Positions 1 through 40,174 of a stretch of 40,174 nt of DNA are shown one piece after another. Position 1 is the first letter of the stretch. Every line of letters begins with the position of its first letter. Source of the stretch: Erysipelotrichia bacterium (GTDB lineage Bacteria; Bacillota_I; Bacilli_A; Erysipelotrichales; Erysipelotrichaceae); NCBI GenBank assembly GCA_018333955.1, contig JAGXSD010000017.1:1-40174 (forward strand). The letters run 5' to 3'. Under the pieces are notes generated by a model. The model had not been told where the DNA came from. It ran no database searches and saw only the letters and a list, made by a program, of their open reading frames with translations. The translations under genes and the position numbers were made by a program.

Positions 1-311
1 GCTATCCGAAACGCTATCTGGATTAAGTGATGTATATTTCGCTCATCCCTATGCCTCTTGGGAAAGAGGAGCCAATGAGAAACACAATGGAATTTTAAGA
101 CGCTTCATTCCTAAGGGGAAATCCCTTAAAGATTATACGGTCCAACAGATCAAACAAATGATGCATTGGATGAATCACTTGCCTCGTAAAATACTCAATT
201 ATCAAACACCGACTGAATCCATCTTATTCCACTTTAATCAAATTCAAGGTACAAACGGTTCCTTAGTGACTTCTTAATTCAAAGTGGACGACTTCTCATT
301 GCAATTTACGA
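1..311 (+). mobile_element. IS30-family insertion sequence, right end (partial)
   Basis: The segment holds the 3' end of an IS30-family transposase gene followed by about 30 bp that resemble the terminal region of IS30-type elements (ending around GCAATTTACG at 301-310). The left part lies outside the window. The exact outer boundary and target duplication cannot be set from one end. The element lies between whatever is upstream (normally dnaA) and dnaN. Confidence 0.7.
2..277 (+). CDS. IS30-family transposase, C-terminal fragment (cut by window edge)
   Basis: This is the open frame from base 2 to the TAA at 275-277, about 91 residues, with the start outside the window. The segment reading YFAHPYASWERGANEKHNG is the hallmark end of the IS30 DDE catalytic domain; the Glu in GANEK is the expected final catalytic residue. 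It is followed by the usual LRRFIPKG stretch and a C-terminal NYQTPTE motif. IS30 transposases perform cut-and-paste transposition through a circular intermediate. Nothing in the visible part looks broken, so the copy may be intact upstream. Confidence 0.85.
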   Translation, partial: LSETLSGLSDVYFAHPYASWERGANEKHNGILRRFIPKGKSLKDYTVQQIKQMMHWMNHLPRKILNYQTPTESILFHFNQIQGTNGSLVTS

Positions 312-369
312 CTTTTAATTAACATAAAAAAGTGGTAAAATATAGGCATTATAAGAGTGTTAAATTGTG

Positions 370-378
370 TTTTCCACA
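370..378 (+). promoter_or_regulatory. DnaA-box-like 9-mer upstream of dnaN
   Basis: TTTTCCACA differs at one position from the consensus DnaA box TTATCCACA. It sits in the dnaN leader, where Bacillota commonly carry DnaA boxes of the origin or of dnaA autoregulation. Only one clear copy is visible between the IS30 end and dnaN, so this alone does not define an origin. Confidence 0.45.
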
Positions 379-434
379 GTTTCAACAGTCATAATAATAA
401 TTATCTTTAAAAAAGATATAAGGGAGAAAAACCT

Positions 435-1556
435 ATGGATTTCAGAATTTCAAAGCGATACTTCTTTAACGCATTGTCAATTGTTGGAAGAGCTGTATCT
501 GCTAATTCACCGTTACCTGCATTGTCAGGGATTAAAATTGATGTTTTATCAGATCATATTTTACTAACAGCAAGTGATTCGCTTGTTTCAATCCAAAAAA
601 CATTAAAATCTAGTGATAGCGATGTTGTTCTTGAAATTAATGAACCAGGTTCAATAGTTTTAGAAGCAAAATATATCTTAGAGATTGTTAGAAAGATTGA
701 CTCAGATGAAATTCATATTGAAGTGATTGACGGAACTCTCACAAAAATTTCTGGATATAATGCGGAATTTAATATCAATGGTCAAAAATCAGTTGACTTT
801 CCATTAATTGATTTTAATAAGCCAGCAAATCAATTTACTTTGTCCGCAACTCAATTATTAAAAGTCATTAATCAAACATCATTTGCTGCTTCTGATAAAG
901 AAACAAGACCAGTTTTAACTGGCGTAAACTTTAAAAAAGAAGGACAAAAATTGGAATGTGTTGCAACAGATAGTTACAGACTTGCTAAAAAAGTAATTGA
1001 ACTAAAAGAAGGTGACAATTTCAATATTACAATTCCAACGAAAGCATTATCTGAAATATCAAAATCAATTGAAAAAGAAACCGATATTCTTATTTGTATC
1101 TCTGACAAGAAAATTCAATTTTGGATTGAAAATGTTGTGATACAATCACGATTAATTGATGGACAATACCCTGAAACATCAAGACTTATTCCACAAATTT
1201 TCGAACATACACTTATAGTTGACTCAAGAGATTTATTGAATGCTATTGATAGAGCTTCATTTATTAAGAGTGAAGGAATTTCAATCATTAAATTATCAGC
1301 ATCAGATTCTGAAATAATGATTTCTTCAAGATCTCAAGAAGTAGGGTATTCAAAAGAAAAAATCGTTCCTATTGAATATAGTGGCAAACCATTCGAAATC
1401 TCATTTTCGGGGCGATATGTCTTCGATGCAATTCGTGCTTTATCCGGAGCAATCGTCAAAATTGAGTTTAGTGGAGATATGAAACCATTTGTCTTAAAAA
1501 CAAATGAAGATGAATCGGTACTTCAATTAGTACTCCCAGTAAGAACCTATAACTAA
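435..1556 (+). CDS. dnaN: DNA polymerase III subunit beta (sliding clamp)
   Basis: The product is 373 residues, the normal length for the beta clamp. Two copies form a ring around DNA that tethers polymerase III and serves as a landing pad for MutS, MutL, RarA and other repair factors. The sequence has the typical start (MDFRISKRYF), three similar clamp domains of about 125 residues, and the conserved C-terminus LVLPVRTYN. The ATG follows an AGGGAG ribosome site (420-425). It is the first complete gene of the dnaN-yaaA-recF-gyrB-gyrA cluster. The usual upstream partner dnaA is not visible; an IS30 element ends about 125 bp upstream. A small hairpin follows the stop codon. Confidence 0.97.
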   Translation: MDFRISKRYFFNALSIVGRAVSANSPLPALSGIKIDVLSDHILLTASDSLVSIQKTLKSSDSDVVLEINEPGSIVLEAKYILEIVRKIDSDEIHIEVIDGTLTKISGYNAEFNINGQKSVDFPLIDFNKPANQFTLSATQLLKVINQTSFAASDKETRPVLTGVNFKKEGQKLECVATDSYRLAKKVIELKEGDNFNITIPTKALSEISKSIEKETDILICISDKKIQFWIENVVIQSRLIDGQYPETSRLIPQIFEHTLIVDSRDLLNAIDRASFIKSEGISIIKLSASDSEIMISSRSQEVGYSKEKIVPIEYSGKPFEISFSGRYVFDAIRALSGAIVKIEFSGDMKPFVLKTNEDESVLQLVLPVRTYN

Positions 1557-1559
1557 CGA

Positions 1560-1580
1560 AAGCCCCTAAGGGCTTCTTTA
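1560..1580 (+). terminator. short hairpin after dnaN (weak terminator or attenuator)
   Basis: AAGCCC (1560-1565) and GGGCTT (1570-1575) form a 6-bp stem with loop CTAA, followed by CTTTA. The short stem and poor U-run suggest attenuation or transcript processing rather than a full stop, since the downstream genes are closely spaced. Confidence 0.5.
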
Positions 1581-1602
1581 GTGATGGATGGAGAAAGAAT
1601 GT

Positions 1603-1807
1603 ATGAAAAAAGTTAAATTTACAGGTGAATATATCACATTAGGTCAATTTCTTAAAAAAGTTGATTTAATTGATTCTGGATCTGATGCAAAACATTTTTT
1701 GTCCACACAATATGTTTATGTTAATGATGAAGAAGAGAATCGCAGAGGTAAGAAATTAAGAGATCAAGATCGAGTTAAAATTGGAAAAGACTCTTGGATA
1801 CTAATTC

Positions 1808-1818
<11 letters not shown>
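1603..1818 (+). CDS. yaaA: S4-domain RNA-binding protein YaaA/RlbA
   Basis: This is a 71-residue protein made almost entirely of an S4 RNA-binding fold (GQFLKKVDLIDSG, then YVYVNDEEENRRGKKLR). It is the small gene conserved between dnaN and recF in Bacillota, thought to act in ribosome-related RNA binding. I chose ATG 1603 over ATG 1588 because GGAGAAAG (1590-1597) sits 5 nt before it, while 1588 has no good ribosome site. The gene overlaps recF by 11 bp, which implies translational coupling. Confidence 0.88.
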
Positions 1819-4824
<3,006 letters not shown>

Positions 4825-4836
4825 AAAGGAGTTATC

Positions 4837-7281
4837 ATGAACGATCACAAGACTAAGAATATTAATATCGCATCGGAAATGAAAACTTCATTTCTAGATT
4901 ATGCGATGTCGGTTATTGTTGCACGTGCTTTACCTGATGTTAGAGACGGGCTAAAACCAGTTCATAGACGTATTTTATATGCTATGAATGACCTAGGAAT
5001 GCATAGTGATAAACCATACAAGAAGTCTGCACGTATTGTAGGGGAAGTAATTGGTAAATATCACCCTCACGGTGATTCTGCAGTCTATGAAACTATGGTT
5101 CGTATGGCACAGGATTTCTCATATCGTCATATGTTAGTGGATGGTCAAGGTAACTTTGGTTCGATTGATGGTGACGGTGCAGCGGCAATGCGTTATACCG
5201 AAGCCAGAATGTCAAAAATTGCCATGGAACTCGTCAAAGATATCAATAAAGACACGATTAACTTTGTTGATAACTATGATGGGGAAGAAAAAGAACCTTC
5301 AGTATTACCGGCTTATTTTCCTAACTTACTAGTTAATGGTGCGACTGGAATTGCCGTCGGTATGGCCACTAATATTCCTCCACACAATCTTGGAGAGACC
5401 ATTGATGCTACCATAGCACTTATTGATAATCCAGGATTAACCACGATTGAGCTCATGGAAGTGATTCAAGGGCCAGATTTCCCAACGGGTGGAATTATTA
5501 TGGGAAGATCAGGAATTCATTCTGCTTTTGAGACTGGTCGAGGATCTGTCACCATACGTTCAAAAGTAGATATACATGAACTGAATAACGGGAAAAAGCA
5601 GCTTATTGTGAGTGAGATTCCTTATCAAGTCAATAAAGCTAATTTGGTGGAGAAAATTGCTGGATTAGTAAGAGATAAACTCATTGAAGGAATTACAGAT
5701 TTACGTGATGAGTCAAATAGACATGGTATTCGAATTGTCATAGAGACTCGTAAGGATATTCAAGCAGAAGTATTATTGAATCAACTTTATCGAATGACGG
5801 CTCTACAAACAACATTTGGTATTAACACTTTAGCTTTAGTCGATGGAAGTCCTAAGCAATTAGGCCTAAGAGAACTACTTACTCATTACATTACTCATCA
5901 AATTGAAGTTGTTAGAAGAAGAACACAGTTCGAGCTCAACAAAGCTTTGGATCGTGCTCACATTTTAGAAGGTTTAAGAATTGCGTTAGATAAAATAGAT
6001 CGAATTATTGAGATTATTCGTGGATCCATGGATGATGAACAAGCTATTAATTCGATGATGAGTGAATTCGGATTAAGCGAAATTCAATCAAAAGCTATTC
6101 TAGATATGAGATTAAAACGTCTAACAGGTCTAGAACGTGGCAAAATTGAAGATGAATACACAAATCTACAGATTGCAATTGAAGATTATCGTGAAATTCT
6201 ATCAAGTGAACAACGTGTACACGACATTATTAAGAGTCAACTTCTTGAAATCAAACGTCGTTTTGCGGATGAGAGAAGAACTGAGATTATGGATAGTCAA
6301 GATGATGTGCTTGATGAGGATTTAATCCCTGTTGAAGACGTTGTGATTGCTTTAACACTTAATGGGTATATCAAACGCACTACAGTGGATACCTTCCAAA
6401 CACAAAACCGTGGTGGTAAAGGCATTAGAGGAATGAGCACTTACAACGATGACATTGTGGATCAGTTTATTCACATGTCAACTCACGACTCACTCATGTT
6501 GTTTACCAATTTTGGCAAGGTGTATCGAATCCGTGGATTCCACGTGCCTTCTGCAAGTCGAATTTCCAAAGGATTACCGGTTGTAAACTTATTGAATCTT
6601 GAAAAAGAAGAACGAGTTAAAGCTATGGTGCCAGTTAAAATGGAAACGGATTATAAATTCTTGGTTTTTGCCACTAAGAATGGATTAGTCAAGCGTGTAA
6701 CTTTAGATCAATTTGATTCAATTCGTCAAAACGGGAAGATTGCTATCACCTTAAATGATGATGACGAACTTGTGGCAGTCAAGCCAACAACTGGAGAGGA
6801 TTTAATTATTCTAGCCGGTAATAATGGTAAAGCTGTTAAATTTGATGAGAATGGTTTAAGACCAACCGGACGTACCGCAATGGGCGTTAAAGGATTTAAT
6901 CCTGATGGTCAAGAACTTATTGGATTAACCACCGATAAAGAAGGACCTTACATTTTATCAGTCACCGAAAAAGGATATGGTAAGAAGAGTCCTCTTGAAG
7001 ACTACCGTTTAACACAAAGAGGTGGGAAAGGGGTCAAAACCGTCTCAATTACTGAGAAAAATGGCAAATTAGTTTCTGTAAGAGCAGTAAATGGGGATGA
7101 AGACATACTTATTGTGACCGATATAGGTCAAGTCATTCGAATTAGTCTCAGTGATGTAGGAACTTACGGACGTGCAGCACAGGGTGTTAAACTCATTCGA
7201 GTGGACGAGGTAGCAAAAGTATCCGCAGTAGCCATTATTAATAATGATGAAGAAATAGAAGAAAATGAGGTTGCATCATAA
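4837..7281 (+). CDS. gyrA: DNA gyrase subunit A
   Basis: This is the 814-residue DNA cleavage and wrapping subunit of gyrase. The active-site tyrosine is Tyr120 in AAMRYTE. The quinolone-resistance region reads [17 protein letters not shown], with Ser81 and Glu85 at the positions of E. coli Ser83 and Asp87, the common quinolone-sensitive Gram-positive state. The C-terminal beta-pinwheel carries a GyrA-box-like QNRGGKG and further RGGKG repeats, which distinguishes it from ParC. It starts 12 nt after gyrB behind AAAGGAG. Its stop codon lies inside a terminator hairpin, so the operon ends here. Confidence 0.97.
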
Positions 7282-7297
7282 TGCAACTTCATTTTTA
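7267..7297 (+). terminator. intrinsic terminator overlapping the gyrA stop
   Basis: GAGGTTGCAT (7267-7276) pairs with ATGCAACTTC (7281-7290), a 10-bp stem with one G-U pair and loop CATA, followed by ATTTTTAT. The gyrA stop codon (7279-7281) is within the hairpin, so the last codons double as terminator. Confidence 0.85.
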
Positions 7298-7321
7298 TCT
7301 ATCAAAGTGTTAGAATACCCA

Positions 7322-7327
7322 TATAAT
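7322..7327 (+). promoter_or_regulatory. -10 box for serS
   Basis: A perfect TATAAT lies 27 nt upstream of the serS ATG, just after the gyrA terminator. No good -35 hexamer is visible at 17 bp. Its last base is the first base of the parS palindrome, so a ParB-bound site would sit on the transcription start. Confidence 0.5.
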
Positions 7328-7342
7328 GTTTCACGTGAAACA
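7327..7342. promoter_or_regulatory. parS: parS centromere site (perfect palindrome)
   Basis: TGTTTCACGTGAAACA is a perfect 16-bp palindrome and matches the established ParB/Spo0J consensus parS. Origin-proximal parS sites nucleate ParB spreading and SMC loading for chromosome segregation. It lies between the serS -10 box and its ribosome site (AGGAG, 7344-7348). parA and parB themselves are not in the window. Confidence 0.93.
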
Positions 7343-7354
7343 TAGGAGAATCGT

Positions 7355-8635
7355 ATGTTAGATATCAAACAAATTAGAGAAAACACACAAGCAATCGTTG
7401 AACGTTTAAACACTAGAGGTCAAGACTTTTCTTTTCTTTATGATGTAGTTAAGCAAGATGAGAAAAGAAGAACTCTTCTTCAAGAAGTTGAAACACTAAA
7501 AGCTTTTAGAAATGAATCGTCAAAGAAAATTGGTTTATTAAAAAAACAGGGTGAAGATGCAAGCCAATTAATGGCTGAAGTATCAAAAGCTAACGAAAGA
7601 ATCAGTGAAATTGATACAGAACTATCAGATATTGAGAAAAATATTCAAAACACGTTAGCTGTAGTTCCGAATGTTCCACGTGAAACAGTGGTGGTCGGCC
7701 ATGGCGAAGAAGATAATGTGGAAGTTAGAAGAAATGGTGTAATACCAAAGTTTAACTTCACACCTAAAGCACATTGGGAGATTGGTGTAAACCTAGGTAT
7801 TTTGGATTTTGAAGGTGGCGCAAAGCTTACGGGATCAAGATTTACAGTTTATAAAGGATTAGGAGCAAAATTAGAACGTGCTCTTATTAACTTTATGCTT
7901 GATCTTCATATTGAACAACATCATTATGAAGAAATGTTACCTCCATTTATGGTCAATGCGAATAGTATGTATGGGACCGGTCAACTTCCGAAATTCGAAG
8001 AAGACCTCTTTAAAGTTGAACCTTTTGGATATTACTTAATTCCGACAGCTGAAGTGCCAGTCACAAACTATCATGCGAATGAAATCTTATCAATTGATGA
8101 TCTTCCAAAATTTTATACAGCATATACCCCGTGCTTTAGGGCTGAAGCTGGCGCAGCAGGTAAAGATACCCGTGGTATTATTCGCCAACATCAATTTAAT
8201 AAAGTAGAATTAGTTAAATTTGTCAAACCAGAAGATTCAGCCCAAGAATTAGAGAATTTAACTCAAAATGCAGAAAAAGTACTTCAACTTCTAGAATTGC
8301 CTTATAGAACGATGATGCTATGTACAGGAGATATGGGATTTTCAAGTGCTCAAACCTATGATTTAGAAGTGTGGTTACCTTCATTTGAAGGATATCGTGA
8401 AATTTCAAGTTGTTCAACCTTTGAAGATTTCCAGGCAAGACGCGCCAACATTAGATTTAAACGAGATGAAAAAGCAAAACCAGAATTTGTTCATACACTT
8501 AATGGTTCTGGGCTTGCGGTGGGTCGTACTGTGGCAGCAATCTTAGAAAATTACCAAAATGAAGATGGATCAGTGACTATACCTAAAGTCTTAAGACCTT
8601 ATTTTGGTGGGTTAGAAAAGATTGAAAAAAAATAA
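7355..8635 (+). CDS. serS: serine--tRNA ligase
   Basis: This 426-residue class II synthetase charges tRNA-Ser (and tRNA-Sec where present) with serine. The N-terminal 100 or so residues form the long coiled-coil arm that grips the tRNA variable loop. Motif 2 ([15 protein letters not shown]) lies near residues 262-276 and motif 3 ([16 protein letters not shown]) near 380-395. The start follows AGGAG by 6 nt. The leader contains a parS site and codons for NVPRETV contain a second one. The 3' end carries the -35 box of the SRP RNA promoter. The location after gyrA is typical of Bacillota origin regions. Confidence 0.97.
7672..7687. promoter_or_regulatory. parS: second parS site, inside serS
   Basis: TGTTCCACGTGAAACA matches the ParB site consensus and differs from the 7327 palindrome at one base. 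From memory, this is the form of the site found in the spo0J gene of Bacillus subtilis. It lies in the serS coding sequence (residues NVPRETV), 345 bp from the first site, so the two probably act together. Confidence 0.85.
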
Positions 8636-8649
8636 TAACCATGTATAAT
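8622..8649 (+). promoter_or_regulatory. promoter of the SRP RNA gene
   Basis: The -35 TTGAAA (8622-8627) and -10 TATAAT (8644-8649) are separated by 16 bp. The predicted start at about 8656 coincides with the 5' end of the SRP RNA helix. The -35 lies inside the last codons of serS. Confidence 0.75.
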
Positions 8650-8655
8650 TAGTAA

Positions 8656-8741
8656 TGCTACCACAATAGCATCCATCGAACCAGGTCAGGGTCGGAAGAC
8701 AGCAGCCTTAAGGTGGCTCTGTTATGTGTGGTGGCTTTTTT
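8656..8741 (+). ncRNA. ffs: signal recognition particle RNA, small bacterial type (4.5S-like)
   Basis: The conserved SRP domain IV is seen as CAGGTCAGGGTCGGAAGACAG with AGCAGCC next to it: the GGAA tetraloop and the asymmetric loop that binds Ffh. The ends pair (GCTACCACA at 8657-8665 with TGTGGTGGC at 8727-8735) and are followed by TTTTTT, so the closing helix also acts as terminator. The RNA is about 80 nt and lacks the Alu domain that the longer Bacillus scRNA carries. Position between serS and tadA is the standard one in Bacillota. Confidence 0.95.
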
Positions 8742-8756
8742 CTTAGGAGAAACCAT

Positions 8757-9209
8757 ATGAAACCTAATGAAGCCATGCAAGCAGCATTGAATGAAGCAAA
8801 AAAAGCATACGAGATTGATGAAGTACCTATTGGATGTGTTATTCTTCACCAAGGAGAGGTTATTGCACGTGCTCATAATCAGAAGGAAATAGATCAAAAA
8901 GCCTGCTCACATGCAGAAATATTGGCAATCAGTCAAGCTAATGAGTATTTTAAACATTGGAGACTAAATGATTGCACATTAGTGGTCACTTTAGAACCTT
9001 GCATGATGTGTGCAGGAGCTATTGCACAAGCAAGAATACCCTATGTAGTGTATGGAGCAAGTGATAGTAAATTTGGTGCTTATGGAGGGTGTTTTGATTC
9101 AACCTTAATTCGGGGGTTAAATCATTATCCAAAACTTACTTCAGGAGTGTTGGCGGACCAATCGATTGAATTACTCCAATCATTCTTTGAATCAAAACGA
9201 AAAAGGTAA
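8757..9209 (+). CDS. tadA: tRNA(adenine34) deaminase
   Basis: This 150-residue zinc deaminase converts A34 to inosine in the tRNA-Arg(ACG) anticodon. His52-Ala-Glu54 (CSHAEILAI) and Cys82-x2-Cys85 (LEPCMMC) supply the zinc ligands and proton shuttle. I chose ATG 8757 (MKPNEAMQ) because AGGAG (8745-8749) lies 7 nt upstream; an earlier in-frame ATG at 8724 falls inside the SRP RNA hairpin and would add a non-homologous tail. The gene ends in a terminator. Confidence 0.95.
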   Translation: MKPNEAMQAALNEAKKAYEIDEVPIGCVILHQGEVIARAHNQKEIDQKACSHAEILAISQANEYFKHWRLNDCTLVVTLEPCMMCAGAIAQARIPYVVYGASDSKFGAYGGCFDSTLIRGLNHYPKLTSGVLADQSIELLQSFFESKRKR

Positions 9210-9234
9210 CAATAGTCGTATGGCTATTGTTTTT
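9208..9234 (+). terminator. intrinsic terminator after tadA
   Basis: AACAATAG (9208-9215) pairs with CTATTGTT (9224-9231), with an 8-nt loop and a following TTT run. The stem begins in the tadA stop codon. Confidence 0.7.
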
Positions 9235-9249
9235 ATGTCATCATAATTT

Positions 9250-9258
9250 TGATATAAT
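9250..9258 (+). promoter_or_regulatory. extended -10 promoter for dnaX
   Basis: TGATATAAT (TG at 9250-9251, TATAAT at 9253-9258) lies 24 bp upstream of the dnaX ATG. The -35 region is only a T-run, as is common with extended -10 promoters. Confidence 0.6.
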
Positions 9259-9282
9259 GGGAGTGCACAAGGATGGTAAACC

Positions 9283-11199
9283 ATGGCATACAAAGCTCTC
9301 TACAGAATGTATCGTCCTCAAACATTTGAAGAAGTAGTTGGACAACAACATATCGTAATCACATTACAAAATGCAATTAAAACAAATAAGTTAAGTCATG
9401 CTTATCTCTTTTCTGGTCCTCGCGGAACAGGAAAAACTACAGTTGCGAAAATCTTAGGAAAAGCTATTAACTGTACATCAAATCAACACAAGCCTTGCGA
9501 AACATGCGCATCATGTCAATCAATCAATAAAGGAAATCATCCAGATATTATCGAAATAGATGCAGCGAGTAATAACGGAGTGGATGAAATCCGGGAGTTG
9601 ATTGATAAAGTAAAATACGCACCACTTGAGTTAAAGATTAAAGTTTATATCATTGATGAAGTTCATATGCTTACAACAGGAGCGTTTAATGCATTGTTGA
9701 AAACACTTGAAGAACCTCCATCTCATGTTATGTTTATTTTAGCCACGACGGAACCACACAAGGTAATTCCAACAATCATTTCACGATGCCAGCGATTTGA
9801 TTTCACTAAAGTATCTACCTATGAAATTCAAGATCGATTAGAAGCGATTCTCAAGAAAGAAAACATACAAGTAGAACCGGGAGTTACCAAATTAGTAGCT
9901 CATCTTGCGGACGGTGGACTTAGAGATGCATTATCTATTCTTGAACAAGTCATTGCCTATAGTGGGAAAGTGATTTCTAGTGAAGACGTTTATAAGGTTT
10001 ATGGGCTTACAACAACTCAAGAAAAGATTAATTTACTAAAAACGATATCTCAACGGCAAGTTAAGAATATTTTAGATTTCCTAAAAGAGATTTCTATTAA
10101 GAGTCATGATATTAAGAAATTAACGGTCGATCTCATTGATTGTTTAAAAGATGGACTCATTTATCACTTTACAGGTTCAACAGATAATCTTACAGTTCTC
10201 AATGAAGAGGAAGCCAGACTGTTGAATTCATTCTTTAGTGCTGATCAAAGCATCGACTTCATGGACATTTTGATGGATACACTAGAAAAGTATCGTTTAT
10301 CTGTCAATTCAATGTCCTATTTTGAAGTTGCACTCTTGAAGATGGTACACCATCTTCAAGATCGCCCATTACAAACTTATTCAATTAAAGAACCTTTGGT
10401 AGAGACCAAGAAAAATGATTTAAGTGAACCTTATAAATCAGTTGAAGTAGTTAAAGACACTAAAACTGAGGAGTTAGTGATTGAAACACTTGAAAAGGTA
10501 GAAGATGATTTGCTTGACATTGATGATGAGGTTATAGAAACAGAACTAGAAGAGTTTGTGGAAGAAAATGTTCAAAGTGGTGATTCATTAACTTTCGAAA
10601 CTGAAGAAATTGAGACTCAGACACAAACTGAGCTTGAAGATGAGGATGTTGAAGTTGTTAAGCAAAAGAATGAAGATTTCTTGATGGATAATCTTTTTGA
10701 TATGAGTGCTGTAAACACCAACACAGAACTTTCAACCAAGGATTTACTGCTAGGATTGATGCAAACAGCAAGCAAAGAGATTAGGGTTAATGATGAAAAA
10801 CTTTGGAAAATGAAACCCTACATGCATCATTTAGACTATGCAAAAATTGCTCGATTACTTAAAGACTCCACGATTAAGTTGAGTTCTCCGACATTTATTG
10901 TGGTAGAAGTCGATGTTGATGAAGAGAAACACATGATTAGTGATCCAAAACTCGAATCTTTACTAAAAGAGTTCACACAAGAAATATTCAAGATTAGGAA
11001 GAAATTGTTTTGTGTAACTAGATTTGAATGGTCTGTCGCATTAAGTGCTTATATGGAATTAAAAGATAAGCCAGAACTACTTCCTCCACCGATTTACATC
11101 ACATTAGATGAAGAAGATGCAATTGATGAAAATACAAAACTTGAACTAAAAATAAAAGATGTCGTCGGACACCACGTCGAAGTCGTTATTGAGGATTAA
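9283..11199 (+). CDS. dnaX: DNA polymerase III subunits gamma/tau
   Basis: The 638-residue clamp-loader ATPase opens the beta clamp (DnaN, encoded nearby) and links it to the replicase. Walker A is GPRGTGKT at residues 45-52, the zinc module uses Cys64, Cys72, Cys75 and Cys78, and Walker B reads IIDEVHML, followed by NALLKTLEEPP. Residues about 385-480 form a very acidic, low-complexity linker before a C-terminal tau-like domain. The gene is followed after 1 nt by recR; the ebfC/yaaK gene often found between them is absent. Confidence 0.95.
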   Translation: MAYKALYRMYRPQTFEEVVGQQHIVITLQNAIKTNKLSHAYLFSGPRGTGKTTVAKILGKAINCTSNQHKPCETCASCQSINKGNHPDIIEIDAASNNGVDEIRELIDKVKYAPLELKIKVYIIDEVHMLTTGAFNALLKTLEEPPSHVMFILATTEPHKVIPTIISRCQRFDFTKVSTYEIQDRLEAILKKENIQVEPGVTKLVAHLADGGLRDALSILEQVIAYSGKVISSEDVYKVYGLTTTQEKINLLKTISQRQVKNILDFLKEISIKSHDIKKLTVDLIDCLKDGLIYHFTGSTDNLTVLNEEEARLLNSFFSADQSIDFMDILMDTLEKYRLSVNSMSYFEVALLKMVHHLQDRPLQTYSIKEPLVETKKNDLSEPYKSVEVVKDTKTEELVIETLEKVEDDLLDIDDEVIETELEEFVEENVQSGDSLTFETEEIETQTQTELEDEDVEVVKQKNEDFLMDNLFDMSAVNTNTELSTKDLLLGLMQTASKEIRVNDEKLWKMKPYMHHLDYAKIARLLKDSTIKLSSPTFIVVEVDVDEEKHMISDPKLESLLKEFTQEIFKIRKKLFCVTRFEWSVALSAYMELKDKPELLPPPIYITLDEEDAIDENTKLELKIKDVVGHHVEVVIED

Positions 11200-11200
11200 T

Positions 11201-11791
11201 ATGTATCCATCATCATTACAAAAATTAATCGAAGAACTTAAAAAACTTCCTGGAGTAGGCAACAAAAGTGCTGAAAGATTCGCTTTAGATATTCTAGATC
11301 GAAAAGATCAAGATATCGAACCTCTTGTTAATGCATTAATCGGAGTACATCAGAACGTCAAACGCTGCTTACGATGTGCACATTATGCAGAATCAGATTT
11401 ATGCGATATTTGTTCAGATACGAAACGAGATAATTCTACAATCTGTGTTGTTGCAAGCCCAAAAGATGTAATCGCAATCGAACGAAGTGGGCAGTATCAT
11501 GGAGTATATCATGTCTTACATGGGGTAATTTCGACAATGAAAGGCATATTACCATCGGATATTAATATTGAAACATTAGTTAAACGATGTGATGACACAG
11601 TAAAAGAAGTCATTGTGGCCACCAACCCAAACGTTGAGGGAGAAACAACCGCAATGTACATCTCTAAAAGATTAAGTGAACATGCTTGTGATGTGACTCG
11701 TTTAGCGTCAGGGCTTCCAATGGGAGGTTTACTTGACTACATTGATGATTTAACCCTTATGAAAGCTATTGAAGGGAGAAAGAAAATATAG
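11201..11791 (+). CDS. recR: recombination mediator RecR
   Basis: This 196-residue protein works with RecF and RecO in gap repair. An N-terminal helix-hairpin-helix ([13 protein letters not shown]) is followed by a C4 zinc finger (Cys56, Cys59, Cys68, Cys71) and a TOPRIM domain. ATG 11201 gives the canonical start [10 protein letters not shown] and lies 1 nt after the dnaX stop with GAGG upstream; the longer open frame from 11159 lacks homologous residues. Coupling to dnaX is typical of Bacillota. Confidence 0.95.
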
Positions 11792-11792
11792 T

Positions 11793-13457
11793 ATGAAAAC
11801 CGACATTCAAATCGCACAAGAAAATGAAATGTTTACTATAGAGAAAATTGCCCGAAAAGCAAAAATCGATATGGATTATATCGAAATGTATGGCAAATAT
11901 CGCGCAAAAATCGACTTGAGACTTTTCGATAAGCTTGAAGCTGCGAACAATGGTAAATTGATCCTAGTCACGGCAATTAATCCAACCAAAGCAGGAGAAG
12001 GTAAGTCCACAACCACAGTAGGTTTATGCGATGGACTTGCACAAATCAATAAGAATGTAATTGGCGCATTACGTGAACCTTCACTTGGACCTATCTTTGG
12101 AATGAAAGGTGGTGCAACTGGCGGAGGGCATGCTCAAGTTGTCCCTATGGAAGACATTAATCTACATTTTAATGGTGATATGCATGCTATTACAGCCGCA
12201 AACAACCTTATTGCTGCCGCTATTGATAATCATCTTTATCATGGGAATGTTTTAAATATTGACCCAAATCGTATAGTATTCAAGCGTGCCATGGATATGA
12301 ATGATCGCGCATTAAGAGAAATCGAAGTAGGAAGACCCGATAAACGAAGTGTAGTGCGTAAAGATGGCTTCAATATTACGGTCGCATCCGAAATCATGGC
12401 TATACTATGCTTATCTTCTTCATTAGAAGACTTTAAAAAACGTGTAAATAAAGTCATTCTCGCTTATACACATGATGGCAATGTCATCACAGTTAAAGAT
12501 TTAAAGATTGCTGGTGCGGTTGCAATGATTATGAAAGATGCAATCAAGCCCAATCTAGTTCAAACACTCGAACACACCCCAATGATTATTCATGGAGGAC
12601 CATTCGCAAATATTGCCCATGGATGTAACTCTATCATTGCGACCAAACTTGCTTTAAAGCTCGCAGACTATGTTGTCACTGAAGCAGGATTTGGAGCTGA
12701 TTTAGGTGCTCAAAAATTCATGGACATTAAATGCGATGTTGCGAATATTAAACCTAATGCGATAGTTCTAGTTGCAACAGTTCGAGCCTTGAAACTCAAC
12801 GGAGGAGTTCTATTTGAAGATCTAGGTCAAGAGAACATTGATGCTTTATTAAAAGGGACAGAAAACTTAGGAAAACACTTAGAGAACCTTGCATTATATA
12901 AAGTTCCAGTCGTAGTTGCGATTAATAAGTTTAATTCTGATACTCATGAAGAACTTAAGACATTATTAGAATGGTGTAAACGCCAAGGGGTTAAAGCTGT
13001 AATTAATGAATCATGGGCTCTTGGTGGTCAAGGTGCAATTGAGCTTGCGGAAGCTGTAGTTCATGAATGTGAAAAGCCTAGTCAATTTAATCCATTACTT
13101 AAAGAAACGATTGGCATCAAAGAAAAGATTGAGAAAATTGCCACTACAATTTATGGTGCCAAAGCAGTGGTATTTAGTGAGCGAGCACTTGAAGAATTGG
13201 ATACGATTCGAAAACTTGGTTATAATGAACTGAATGTATGTATGGCAAAAAATCAATACTCACTTAGTGATGATCCTAAGAAACTAGGTCGTCCAAAAGA
13301 TTTTGATATTACGATTAAAGAACTAAGAATCTCTGCAGGAGCAGGATTTGTTGTTGCACTCACTGGAGATGTGATGACAATGCCTGGACTACCAAAGGTT
13401 CCTGCTGCAGAAAACATGGATATCGATGAAAAAGGACATATTGTAGGACTATTCTAA
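11793..13457 (+). CDS. fhs: formate--tetrahydrofolate ligase
   Basis: The product, 554 residues, makes 10-formyl-THF from formate, THF and ATP. The P-loop [12 protein letters not shown] is at residues 64-75, and the sequence is recognisable over its full length, for example [14 protein letters not shown] and [12 protein letters not shown] near the end. ATG 11793 is used because MKTDIQIAQ matches the family start. A GGGAG lies 14 nt upstream, somewhat far, so initiation may rely on coupling with recR, which ends 1 nt earlier. FolD, encoded at 31795, uses the same C1 pool, so both one-carbon entry steps are present. Confidence 0.96.
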
Positions 13458-14353
13458 TGGCATCAATTGCGTACATTTGCGATATGAAAATGGTCAATTA
13501 TCATCGTCTCTATGGACATCAAACGATGAATTTTTGGCGACTCACAAATGCAAAGCAATTCACTAAGTTTAAACAAGGGGATTATCTATTCTTTCTTGCG
13601 AAAGGAAGTGAACATCCTAAAACCCGCGAAAAAGGTTTAGTTGGATATGGGAAGTTGTCTCATACCACAACATCCAGTGTTTCAAAAATGTGGCGCACGT
13701 ACACTCAATACAATGGATATGAAAGTGAGTTAGATTTTAAAGAAGCCATAAAAAAAGTTTCAAAACAAAACACACTTCCTAAAACACTTAATGGCTTATT
13801 TCTAGAGCAAGTTGTTTTCTTTAATGCGCCTCTATATTTGTCTGAAATTGATGAAACTGTGTCAAGAAATCTAGAGAGTTACATGTATCTTGATAAAGAA
13901 GGAGTCACTTTAACACTCAAGATTCTAAACAAAGCAAAAGAAATAGGTATAAACACTTGGCAAATTGCATTAGATCATGAATTAAGTGAATCCACATTTG
14001 AACTAGACTACATTGAAACACTATTGTCGCACTTTGTACTCGAATATTTCTCAAATCAAACGACATTATTGAAACATCATAAGCAATTTATGGAGATGTT
14101 TCCAGAGTATAAGCCTATTAAAGAAGTCAAAGGAGTGTTTTATCATCGCCTGGACAAATCCTGTGTCATACCTATTTCAAATTCCATGAAAGATGAACCA
14201 TTCTTTGCGCTTCTCGCAAAGGCAAAACTTATTCAAACACGATGTCAAAGTCATGATCTCCATGTCAAGATTTCAATATACTGCCATGAATGGGAAGATA
14301 AGAAAAAAAGTGCTTGTGAACACTTTGATCTACTATGTGATTTAAAAAGATAG
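13457..14353 (+). CDS. unknown protein, possible EVE/PUA-like N-terminal domain
   Basis: The product is 298 residues; I do not recognise the family firmly. The first 65 or so residues (FWRLTN, then FKQGDYLFFLAKGSE and KGLVGYGKL) resemble the layout of EVE/PUA-like small beta-barrels that bind modified bases: an early Trp, a GDYLFF strand and a closing glycine-rich VGYG strand. The remainder is mostly helical with aromatic patches and a Cys/His-bearing end (YCHEW, CEHFDLLC). It begins in TAATG overlap with the fhs stop, so it is co-translated. No signal peptide or membrane segment is seen. The domain call is an inference. Confidence 0.6.
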   Translation: MASIAYICDMKMVNYHRLYGHQTMNFWRLTNAKQFTKFKQGDYLFFLAKGSEHPKTREKGLVGYGKLSHTTTSSVSKMWRTYTQYNGYESELDFKEAIKKVSKQNTLPKTLNGLFLEQVVFFNAPLYLSEIDETVSRNLESYMYLDKEGVTLTLKILNKAKEIGINTWQIALDHELSESTFELDYIETLLSHFVLEYFSNQTTLLKHHKQFMEMFPEYKPIKEVKGVFYHRLDKSCVIPISNSMKDEPFFALLAKAKLIQTRCQSHDLHVKISIYCHEWEDKKKSACEHFDLLCDLKR

Positions 14354-14377
14354 CATGTTAATCAGTGCTATCTTTTT
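14344..14377. terminator. bidirectional terminator between convergent genes
   Basis: AAAAAGATAGCA (14344-14355) pairs perfectly with TGCTATCTTTTT (14366-14377), a 12-bp stem with a 10-nt loop. A-run and T-run on the two sides allow termination in both directions. The stop codons of both flanking genes fall inside it. Confidence 0.85.
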
Positions 14378-14906
14378 CTTTCATTAATCTTTGAAACTTA
14401 GATTCAGATGGTTGGTATGTTATTCCCCATAGTTGAAGCTGTTTGTTAAAATGAACATCAGCTTCAAGAATATCTTCATGAAGTTCATACTCTATTTCGA
14501 TATCAGAAGTATACTTTAAAACGTTAAAGTCTAGACACCATACACCATATTCATCTTGATACGTATAACGATATGTCGTTGTCTTACCAAGATAATCAAA
14601 CTCCGTCACTGAGGTATACTTTTGTGTAAACTCAATAATCTCTGGTTGCTGGATATTTTGAGAGTCACAATCACATTCATATTCTTCAACAAAACCTTCT
14701 TGTTTGAGTTTTGCCGTGAATCTAAATTGCTCATTTTTTTCGCGAATTCTTAGGACACCACGATGATTTGTGAAGTAGCGATCTTGAGTGTCATAATAAT
14801 AATTGGTTTGAAGTTGGCCATGTTTAAAAACACCCTGCGCTAATAATGCACTAGCTGCATCACCACTAACGAATGTCTTATATTCAATTTCAATGTTTTT
14901 TTCCAT
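14358..14906 (-). CDS. CYTH-domain protein (triphosphate tunnel metalloenzyme, YjbK-like)
   Basis: The 182-residue protein has the CYTH signature ExExK at Glu6, Glu8 and Lys10 (EIEYK), then YYYDT, LRIREKN and FTAKLK, the alternating charged strands of the triphosphate tunnel. Family members hydrolyse inorganic triphosphate or other triphosphates with a divalent metal. I chose ATG at 14906 (AGAAGG 8 nt upstream) over a GTG two codons earlier that is too close to the ribosome site. It is divergent from the NAD kinase gene; in Bacillus the two families (yjbK, and yjbN for the kinase) also lie close together. Confidence 0.85.
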   Translation of the reverse strand: MEKNIEIEYKTFVSGDAASALLAQGVFKHGQLQTNYYYDTQDRYFTNHRGVLRIREKNEQFRFTAKLKQEGFVEEYECDCDSQNIQQPEIIEFTQKYTSVTEFDYLGKTTTYRYTYQDEYGVWCLDFNVLKYTSDIEIEYELHEDILEADVHFNKQLQLWGITYQPSESKFQRLMKEKDSTD

Positions 14907-14927
14907 AACCACAACCTTCTATCTGTA

Positions 14928-14936
14928 TGATACAAT
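14928..14936 (+). promoter_or_regulatory. extended -10 for the NAD kinase gene
   Basis: TGATACAAT (TG at 14928-14929, TACAAT at 14931-14936) lies 28 bp upstream of the chosen start. No clear -35 hexamer accompanies it. Confidence 0.45.
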
Positions 14937-14964
14937 AACATCATCCTAAAAGGAAGTGAATGCC

Positions 14965-15744
14965 ATGCAACGGTTCTATATTGTCGAAAAGGAAGACCTT
15001 GGATCTAGAGAATTAGGTCAAAAAATTCGTACAGCATTAATTTCTCATCACAAAGAAATCGATGAAAACAATCCTCAATGTGTTGTGACGGTCGGTGGAG
15101 ACGGTACATTTCTTCATGCTGTTCATAAATTTAAACATATCTCAGAGGTTGTCTTTGTTGGATTACATACTGGAACTTTGGGATTCTTTACGAATTATGA
15201 AAAAGATGAAGTGGATACGCTTATTGACCATTTATTAAATCAAACACCAGTGATAGAAAGTACACACTTAATTGAAGCAAGAATCACTCATGAACAAACC
15301 GTCACTATTTTAGAAGCACTCAATGAAGTGAGAATTGAAAATATCGTTCGCACACAAGAAATTCAAGTCTACATTAATCAAGAATTGATGGAAATATTTA
15401 GAGGAAATGGATTATGTGTGAGTGGACAAGCAGGCTCAACGGCCTATAATCGCTCAATTGGTGGCGCTATTATTGTGCCTGGCATAGATGTCTTACAACT
15501 CACAGAGATATCAGGGATACATAACAAAGCCTATCAGTCCATTAGATCACCCCTTGTCTTACCCAAAGACACCAGTATCACTTTGATTTCTGATAACTTT
15601 AAAGGGGCAAAGATTCTTTACGACCATCATGTCTTAGATCTTGATGATGTCAGCAAAGTTGAAATTATCACAAGCACAAAAAAGGTCAATATGGCAAGAT
15701 ATCGACCTACATCATATATCAAACGGCTCCATTGTTTATTCTAA
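14965..15744 (+). CDS. nadK: NAD kinase
   Basis: This 259-residue kinase phosphorylates NAD to NADP. The defining GGDGT loop is at residues 44-48, followed by LHTGTLGFF, the NEVRI segment (NE motif) and the GSTAYNRSIGGA nucleotide-binding stretch. ATG 14965 is placed 8 nt after AGGAAG; the GTG at 14956 sits on the ribosome site itself. The 3' end overlaps the convergent rodA-like gene by 4 bp and ends in a terminator. Confidence 0.93.
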   Translation: MQRFYIVEKEDLGSRELGQKIRTALISHHKEIDENNPQCVVTVGGDGTFLHAVHKFKHISEVVFVGLHTGTLGFFTNYEKDEVDTLIDHLLNQTPVIESTHLIEARITHEQTVTILEALNEVRIENIVRTQEIQVYINQELMEIFRGNGLCVSGQAGSTAYNRSIGGAIIVPGIDVLQLTEISGIHNKAYQSIRSPLVLPKDTSITLISDNFKGAKILYDHHVLDLDDVSKVEIITSTKKVNMARYRPTSYIKRLHCLF

Positions 15745-15757
15745 TGAGCCGTTTTAT
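15721..15757 (+). terminator. intrinsic terminator after nadK
   Basis: AAACGGCTC (15721-15729) pairs with GAGCCGTTT (15746-15754), followed by TATT. The last codons of nadK form the left arm, and the stop codons of nadK and the convergent gene lie in the loop. It is probably effective for the plus strand; the minus-strand U-run is short. Confidence 0.75.
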
Positions 15758-16931
15758 TCATGTTTTCACTACTCATATGAAAGATTACTGCGATCGGTAT
15801 CATATAAGAAAGTAAACTAGATCCCCCTGCAGAAATGAGTGGTAAAGTGATTCCTGTAATCGGGAATAATCCCACCACCATGCCCATGTTTTGAATTTGT
15901 TGGAAAAACAGCATTCCTAATAATCCTGCTACCATGTATTTTTCTTTTAATCCATCATAGTTAATCGCAATTAAGATGAGTTTCAGGTTAAAAAGTAAAC
16001 TTACAAAAATGGTAATCCCAACTCCAATAAGGCCATAATTTTTCGCAATGACCGCAAAGATGAAGTCATTTTGTGGTTCCGCAAAAGAAATCGCAATGCT
16101 TGCAGCTCCATGACCACTAATCCCTGCAGAACCAATTGCCATAAGTGCAGTATAAAGTTGTGCTCCCCAGGTTAATATATATTGCTCAGGATGTAACCAA
16201 CCATAAAAACGATTGAGTTTATATGCTCCTCCCAAAATCTGTCCTAATAATTGTGGATTGGTTTCAAAAAGGAAAATAATCCCCCCAATGAGTGCTATGG
16301 CACCAACACCTCCAATGATTATCCATTGAGGTTTAATGGCCGACATGGCCAGCATTACAATCAGTGAAATCACAATGACCATAGGAATCCCGGTATCCGG
16401 TTGCATGACAATAAGCACTAATGGGAGCGCAAGAATTTTTGCGATTTTAAAGAATAGTACAATATCATCCCAATAACTCATTTCAAGACGATATTGTTGG
16501 TGGGTATGTATGATTTCGGATGCACGAATGATAAGAATAATCTTCATAAACTCTGAAGGTTGAATGGTACCAACTCCAGGTATTTGTATCCAAGCACGTG
16601 CACCATTAATAGGATATATTAGTGGCAGATTGATAAATGAATCAAGAATGAGTAAACCCAATAATACAATCAGAATCCAATAAAAAATCGTTGCCATGGA
16701 GAATAGACGATCAACCCCCATGTAGATAAGGAATGCAAGGGTAAGAAATCCTAAAACATACCACATCACTTGTTTAAATAGTAAATCTTGTCCATTAACC
16801 CATGAAGGTGTAAGAGGAATAGCTCCAAAAATCGCAATAATAGAGATAATGGCTAAAGAAAGAATGAGGACGACGAGCATCCAATCGATCTTAAATGCTC
16901 TGGAAGATTCTTGTAAACGGCGTAATGTCAT
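15741..16931 (-). CDS. rodA: SEDS peptidoglycan polymerase, RodA/FtsW family (RodA-like)
   Basis: The 396-residue integral membrane protein has about ten hydrophobic segments. The SEDS signature is clear: GARAWIQIPGVGTIQPSEFMK, then QPDTGIPMV and, near the end, PLISAGGSSLLSYM. SEDS proteins polymerise glycan strands from lipid II with a class B PBP. RodA serves elongation and FtsW division; the short tail and overall look favour RodA, but the split is uncertain without an alignment. The start has AAAGGAG upstream (16937-16943 on the complement). It shows that the organism has a peptidoglycan wall. Confidence 0.9.
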   Translation of the reverse strand: MTLRRLQESSRAFKIDWMLVVLILSLAIISIIAIFGAIPLTPSWVNGQDLLFKQVMWYVLGFLTLAFLIYMGVDRLFSMATIFYWILIVLLGLLILDSFINLPLIYPINGARAWIQIPGVGTIQPSEFMKIILIIRASEIIHTHQQYRLEMSYWDDIVLFFKIAKILALPLVLIVMQPDTGIPMVIVISLIVMLAMSAIKPQWIIIGGVGAIALIGGIIFLFETNPQLLGQILGGAYKLNRFYGWLHPEQYILTWGAQLYTALMAIGSAGISGHGAASIAISFAEPQNDFIFAVIAKNYGLIGVGITIFVSLLFNLKLILIAINYDGLKEKYMVAGLLGMLFFQQIQNMGMVVGLFPITGITLPLISAGGSSLLSYMIPIAVIFHMSSENMNKTAH

Positions 16932-16949
16932 GGAAGCTCCTTTCTTTGA

Positions 16950-16978
16950 TTGTCAGTCTTTGGTTTAAATGGTATCAT
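16950..16978 (+). promoter_or_regulatory. promoter for the PTS-like membrane gene
   Basis: TTGTCA (16950-16955), a 17-bp spacer and TATCAT (16973-16978). A start about 7 nt downstream would give a leader of only about 10 nt, with the GAGG ribosome site (16985-16988) at its very 5' end. Confidence 0.5.
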
Positions 16979-16995
16979 AATCGCGAGGTATTTGC

Positions 16996-18549
16996 ATGAA
17001 AAGATGGCACAGTTTATTTGATGGAATGAGCGCATCGCTTAAGTATTATCTAGTTTTGACCATACTTTTTGGTGTCATACGTTCTTTAGCTATTCCTATT
17101 ATCTCAAGTATAGTACGATTTGAATCACCTGATGCACTTCGTTTTCTTGAGATATTAAGAATAACACTTGTTTTTTTGCTTCAGTTATTTCCTTTTGTTG
17201 TGTTGGTTTCATTGGCTCAACGAAAACTCAAACATTCAGGAGCAGTGGTTGCTTCCATCATTAGTGGCATTATCATTTATGCACTAACATTACTCACACC
17301 TTTATCAAATCTTTCTAATCAATACGGGTTTACACTTTTTAACTTATCATTACCTTCATCAAGTTATGTCAGTCAACCTGTACAATTAGGATTTATGCTT
17401 ACATTACTTTCTTATCAAATTGTGAAGTTTAGTATTCGCATTTCTAGACGTAATATTCCTTATGGTTTTGTAGGTTTTATTGATAATGATACATGGGTTA
17501 TCCTCTATACCATCATCTTTAGTTTAATCGTTGGATATGGGGTAGTTTTAGGCTGGCCATGGGTGATTATGGGATTAGAAGCCATTATGAAGTTTATTGC
17601 CCAAGATATAACCAATCCAGTCAATTTATTCATCTATGGAATATTAGAACACACTTTAATTCTATTTAACTTACAGTCCATCCTTCATGCGAACTTCTGG
17701 TTCTCGACTATGGGTGGATCATGGATTAATCCTTCCGGGACGCTCATATTAGGTGATGTGAACATTTGGATAGAACAACTTATCAATAACATTATCCCAG
17801 TTGGATTTGGGCGATTTATCAGTGGATGGTATATCGTGAATATGTTTATTATTCCAGGAATGCTATGGGGTATTTACTTACAATTTAGTGATAAGTTTGA
17901 TACAAGACGATATCGCAACATGTTTTTCTTATTGACCCTAGTATCAATCTTGTTAGGGTTTAGACTACCATTTGAATTATTCCTTGTCCTCACGGCTCCA
18001 TTATTATATATGTTCTATATTCTTTTTACTGCCATTATCTATGCGATAGTATCCGCACTTGGCATTAATGTAGGGCCAATCATTAATGCAGGGATTACGT
18101 ATGTGTTACCAGGTAATGGAGTTCATGCCCTTCTTTACTTAAGAAATCCATTATTGAGTGAAAGAGTATGGCAACTCTTTATTGTGGGATTTGTGAGTTT
18201 AGTCCTTATGAGTTTAATCACTCATATATATTATAAGTATTTAGCCATTGATTTCATTGGTGTAGGGAATAAACAAAAAAGTGTTGAGGCTATCTTATTA
18301 GCCATGGGTGGACTCGATAACATTAAAATCATTCATAGTTCATTCTCACGCATTTATGTGTTACCTTATGATAAATCAAAAGTTGATTTTGATCGTGTGA
18401 ATATCTTTGGGGTTTCACGCATTATTGAAAATAAAAATGGATACAGTCTAAATTTTGGAGGAGCATCAGGGATTGTAAGAAAAGCAATCATGAAATTGCT
18501 TATTGAAATGAAATTGAAAGAACTTGAGAATAAATCAAATGAATCGTGA
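16996..18549 (+). CDS. PTS glucose-type EIIC-EIIB-like membrane protein, catalytic residues lost
   Basis: The 517-residue protein has about ten membrane segments. Its middle matches the glucose-family EIIC: FIYGILEHTLILFNLQSIL aligns with the usual YGFIERCLVPFGLHHIW, and LTAPLLYMFYILF with FVAPILYIIHAIL. The end (about 425-512) matches EIIB: EAILLAMGGLDNI, IYVLPYDKSKVD and the closing beta strand. The phosphorylatable EIIB cysteine (usual D-A-C-x-T-R-L) is replaced: residues 447-453 read HSSFSRI, with Ser449 at the Cys site. The EIIC GITEPIE motif is GFRLPFE at 321-327, losing the first Glu, and the conserved HH is QS. It cannot be a normal phosphotransferase; a regulator, sensor or altered transporter are possibilities. 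The stop lies in a terminator. Confidence 0.8.
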   Translation: MKRWHSLFDGMSASLKYYLVLTILFGVIRSLAIPIISSIVRFESPDALRFLEILRITLVFLLQLFPFVVLVSLAQRKLKHSGAVVASIISGIIIYALTLLTPLSNLSNQYGFTLFNLSLPSSSYVSQPVQLGFMLTLLSYQIVKFSIRISRRNIPYGFVGFIDNDTWVILYTIIFSLIVGYGVVLGWPWVIMGLEAIMKFIAQDITNPVNLFIYGILEHTLILFNLQSILHANFWFSTMGGSWINPSGTLILGDVNIWIEQLINNIIPVGFGRFISGWYIVNMFIIPGMLWGIYLQFSDKFDTRRYRNMFFLLTLVSILLGFRLPFELFLVLTAPLLYMFYILFTAIIYAIVSALGINVGPIINAGITYVLPGNGVHALLYLRNPLLSERVWQLFIVGFVSLVLMSLITHIYYKYLAIDFIGVGNKQKSVEAILLAMGGLDNIKIIHSSFSRIYVLPYDKSKVDFDRVNIFGVSRIIENKNGYSLNFGGASGIVRKAIMKLLIEMKLKELENKSNES

Positions 18550-18566
18550 CTCGTTCACGATTTTTT
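18542..18566 (+). terminator. intrinsic terminator overlapping the PTS-like gene stop
   Basis: AATCGTGA (18542-18549) pairs with TCACGATT (18555-18562), with a 5-nt loop and TTTTTT at 18561-18566. The stop codon TGA forms the end of the left arm; the right arm overlaps the mutS -35 region. Confidence 0.8.
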
Positions 18567-18583
18567 GTTGCATATGATATAAT
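18554..18583 (+). promoter_or_regulatory. mutS promoter with extended -10, at the start codon
   Basis: TTCACG (18554-18559) is a poor -35, while TGATATAAT (TG 18575-18576, TATAAT 18578-18583) is a strong extended -10. Only 7 nt separate the -10 from the ATG at 18591, so transcription would begin at or next to the start codon. Confidence 0.6.
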
Positions 18584-18590
18584 CTTTTCA

Positions 18591-21131
18591 ATGAAAACAA
18601 GTATCACCCCTATGATGAAACAATACCTAGAAGTTAAAGAGAAAGCGAAGGATGCGCTACTTTTTTATCGCCTAGGAGATTTCTATGAATGCTTTTTTGA
18701 AGATGCCCATGTGGTCTCAAGACTTTGTGACTTAATCTTAACATCACGATCCAAAGATGATGTGGATAAGGTACCGATGTGTGGAGTCCCCTATCACTCC
18801 ATAAATCCATATATTCAAAAATGTCTACAAGCTGGTCATAAAGTAGCCATTGCGGAACAACTAGAGGATCCAAGTGTTGCGAAAGGGATTGTGAAGCGTG
18901 ATATTGTCAAGATTCTAACTCCTGGCACTGTGTTAGAAGACTTTTTAGATGAGAAAACCATGGTCACTTGTGCATCTGTGCATGATGTAGGCTTGTTTTA
19001 TGGCTGTACATGGATTGAAGTGGCGAGTGGAGTGTTGCGATACATGGAGATTAAGAAAGATGAAGCACAATTACTGTCATTCTTTTTAACCTACCATGTG
19101 AAAGAAGTGATTGTCTTTGATCAAATCATGCATGATTTAATTCAACCATTATCTCATCACCATGATTTCCTCATTACACTTATTGAACATGAAACCCAGA
19201 TTGAAAGCGCAACGTTAGCTCCATCACTTTCAACCTTTAAACGTCAAGGACTTGATGCATTACTCAATTATTTAAAACAAACCCAAAAATCAGAACAACT
19301 CTACATACTTCCTTGTGAAATCATTCAAACCAAATCTTCAATGAGGTTGGATTACACCACCTTAACTCACTTAGAATTATTATGGAATCAAAAATCAAAA
19401 TCCAATGATCTCACTTTGCTCAGTTATTTAGATCGATGTAAGACAGCCATGGGTTCACGTCAGTTGAAAGATATGTTGACACATTTAAGTATGGATCAAG
19501 GAATCATCAACCAAAGACTAGATCAGGTTGAAACATGTGTGAATGAGTTTATTCTTAAAGAAAAACTCATTGATGAGCTCAAGAAGATCTATGATTTGGA
19601 ACGTATCATCACCAAGATTGCTTATCAATCCATTATGCCAGTGGATATCATTCGACTTATTCGAACATGTGAAGCCACACAAGCTATTCAAGAACTAATT
19701 AAAGATGTGGATGTATTTAAGTCTTTAATACTAGAAGACACATGTGTAGAACTCACTCAAACACTTAAAAAGCAGTTTAATCCTCAACCTCCTGTCACCA
19801 TTAAAGAAGGATATATCTTTAATGATGGTGTTTTTGATTTACTTGATCAATACCGCTCACTATCCAAACAAGGCTCGTCATGGTTACTTGATTTTGAAAC
19901 TCAAGAACGAGAGCGAACTCAAATTAAGAATCTAAAAGTAGGTTACAACAAAGTCTTTGGTTACTACATTGAAGTCTCAAAAGGACAAACTCATCTTGTG
20001 AGTGACCATTTTGGGTATGTTAGAAAACAAACACTCACTAATGCGGAACGATATATTTCAAGCACACTAAAAGATAAAGAAGATGAACTACTCAGTGCAC
20101 AAGATAAAATGATTAAGTATGAAGAAGTGATGTTTGAGGAAATTGCGAAGTCCTTAAGAAATGTCATTCCAACCTTAGCCCTAATGGTTAATATGATTAA
20201 GACCATAGATATCATTGTGGCCTTAGCAGAAATTAGTTCTCAAAGTGGATTCACACGACCACAATTTCATGAATCTGATGATGTGACTATTCTTGATTCA
20301 TTCCATCCATTGTTAAAAGAAATCAAACCTTTTGATAAGGTTGTAAAAAACAGTTGGATTGTCAGTGATCAAAAACCAATCTTTATTTTAACTGGACCTA
20401 ATATGGGGGGTAAATCTACCTTTATGAGGCAAATGGCGATCACGGTGATTATGGCACAAATGGGATGTTTTGTGAGCGCAAAAACCTATCAAGCTCCAAT
20501 ATTTGACGCAATATTCACACGGATTGGCGCAAGTGATGACCTTATTAAAGGAGAATCCACTTTTATGGTTGAAATGAATGAGGCTAATGTCGCCTTACAT
20601 CATGCAACCCCACAATCCTTAATTTTATTTGATGAAATAGGACGTGGAACATCCACCTTTGATGGAATGGCCATCGCACAAGCGATGATTGAATACATCA
20701 GTACCCACCTCAAAGCAAAAACAATATTTTCAACTCATTATCATGAACTTACAGCTTTAGAATCAATGATGCCTAATATCACCAATCTAGTGACTCAAGT
20801 CAAAGAAACACAAGACCACATAGAATTCCTTTATCGTGTTGAAAAAGGAAAAGCCCTTAAATCTTATGGCATTAATGTGGCGAAGATTGCCCATTTACCA
20901 CAAGAGATTGTGGAAAGAGCTCAAACGATTCTCAAACAACTAGAAGAGAAACCTACCATGATTCAATCATCCATGGGGTTTGAAGTTGTCTCGAGTCCAC
21001 AAGTCAATGAAACCATGAAAGCATATCTTAAGACTATAAAATCACTTGATGTGAATCAAATGACGCCTTTAAAAGCATTATCGATCCTGGATGATCTTAT
21101 TAAAGAAGCCCATGAGGTCGATCATGAGTAA
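18591..21131 (+). CDS. mutS: DNA mismatch repair protein MutS
   Basis: The 846-residue mismatch sensor carries the mismatch-reading motif F31-Y-E33 in GDFYECFF, the connector and lever domains, Walker A GPNMGGKST at 602-610, and the DEIGRGTSTFDG Walker B/D-loop region, then STHYHEL. ATG 18591 aligns with family starts (TPMMKQYLEVK follows). There is no ribosome site; a promoter -10 ends 7 nt before the ATG, so the mRNA looks leaderless. The 3' end overlaps mutL by 8 bp. Confidence 0.96.
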   Translation: MKTSITPMMKQYLEVKEKAKDALLFYRLGDFYECFFEDAHVVSRLCDLILTSRSKDDVDKVPMCGVPYHSINPYIQKCLQAGHKVAIAEQLEDPSVAKGIVKRDIVKILTPGTVLEDFLDEKTMVTCASVHDVGLFYGCTWIEVASGVLRYMEIKKDEAQLLSFFLTYHVKEVIVFDQIMHDLIQPLSHHHDFLITLIEHETQIESATLAPSLSTFKRQGLDALLNYLKQTQKSEQLYILPCEIIQTKSSMRLDYTTLTHLELLWNQKSKSNDLTLLSYLDRCKTAMGSRQLKDMLTHLSMDQGIINQRLDQVETCVNEFILKEKLIDELKKIYDLERIITKIAYQSIMPVDIIRLIRTCEATQAIQELIKDVDVFKSLILEDTCVELTQTLKKQFNPQPPVTIKEGYIFNDGVFDLLDQYRSLSKQGSSWLLDFETQERERTQIKNLKVGYNKVFGYYIEVSKGQTHLVSDHFGYVRKQTLTNAERYISSTLKDKEDELLSAQDKMIKYEEVMFEEIAKSLRNVIPTLALMVNMIKTIDIIVALAEISSQSGFTRPQFHESDDVTILDSFHPLLKEIKPFDKVVKNSWIVSDQKPIFILTGPNMGGKSTFMRQMAITVIMAQMGCFVSAKTYQAPIFDAIFTRIGASDDLIKGESTFMVEMNEANVALHHATPQSLILFDEIGRGTSTFDGMAIAQAMIEYISTHLKAKTIFSTHYHELTALESMMPNITNLVTQVKETQDHIEFLYRVEKGKALKSYGINVAKIAHLPQEIVERAQTILKQLEEKPTMIQSSMGFEVVSSPQVNETMKAYLKTIKSLDVNQMTPLKALSILDDLIKEAHEVDHE

Positions 21132-22830
21132 AATACATGCTTTAAGTGAACAACTTACCAATATCATTGCTGCAGGAGAAGTCGTTGAGCGACCAATGGG
21201 AGTGGTGAAAGAATTAGTTGAAAATAGTATTGATGCGAATGCTACTCACATTGAAGTCATGATTACTCAAGGAGGCCTTGAGAGTATCGTAGTGAGTGAT
21301 GATGGGCAAGGTATAGATCCTGAAGATGTTGCTTTAGCATTCAAACGTCATTCCACTTCAAAAATTAGTCATCACGATGATTTATTAAAACTTTCAACTC
21401 ATGGTTTCCGTGGTGAAGCTTTGCCTTCCATAGCCTCTGTTTCGAATTGCATCTGCATTACAAACAATGGCGAATCCGCAACTAAAGCACACATTTCCTA
21501 TGGAAAGACGATAGAAATTGCTCCAACCTTTGCATCCAAAGGGACAACCATGCGTATAGAAGGCTTGTTTTTAAAGACTCCTGCACGATTAAAGCATATG
21601 AAAAGTATTCCTTATGAAAATGCATTAATCCTAGATGTCATGCAAAAATTCGCCTTATCTTATCCTAATATTGCATTCTCACTGACGATTGATGATAAAA
21701 AAGTATTAGAAACCCGTGGTGCAACCCTAGAAGATGTCATCTATCGCATTTATGGAAAAGACGTGGCTCAACACACCCACTATTTTGAAGCTGTTCATCA
21801 TGACTTCAAAGTCAAAGGAGTCATTGGTGCTCCTCATCTTCATCGTGCCTCACGAAAAGATATGGTCGTCTTTACCAATTCAAGAATGATACGTAGTACG
21901 TCGATGAGTAAGGCTATTATTGAAGGCATGGCTTCCTATATCCCTAAAGATCGATATCCTTTTGCGATCGTCTTTATTGAAATGGATCAACATTTACTTG
22001 ATGTGAATGTTCATCCATCAAAATGGGAAGTAAGGATTTCAAAAGAAAAAGAACTACAACTTTGGTTATCTCAAACCATTAGCCAAGTCATTAGTAAAAA
22101 GCCAATCACAAAGCCTGTAGTATTATCACCTATTCAAAGTGAATATCATGAACCACTCAGTATGATTAATGAGTTGGACCATAGCATGATTCATCAAAGC
22201 ATGCCATCAATGCATTCGAATGTGATGGAAGTGAAGGAAGAAAAGATTACTTCACAACCAAATGAACCTAAAAGAGCTACCGTTTTAGCTCAACTTCATA
22301 AGAAATATATACTAGCTTCAACTCATGAAGGATTAATTATCCTTGATCAACATGCCGCGATGGAGCGTATTCGCTTTGAATACTATTTGAAACAATACCA
22401 AGATACCCAACACATGAGTGCAAAACTCATGCCTTTAGTGATTGAGGATCCTAAAGCATTACTATTAAAGGATGAACTCATTCAAACCTTCAGTTTAATC
22501 AATATCCATGTGGAACAACTACACGAACATGCTTTAGTCATTAGAGAAGTACCCTCATGGTTAACTCAAGTCAATGAAGAAGAAGTGATTCAAGATGTGG
22601 TGACTCTACTTAGTGAAGGGACGATGAGGAAACAAGATATCTTACACCGACTCTTGGCAACGCTTGCATGTCATTCCAGTATTCGCTTTAATGATCAACT
22701 CTCAATGGCGCAAATGCAAAAGATTGTCGATGACTTATTTCTTTGCGACCAACCGTATCATTGTCCTCATGGTCGACCAACCATGATGAATGTTACTTTA
22801 GAGACGTTGTATAAGGAGTTTGGACGATGA
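21124..22830 (+). CDS. mutL: DNA mismatch repair protein MutL (endonuclease type)
   Basis: The 568-residue GHKL ATPase links mismatch recognition to strand nicking. N-terminal motifs: the proposed catalytic Glu30 and ENSIDANA at 33-40, then GFRGEAL. The C-terminal domain has the endonuclease motif DQHAAMERIRFE at 408-419 and CPHGRP at 547-552, which marks the nicking MutL found in bacteria without MutH. ATG 21124 has GAGG 6 nt upstream and gives the expected start MSKIHALSEQLTNIIAAGEV. It overlaps mutS and, by ATGA, miaA. Confidence 0.96.
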   Translation: MSKIHALSEQLTNIIAAGEVVERPMGVVKELVENSIDANATHIEVMITQGGLESIVVSDDGQGIDPEDVALAFKRHSTSKISHHDDLLKLSTHGFRGEALPSIASVSNCICITNNGESATKAHISYGKTIEIAPTFASKGTTMRIEGLFLKTPARLKHMKSIPYENALILDVMQKFALSYPNIAFSLTIDDKKVLETRGATLEDVIYRIYGKDVAQHTHYFEAVHHDFKVKGVIGAPHLHRASRKDMVVFTNSRMIRSTSMSKAIIEGMASYIPKDRYPFAIVFIEMDQHLLDVNVHPSKWEVRISKEKELQLWLSQTISQVISKKPITKPVVLSPIQSEYHEPLSMINELDHSMIHQSMPSMHSNVMEVKEEKITSQPNEPKRATVLAQLHKKYILASTHEGLIILDQHAAMERIRFEYYLKQYQDTQHMSAKLMPLVIEDPKALLLKDELIQTFSLINIHVEQLHEHALVIREVPSWLTQVNEEEVIQDVVTLLSEGTMRKQDILHRLLATLACHSSIRFNDQLSMAQMQKIVDDLFLCDQPYHCPHGRPTMMNVTLETLYKEFGR

Positions 22831-23738
22831 ACAAACTATGTGTAATTACAGGATTAACCGCAACAGGAAAAAGTAAACTTGCGGTTGAGATTGCGAAAGC
22901 ATGTGATGCGATTATTTTGAGTGTGGATAGTGTGGCACTCTATCAAGAACTTCCTATTGCCTCAGCAGCTCCAACGCTTTCTGAACAAGACCAAGTTCCT
23001 CATTATGGAATTGGTATTGTGAGTGTCAAGGAAGGGATGGATGTCGCAAGATTTCAATCATATGCTTTAGAGGTTATTGAAAAGGCTTTGAGTGAAGGAA
23101 AGAAAGTGGTCCTAGTTGGGGGAAGTGGGCTTTATTTGAATGCAATTCTATATGATTATGAGTTTAAAGCGTCCACAAACATCGAGCATTCCTATGATCA
23201 ACTGGATAATGAAACACTTTATAACTTAATGTGTCAAAAAGATCCATCATTAAAAGATCACATTCATGTGAATAATCGTCAAAGACTCATACGCGCATTA
23301 GTCCTGATGGATGAAGTCAACATGAGTAAATCACAGCATCTTTCGTCACAAAAGAAAATCTTGAGATACCCCACTAAAATCATTGCATGTGATTATAAAG
23401 ATCGTGATCTGCATCGTCAAAAGATGAATGAAAGAGTGGATCAAATGATTAATCAAGGATTAATGCATGAAGTTGAAGAAGCTTCAAAACTGGTAAGTTT
23501 TTCTCATCCAGCCATGAGTGCCATTGGTGTACGCCAATGGGCTGATGTATTTTCAGGATCAATCAGTATCGAAGCATGTATTGCCTTAATCAAAACCAAA
23601 ACCCATCAATTTGCGAAGCGACAACGCACATGGTTTAAACATCAATTACCCTGTGAATGGTTGTATGTGGATGAAATTGAAACCATACACAAGAAAAAGG
23701 AAGCATGTATCGCATGGATGAACAATTCTCAAGAATAA
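22827..23738 (+). CDS. miaA: tRNA dimethylallyltransferase
   Basis: The 303-residue enzyme adds the dimethylallyl group to A37 of tRNAs reading UNN codons. The P-loop GLTATGKS is at residues 9-16, then SVDSVALYQ in place of the usual DSMQxY motif, the GGSGLYLNA loop, and QFAKRQRTWFK, which binds the tRNA. The motif after the P-loop is somewhat divergent. The mutS-mutL-miaA order is common in Bacillota and other bacteria. ATGA overlap with mutL indicates coupling. Confidence 0.94.
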   Translation: MNKLCVITGLTATGKSKLAVEIAKACDAIILSVDSVALYQELPIASAAPTLSEQDQVPHYGIGIVSVKEGMDVARFQSYALEVIEKALSEGKKVVLVGGSGLYLNAILYDYEFKASTNIEHSYDQLDNETLYNLMCQKDPSLKDHIHVNNRQRLIRALVLMDEVNMSKSQHLSSQKKILRYPTKIIACDYKDRDLHRQKMNERVDQMINQGLMHEVEEASKLVSFSHPAMSAIGVRQWADVFSGSISIEACIALIKTKTHQFAKRQRTWFKHQLPCEWLYVDEIETIHKKKEACIAWMNNSQE

Positions 23739-24439
23739 AATTATTAGTTGGTGAATCTGACTTTGAGAAGATTCAATCAATGAAAGTAATTGTGTTTGGA
23801 TGCGGAGGAGTCGGTGCATCGGCATGTGAAGCACTGATTCGCTCAGGAGTAAATCACATTGGGTTAGTTGATTTTGATGTGATTGCATCATCAAATCTCA
23901 ACCGTCAACTTCATACCACTCAACACAATATCAATCAAAAGAAAGTCGAAGTTTTAAAAGAAAGATGTTTAAGTATTAATCCAAATGCCGTCATTGAAAC
24001 ATATGATGTGTTTGTGGATGAAGCGATTGCGGAAACACTCATTCAAAAGTATGATGCGGTCATTGATGCCTTAGATACTGTAAGTGCAAAAGAAGCGATA
24101 ATTGCGAATGCTTTGAAATTTAACAAACTGATAGTTTCTAGCATGGGGATGGGAAATCGTTTTGATCCAACCCAAGTTAAATGTACCACACTTAACAAAA
24201 CGACCATCGATCCACTGGCGAAGATGGTGCGCTATCGTTTAAGACAACGTGGTGTGTATGATAAAATACCAGTAGTCTTCTCACTTGAAACACCTATTAA
24301 ACAAACCACTCAAGTGAGTGAATCCTCTGTGCGTAAACATGCTTTTCCTCCTGCTAGCGCAATATTTGTGCCAGTAAGTGCAGGACTTGCAGCAGCATAC
24401 AGTGTGATTGAACAACGGTTGAAAGGAAGATCAATATGA
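23714..24439 (+). CDS. tcdA: tRNA threonylcarbamoyladenosine dehydratase (TcdA/CsdL-like, ThiF/E1 fold)
   Basis: The 241-residue protein of the E1/ThiF fold has the dinucleotide loop GCGGVG at 29-34, then VDFDVI, NLNRQ and DALDT. TcdA cyclises t6A37 in tRNAs to ct6A with ATP; MiaA modifies the same position in other tRNAs, so neighbouring genes act at A37. ATG 23714 (MDEQFSRIKLLVG) aligns with family starts; an ATG at 23705 lies 1 nt after AAGGAAG, too close. The gene overlaps miaA by 25 bp. Other E1-like functions are possible but less likely. Confidence 0.87.
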   Translation: MDEQFSRIKLLVGESDFEKIQSMKVIVFGCGGVGASACEALIRSGVNHIGLVDFDVIASSNLNRQLHTTQHNINQKKVEVLKERCLSINPNAVIETYDVFVDEAIAETLIQKYDAVIDALDTVSAKEAIIANALKFNKLIVSSMGMGNRFDPTQVKCTTLNKTTIDPLAKMVRYRLRQRGVYDKIPVVFSLETPIKQTTQVSESSVRKHAFPPASAIFVPVSAGLAAAYSVIEQRLKGRSI

Positions 24440-24948
24440 AAGAAATAGTTGTGGCTGGAGGATGTTTCTGGGGCGTAGAAGAGTTCTTTAGACGCTCAAT
24501 TGGCATTGTGGATACTCAAGTCGGATATGCTCAAGGGCATAAAGAGAATGCAACTTACCAAGAAGTGTGTACCTCAACAACGGGTCATACCGAAGTGGTT
24601 AAGTTAACGTATAATGAAGAAGAAATCACCTTAACAAAAATCCTTGAATTACTATTTAGAATCATTAATCCTACCTCGCTAAATCGCCAAGGTAACGATG
24701 TAGGACCTCAATATCGCACAGGGGTATACTACTTTGATGAAGCGGATAAAGATGTCATAAAGTCTTTTATTGCCCTCCAACAACCAAAATATGAACGAAA
24801 GATCTTAGTTGAAGTTGAACCTGTCGGACTCTTTATTAAGGCAGAAGATTATCATCAGTTGTATTTAGTCAAGAATCCTTCAGGATACTGTCATGTGAAT
24901 ATGGGATTACTGAAACCAGAAGAGAAGAAGCCACAATACAATAGATAG
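24436..24948 (+). CDS. msrA: peptide-methionine (S)-S-oxide reductase
   Basis: The 170-residue enzyme repairs oxidised methionine. The catalytic Cys10 is in the invariant GGCFWG, followed by VGYAQG, the GPQYRTGVYY stretch and the resolving-Cys region SGYCHVN. There is no fused MsrB domain. It starts within the tcdA stop (ATGA). Confidence 0.95.
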   Translation: MKEIVVAGGCFWGVEEFFRRSIGIVDTQVGYAQGHKENATYQEVCTSTTGHTEVVKLTYNEEEITLTKILELLFRIINPTSLNRQGNDVGPQYRTGVYYFDEADKDVIKSFIALQQPKYERKILVEVEPVGLFIKAEDYHQLYLVKNPSGYCHVNMGLLKPEEKKPQYNR

Positions 24949-24957
24949 GAATCCATT

Positions 24958-25725
24958 ATGCCCAACCAACATGAAGACCTCCCAAGTGTCTCAATCATCA
25001 TCCCTACTTACAATAGTGCTCACACCATTATAGAAACTCTAGAAGGAGTCTTTAAACAAGACGTTACTATGGAAGTGATTGTGATGAATGATGCTTCAAC
25101 GGATGAGACATTAAAGATTTTAGAAGCTTATCAAGACAAAATCAAAGTCTTTAGTGCTGAAAAGAATCAGGGAGTGGCAGCGTCACGTTATCAAGGTATA
25201 CGACATGCGACGCATGATTGGATTGCTTTTTGTGATTCAGATGATGTTTGGAAAGAAGGAAAACTAAGACATCAACTCAAGGTGTGTCTAGAAACGAAAG
25301 CTGTGTTATGTGCGACAGCTCGTGAACTCATGGATGAACATGGGGTTTCACTTCATCGCATCATTGAAGTGTACGACATTATTACCTATGAAGATTTACT
25401 TAAGACCAATTCGATCAATAATTCATCTATCTTAATGAAAAAAGAAGTTGCAATGGATGTGCCTTTATTTAATTCATCACTTCATGAAGATTATCTCATG
25501 TGGTTGACCATCCTTAAGAAATATCATATTGCGCGAGGAATTAATATTCCTTATGTGCGTTATCGAGTAAGTTCATCCTCAAAATCAGGGAATAAACTTA
25601 AATCCGCCATCATGCACTTTAGAACCCAAAGAGCATTTAAACTACCGTTATATAAAGTTGTCTTGAATATGATACCATATACTTATCATGGATTTAAAAA
25701 ACATGGACGATTAAAAAAGAAGTGA
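24958..25725 (+). CDS. family 2 glycosyltransferase
   Basis: The 255-residue GT-A fold protein has the N-terminal nucleotide-sugar site VSIIIPTYNSAHTI, the NDASTDET loop, and the metal-binding DSDD at about 92-95 (AFCDSDDVW). LHEDYLMWL supplies the likely catalytic acidic ED. It has no transmembrane segment, so it is cytosolic or peripheral, probably making cell-surface glycans. The acceptor cannot be told. It follows msrA by 9 nt with AGGAA as ribosome site and is the last gene of the mutS operon-like run. Confidence 0.88.
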   Translation: MPNQHEDLPSVSIIIPTYNSAHTIIETLEGVFKQDVTMEVIVMNDASTDETLKILEAYQDKIKVFSAEKNQGVAASRYQGIRHATHDWIAFCDSDDVWKEGKLRHQLKVCLETKAVLCATARELMDEHGVSLHRIIEVYDIITYEDLLKTNSINNSSILMKKEVAMDVPLFNSSLHEDYLMWLTILKKYHIARGINIPYVRYRVSSSSKSGNKLKSAIMHFRTQRAFKLPLYKVVLNMIPYTYHGFKKHGRLKKK

Positions 25726-25740
25726 GAGTCACTTCATTTA
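25719..25740. terminator. short hairpin between convergent genes
   Basis: GAAGTGA (25719-25725) pairs with TCACTTC (25729-25735), with loop GAG and an ATTTA tail. The left flank is A-rich, so it may serve both strands, but the U-run is weak. Confidence 0.55.
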
Positions 25741-26928
25741 AATTGAACTTAAGATGGTTCTAAGTTGATTTCGAGTTAAGAAACGTGGAACAGGATAAGT
25801 TGGATGAACCTCACGATAGGCTTTTTGAATAATCGACTCAAAATCTTCTTCTTGAAGTTCTTTAAATTGCTTAGGAATACCAAGGGTTTGATTCATAGAT
25901 TCAATGAATTCAATCATTGCATTGGCTTGTTCTAAGACGGATAGAGGTGTCTTTGGATCGATAAATCTTAAATATAGAAATGATAACTTATCATGAATTG
26001 AAGACCCATAAGCTCTTAAAACATGAGGTAATATCACCGCATTTGCCACTCCATGAGGAATATGATAGTGTGCTCCAAGTTGATGAGCTAAACCATGAAC
26101 ATAACCAACATAGGCGCGTGTGAATGATCGACCCGCAAGGAAAGAAGCCCATAGCATCTGTTCTTTGTCTTCATAAGATTGGGTTTGATAGGCAGGGAGT
26201 AAATGCTTAAAAATTAGATTCATGGCTTCGAGTGCATCAGTTCGTGATTGCTTGGTATGGTTTTGATTCAAAAAGGATTCAATCGCATGAGTTAATGCAT
26301 CCATACCGGTTGCTGCTAAGATAGGCAGAGGTAGAGTATTTAACAGGGTAGGATCTAAAATAGCAGTATGAGGAAATAATGAAGGATCAGAAATTGCGAA
26401 CTTCTCTTTAGTTTGAGGATCACTTAAGACGCTGGCCACGGTTGTTTCAGATCCTGTTCCTGCAGTGGTGGGAATACACACAAGAGGAGGAATAGGTTTT
26501 AGTACTTTTAATAGACCTTTTAATTTTTTAATGGTGGTCTTGCGTACCATTCTCACTCCAATGGCTTTCGCTGCATCTATCACAGAACCACCACCAATGG
26601 CAACAAGCCACTCCACGTGATGATCAAAGGCGATTGTATATCCTTCTTCAACATTCTCCAAGGTAGGATTTGGAACAACATGATCATAGACTACCACTTG
26701 AATGTGATGATTTCTTAATGATTCAATATAAGGATTTAAAATATTAAGTTTCACTAAGGGTTGATCAGACACCATAAGGACACGTTTAACCTTATGTCTG
26801 AGGAGGAGTTGAGTCAACTCATGAACACTATCATGTGTTTTAATCATGCTTGGAAACTTCCAAGGAATCATAAAAGATACCCCAAAAAGTGCTTTTTGAA
26901 TAAATCTATACCCAATTTTATCAATCAT
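25738..26928 (-). CDS. iron-containing alcohol dehydrogenase
   Basis: The 396-residue group III Fe-dependent dehydrogenase shows the NAD site IGGGSVIDAAKAIG, the PTTAGTGSE loop, and metal ligands in MDALTHAIES and in the HGLAHQLGAHYHIPHG segment. The substrate could be butanol, propanediol or another alcohol and is not defined. The N-terminal 30 residues with WKFPSMIKTHDSV are typical of one subgroup. I placed the start at ATG 26928 (AAGGA 10 nt upstream); a TTG at 26955 lacks a ribosome site. It is divergent from the ABC transporter. Confidence 0.87.
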   Translation of the reverse strand: MIDKIGYRFIQKALFGVSFMIPWKFPSMIKTHDSVHELTQLLLRHKVKRVLMVSDQPLVKLNILNPYIESLRNHHIQVVVYDHVVPNPTLENVEEGYTIAFDHHVEWLVAIGGGSVIDAAKAIGVRMVRKTTIKKLKGLLKVLKPIPPLVCIPTTAGTGSETTVASVLSDPQTKEKFAISDPSLFPHTAILDPTLLNTLPLPILAATGMDALTHAIESFLNQNHTKQSRTDALEAMNLIFKHLLPAYQTQSYEDKEQMLWASFLAGRSFTRAYVGYVHGLAHQLGAHYHIPHGVANAVILPHVLRAYGSSIHDKLSFLYLRFIDPKTPLSVLEQANAMIEFIESMNQTLGIPKQFKELQEEDFESIIQKAYREVHPTYPVPRFLTRNQLRTILSSI

Positions 26929-26975
26929 AGTAGGAAAGTCCTTAGTTTTAAGCAAATTTTAACATGGAGGGAAGT

Positions 26976-27827
26976 ATGTTAAAAGTAAAACAACTGAGTA
27001 AAACCTATCAAAACAAAAAAGGAATCTTTGATATCAACTTTGAATGTTATCCATCAGAAGTGATGGGAATCATTGGAGATAATGGGAGTGGTAAAAGTAC
27101 CCTTTTGAAATCACTTGCAGGTATCAATGGCGTTGATAAAGGATTAATTGAGTTAAATAATAGATTCATTTCGTTGTCACAAATTGGATTTCTCCCAGAG
27201 CATAAAGCTATCATTGAGGACCTTAGTGCATTTGAATTCATTGAGCTCATTGCGAAAATGAAAAAGATTGATGAATCACAATGGATGAACACATGCACAC
27301 AATACGTAGATTGGCTTGATGCGAGTGAAAATTTGAATCTCAAGATTAAGATATTATCTAAAGGAAATAAACAAAAGATACAACTCATTGCATCATGTAT
27401 TCATGAGCCAGATATCGTACTTTTAGATGAACCTTTTTCGGGTTTAGATGAATACAATCGAAAGCATGTGAAGAATTTTATTCTTGAACTCAAGAATAAA
27501 AACAAGATAGTGATTTTAACAACGCATAAAGTGGATGATTTTGAAGATGTGTGTGATACATTGGCTTGGATTAAAGACGGAAGACTTAGTGAAAAACAAA
27601 GTGTTCATTCGCTTAAAGAACAAAGTTCAACAATCTTTGTCAAGGTTTCATTTGATCCCTATCAGAAATACAAAGATGAAAAAGGGGTCATTGATGTGCA
27701 TAAAGAAGGACATGTGAGTATCTACTGCTTTGATCAAAATCAATTGGCTCATCAATTTCTAAAGATGATTTTAAAATTCAGAGATTTTCAAACCATTAGT
27801 ATTCATAATCAGGTGGTGTCACCATGA
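26976..27827 (+). CDS. ABC transporter ATP-binding protein
   Basis: The 283-residue ATPase has Walker A GDNGSGKS at 34-41, a variant signature LSKGN (usual LSGGQ) near 127, Walker B IVLLDEP near 150, and a switch His in TTHKVDD. The general layout is that of the ABC-2 exporter group (drug, peptide or lantibiotic resistance types). ATG 26976 has GGAGG (26966-26970) 5 nt upstream. It overlaps the permease gene by ATGA, so the two form one exporter. Confidence 0.9.
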   Translation: MLKVKQLSKTYQNKKGIFDINFECYPSEVMGIIGDNGSGKSTLLKSLAGINGVDKGLIELNNRFISLSQIGFLPEHKAIIEDLSAFEFIELIAKMKKIDESQWMNTCTQYVDWLDASENLNLKIKILSKGNKQKIQLIASCIHEPDIVLLDEPFSGLDEYNRKHVKNFILELKNKNKIVILTTHKVDDFEDVCDTLAWIKDGRLSEKQSVHSLKEQSSTIFVKVSFDPYQKYKDEKGVIDVHKEGHVSIYCFDQNQLAHQFLKMILKFRDFQTISIHNQVVSP

Positions 27828-28945
27828 ATGCCTATTTAAGATTTTGTCTTAAACGACGATGGCTATCAAAGAGCTCGTGTATTATCTTTGGAATCAGTTT
27901 CTTAGTATCAATAGCACTATTTACAGTGGATCAATGGTTACCTCAACAAGACATCATTACAATAAAGTGGCCTCAACACTTATTTGAACATTTGGAGTCC
28001 ACACAAACGATTAAGTTTGTGGAAGGTGAAGCCATGATACAAGTTACATTTATTGAACCAGCGCATTACATCATTCACGCTCACTCGACTAATTTACCGA
28101 ATCAAACCATTAGTTCGATGATTATGTTTGCGCATCAAAGGTATATCTTAGATTCCTTCAGTGAAGATGATCAAAATAAGGTTGTATTGATGCTTGAGCC
28201 AACCATTGAACATCAAAGTCCCTCTTCATCCATATTTTCAATTGCGCTGATTAGCTTTCTATATTTCACGCTATTAGGATTTTCTTCCACCATGTCTAAT
28301 GACATTCTAAGTGAAAAACATTCGCAAGCACTTCTAATGATCCTTAGTTCATACTCGAAGAATGAGTATTTCAATATGAAACTTATCCAAAGTGGGCTTA
28401 ATATTTTAATTCAATGCCTTCTTGTATTGAGTGGAGTTGTTGGTTCATATTTCATACGTAATCATTTAGATCAAGGAAAGGGATTTTTCACTTATATTTA
28501 TGAACATGGTTGGATTCCGATTAAACTTGAATCATTTAAACAAGGGTTTGAATTAATAGCTTCTCAAGGACAATGGTCTTACTCCATCATTCTGGGGGGA
28601 TTATCATTCATCATTGGTCTTGTTTCATGCATATTAATACTTCTTTGGTTGAGTTTAAAAGCACAAAAGAGTGAAGACATTGCGATGATTCAAACACCGT
28701 TTTATCTCATCGTTGTGCTGATGTTTTACGCATCACTATGGATTGGAGAACTTCAAGGCTTGAATCAAACATTATCACCGTGGCTTATGCAAATTCCAAT
28801 ACTATCCATGATTTTTCATCCCCTTCAACTAAGTATCAACAATCAACCTTTATTCCTTTCAATCACTTCAATTTTGATTGCATTGGGTTGTTTAATCATG
28901 CTTTTAAAGGTGTCAAAAAAGTCGTTTCATGCTCAAATCCTATAA
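27824..28945 (+). CDS. ABC-2-type transporter permease
   Basis: This 373-residue membrane protein has an N-terminal anchor (SSCIIFGISFLVSIALF), a long extracytoplasmic part of roughly 100 residues, then about five more hydrophobic segments. This is the usual topology of the ABC-2/NatB-like permeases. It pairs with the ATPase before it. The substrate is unknown; no immunity, peptide or lantibiotic gene is adjacent. The next gene, a lipoprotein, has its own strong promoter. Confidence 0.8.
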   Translation: MNAYLRFCLKRRWLSKSSCIIFGISFLVSIALFTVDQWLPQQDIITIKWPQHLFEHLESTQTIKFVEGEAMIQVTFIEPAHYIIHAHSTNLPNQTISSMIMFAHQRYILDSFSEDDQNKVVLMLEPTIEHQSPSSSIFSIALISFLYFTLLGFSSTMSNDILSEKHSQALLMILSSYSKNEYFNMKLIQSGLNILIQCLLVLSGVVGSYFIRNHLDQGKGFFTYIYEHGWIPIKLESFKQGFELIASQGQWSYSIILGGLSFIIGLVSCILILLWLSLKAQKSEDIAMIQTPFYLIVVLMFYASLWIGELQGLNQTLSPWLMQIPILSMIFHPLQLSINNQPLFLSITSILIALGCLIMLLKVSKKSFHAQIL

Positions 28946-28950
28946 AAATG

Positions 28951-28991
28951 TGACAATGTGAGAAAATTAACAAATTGTGTTGACATTGTGA
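28951..28991. promoter_or_regulatory. repeat pair at the lipoprotein promoter (candidate operator)
   Basis: TGACAATGTGA (28951-28961) and TGACATTGTGA (28981-28991) differ at one base and start exactly 30 bp apart, close to three helical turns. The second copy covers the -35 box. The ACAATGT and ACATTGT cores are also reverse complements of each other. This suggests a cooperative regulator site; no regulator is named. Confidence 0.4.
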
Positions 28992-29008
28992 ATTGATGAA
29001 CTTATAAT
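28980..29008 (+). promoter_or_regulatory. consensus promoter for the lipoprotein gene
   Basis: A perfect TTGACA (28980-28985), a 17-bp spacer and a perfect TATAAT (29003-29008). It is the best promoter in the window and predicts high expression of the gene at 29034, which also has a full AGGAGG. Confidence 0.85.
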
Positions 29009-29033
29009 GTGTATTGAACAAGGAGGAATTCTC

Positions 29034-30002
29034 ATGAAGAAAGCTTTAATCTTAATTGCATTGACTCTCATGACACTCGCGGGATGTGCACCAGCTGCAC
29101 CACAACCTGTTATTTCTAAAGTTGGAACTGCAAGTGTTACTACTGTACAGCCTCGTGCTGTTACTGCGGAAGTTACTGGACGTATTCGCGTTAACGTAAC
29201 AACTGCAACCGTTATGTTAGACAAAGACGGTAAATTTGTAAGTGTAAACATTGACGTTGCACAAAATGATGGAACATTTGATGCTACTGGTGTTGTGCTA
29301 GTTGCTGATGCTGCCCCTACTAAAAAAGAAAAAGGTGCTGCATACAACATGAAGCAAGCATCTGCAATCGGTAAAGAATGGTTCGAACAAATCAAATCTT
29401 TAGAAGATTGGATGATTGGCAAAACTTTAGCTGAAGTTAAAGCATTACCAGTTGCTGAAGGCAAAATCACTTCAGATTTAAAATCTTCAGTTTCTATTAC
29501 TGTGACTGATTACATGGCTGCAGTTGAAAAAGCTGTTGCTGCTGCTGTTGAATTACAAGATGTTGCTAAAGTTGGTGCTGAATCAGTAACAACTATTCAA
29601 AAACGTGATGCTACTGCTGAAACAGCTGGACGTATCCGTGTTAACACTACACTAGCTGGTGTTGCATTAGATAAAGATGGCAAAGTATTACACGTATTCT
29701 TCGACGTAGCACAAAATGATGGTTTATTCGGTGTTGATGGTGTTATTACTTCTGCTGTAGCTGCTCCTACTAAGAGAGAAAAAGGCGATGCATATAACAT
29801 GAAACAAGCATCTGCAATTGGTAAAGAATGGTACGAGCAAATCGAAGCTTTAGAAGCTTGGATGGTTGGAAAAACTTTAACTGAAGTTAAAGCATTACCA
29901 GTAGCTGAAGGTAAAGTCACTTCAGATCTTAAATCTTCAGTATCAATTACTGTAACTGATTACATGGCTGCTTTCGAAAAAGCTTACAACGCTGCTAAGT
30001 AA
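29034..30002 (+). CDS. lipoprotein with two tandem homologous domains
   Basis: The product is 322 residues with a lipoprotein signal (MKKALILIALTLMTLAGC; LAGC lipobox, Cys18). It consists of two copies of about 150 residues, starting KVGTASVTTVQ and KVGAESVTTIQ, each with GRIRVN, LDKDGK, DVAQNDG, YNMKQASAIGKEW, EVKALPVAEGK and SDLKSSVSITVTDYMAA. I do not recognise an established name; it resembles uncharacterised Gram-positive FMN-binding-like or ligand-binding lipoproteins in outline. Start ATG 29034 has AGGAGG 7 nt upstream. Promoter, ribosome site and simple codon use suggest an abundant protein. It stands alone after the ABC exporter and may be unrelated to it. Confidence 0.85.
   Translation: MKKALILIALTLMTLAGCAPAAPQPVISKVGTASVTTVQPRAVTAEVTGRIRVNVTTATVMLDKDGKFVSVNIDVAQNDGTFDATGVVLVADAAPTKKEKGAAYNMKQASAIGKEWFEQIKSLEDWMIGKTLAEVKALPVAEGKITSDLKSSVSITVTDYMAAVEKAVAAAVELQDVAKVGAESVTTIQKRDATAETAGRIRVNTTLAGVALDKDGKVLHVFFDVAQNDGLFGVDGVITSAVAAPTKREKGDAYNMKQASAIGKEWYEQIEALEAWMVGKTLTEVKALPVAEGKVTSDLKSSVSITVTDYMAAFEKAYNAAK
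29118..30002 (+). repeat. internal tandem duplication of 450 bp in the lipoprotein gene
   Basis: Copy 1 spans 29118-29567 and copy 2 spans 29568-30002, with an exact offset of 450 bp. Long stretches are nearly identical, and in the most conserved blocks the differences are mostly at third codon positions. Both copies therefore appear to be under selection, and the duplication is not recent. Confidence 0.8.
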
Positions 30003-30022
30003 TTAAACAAATTCATAAATTG

Positions 30023-30054
30023 AAGAAGCATCCATCATGGATGCTTCTTTTTTA
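30023..30054. terminator. strong terminator after the lipoprotein, covering the rarA stop
   Basis: AAGAAGCATCCAT (30023-30035) pairs with ATGGATGCTTCTT (30037-30049), followed by a T-run to 30053. The rarA stop (30035-30037 on the minus strand) is inside the loop, so both converging transcripts use it. Confidence 0.88.
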
Positions 30055-31291
30055 GTGCTTTCATATCATAGAACTTCTCAACTTGACGTAATTTCTCAAC
30101 ATTATCTATGATGGTTTTTTCAAATGGCGATGGCTGTTGAACACTGTAGAATTGCTTATCTTTAATACTTTGAGGTAGATATCCAATATGAATCCACAAA
30201 TCACTACGATCATAATCATATTTTTGTGATTGAGATAAGTTTACTGGAGTGAGTATTAAATACTCGGGTATTTGATGAGATTCATCTTTCATAAGCGATA
30301 ACGCACTATCAATGGCTTGATTCGCAGATTTTGACTTAATACTGCTTGCGCACTCAATCACTGCATTAGCCAAGATAATTCTTGCTTCTGGAAATCCAAT
30401 CCTTACAGCCGCATCACAAGCAAGGACAACTCTTGCGACCAGTGGAGGATTAGCTAATCCAACGTCCTCATAAGCCGTTACGATAAGTCTGCGTGTAATT
30501 GACTCTAAATCATTGAGCAATATGAGTCTACCCAAATAATAGATTGCTGCATCCACATCAGAACCACGAATGGATTTTTGGAACGCACTCAGTAAGTCAT
30601 AATGCCCATCATCATCTTTAAATCCTACTTGCATTGCATCCACGAGCACTTGATCAACAGTATTGACTTGAATATGATGTGTGATGTAAGAACAAAGTTC
30701 CAATGTGTTCAAAGCCAACCTAACATCAAAACTTGTGCGCTTTGCAATTAGACTATAGGCTTCTTCATCGACCCTAACATCTTTTAAACCAAGTGGATGA
30801 GTGATTGCTCTTTTTAACATCACCACAATATCATCATGTTCAATAGGTTTAAATGGAATAAGATGACATCGAGAACGAATGGCAGGATTAATTGTGAATA
30901 ATGGATTGGCTGTGGTGCATCCAATAAGCGTAATAATTCCATTTTCTAAGTAAGGCAATAAGTGATCTTGTTTGTCTTTATTCATACGATGAACTTCATC
31001 CATAATTAGAACAAATCCAACACTTTGTTTAGCCTTATCAATAATGTCATCAAGTTGTTTCTTATTATTGATTGCCGCATTAAAAACATCGTAAGGACGA
31101 AGTAATTCATTTACTATAGCTAAAGCAGCAGTGGTTTTACCTACTCCACTTGGGCCATAAAAAATTAGTGATGGTAAACGATTATCTTGAATAAGTTTTC
31201 TTAACAAACCTTGTTCTGAAAACAAGTGAGATTGACCAACACACTCATTTATCGATTGAGGTCTTAAACGATGGGCTAATGGTTCATTCAT
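30035..31291 (-). CDS. rarA: replication-associated recombination protein A (MgsA/RarA AAA+ ATPase)
   Basis: The 418-residue AAA+ ATPase of the clamp-loader superfamily acts at stalled forks. Walker A GPSGVGKT is at 46-53, Walker B LIMDEVHR near 90-97, sensor 1 GCTTANP, and the C-terminal tetramerisation region includes DVDAAIYYLGRL and DVGLANP, the family hallmarks. ATG 31291 has GAGGAG 6 nt upstream; a longer TTG-started frame is not needed. It lies divergent to dtd. Confidence 0.93.
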   Translation of the reverse strand: MNEPLAHRLRPQSINECVGQSHLFSEQGLLRKLIQDNRLPSLIFYGPSGVGKTTAALAIVNELLRPYDVFNAAINNKKQLDDIIDKAKQSVGFVLIMDEVHRMNKDKQDHLLPYLENGIITLIGCTTANPLFTINPAIRSRCHLIPFKPIEHDDIVVMLKRAITHPLGLKDVRVDEEAYSLIAKRTSFDVRLALNTLELCSYITHHIQVNTVDQVLVDAMQVGFKDDDGHYDLLSAFQKSIRGSDVDAAIYYLGRLILLNDLESITRRLIVTAYEDVGLANPPLVARVVLACDAAVRIGFPEARIILANAVIECASSIKSKSANQAIDSALSLMKDESHQIPEYLILTPVNLSQSQKYDYDRSDLWIHIGYLPQSIKDKQFYSVQQPSPFEKTIIDNVEKLRQVEKFYDMKALKKKHP

Positions 31292-31328
31292 AGGGTACTC
31301 CTCTTCTATTTTAACAAACTCCAAAGCA

Positions 31329-31337
31329 TGATAGAAT
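31329..31337 (+). promoter_or_regulatory. extended -10 promoter for dtd
   Basis: TGATAGAAT (TG at 31329-31330, TAGAAT at 31332-31337) lies 18 bp upstream of the dtd start. The -35 region is AT-rich without a clear match. Confidence 0.45.
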
Positions 31338-31355
31338 AAAACTGAGGAATAAGAT

Positions 31356-31811
31356 ATGAAAATCGTTGTACAAAGAGTCTTAGAAGCCAGTGTTAAAGTC
31401 GATCAAGTAGAAATATCTAAAATTGGAATAGGATATTGTCTCTTTGTAGGGTTATGTCTACATGATAATGAAACTATCGTTCAAACCATGGCTAAGAAAG
31501 TATCGAAACTAAGGATATTTGAAGATGAAGAAGGGAAAATGAATCTTGATATTCATGCTTCGACCAAAGACATTCTCAGCATCTCGCAGTTTACACTCTG
31601 TGCAGATACCCGTAAAGGAAATCGACCAAGTTTCACCAATGCTCTGAAAGCTGAAGAAGCCAAAATATTATTTGAAAAGTTTAATCAAGCTCTTGAACAT
31701 GAAGGATTAAATGTTCAAACAGGCATATTTCAAGCAGATATGAAAGTTCATTTAGTCAATGATGGACCACTCACCATCATATTGGAGGACAACCATGACA
31801 CTTATTCTTAA
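31356..31811 (+). CDS. dtd: D-aminoacyl-tRNA deacylase
   Basis: The 151-residue enzyme removes D-amino acids (and glycine from tRNA-Ala) from mischarged tRNA. It contains the active-site SQFTL near residue 77 and NDGPLT near 134 (usual NxGPxT), plus RKGNRPSF. The start MKIVVQRV is canonical. folD begins inside its 3' end (17-bp overlap). It heads the dtd-folD-DUF951-ychF operon. Confidence 0.95.
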   Translation: MKIVVQRVLEASVKVDQVEISKIGIGYCLFVGLCLHDNETIVQTMAKKVSKLRIFEDEEGKMNLDIHASTKDILSISQFTLCADTRKGNRPSFTNALKAEEAKILFEKFNQALEHEGLNVQTGIFQADMKVHLVNDGPLTIILEDNHDTYS

Positions 31812-32628
31812 TGGCGTAGCAGCTTCAACCGCAATCAAAGAACAACTCAAACAAGCCCTTTCACAAAGCAGAGAAAAACCACACTTAGTTGTGGTGCTAG
31901 TAGGCCAAGACCCAGCTAGTGAAGTCTATGTTAAGAATAAACAAAAGGCATGTCATGAAGTGGGCTTTATGTCGAGTGTAAAGCGATATGAATCATCAAT
32001 TACTCAAGATCAACTATTCAATGAACTCGATAAACTTAATCAAGACAACGATGTTCATGGAATCATTGTTCAATTACCACTACCATCCCATATCAATGCG
32101 AATGCCATCATTGATCATATTTCACCTCATAAAGATGTGGATGGATTCCATCCAATTAATGTAGGGAATCTTCATCGAGGCCAAAATAGTTTTGTGAGTG
32201 CCACACCACTCGGGATATTAAGATTACTAGAATTTTATAGTATTGATGTTGTATCCAAACATGTTGTAGTGGTGGGTAGATCAAATATAGTGGGTAAACC
32301 CATCGCTGCATTACTACTCAATGCGAATGCGACAGTTACCATAACCCACAGTAAGACCAAAAATTTAATGCATCACACTCAACAAGCTGATATATTAATA
32401 GTTGCGGCCGGAATAAAACACATGATTAATAAAGATTATGTGAAGAAAGGTGTTGTAATAGTGGATGTCGGAATCCATCGTAATGATGATGGAACTCTTA
32501 GTGGTGATGTACATCCAAGCGCTTACGAGCTCGCATCTGCGTATTCACCAGTTCCCAAAGGAGTGGGTCCAATGACTATAGCGGGCTTACTATTGAATAC
32601 GTATCAAGCGTTTCAAGAAAGAGGTTAA
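31795..32628 (+). CDS. folD: bifunctional methylene-THF dehydrogenase/methenyl-THF cyclohydrolase
   Basis: The 277-residue enzyme interconverts methylene-, methenyl- and 10-formyl-THF with NADP. Tyr45 and Lys49 in EVYVKNKQKAC are the catalytic pair, KDVDGFHP the second signature, and VVVVGRSNIVGKP the nucleotide-binding loop; the end is GVGPMTIAGLL. The usual PCTPxG motif reads SATPLG here. ATG 31795 is chosen for the GGAGG 6 nt upstream; an in-frame ATG 36 nt earlier would add a non-family tail. Together with fhs it gives two routes to 10-formyl-THF. Confidence 0.95.
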   Translation: MTLILNGVAASTAIKEQLKQALSQSREKPHLVVVLVGQDPASEVYVKNKQKACHEVGFMSSVKRYESSITQDQLFNELDKLNQDNDVHGIIVQLPLPSHINANAIIDHISPHKDVDGFHPINVGNLHRGQNSFVSATPLGILRLLEFYSIDVVSKHVVVVGRSNIVGKPIAALLLNANATVTITHSKTKNLMHHTQQADILIVAAGIKHMINKDYVKKGVVIVDVGIHRNDDGTLSGDVHPSAYELASAYSPVPKGVGPMTIAGLLLNTYQAFQERG

Positions 32629-32631
32629 GAA

Positions 32632-32829
32632 ATGAGTTATCAACTCCATGATATCGTTCAATTAAAGAAAGATCATCCCTGCAAAAAATCATCTTTTTGG
32701 GAAATTACTCGCATGGGCGTCGATATTAAGTTAAAATGTCTAGGGTGTGGTTCAAGTGTGATGCTTGAGCGCATTGAATTTGAGAAACGACTCAAAAAGA
32801 TTATTAAGAAATCAGAAACAACTCAGTAA
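32632..32829 (+). CDS. DUF951 family small protein
   Basis: The 65-residue protein has the conserved YQLHDIVQLKKDHPC start, a WEITRMGVDIKLKCLGC centre with three Cys in all (HPC and CLGC), and a basic tail. It belongs to the DUF951 family, widespread in Bacillota next to ychF and of unknown function; the Cys pattern suggests metal or RNA binding. It sits 3 nt after folD and 12 nt before ychF. Confidence 0.88.
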   Translation: MSYQLHDIVQLKKDHPCKKSSFWEITRMGVDIKLKCLGCGSSVMLERIEFEKRLKKIIKKSETTQ

Positions 32830-32841
32830 GGAAATGAAGTT

Positions 32842-33942
32842 ATGTCACTCACAGCAGGTATTGTTGGACTTCCAAATGTAGGGAAGTCTACCCTTTTTAA
32901 CGCCATTACGCGCTCACAAGTTGAAGCAGCGAACTATCCATTCGCAACCATAGATAAAAACGTAGGAGTTGTGGAAGTCCCTGATCCACGTCTATATGAA
33001 CTTGCGGCTTTATTTAATCCAAAGAAAACTATTCCTACCACCTTTGAATTCACTGATATTGCAGGCCTTGTCAAGGGAGCAGCTTCAGGTGAAGGTTTAG
33101 GCAATAAGTTTTTATCTCATATCCGCGAAGTTGATGCGATTGTGCATGTGGTAAGATGCTTTAAAAATGATGATGTCATTCATGTTGAGGGAACCGTAGA
33201 TCCAATCCGAGATATTGAAATCATTGATGTTGAGTTAGCACTTGCGGATTTGTCGAGTGTGCAAAATCGCATCGATAAAGTTACACGTAAAGCAAAGTCA
33301 AATGATAAACTTGCGATAGCTGAACTTGAGGTATTACAAAAATGTATACAACCGCTTAATGAAGGAAAACGAATCTATGGATTAGATTTTAGTGATGAAG
33401 AAAAAACCATTTTAAAAGGATTTCATCTTCTTACGAATAAACCTGTAATCTATGTTGCGAACCTTTCTGAACAAGAAATCTCACATCCAGAGCAAAATCC
33501 ACATTATTTATCTGTGGTAGACTATGCGAAAACACATCACGCATTAGTGATTCCTATCTCTGCAAAAATTGAGGAAGAAATCTCTTTATTAGAAGAAGAT
33601 GAAAAATCCATGTTTTTAGAAGAATTAGGAATCCAACAATCTGGTTTAGATCAAATCATCGTGGCATCCTATGATATTCTACATTTAAAAACCTATTTTA
33701 CTGCAGGACCACAAGAAGTAAGAGCATGGACCTTCACTTCAGGCATGAAAGCTCCTGAATGTGCAGGGATTATCCACAGTGACTTTGAAAAAGGATTCAT
33801 CCGAGCTGAAGCCTATCATATACAAGATATACTTACTTATAAAACGGAAGCAGCACTTAAAGATGCAGGAAAACTACGTGTTGAAGGAAAAGCCTATGAA
33901 GTTAAAGATGGCGATGTTTTGCACTTTAGATTTAATGTGTAG
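32842..33942 (+). CDS. ychF: ribosome-associated ATPase YchF/OLA1 family
   Basis: The 366-residue Obg-family P-loop protein has GLPNVGKS at 9-16 and switch region DIAGLVKGAASGEGLGNKFL. NLSE replaces the NKxD guanine motif, which explains the ATP preference of this family. It carries a coiled-coil insertion and a C-terminal TGS domain (SGMKAPECAGIIHSDFEKGFIRAE). It binds ribosomes and influences oxidative stress responses in other bacteria. It is the last gene of the operon; darA has its own promoter. Confidence 0.95.
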   Translation: MSLTAGIVGLPNVGKSTLFNAITRSQVEAANYPFATIDKNVGVVEVPDPRLYELAALFNPKKTIPTTFEFTDIAGLVKGAASGEGLGNKFLSHIREVDAIVHVVRCFKNDDVIHVEGTVDPIRDIEIIDVELALADLSSVQNRIDKVTRKAKSNDKLAIAELEVLQKCIQPLNEGKRIYGLDFSDEEKTILKGFHLLTNKPVIYVANLSEQEISHPEQNPHYLSVVDYAKTHHALVIPISAKIEEEISLLEEDEKSMFLEELGIQQSGLDQIIVASYDILHLKTYFTAGPQEVRAWTFTSGMKAPECAGIIHSDFEKGFIRAEAYHIQDILTYKTEAALKDAGKLRVEGKAYEVKDGDVLHFRFNV

Positions 33943-33971
33943 TCGATAATGTTTTAAATATAAGGTATAAT
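33943..33971 (+). promoter_or_regulatory. promoter for darA
   Basis: TCGATA (33943-33948), a 17-bp spacer and TATAAT (33966-33971). It begins immediately after the ychF stop codon, with a transcription start about 18 nt before the ATG. Confidence 0.6.
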
Positions 33972-33995
33972 AACATTAATAGAGGAGGTGTTTTT

Positions 33996-34319
33996 ATGAA
34001 ACTAGTACTTGCGATTGTATCCAATGATGACGCATCCAATGTGTCTGCTGCCCTAACCAAAGATAATTTTTCGGTAACACGTCTTGCTACAACAGGTGGA
34101 TTCTTAAGAGCTGGCAACACCACTCTCATTGTTGGGTGTGAAGATGATCTAGTTGAAAGAGTGATTGATCTCATTGGACAAGAATCTAAACGAAGAACAG
34201 AAATTGTTCCTTCTACCGCATCTTATGATATTGGACGATATGCTTCATTCCCGGTTGAAGTTCAAGTGGGTGGAGCGACAATATTTGTCCTTGATGTTTC
34301 ACAATTTATTAAGATTTAA
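33996..34319 (+). CDS. darA: cyclic-di-AMP receptor, DarA/PstA (PII-like)
   Basis: The 107-residue PII-like trimeric protein binds c-di-AMP. The start MKLVLAIVSNDDASNVSAAL and the loop TTGGFLRAGNTTL match the YaaQ/DarA family, and the long loop near residues 68-90 with VEVQVGGATIFVLDV completes the fold. Usually it lies next to tmk and holB in Bacilli; here it is alone. GAGGAGG gives a strong ribosome site. It implies c-di-AMP signalling, alongside the c-di-GMP riboswitch further on. Confidence 0.92.
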   Translation: MKLVLAIVSNDDASNVSAALTKDNFSVTRLATTGGFLRAGNTTLIVGCEDDLVERVIDLIGQESKRRTEIVPSTASYDIGRYASFPVEVQVGGATIFVLDVSQFIKI

Positions 34320-34321
34320 TG

Positions 34322-34348
34322 AAGAAACTGCAAGTCAGTTTCTTTTTT
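34322..34348 (+). terminator. intrinsic terminator after darA
   Basis: AAGAAACTG (34322-34330) pairs with CAGTTTCTT (34336-34344), loop CAAGT, followed by TTTT. It is a clean terminator just after the darA stop. Confidence 0.85.
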
Positions 34349-34369
34349 AATGTTTTTATAGTCATATTT

Positions 34370-34398
34370 TTGATTATTTAGATAGTTATTTGTATAAT
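34370..34398 (+). promoter_or_regulatory. promoter for the BTAD regulator
   Basis: TTGATT (34370-34375), a 17-bp spacer and TATAAT (34393-34398), 28 bp upstream of the ATG. It starts a new transcription unit at the edge of the surface module. Confidence 0.65.
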
Positions 34399-34426
34399 AG
34401 AATTAGAAATCATTAAGGGTCAACCT

Positions 34427-35626
34427 ATGGGAAACAAAATCAAGATCGGTATCTCGACTTTTGGAGAACTTACAGTCATTAGTGGATGTGAGGTATTTCG
34501 TATTGATGGATATCTAACAAAAAACGTTAGATATTTACTTGAAATCCTTATTTACTATCGAATGACACCACTTTCAAAAAATCAAATCATAGATTTGTTA
34601 TGGTCAGGAAGTCATAATCCTGAAAGTGCATTAAAATTTACTGTTCATCGATTAAGGCAAGCCCTCAAAGATATTCCAATCTTTGAGGAGACTCCATTAG
34701 TCATTACCACAAAACATGGATATGACTTAAACCCAGAATTTGATTATGATATTGACTTTGAAGAAGTTGATAATTTGTGGAAGATGATTCAGAATCCAAA
34801 TCGTGACGAGAAGGATAAGAAAAAACTACTATTAAGTTTAATTACAAAAATAAACAAACCTTTCTTAGCTTCAAGTAGTGCTTTATTATGGACCATTCCT
34901 ATCAGAGAGTATTATTCAAACATTTTTAATCAATCATTAATGATGCTCCTAGAAATGTCTGAGAAAGCACGTAAATATCAGGACCTCATTCAATATGCAC
35001 ATCGTGGCATTACATTTAATCGCTTAAATGAGGATTTCCACTATTACTACATTTTAGGACTAATATATGATCGTCAAATTAGACAAGCTATTGAAGCCTA
35101 TGAGAAAACTAGAGAATTGTTCCTTACCGAATTAAAGAGTGATTTGTCTGAAAAAACTAAAGATCTCTTTAAGTTATTACTTTCTAAAGATGAAATAAAC
35201 TTTGTAAAGATGGGTGATCTAATCATGAACCTTAATGAAAATTCTCCTCACGATGGCGCATTCTATTGTGAGTATGAAGTGTTCAAGCGGATGTATCAGA
35301 ACCAAATGAGAACACAGTCTCGAAATCAAGAACTTGCCTGCTTAGTTATCTTAGAACTTCGTAATACTCAACAAACAGAGTTTGATATGAGTAAAGCTAT
35401 GGAAAAGCTTAAAAAGGCCATCGATCATGGATTAAGACGCTCGGATGTGTATTCTAGAATCAACTCCTTGCAGTTTGTGTTACTACTCCCATGTAAGAGC
35501 AAAGATAATGGATATACCATTGTAGAGCGTATTCAAAGGATTTTTTATAAGAATTTAAGTCGGGATCAAGTCAAATTATATAGTTATATGAATGTTGTTG
35601 AAAACATGGAATCACAATTACAATAA
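34427..35626 (+). CDS. winged-helix transcriptional regulator with BTAD/TPR domain (SARP-like)
   Basis: The 399-residue protein has an OmpR/PhoB-type winged helix in residues about 8-105 (FGELTVISG, then LLEILIYYRMTPLSKNQIID, SALKFTVHRLRQALK, and ITTKHGYDLNP as wing). A bacterial transcriptional activation domain of TPR-like helices follows to about 270 (YAHRGITFNRLNEDFHYYYILGLIYDRQ, IEAYEKTREL). The C-terminal 130 residues are not recognised. Such regulators activate nearby genes, often cell-surface or metabolite clusters. It is the first gene of the surface module, and an inverted repeat follows it. The target is inferred from position only. Confidence 0.82.
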   Translation: MGNKIKIGISTFGELTVISGCEVFRIDGYLTKNVRYLLEILIYYRMTPLSKNQIIDLLWSGSHNPESALKFTVHRLRQALKDIPIFEETPLVITTKHGYDLNPEFDYDIDFEEVDNLWKMIQNPNRDEKDKKKLLLSLITKINKPFLASSSALLWTIPIREYYSNIFNQSLMMLLEMSEKARKYQDLIQYAHRGITFNRLNEDFHYYYILGLIYDRQIRQAIEAYEKTRELFLTELKSDLSEKTKDLFKLLLSKDEINFVKMGDLIMNLNENSPHDGAFYCEYEVFKRMYQNQMRTQSRNQELACLVILELRNTQQTEFDMSKAMEKLKKAIDHGLRRSDVYSRINSLQFVLLLPCKSKDNGYTIVERIQRIFYKNLSRDQVKLYSYMNVVENMESQLQ

Positions 35627-35669
35627 TTTCTGTTTGACCATCAAAATATAACCGAAATCTAACCTTGAG

Positions 35670-35688
35670 TGTAGATAATATGTCTACA
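35670..35688. promoter_or_regulatory. inverted repeat TGTAGA-N7-TCTACA upstream of the riboswitch
   Basis: The perfect 6-bp arms (35670-35675 and 35683-35688) have 19-bp total length, a size seen for dimeric regulator sites. It lies between the regulator gene and the aptamer, where the promoter of the surface gene should be; no convincing -35/-10 pair could be set. Confidence 0.35.
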
Positions 35689-35734
35689 ACAAAGATGATA
35701 ATTTGAAATGATGGGGGAGTATCATCGCAATCAC

Positions 35735-35816
35735 ATACGAATCTGGGCAAACTAATCGAAAGGTTAGGGCGCAAAGTCAGACGTCTAACGTGGAAACACT
35801 ATGATGGGTCAACTGC
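35735..35816 (+). promoter_or_regulatory. class I cyclic-di-GMP riboswitch aptamer (GEMM-I)
   Basis: The core matches GEMM-I: GGGCAAAC (35745-35752), a helix CTAA/TTAG closed by the tetraloop C-GAAA-G (35757-35762), GCGCAAAGTC (35769-35778), GTCTAA (35783-35788), a small GTG-GAAA-CAC hairpin (35790-35799) and TATGAT (35800-35805). The 3' strand of the outer helix is not clear to me and may be divergent. It lies in the leader of the InlB-repeat protein. A terminator 5' arm (35807-35820) overlaps its 3' end, so ligand binding should block termination, an ON switch by inference. Confidence 0.82.
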
Positions 35817-35845
35817 ATAAGTCAAATTATGTGGTTGACCTTTTT
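35807..35845 (+). terminator. riboswitch expression-platform terminator
   Basis: A 14-bp stem pairs 35807-35820 with 35827-35840 (GGTCAAC with GTTGACC, then wobble and AT pairs), loop GTCAAA, followed by TTTTT (35841-35845). It ends 20 bp before the start codon of the surface protein, so read-through must be regulated. Confidence 0.88.
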
Positions 35846-35864
35846 CCTTAAAGGAGGGAAGCAT

Positions 35865-38525
35865 ATGAAAAGAATATCCCACAAACTACTATCCTTGGTT
35901 ATGTCGTTCATGCTTGTTATCACGGCATCATTTATGCCGGGGTTATTTAATCTAAGCATTGCGAACGCAGCAGGGAACTATGAGGCAGATTCAGGAGTTT
36001 ATGAACTTCTAGGAACCTCAAACAACGACCACACAAATGCCTATTACTTGTGGCAAAAGGGAAATACAATATTTGTCGCGGTAACAGTCAATGTTAACCA
36101 AAACCAATTGAATGATGTTCAAATGAATGGAGTCAGTGCAAACACGATTGACTACCTAGGAAAGAGCGTCCTACTCAAAGTTTACCAAACTGGTGACAAT
36201 AGTGGAGTTCCTATCTTAGATGTTGCACCTCCACAAAAGACAGCAAACAATCCAAATAGCTGGGTAGTTGCTTCATTCACAATGACTAATATTCCAAGCA
36301 GTTTCCTTCTTTCTGTGCTTACTCCAGGTGGTCATGCGATCACTAACGTAAGTTATACCGTTAAAGGCGCATTGGATGTTTGGAATGAATATCCACCAAC
36401 TTCTCCTGAACTTGATGGGGATCAATCCTTTGGTAGTAACAACCTTGGTGGTATCGCACCTGGTACTTACACCTTCAATCCTTCACCTACACTAGGTTTT
36501 GAGTATGAAAGTGTACGATTAGAGATTGATGGAGTCGTCGTTGGTACAGCAGTTGCTGGAGTACCATTCTCTTATCCATTTGCGGATGGGGTATTAAGTG
36601 TTAGTGCCTTAGGGGTCATTACTCTTCAACTCAATCAAGCTTCTTCAAAAGAATATGACTTCTTCTATGTTTATGCTTTATCTGATTATCTATTAACTAT
36701 TGTCTATGAATTTGAAGATGGCTCAACAGCTGCTTCAGATTACACGGCAACATTAAACTATCAAGATCCATATAGTGTGGTTTCTCCTACGATTACTGGA
36801 TACACTCCTGATATCACTACGGTTTCAGGAACCATGCCGGCATCAAATCGTACAGTTACCGTCACTTATACAGCGATTGACTATTCATTCACCTTCGTTC
36901 CAAACTGGGGTAGTGAAGTCAATGTAATCCGCTCATTTAATGTCGGTGGCAGTGTAACTCCTCCAACCTTTACACGTGATGGGTATACTTTCACAGGTTG
37001 GACAACAGATCAAGCTGGAATGAATTTATATGTTGCTGGATTTACAAACTTAAGTGCAGAAGATAAAACGGTCTATGCACAATGGGCAGCCATTGATTAT
37101 ACATTCACCTTCGTTCCAAACTGGGGCAGTGAAACTAATGTAGATCGTACCTTCAACATTGGTGGTAGCGTCACTCCTCCAACCTTCACTCGTACAGGAT
37201 TTACCTTTACTGGTTGGTCATTAGATGCAGAGGGAACTCAACCTTACACTCAATTTACAAATCTACCTTCAGGAAACAAAACTGTTTATGCACAGTGGTC
37301 ACAAAATGACTATACATTCACTTTTGATCCAAACTGGGGCAGTGAAATTAATGTCGTTCAAACTTTCAACTTTGGTGGCAGTGTCGCAGGTACAACATTT
37401 GTTCGTACTGGTTACACATTCGCGGGTTGGACACTTGATGAAGAAGGTCTAGTGGCATACACTGGTGGATTAACTAATCTACCAGCTGAAAACATTTATG
37501 TCTATGCACAATGGACCGCTATTGATTACACATTCACATTTGATCCTAACTTCGGTGATGGAGCGAATGTCGTACAAACCTTCAACGTTGGTGGCAGTGT
37601 CGCAGGTACAAGTTTCACTCGTACTGGTTACACATTCACTGGTTGGACACTTGATGAAGAAGGTCTAGTGGCTTACACTGGTGGCTTAACTAATCTGCCA
37701 GCTGAAAACATTTATGTCTATGCACAATGGACTGCGATTGATTACACATTCACATTTGATCCTAACTTCGGTGATGGAGCGAATGTCGTACAAACATTCA
37801 ACGTTGGTGGCAGTGTCGCAGGTACAAGTTTCACTCGTATAGGTTACATTTTCCAAGGATGGACAACAGATGAAGAAGGATTAGAACCTTATGTATTAGG
37901 TTTAACCAATCTTCCTGCTACAAACATCTATGTCTATGCACAATGGACTGCGATTGATTACACATTCACATTTGATCCTAACTGGGGTAGTGAAGTCAAT
38001 GTCGTTCAAACCTTCAATATTGGTGGAAGTGTCGCAGGAACTGTATTTGTTCGCGATGGATACACTTTTGATGGTTGGACACTTGATGAAGCCGGTTTAA
38101 TTGAATACACTGGTGGTTTAACCAATCTACCTGGTGAAAATATTTATGTTTATGCACAATGGGCAGAAGTATTAGGTGAAGAAGACGAAACATTCGTATT
38201 GAGATATATTACAAATATGGATGGATTATCATATGTTGATGTAGTCTTCAAAGCTGGTGATAGCATTACTCCTCCAGTTCCATCTGTAGAAGGATACAAC
38301 TTCTTAGGTTGGTTCACTGATGAAGAGTTTGAAGAATTATTCGCTGACTTTGGAAATATGCCAGCACGTGATGTTACAGTATTTGCGGATTGGGGAGAAG
38401 TATTAGGAGATGATGATGAAATTCCTCAAACTAGTGATTCAGGATTAAGATCATTAGCATTCTTCTTATTCATCCTTGGTTTATTATCAATTACTGTAGT
38501 TAAAAAAGAAGAAGAATTAGAATAA
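35865..38525 (+). CDS. surface protein with InlB B-type repeats and a sorting-signal-like end
   Basis: The 886-residue secreted protein has a signal peptide (residues 1-35, SIANA before the cut). An N-terminal domain of about 200 residues is unrecognised, and a MucBP-like segment follows (about 280-336, TVSGTMPASNRTVTVTYTA). Seven InlB B-repeats (Listeria-Bacteroides repeat, about 72 residues each) span about 338-845, with YTFTGWT and VYAQW marks. The C-terminus has IPQTSD at 853-858, then a hydrophobic segment and KK followed by acidic residues: like an NPQTx/LPxTG sortase motif but with Ser where Gly is usual. ATG 35865 has AGGAGG 7 nt upstream; an earlier in-frame ATG lies inside the terminator stem. 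It is likely an adhesin or biofilm protein controlled by c-di-GMP. Confidence 0.87.
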   Translation: MKRISHKLLSLVMSFMLVITASFMPGLFNLSIANAAGNYEADSGVYELLGTSNNDHTNAYYLWQKGNTIFVAVTVNVNQNQLNDVQMNGVSANTIDYLGKSVLLKVYQTGDNSGVPILDVAPPQKTANNPNSWVVASFTMTNIPSSFLLSVLTPGGHAITNVSYTVKGALDVWNEYPPTSPELDGDQSFGSNNLGGIAPGTYTFNPSPTLGFEYESVRLEIDGVVVGTAVAGVPFSYPFADGVLSVSALGVITLQLNQASSKEYDFFYVYALSDYLLTIVYEFEDGSTAASDYTATLNYQDPYSVVSPTITGYTPDITTVSGTMPASNRTVTVTYTAIDYSFTFVPNWGSEVNVIRSFNVGGSVTPPTFTRDGYTFTGWTTDQAGMNLYVAGFTNLSAEDKTVYAQWAAIDYTFTFVPNWGSETNVDRTFNIGGSVTPPTFTRTGFTFTGWSLDAEGTQPYTQFTNLPSGNKTVYAQWSQNDYTFTFDPNWGSEINVVQTFNFGGSVAGTTFVRTGYTFAGWTLDEEGLVAYTGGLTNLPAENIYVYAQWTAIDYTFTFDPNFGDGANVVQTFNVGGSVAGTSFTRTGYTFTGWTLDEEGLVAYTGGLTNLPAENIYVYAQWTAIDYTFTFDPNFGDGANVVQTFNVGGSVAGTSFTRIGYIFQGWTTDEEGLEPYVLGLTNLPATNIYVYAQWTAIDYTFTFDPNWGSEVNVVQTFNIGGSVAGTVFVRDGYTFDGWTLDEAGLIEYTGGLTNLPGENIYVYAQWAEVLGEEDETFVLRYITNMDGLSYVDVVFKAGDSITPPVPSVEGYNFLGWFTDEEFEELFADFGNMPARDVTVFADWGEVLGDDDEIPQTSDSGLRSLAFFLFILGLLSITVVKKEEELE
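36876..38168 (+). repeat. six tandem InlB-type repeats of about 216 bp
   Basis: The units start at 36876, 37092, 37305, 37521, 37737 and 37953; one is 213 bp and the others 216 bp. A seventh, diverged unit runs from about 38187 to 38396. Units 4 and 5 share their first 100 bp with a single difference, and the second halves of units 3 and 4 are almost identical. Confidence 0.9.
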
Positions 38526-38540
38526 TAAGACTCCTTAACT

Positions 38541-38570
38541 AAGCACGGGTTAATACCCGTGCTTTTTATT
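38541..38570 (+). terminator. intrinsic terminator after the surface protein
   Basis: AAGCACGGGT (38541-38550) pairs with ACCCGTGCTT (38555-38564), loop TAAT, then TTTATTTT. A strong GC stem 15 bp after the stop codon. Confidence 0.92.
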
Positions 38571-38669
38571 TTACTGTCAAATAAATGAATCAATGATTCA
38601 AAAACAAAGCATGTGAGGAACGATAAAACATTTAACCTAAATAATTAAATCAAAAATGCTAAATAAATA

Positions 38670-38698
38670 TTGAATACTCAAAAATCTATTGTTAGAAT
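38670..38698 (+). promoter_or_regulatory. promoter in the long intergenic region
   Basis: TTGAAT (38670-38675), a 17-bp spacer and TAGAAT (38693-38698). It would start transcription at about 38705, some 250 nt before the next gene, giving a long leader or a separate small RNA. Confidence 0.6.
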
Positions 38699-38704
38699 GA
38701 AGTC

Positions 38705-38785
38705 AATAGAATTATTCTCAGTATTAGGAAGCATATGATTATCGACATCAATCTGGACGCTTTTGTCGATATGAGCTAGTAGCGT
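38705..38785 (+). ncRNA. candidate structured RNA with H-type pseudoknot, unknown class
   Basis: TATCGACA (38740-38747) and TGTCGATA (38764-38771) form an 8-bp stem. Its 16-nt loop holds ACGCT (38757-38761), which is complementary to AGCGT (38781-38785) directly before a strong terminator. Stem plus loop-to-downstream pairing is the arrangement of an H-type pseudoknot. It matches no riboswitch I can name. It is either a riboswitch-like leader of the secreted-protein gene or a small RNA of about 110 nt. The 428 bp between 38526 and 38953 hold no gene besides these elements. Confidence 0.4.
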
Positions 38786-38815
38786 AACCGGCCAAACATG
38801 TTTTGGCCGGTTTTT
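38786..38815 (+). terminator. strong terminator before the secreted-protein gene
   Basis: AACCGGCCAAA (38786-38796) pairs with TTTGGCCGGTT (38802-38812), followed by TTT. It is an 11-bp GC-rich stem about 140 bp upstream of the next start codon, so transcripts from the 38670 promoter either end here or must be antiterminated. Confidence 0.9.
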
Positions 38816-38953
38816 AATTTAACTTTAAAAGTCACCGAGATTGACATGGAAGTTAAAAATAGCTAAAGGAGGGGAAAAATATATTATCAATTACTGTGTA
38901 TAAGGGTGAAAGACAGAGTTTAAAACCAAATAATCGTTAAAAAGGAGAGAACG

Positions 38954-39778
38954 ATGTTAAAGAAATTTTCTAAAGTATTAATAACACTGATGATGATTCT
39001 AGGTGTTACCACAATGATTTCTGCAGAAGAACCTATTCCTGCACCATATGTTTCAATTGATAAAGCATTTGGAACTGGATTAATTTCTGAAACTCTAATT
39101 GGAACTGAGATTGATGTTACTGGTTTCGTGTCTTGGGTTAATGGGTATGTATTCCAAACTTCTCCACAAACTAGAACGATTCAAGGACTACGCTCATTAG
39201 AATTGTTAGTAAATGGTACACTAGTTACGGAACTACCATTTGGTGGAACTAACGGTTTGCAACCAATTGAACTAGGATCTCGAGGAACTCATGGAGCAGA
39301 ATTTGCACTGCCATGGACTATTCCAATGGATGCTGAAGTTGGCGACAAATTTGTTCTTAGAGTAATCGCAAAATTCCACACATCCCAAGGAAACTTTACT
39401 TCAGATGATTTAGAAGAAGTTGAAATTATTGCAGACTTAACATTCTATGTTGTTCCAATGGCTGCACCAAATGTTGCGGAATTAATTCTTAAGTTTAACG
39501 GTGTTGATCAAAGATATGGTAAAGGACGCGCAGGTGGAAATTTTGTACAAGAAGTTGCACATTTCATGGGTAAAGTTAGAAATGTAGAGACTCCACTTCC
39601 AACAGATTTTGCTGGTGAAAATAAAGAATTCTATAATGAACTTGAAGATCGATATGAAGGAAGAGCTGAATACCGTTTAGCTGTATTAAACTTTTTGAAT
39701 GCACATCCACTTCTTGGGTCGTTAATTATGCCATGTGATGAATTTTTCAATTCATATGGTGAAGTTGTTTGTCCATAA
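38954..39778 (+). CDS. secreted protein of unknown family
   Basis: The 274-residue product has a signal peptide (LITLMMILGVTTMISA, cut after about residue 24). The mature part is beta-rich to about residue 175, with LRSLELLVNG and FALPWTIP, then helical with acidic and basic residues and two Cys near the C-terminus (PCDEFF and VVCP) that could form a disulfide. There is no lipobox, sorting motif or second membrane segment, so it is released or binds the surface non-covalently. The start has AAAGGAG 8 nt upstream. It follows a long leader with a terminator and may be co-regulated with the repeat protein upstream. I do not recognise the family. Confidence 0.8.
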   Translation: MLKKFSKVLITLMMILGVTTMISAEEPIPAPYVSIDKAFGTGLISETLIGTEIDVTGFVSWVNGYVFQTSPQTRTIQGLRSLELLVNGTLVTELPFGGTNGLQPIELGSRGTHGAEFALPWTIPMDAEVGDKFVLRVIAKFHTSQGNFTSDDLEEVEIIADLTFYVVPMAAPNVAELILKFNGVDQRYGKGRAGGNFVQEVAHFMGKVRNVETPLPTDFAGENKEFYNELEDRYEGRAEYRLAVLNFLNAHPLLGSLIMPCDEFFNSYGEVVCP

Positions 39779-39849
39779 AAGCATACTTTTAGATTAATTA
39801 GTAAAATCACTGTTAGTTCACCCAAACATAGTAAAATAAACTTTCCTTT

Positions 39850-39882
39850 AAGCACAAATCTAAAACAAGATTTGTGCTTTTT
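39850..39882 (+). terminator. intrinsic terminator downstream of the secreted protein
   Basis: AAGCACAAATCT (39850-39861) pairs with AGATTTGTGCTT (39868-39879), loop AAAACA, then TTT. It is a 12-bp stem, 72 bp after the stop codon and just before the IS256 end. Confidence 0.88.
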
Positions 39883-39892
39883 CAATTCAAAG

Positions 39893-40174
39893 GATAGAGT
39901 CCGTATAATTGTGTAAAAGTAAAAAGGCCATAGAAGTCTGCTATTATGTTAGTATCGACACCACATAAGGACAAATTCTATGACCCAAATCAATCTTAAT
40001 TTAAATATGGAACAGATTCAAGACATCATTTCAAATAGTGGTGCAAATTCACTTGCGAAACAAATGTTAACGACGATTTTCAACCAACTGATGGAAAAAG
40101 AACGCGATGATTATATCCAAGTCGATACCTATTCTCGAGAAGAACATCGCAACTCATCAAGAAATGGGTATTAT
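39893..40174 (+). mobile_element. IS256-family insertion sequence, left end (partial)
   Basis: The sequence from GATAGAGTCCGTATAATTGT onward matches what I recall of the IS256 left terminus, including a following GTAAAAAGGCC stretch. The transposase start follows 87 bp inside, as in IS256. The rest is outside the window, so the right end and target duplication cannot be checked. Confidence 0.88.
39980..40174 (+). CDS. IS256-family transposase, N-terminal fragment (cut by window edge)
   Basis: This is the open frame from the ATG at 39980 to the window end, 65 codons. MTQINLNLNMEQIQDII, ILTTxFNQLME-like LTTIFNQLMEKERDDYIQ and the SSRNGYY ending resemble the N-terminus of IS256 (MutA) transposase. 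The DDE catalytic residues are beyond the edge. The start has an AAGGAC ribosome site (39967-39972), 7 nt upstream. Confidence 0.9.
   Translation, partial: MTQINLNLNMEQIQDIISNSGANSLAKQMLTTIFNQLMEKERDDYIQVDTYSREEHRNSSRNGYY

Follow-up and report, generated by a model that had tools for sequence, protein, structure and literature searches.

The window, a stretch of 40,174 nucleotides that forms contig C17 of an Erysipelotrichia bacterium whose genus falls within or close to Erysipelotrichaceae, carries on its forward strand a gene for an 886-aa exported surface protein (35865–38525), recognized by its InlB/Flg_new repeats (PF09479), its MucBP-like domain and its orthologues. Seven PF09479 (Flg_new/InlB B) repeats were matched with an E value of 4.4e-65, in agreement with the initial annotation, which had described an InlB-repeat surface protein at this place. 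The intrinsic terminator of the leader is followed by a ribosome site, AAAGGAGGGA, and then by the ATG of the gene at 35865; another terminator comes after the gene (38541–38564, forward strand). The protein ends in IPQTSD and a hydrophobic stretch (IPETS in the sister species G004), an ending that resembles a sortase signal, and the genome has two sortase genes; we infer that the protein, whose acidic tail is atypical, is anchored to the cell wall and that its role is presumably adhesion. A structure model of its N-terminus has a mean pLDDT of 46.

Upstream of the leader, at 34427–35626, lies a gene for a BTAD/Trans_reg_C-type regulator, which is also found beside the adhesin gene in three congeneric species (G002, G003 and G004; G003 bears the deposited name 'Erysipelothrix sp. 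isolate CROMO_A_142'). No clear promoter was seen for the leader, where promoter-like matches occur at close to the number found in shuffled sequences.

The class I aptamer in the leader

When compared with the Rfam covariance models, the window gives three matches above the curated cut-offs: SRP RNA (8651), c-di-GMP-I and c-di-GMP-II. The c-di-GMP-I (GEMM-I) aptamer occupies 35736–35820 of the forward strand, in the leader of the adhesin gene, and matches RF01051 over the full length of the model (1–87) with 63.6 bits, against a curated cut-off of 35 bits, and an E value of 2.7e-10. This bears out the GEMM-I identity proposed in the initial annotation, and the motifs that it had listed are present in the order claimed, namely GGGCAAAC, a helix capped by CGAAAG, GCGCAAAGTC, GTCTAA and a GTG-GAAA-CAC hairpin. 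Projected onto the window, the Rfam structure places a 2-bp helix at 35747–35748/35771–35772, the GAAA-capped helix at 35752–35767, the long helix P3 at 35775–35785/35803–35814, with a single C-A mismatch (35778/35811), and a small hairpin at 35790–35799.

One earlier suggestion did not hold, which is that an unusual outer 3' strand marks the element as a divergent member. The letters in question, GCA where the model has GCC (positions 82–84), are a common variant in the order: position 84 is A in 17 of its 31 class I aptamers, and 12 of these 17, the window's among them, place U opposite it, at position 9; in the 13 that have C at position 84, position 9 is always A. The short P1 helix is likewise shared with most of the 31. 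The window element is a sound, ordinary representative of an already known type of riboswitch.

RF01051 matches were found in 17 of the 60 related genomes searched, and orthologues of the adhesin gene with the same leader occur in the three same-genus species (G003:C38, G002:C5 and G004:C82). When the four leaders are aligned, pairing within the aptamer is retained in 98.7% of cells, compared with 24–49% in slid controls, and two pairs have changed on both sides. The letters of the ligand pocket (GGCAAAC, GCGCAAAG and UCUAA) and the tetraloop helix are retained in the relatives, as judged from the four-species alignment and from pair counts. These observations bear on the reading that the aptamer has decayed and now serves merely as a constitutive terminator or attenuator. 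The short P1 and the mismatch in P3 would fit such decay, but the aptamer has been kept with compensatory changes in four species despite a 26% difference in the N-terminus of the protein, it has been kept in G004 with a protein divergence that is larger still (54% identity), and the invariant pocket motifs are still there, all of which makes decay extremely improbable.

A hairpin of the form GATGGG...CCCATC, which stands just before the aptamer in G003, was also considered; it is poorly kept in G002 and we claim no role for it.

Terminator overlap and the direction of switching

An intrinsic terminator extends over 35806–35846 of the forward strand, with its 5' arm at 35807–35820, its 3' arm at 35827–35840 and a U-run thereafter, and is kept in the sister species. 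Its hairpin (35806–35841) has 15 pairs, or 14 without the outermost one, which reconciles it with the 14-bp stem counted previously, and a loop of six nucleotides, followed by the T-run; its energy is about −20 kcal/mol, and one terminator of this kind was observed where shuffled sequences give a mean of 0.2. The segment that comprises aptamer and terminator folds with a z score of −4.4 relative to dinucleotide shuffles, none of 200 of which reached as low an energy. As first pointed out in the initial annotation, the 5' arm of the terminator runs into the 3' part of the aptamer. Specifically, 35807–35814 are common to this arm and to the 3' strand of P3 (35803–35814, forward strand). In the free minimum-energy fold the full terminator is present and the outer part of P3 is lost; in folds of transcripts with 3' ends up to 35830, the terminator is still absent.

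Across the four species, pairing in the terminator is intact in 100% of cells, with one U-A to U-G change. Because the terminator barely varies between species, covariation provides no test of it, and it is its conservation that lends support. The overlap of aptamer and terminator also precedes the orthologous InlB-repeat genes of the three sister species and recurs at two more aptamers in the genus (G002:C42 and G003:C13). In other genera of the order, class I terminators mostly begin at or past the end of the aptamer.

Since the 3' strand of P3 consists of bases that the 5' arm of the terminator needs, the bound aptamer and the terminator are, on paper, mutually exclusive, and a ligand-stabilized aptamer that excludes a terminator is the predicted arrangement of an ON switch. 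Without ligand, 35807–35820 would leave the aptamer and pair with 35827–35840, and RNA polymerase would halt at the U-run ahead of the adhesin gene. Binding of c-di-GMP would keep about 35803–35816 tied up in the long helix and the ligand pocket, such that the terminator could not form and the InlB-repeat surface protein would be made. The overlap lends support to the logic set out in the initial annotation, in which c-di-GMP turns the adhesin on, with ligand binding and the switch itself as its predicted parts. On the basis of the aptamer match, the terminator, their exclusion of each other, the conservation in four species and the gene order, we consider it highly probable that 35736–35846 is a c-di-GMP-I riboswitch that acts as an ON switch by c-di-GMP-dependent anti-termination.

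The short P1, the C-A mismatch in P3 and the predominance of OFF switches among the class I elements of Clostridioides difficile (PMC6200980) speak against this reading. An OFF switch would require an alternative anti-terminator in the ligand-free RNA and termination that is favoured by the ligand, and no element of the free fold is indeed as stable as the terminator. The terminator, however, takes its 5' arm from the aptamer itself, which sets the bound aptamer and the terminator against each other, and the folds contain no competing anti-terminator outside the aptamer. We regard OFF switching as very unlikely and retain the ON reading.

The closest precedent for such an arrangement is the Bc2 RNA before cap in Bacillus thuringiensis, a tested class I ON switch upstream of an adhesin gene (PMC4933901). 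Both systems combine a class I aptamer, an intrinsic terminator, ON action and a surface adhesin downstream. They differ in taxon and in the adhesin, which has InlB repeats here and is a collagen adhesion protein there, and switching has been put to experimental test for Bc2-cap whereas it is predicted for the window. In G002, the C42 aptamer mentioned above (L023 1501–2569) forms an ON-type class I leader before the gene of a Big_8 and Collagen_bind protein, and so comes near the Bc2-cap arrangement. We found no study of c-di-GMP riboswitches in this bacterial family in the open-access literature searched. The locus thus provides a clear example of a predicted class I ON switch that precedes an adhesin gene, in a family without such a study in that literature, and it leaves existing knowledge of the working principle of c-di-GMP switches unchanged.

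Choice of ligand

The window aptamer has a G at 35746 (forward strand), aligned with position 11 of the Rfam model, which we take to be the equivalent of G20 in residue numbering. Whether c-di-GMP or cGAMP is preferred depends on the base at G20 (G20A; PMC6274999). An A at this place would point to a GEMM-Ib switch, and G is found there in the window aptamer and in its three orthologues. On the enzyme side, the genome has 16 GGDEF and two EAL domains; 16 GGDEF domains are many for a genome of 1.8 Mb, and EAL domains number only two. At what is presumably the place, within the GGDEF motif, of the canonical Asp and of the Ser of Hypr enzymes, Asp stands in all 15 of the GGDEF domains read. In the cGAMP-making Hypr enzymes, Ser replaces the Asp of GGDEF domains (PMC6456294).

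Because of the G at the G20 place and the Asp kept in the 15 GGDEF domains read, c-di-GMP is the likely ligand and is favoured over cGAMP as far as sequence can tell. That 3',3'-cGAMP is the natural ligand of a GEMM-Ib switch at this site would be in keeping with the ability of GEMM-I relatives to bind cGAMP and with one aptamer of G004 that has A at the G20 place, but the same G and the same canonical Asp lead us to judge it highly unlikely. That G004 aptamer (C83; L031 1501–1581) is itself of class I, leans towards cGAMP by the known rule and precedes the gene of a CHASE4-PAS-GGDEF-HD protein; it may possibly provide feedback on cyclic dinucleotide turnover.

Two riboswitch classes along the locus

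A second riboswitch, which the initial annotation had overlooked, follows the adhesin gene. It is a c-di-GMP-II aptamer at 38718–38802 of the forward strand that matches RF01786 with 55.5 bits, just above the cut-off of 53.5 bits, and an E value of 9.2e-10. Its AACCGGCC core doubles as the 5' arm of a terminator at about 38786–38816 (forward strand), and the element is predicted to be of the ON type, as are class II elements in two other genera, where the same overlap is seen. The gene that it would control (38954–39778, forward strand) encodes a 274-aa exported protein with a signal-like N-terminus, for which Pfam and NCBIfam searches gave no match. Weak relatives of the protein were found only in one other genus, no riboswitch lies beside them in the fetched DNA, and its structure model has a mean pLDDT of 48.

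The window ends within the left end of an IS256-type element (39893–40174, forward strand; PF00872 match at 39980–40174), which is cut by the end of the contig and preceded by the left copy of a 10-bp repeat, CAATTCAAAG, at 39883–39892. Contig C60 starts with the other end of an element of this type (L001 1–211), the right copy of the repeat being at C60 202–211, so that CAATTCAAAG flanks both ends of the element as a target-site duplication would. Beyond the element, C60 carries two tandem class I aptamers (L001 361–574), the gene of a CAP-domain exported protein and gltX. In G003, a single contig has the adhesin gene and then directly the tandem aptamers, the CAP gene and gltX. Because of the flanking CAATTCAAAG copies and the gene order in G003, C17 and C60 very likely adjoin; given that several copies of the IS256-type element lie at contig ends, the join is strongly suggested rather than proved.

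The class II riboswitch is missing at the corresponding site of G003, and it looks as though either this species gained the class II unit with the IS element or G003 lost them. We rejected a swap of classes at one site, by which class II here would stand for the tandem class I aptamers of G003, because the class II unit sits between the adhesin gene and the unit of tandem class I aptamers and CAP gene, which persists on C60.

With the join assumed, the locus very likely combines three genes for exported proteins with four c-di-GMP aptamers, which fall into two unrelated classes. The presence of these aptamers within one locus is a mild surprise, although close precedents exist in B. thuringiensis Bc2-cap and in the C. 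difficile pair zmpI/CD630_28310. In the latter, Cdi-1-12/zmpI (class I) neighbours Cdi-2-3/CD630_28310 (class II), with opposite action (PMC6200980). Both that pair and the present locus place a class I and a class II switch on neighbouring genes for exported proteins, one of them an adhesin; in C. difficile, the class I switch of the protease gene is OFF and the class II switch of the adhesin gene is ON, whereas here both classes are predicted to be ON and class I would drive the adhesin. Tandem class I switches are also already known (PMC4759541; PMC12452182), among them the triple-tandem Bc3-5 RNA of B. thuringiensis, with several class I aptamers before one gene (PMC4759541). The aptamer pair on C60 resembles Bc3-5 in that successive class I aptamers precede a single gene; unlike Bc3-5, the class I switch of the window is single, the tandem copies being further along the locus.

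The locus offers a compact natural setting in which class I and class II can be compared under one cellular level of c-di-GMP. More tentatively, and with the odds rather against it, all four aptamers could be ON switches of differing affinity that bring about a stepwise surface programme as c-di-GMP rises, with class II gained by one species. For the second of the tandem aptamers, pairing is possible between the 3' end (GUUACC) and bases beside the ribosome site, which suggests translational control by exposing or masking that site.
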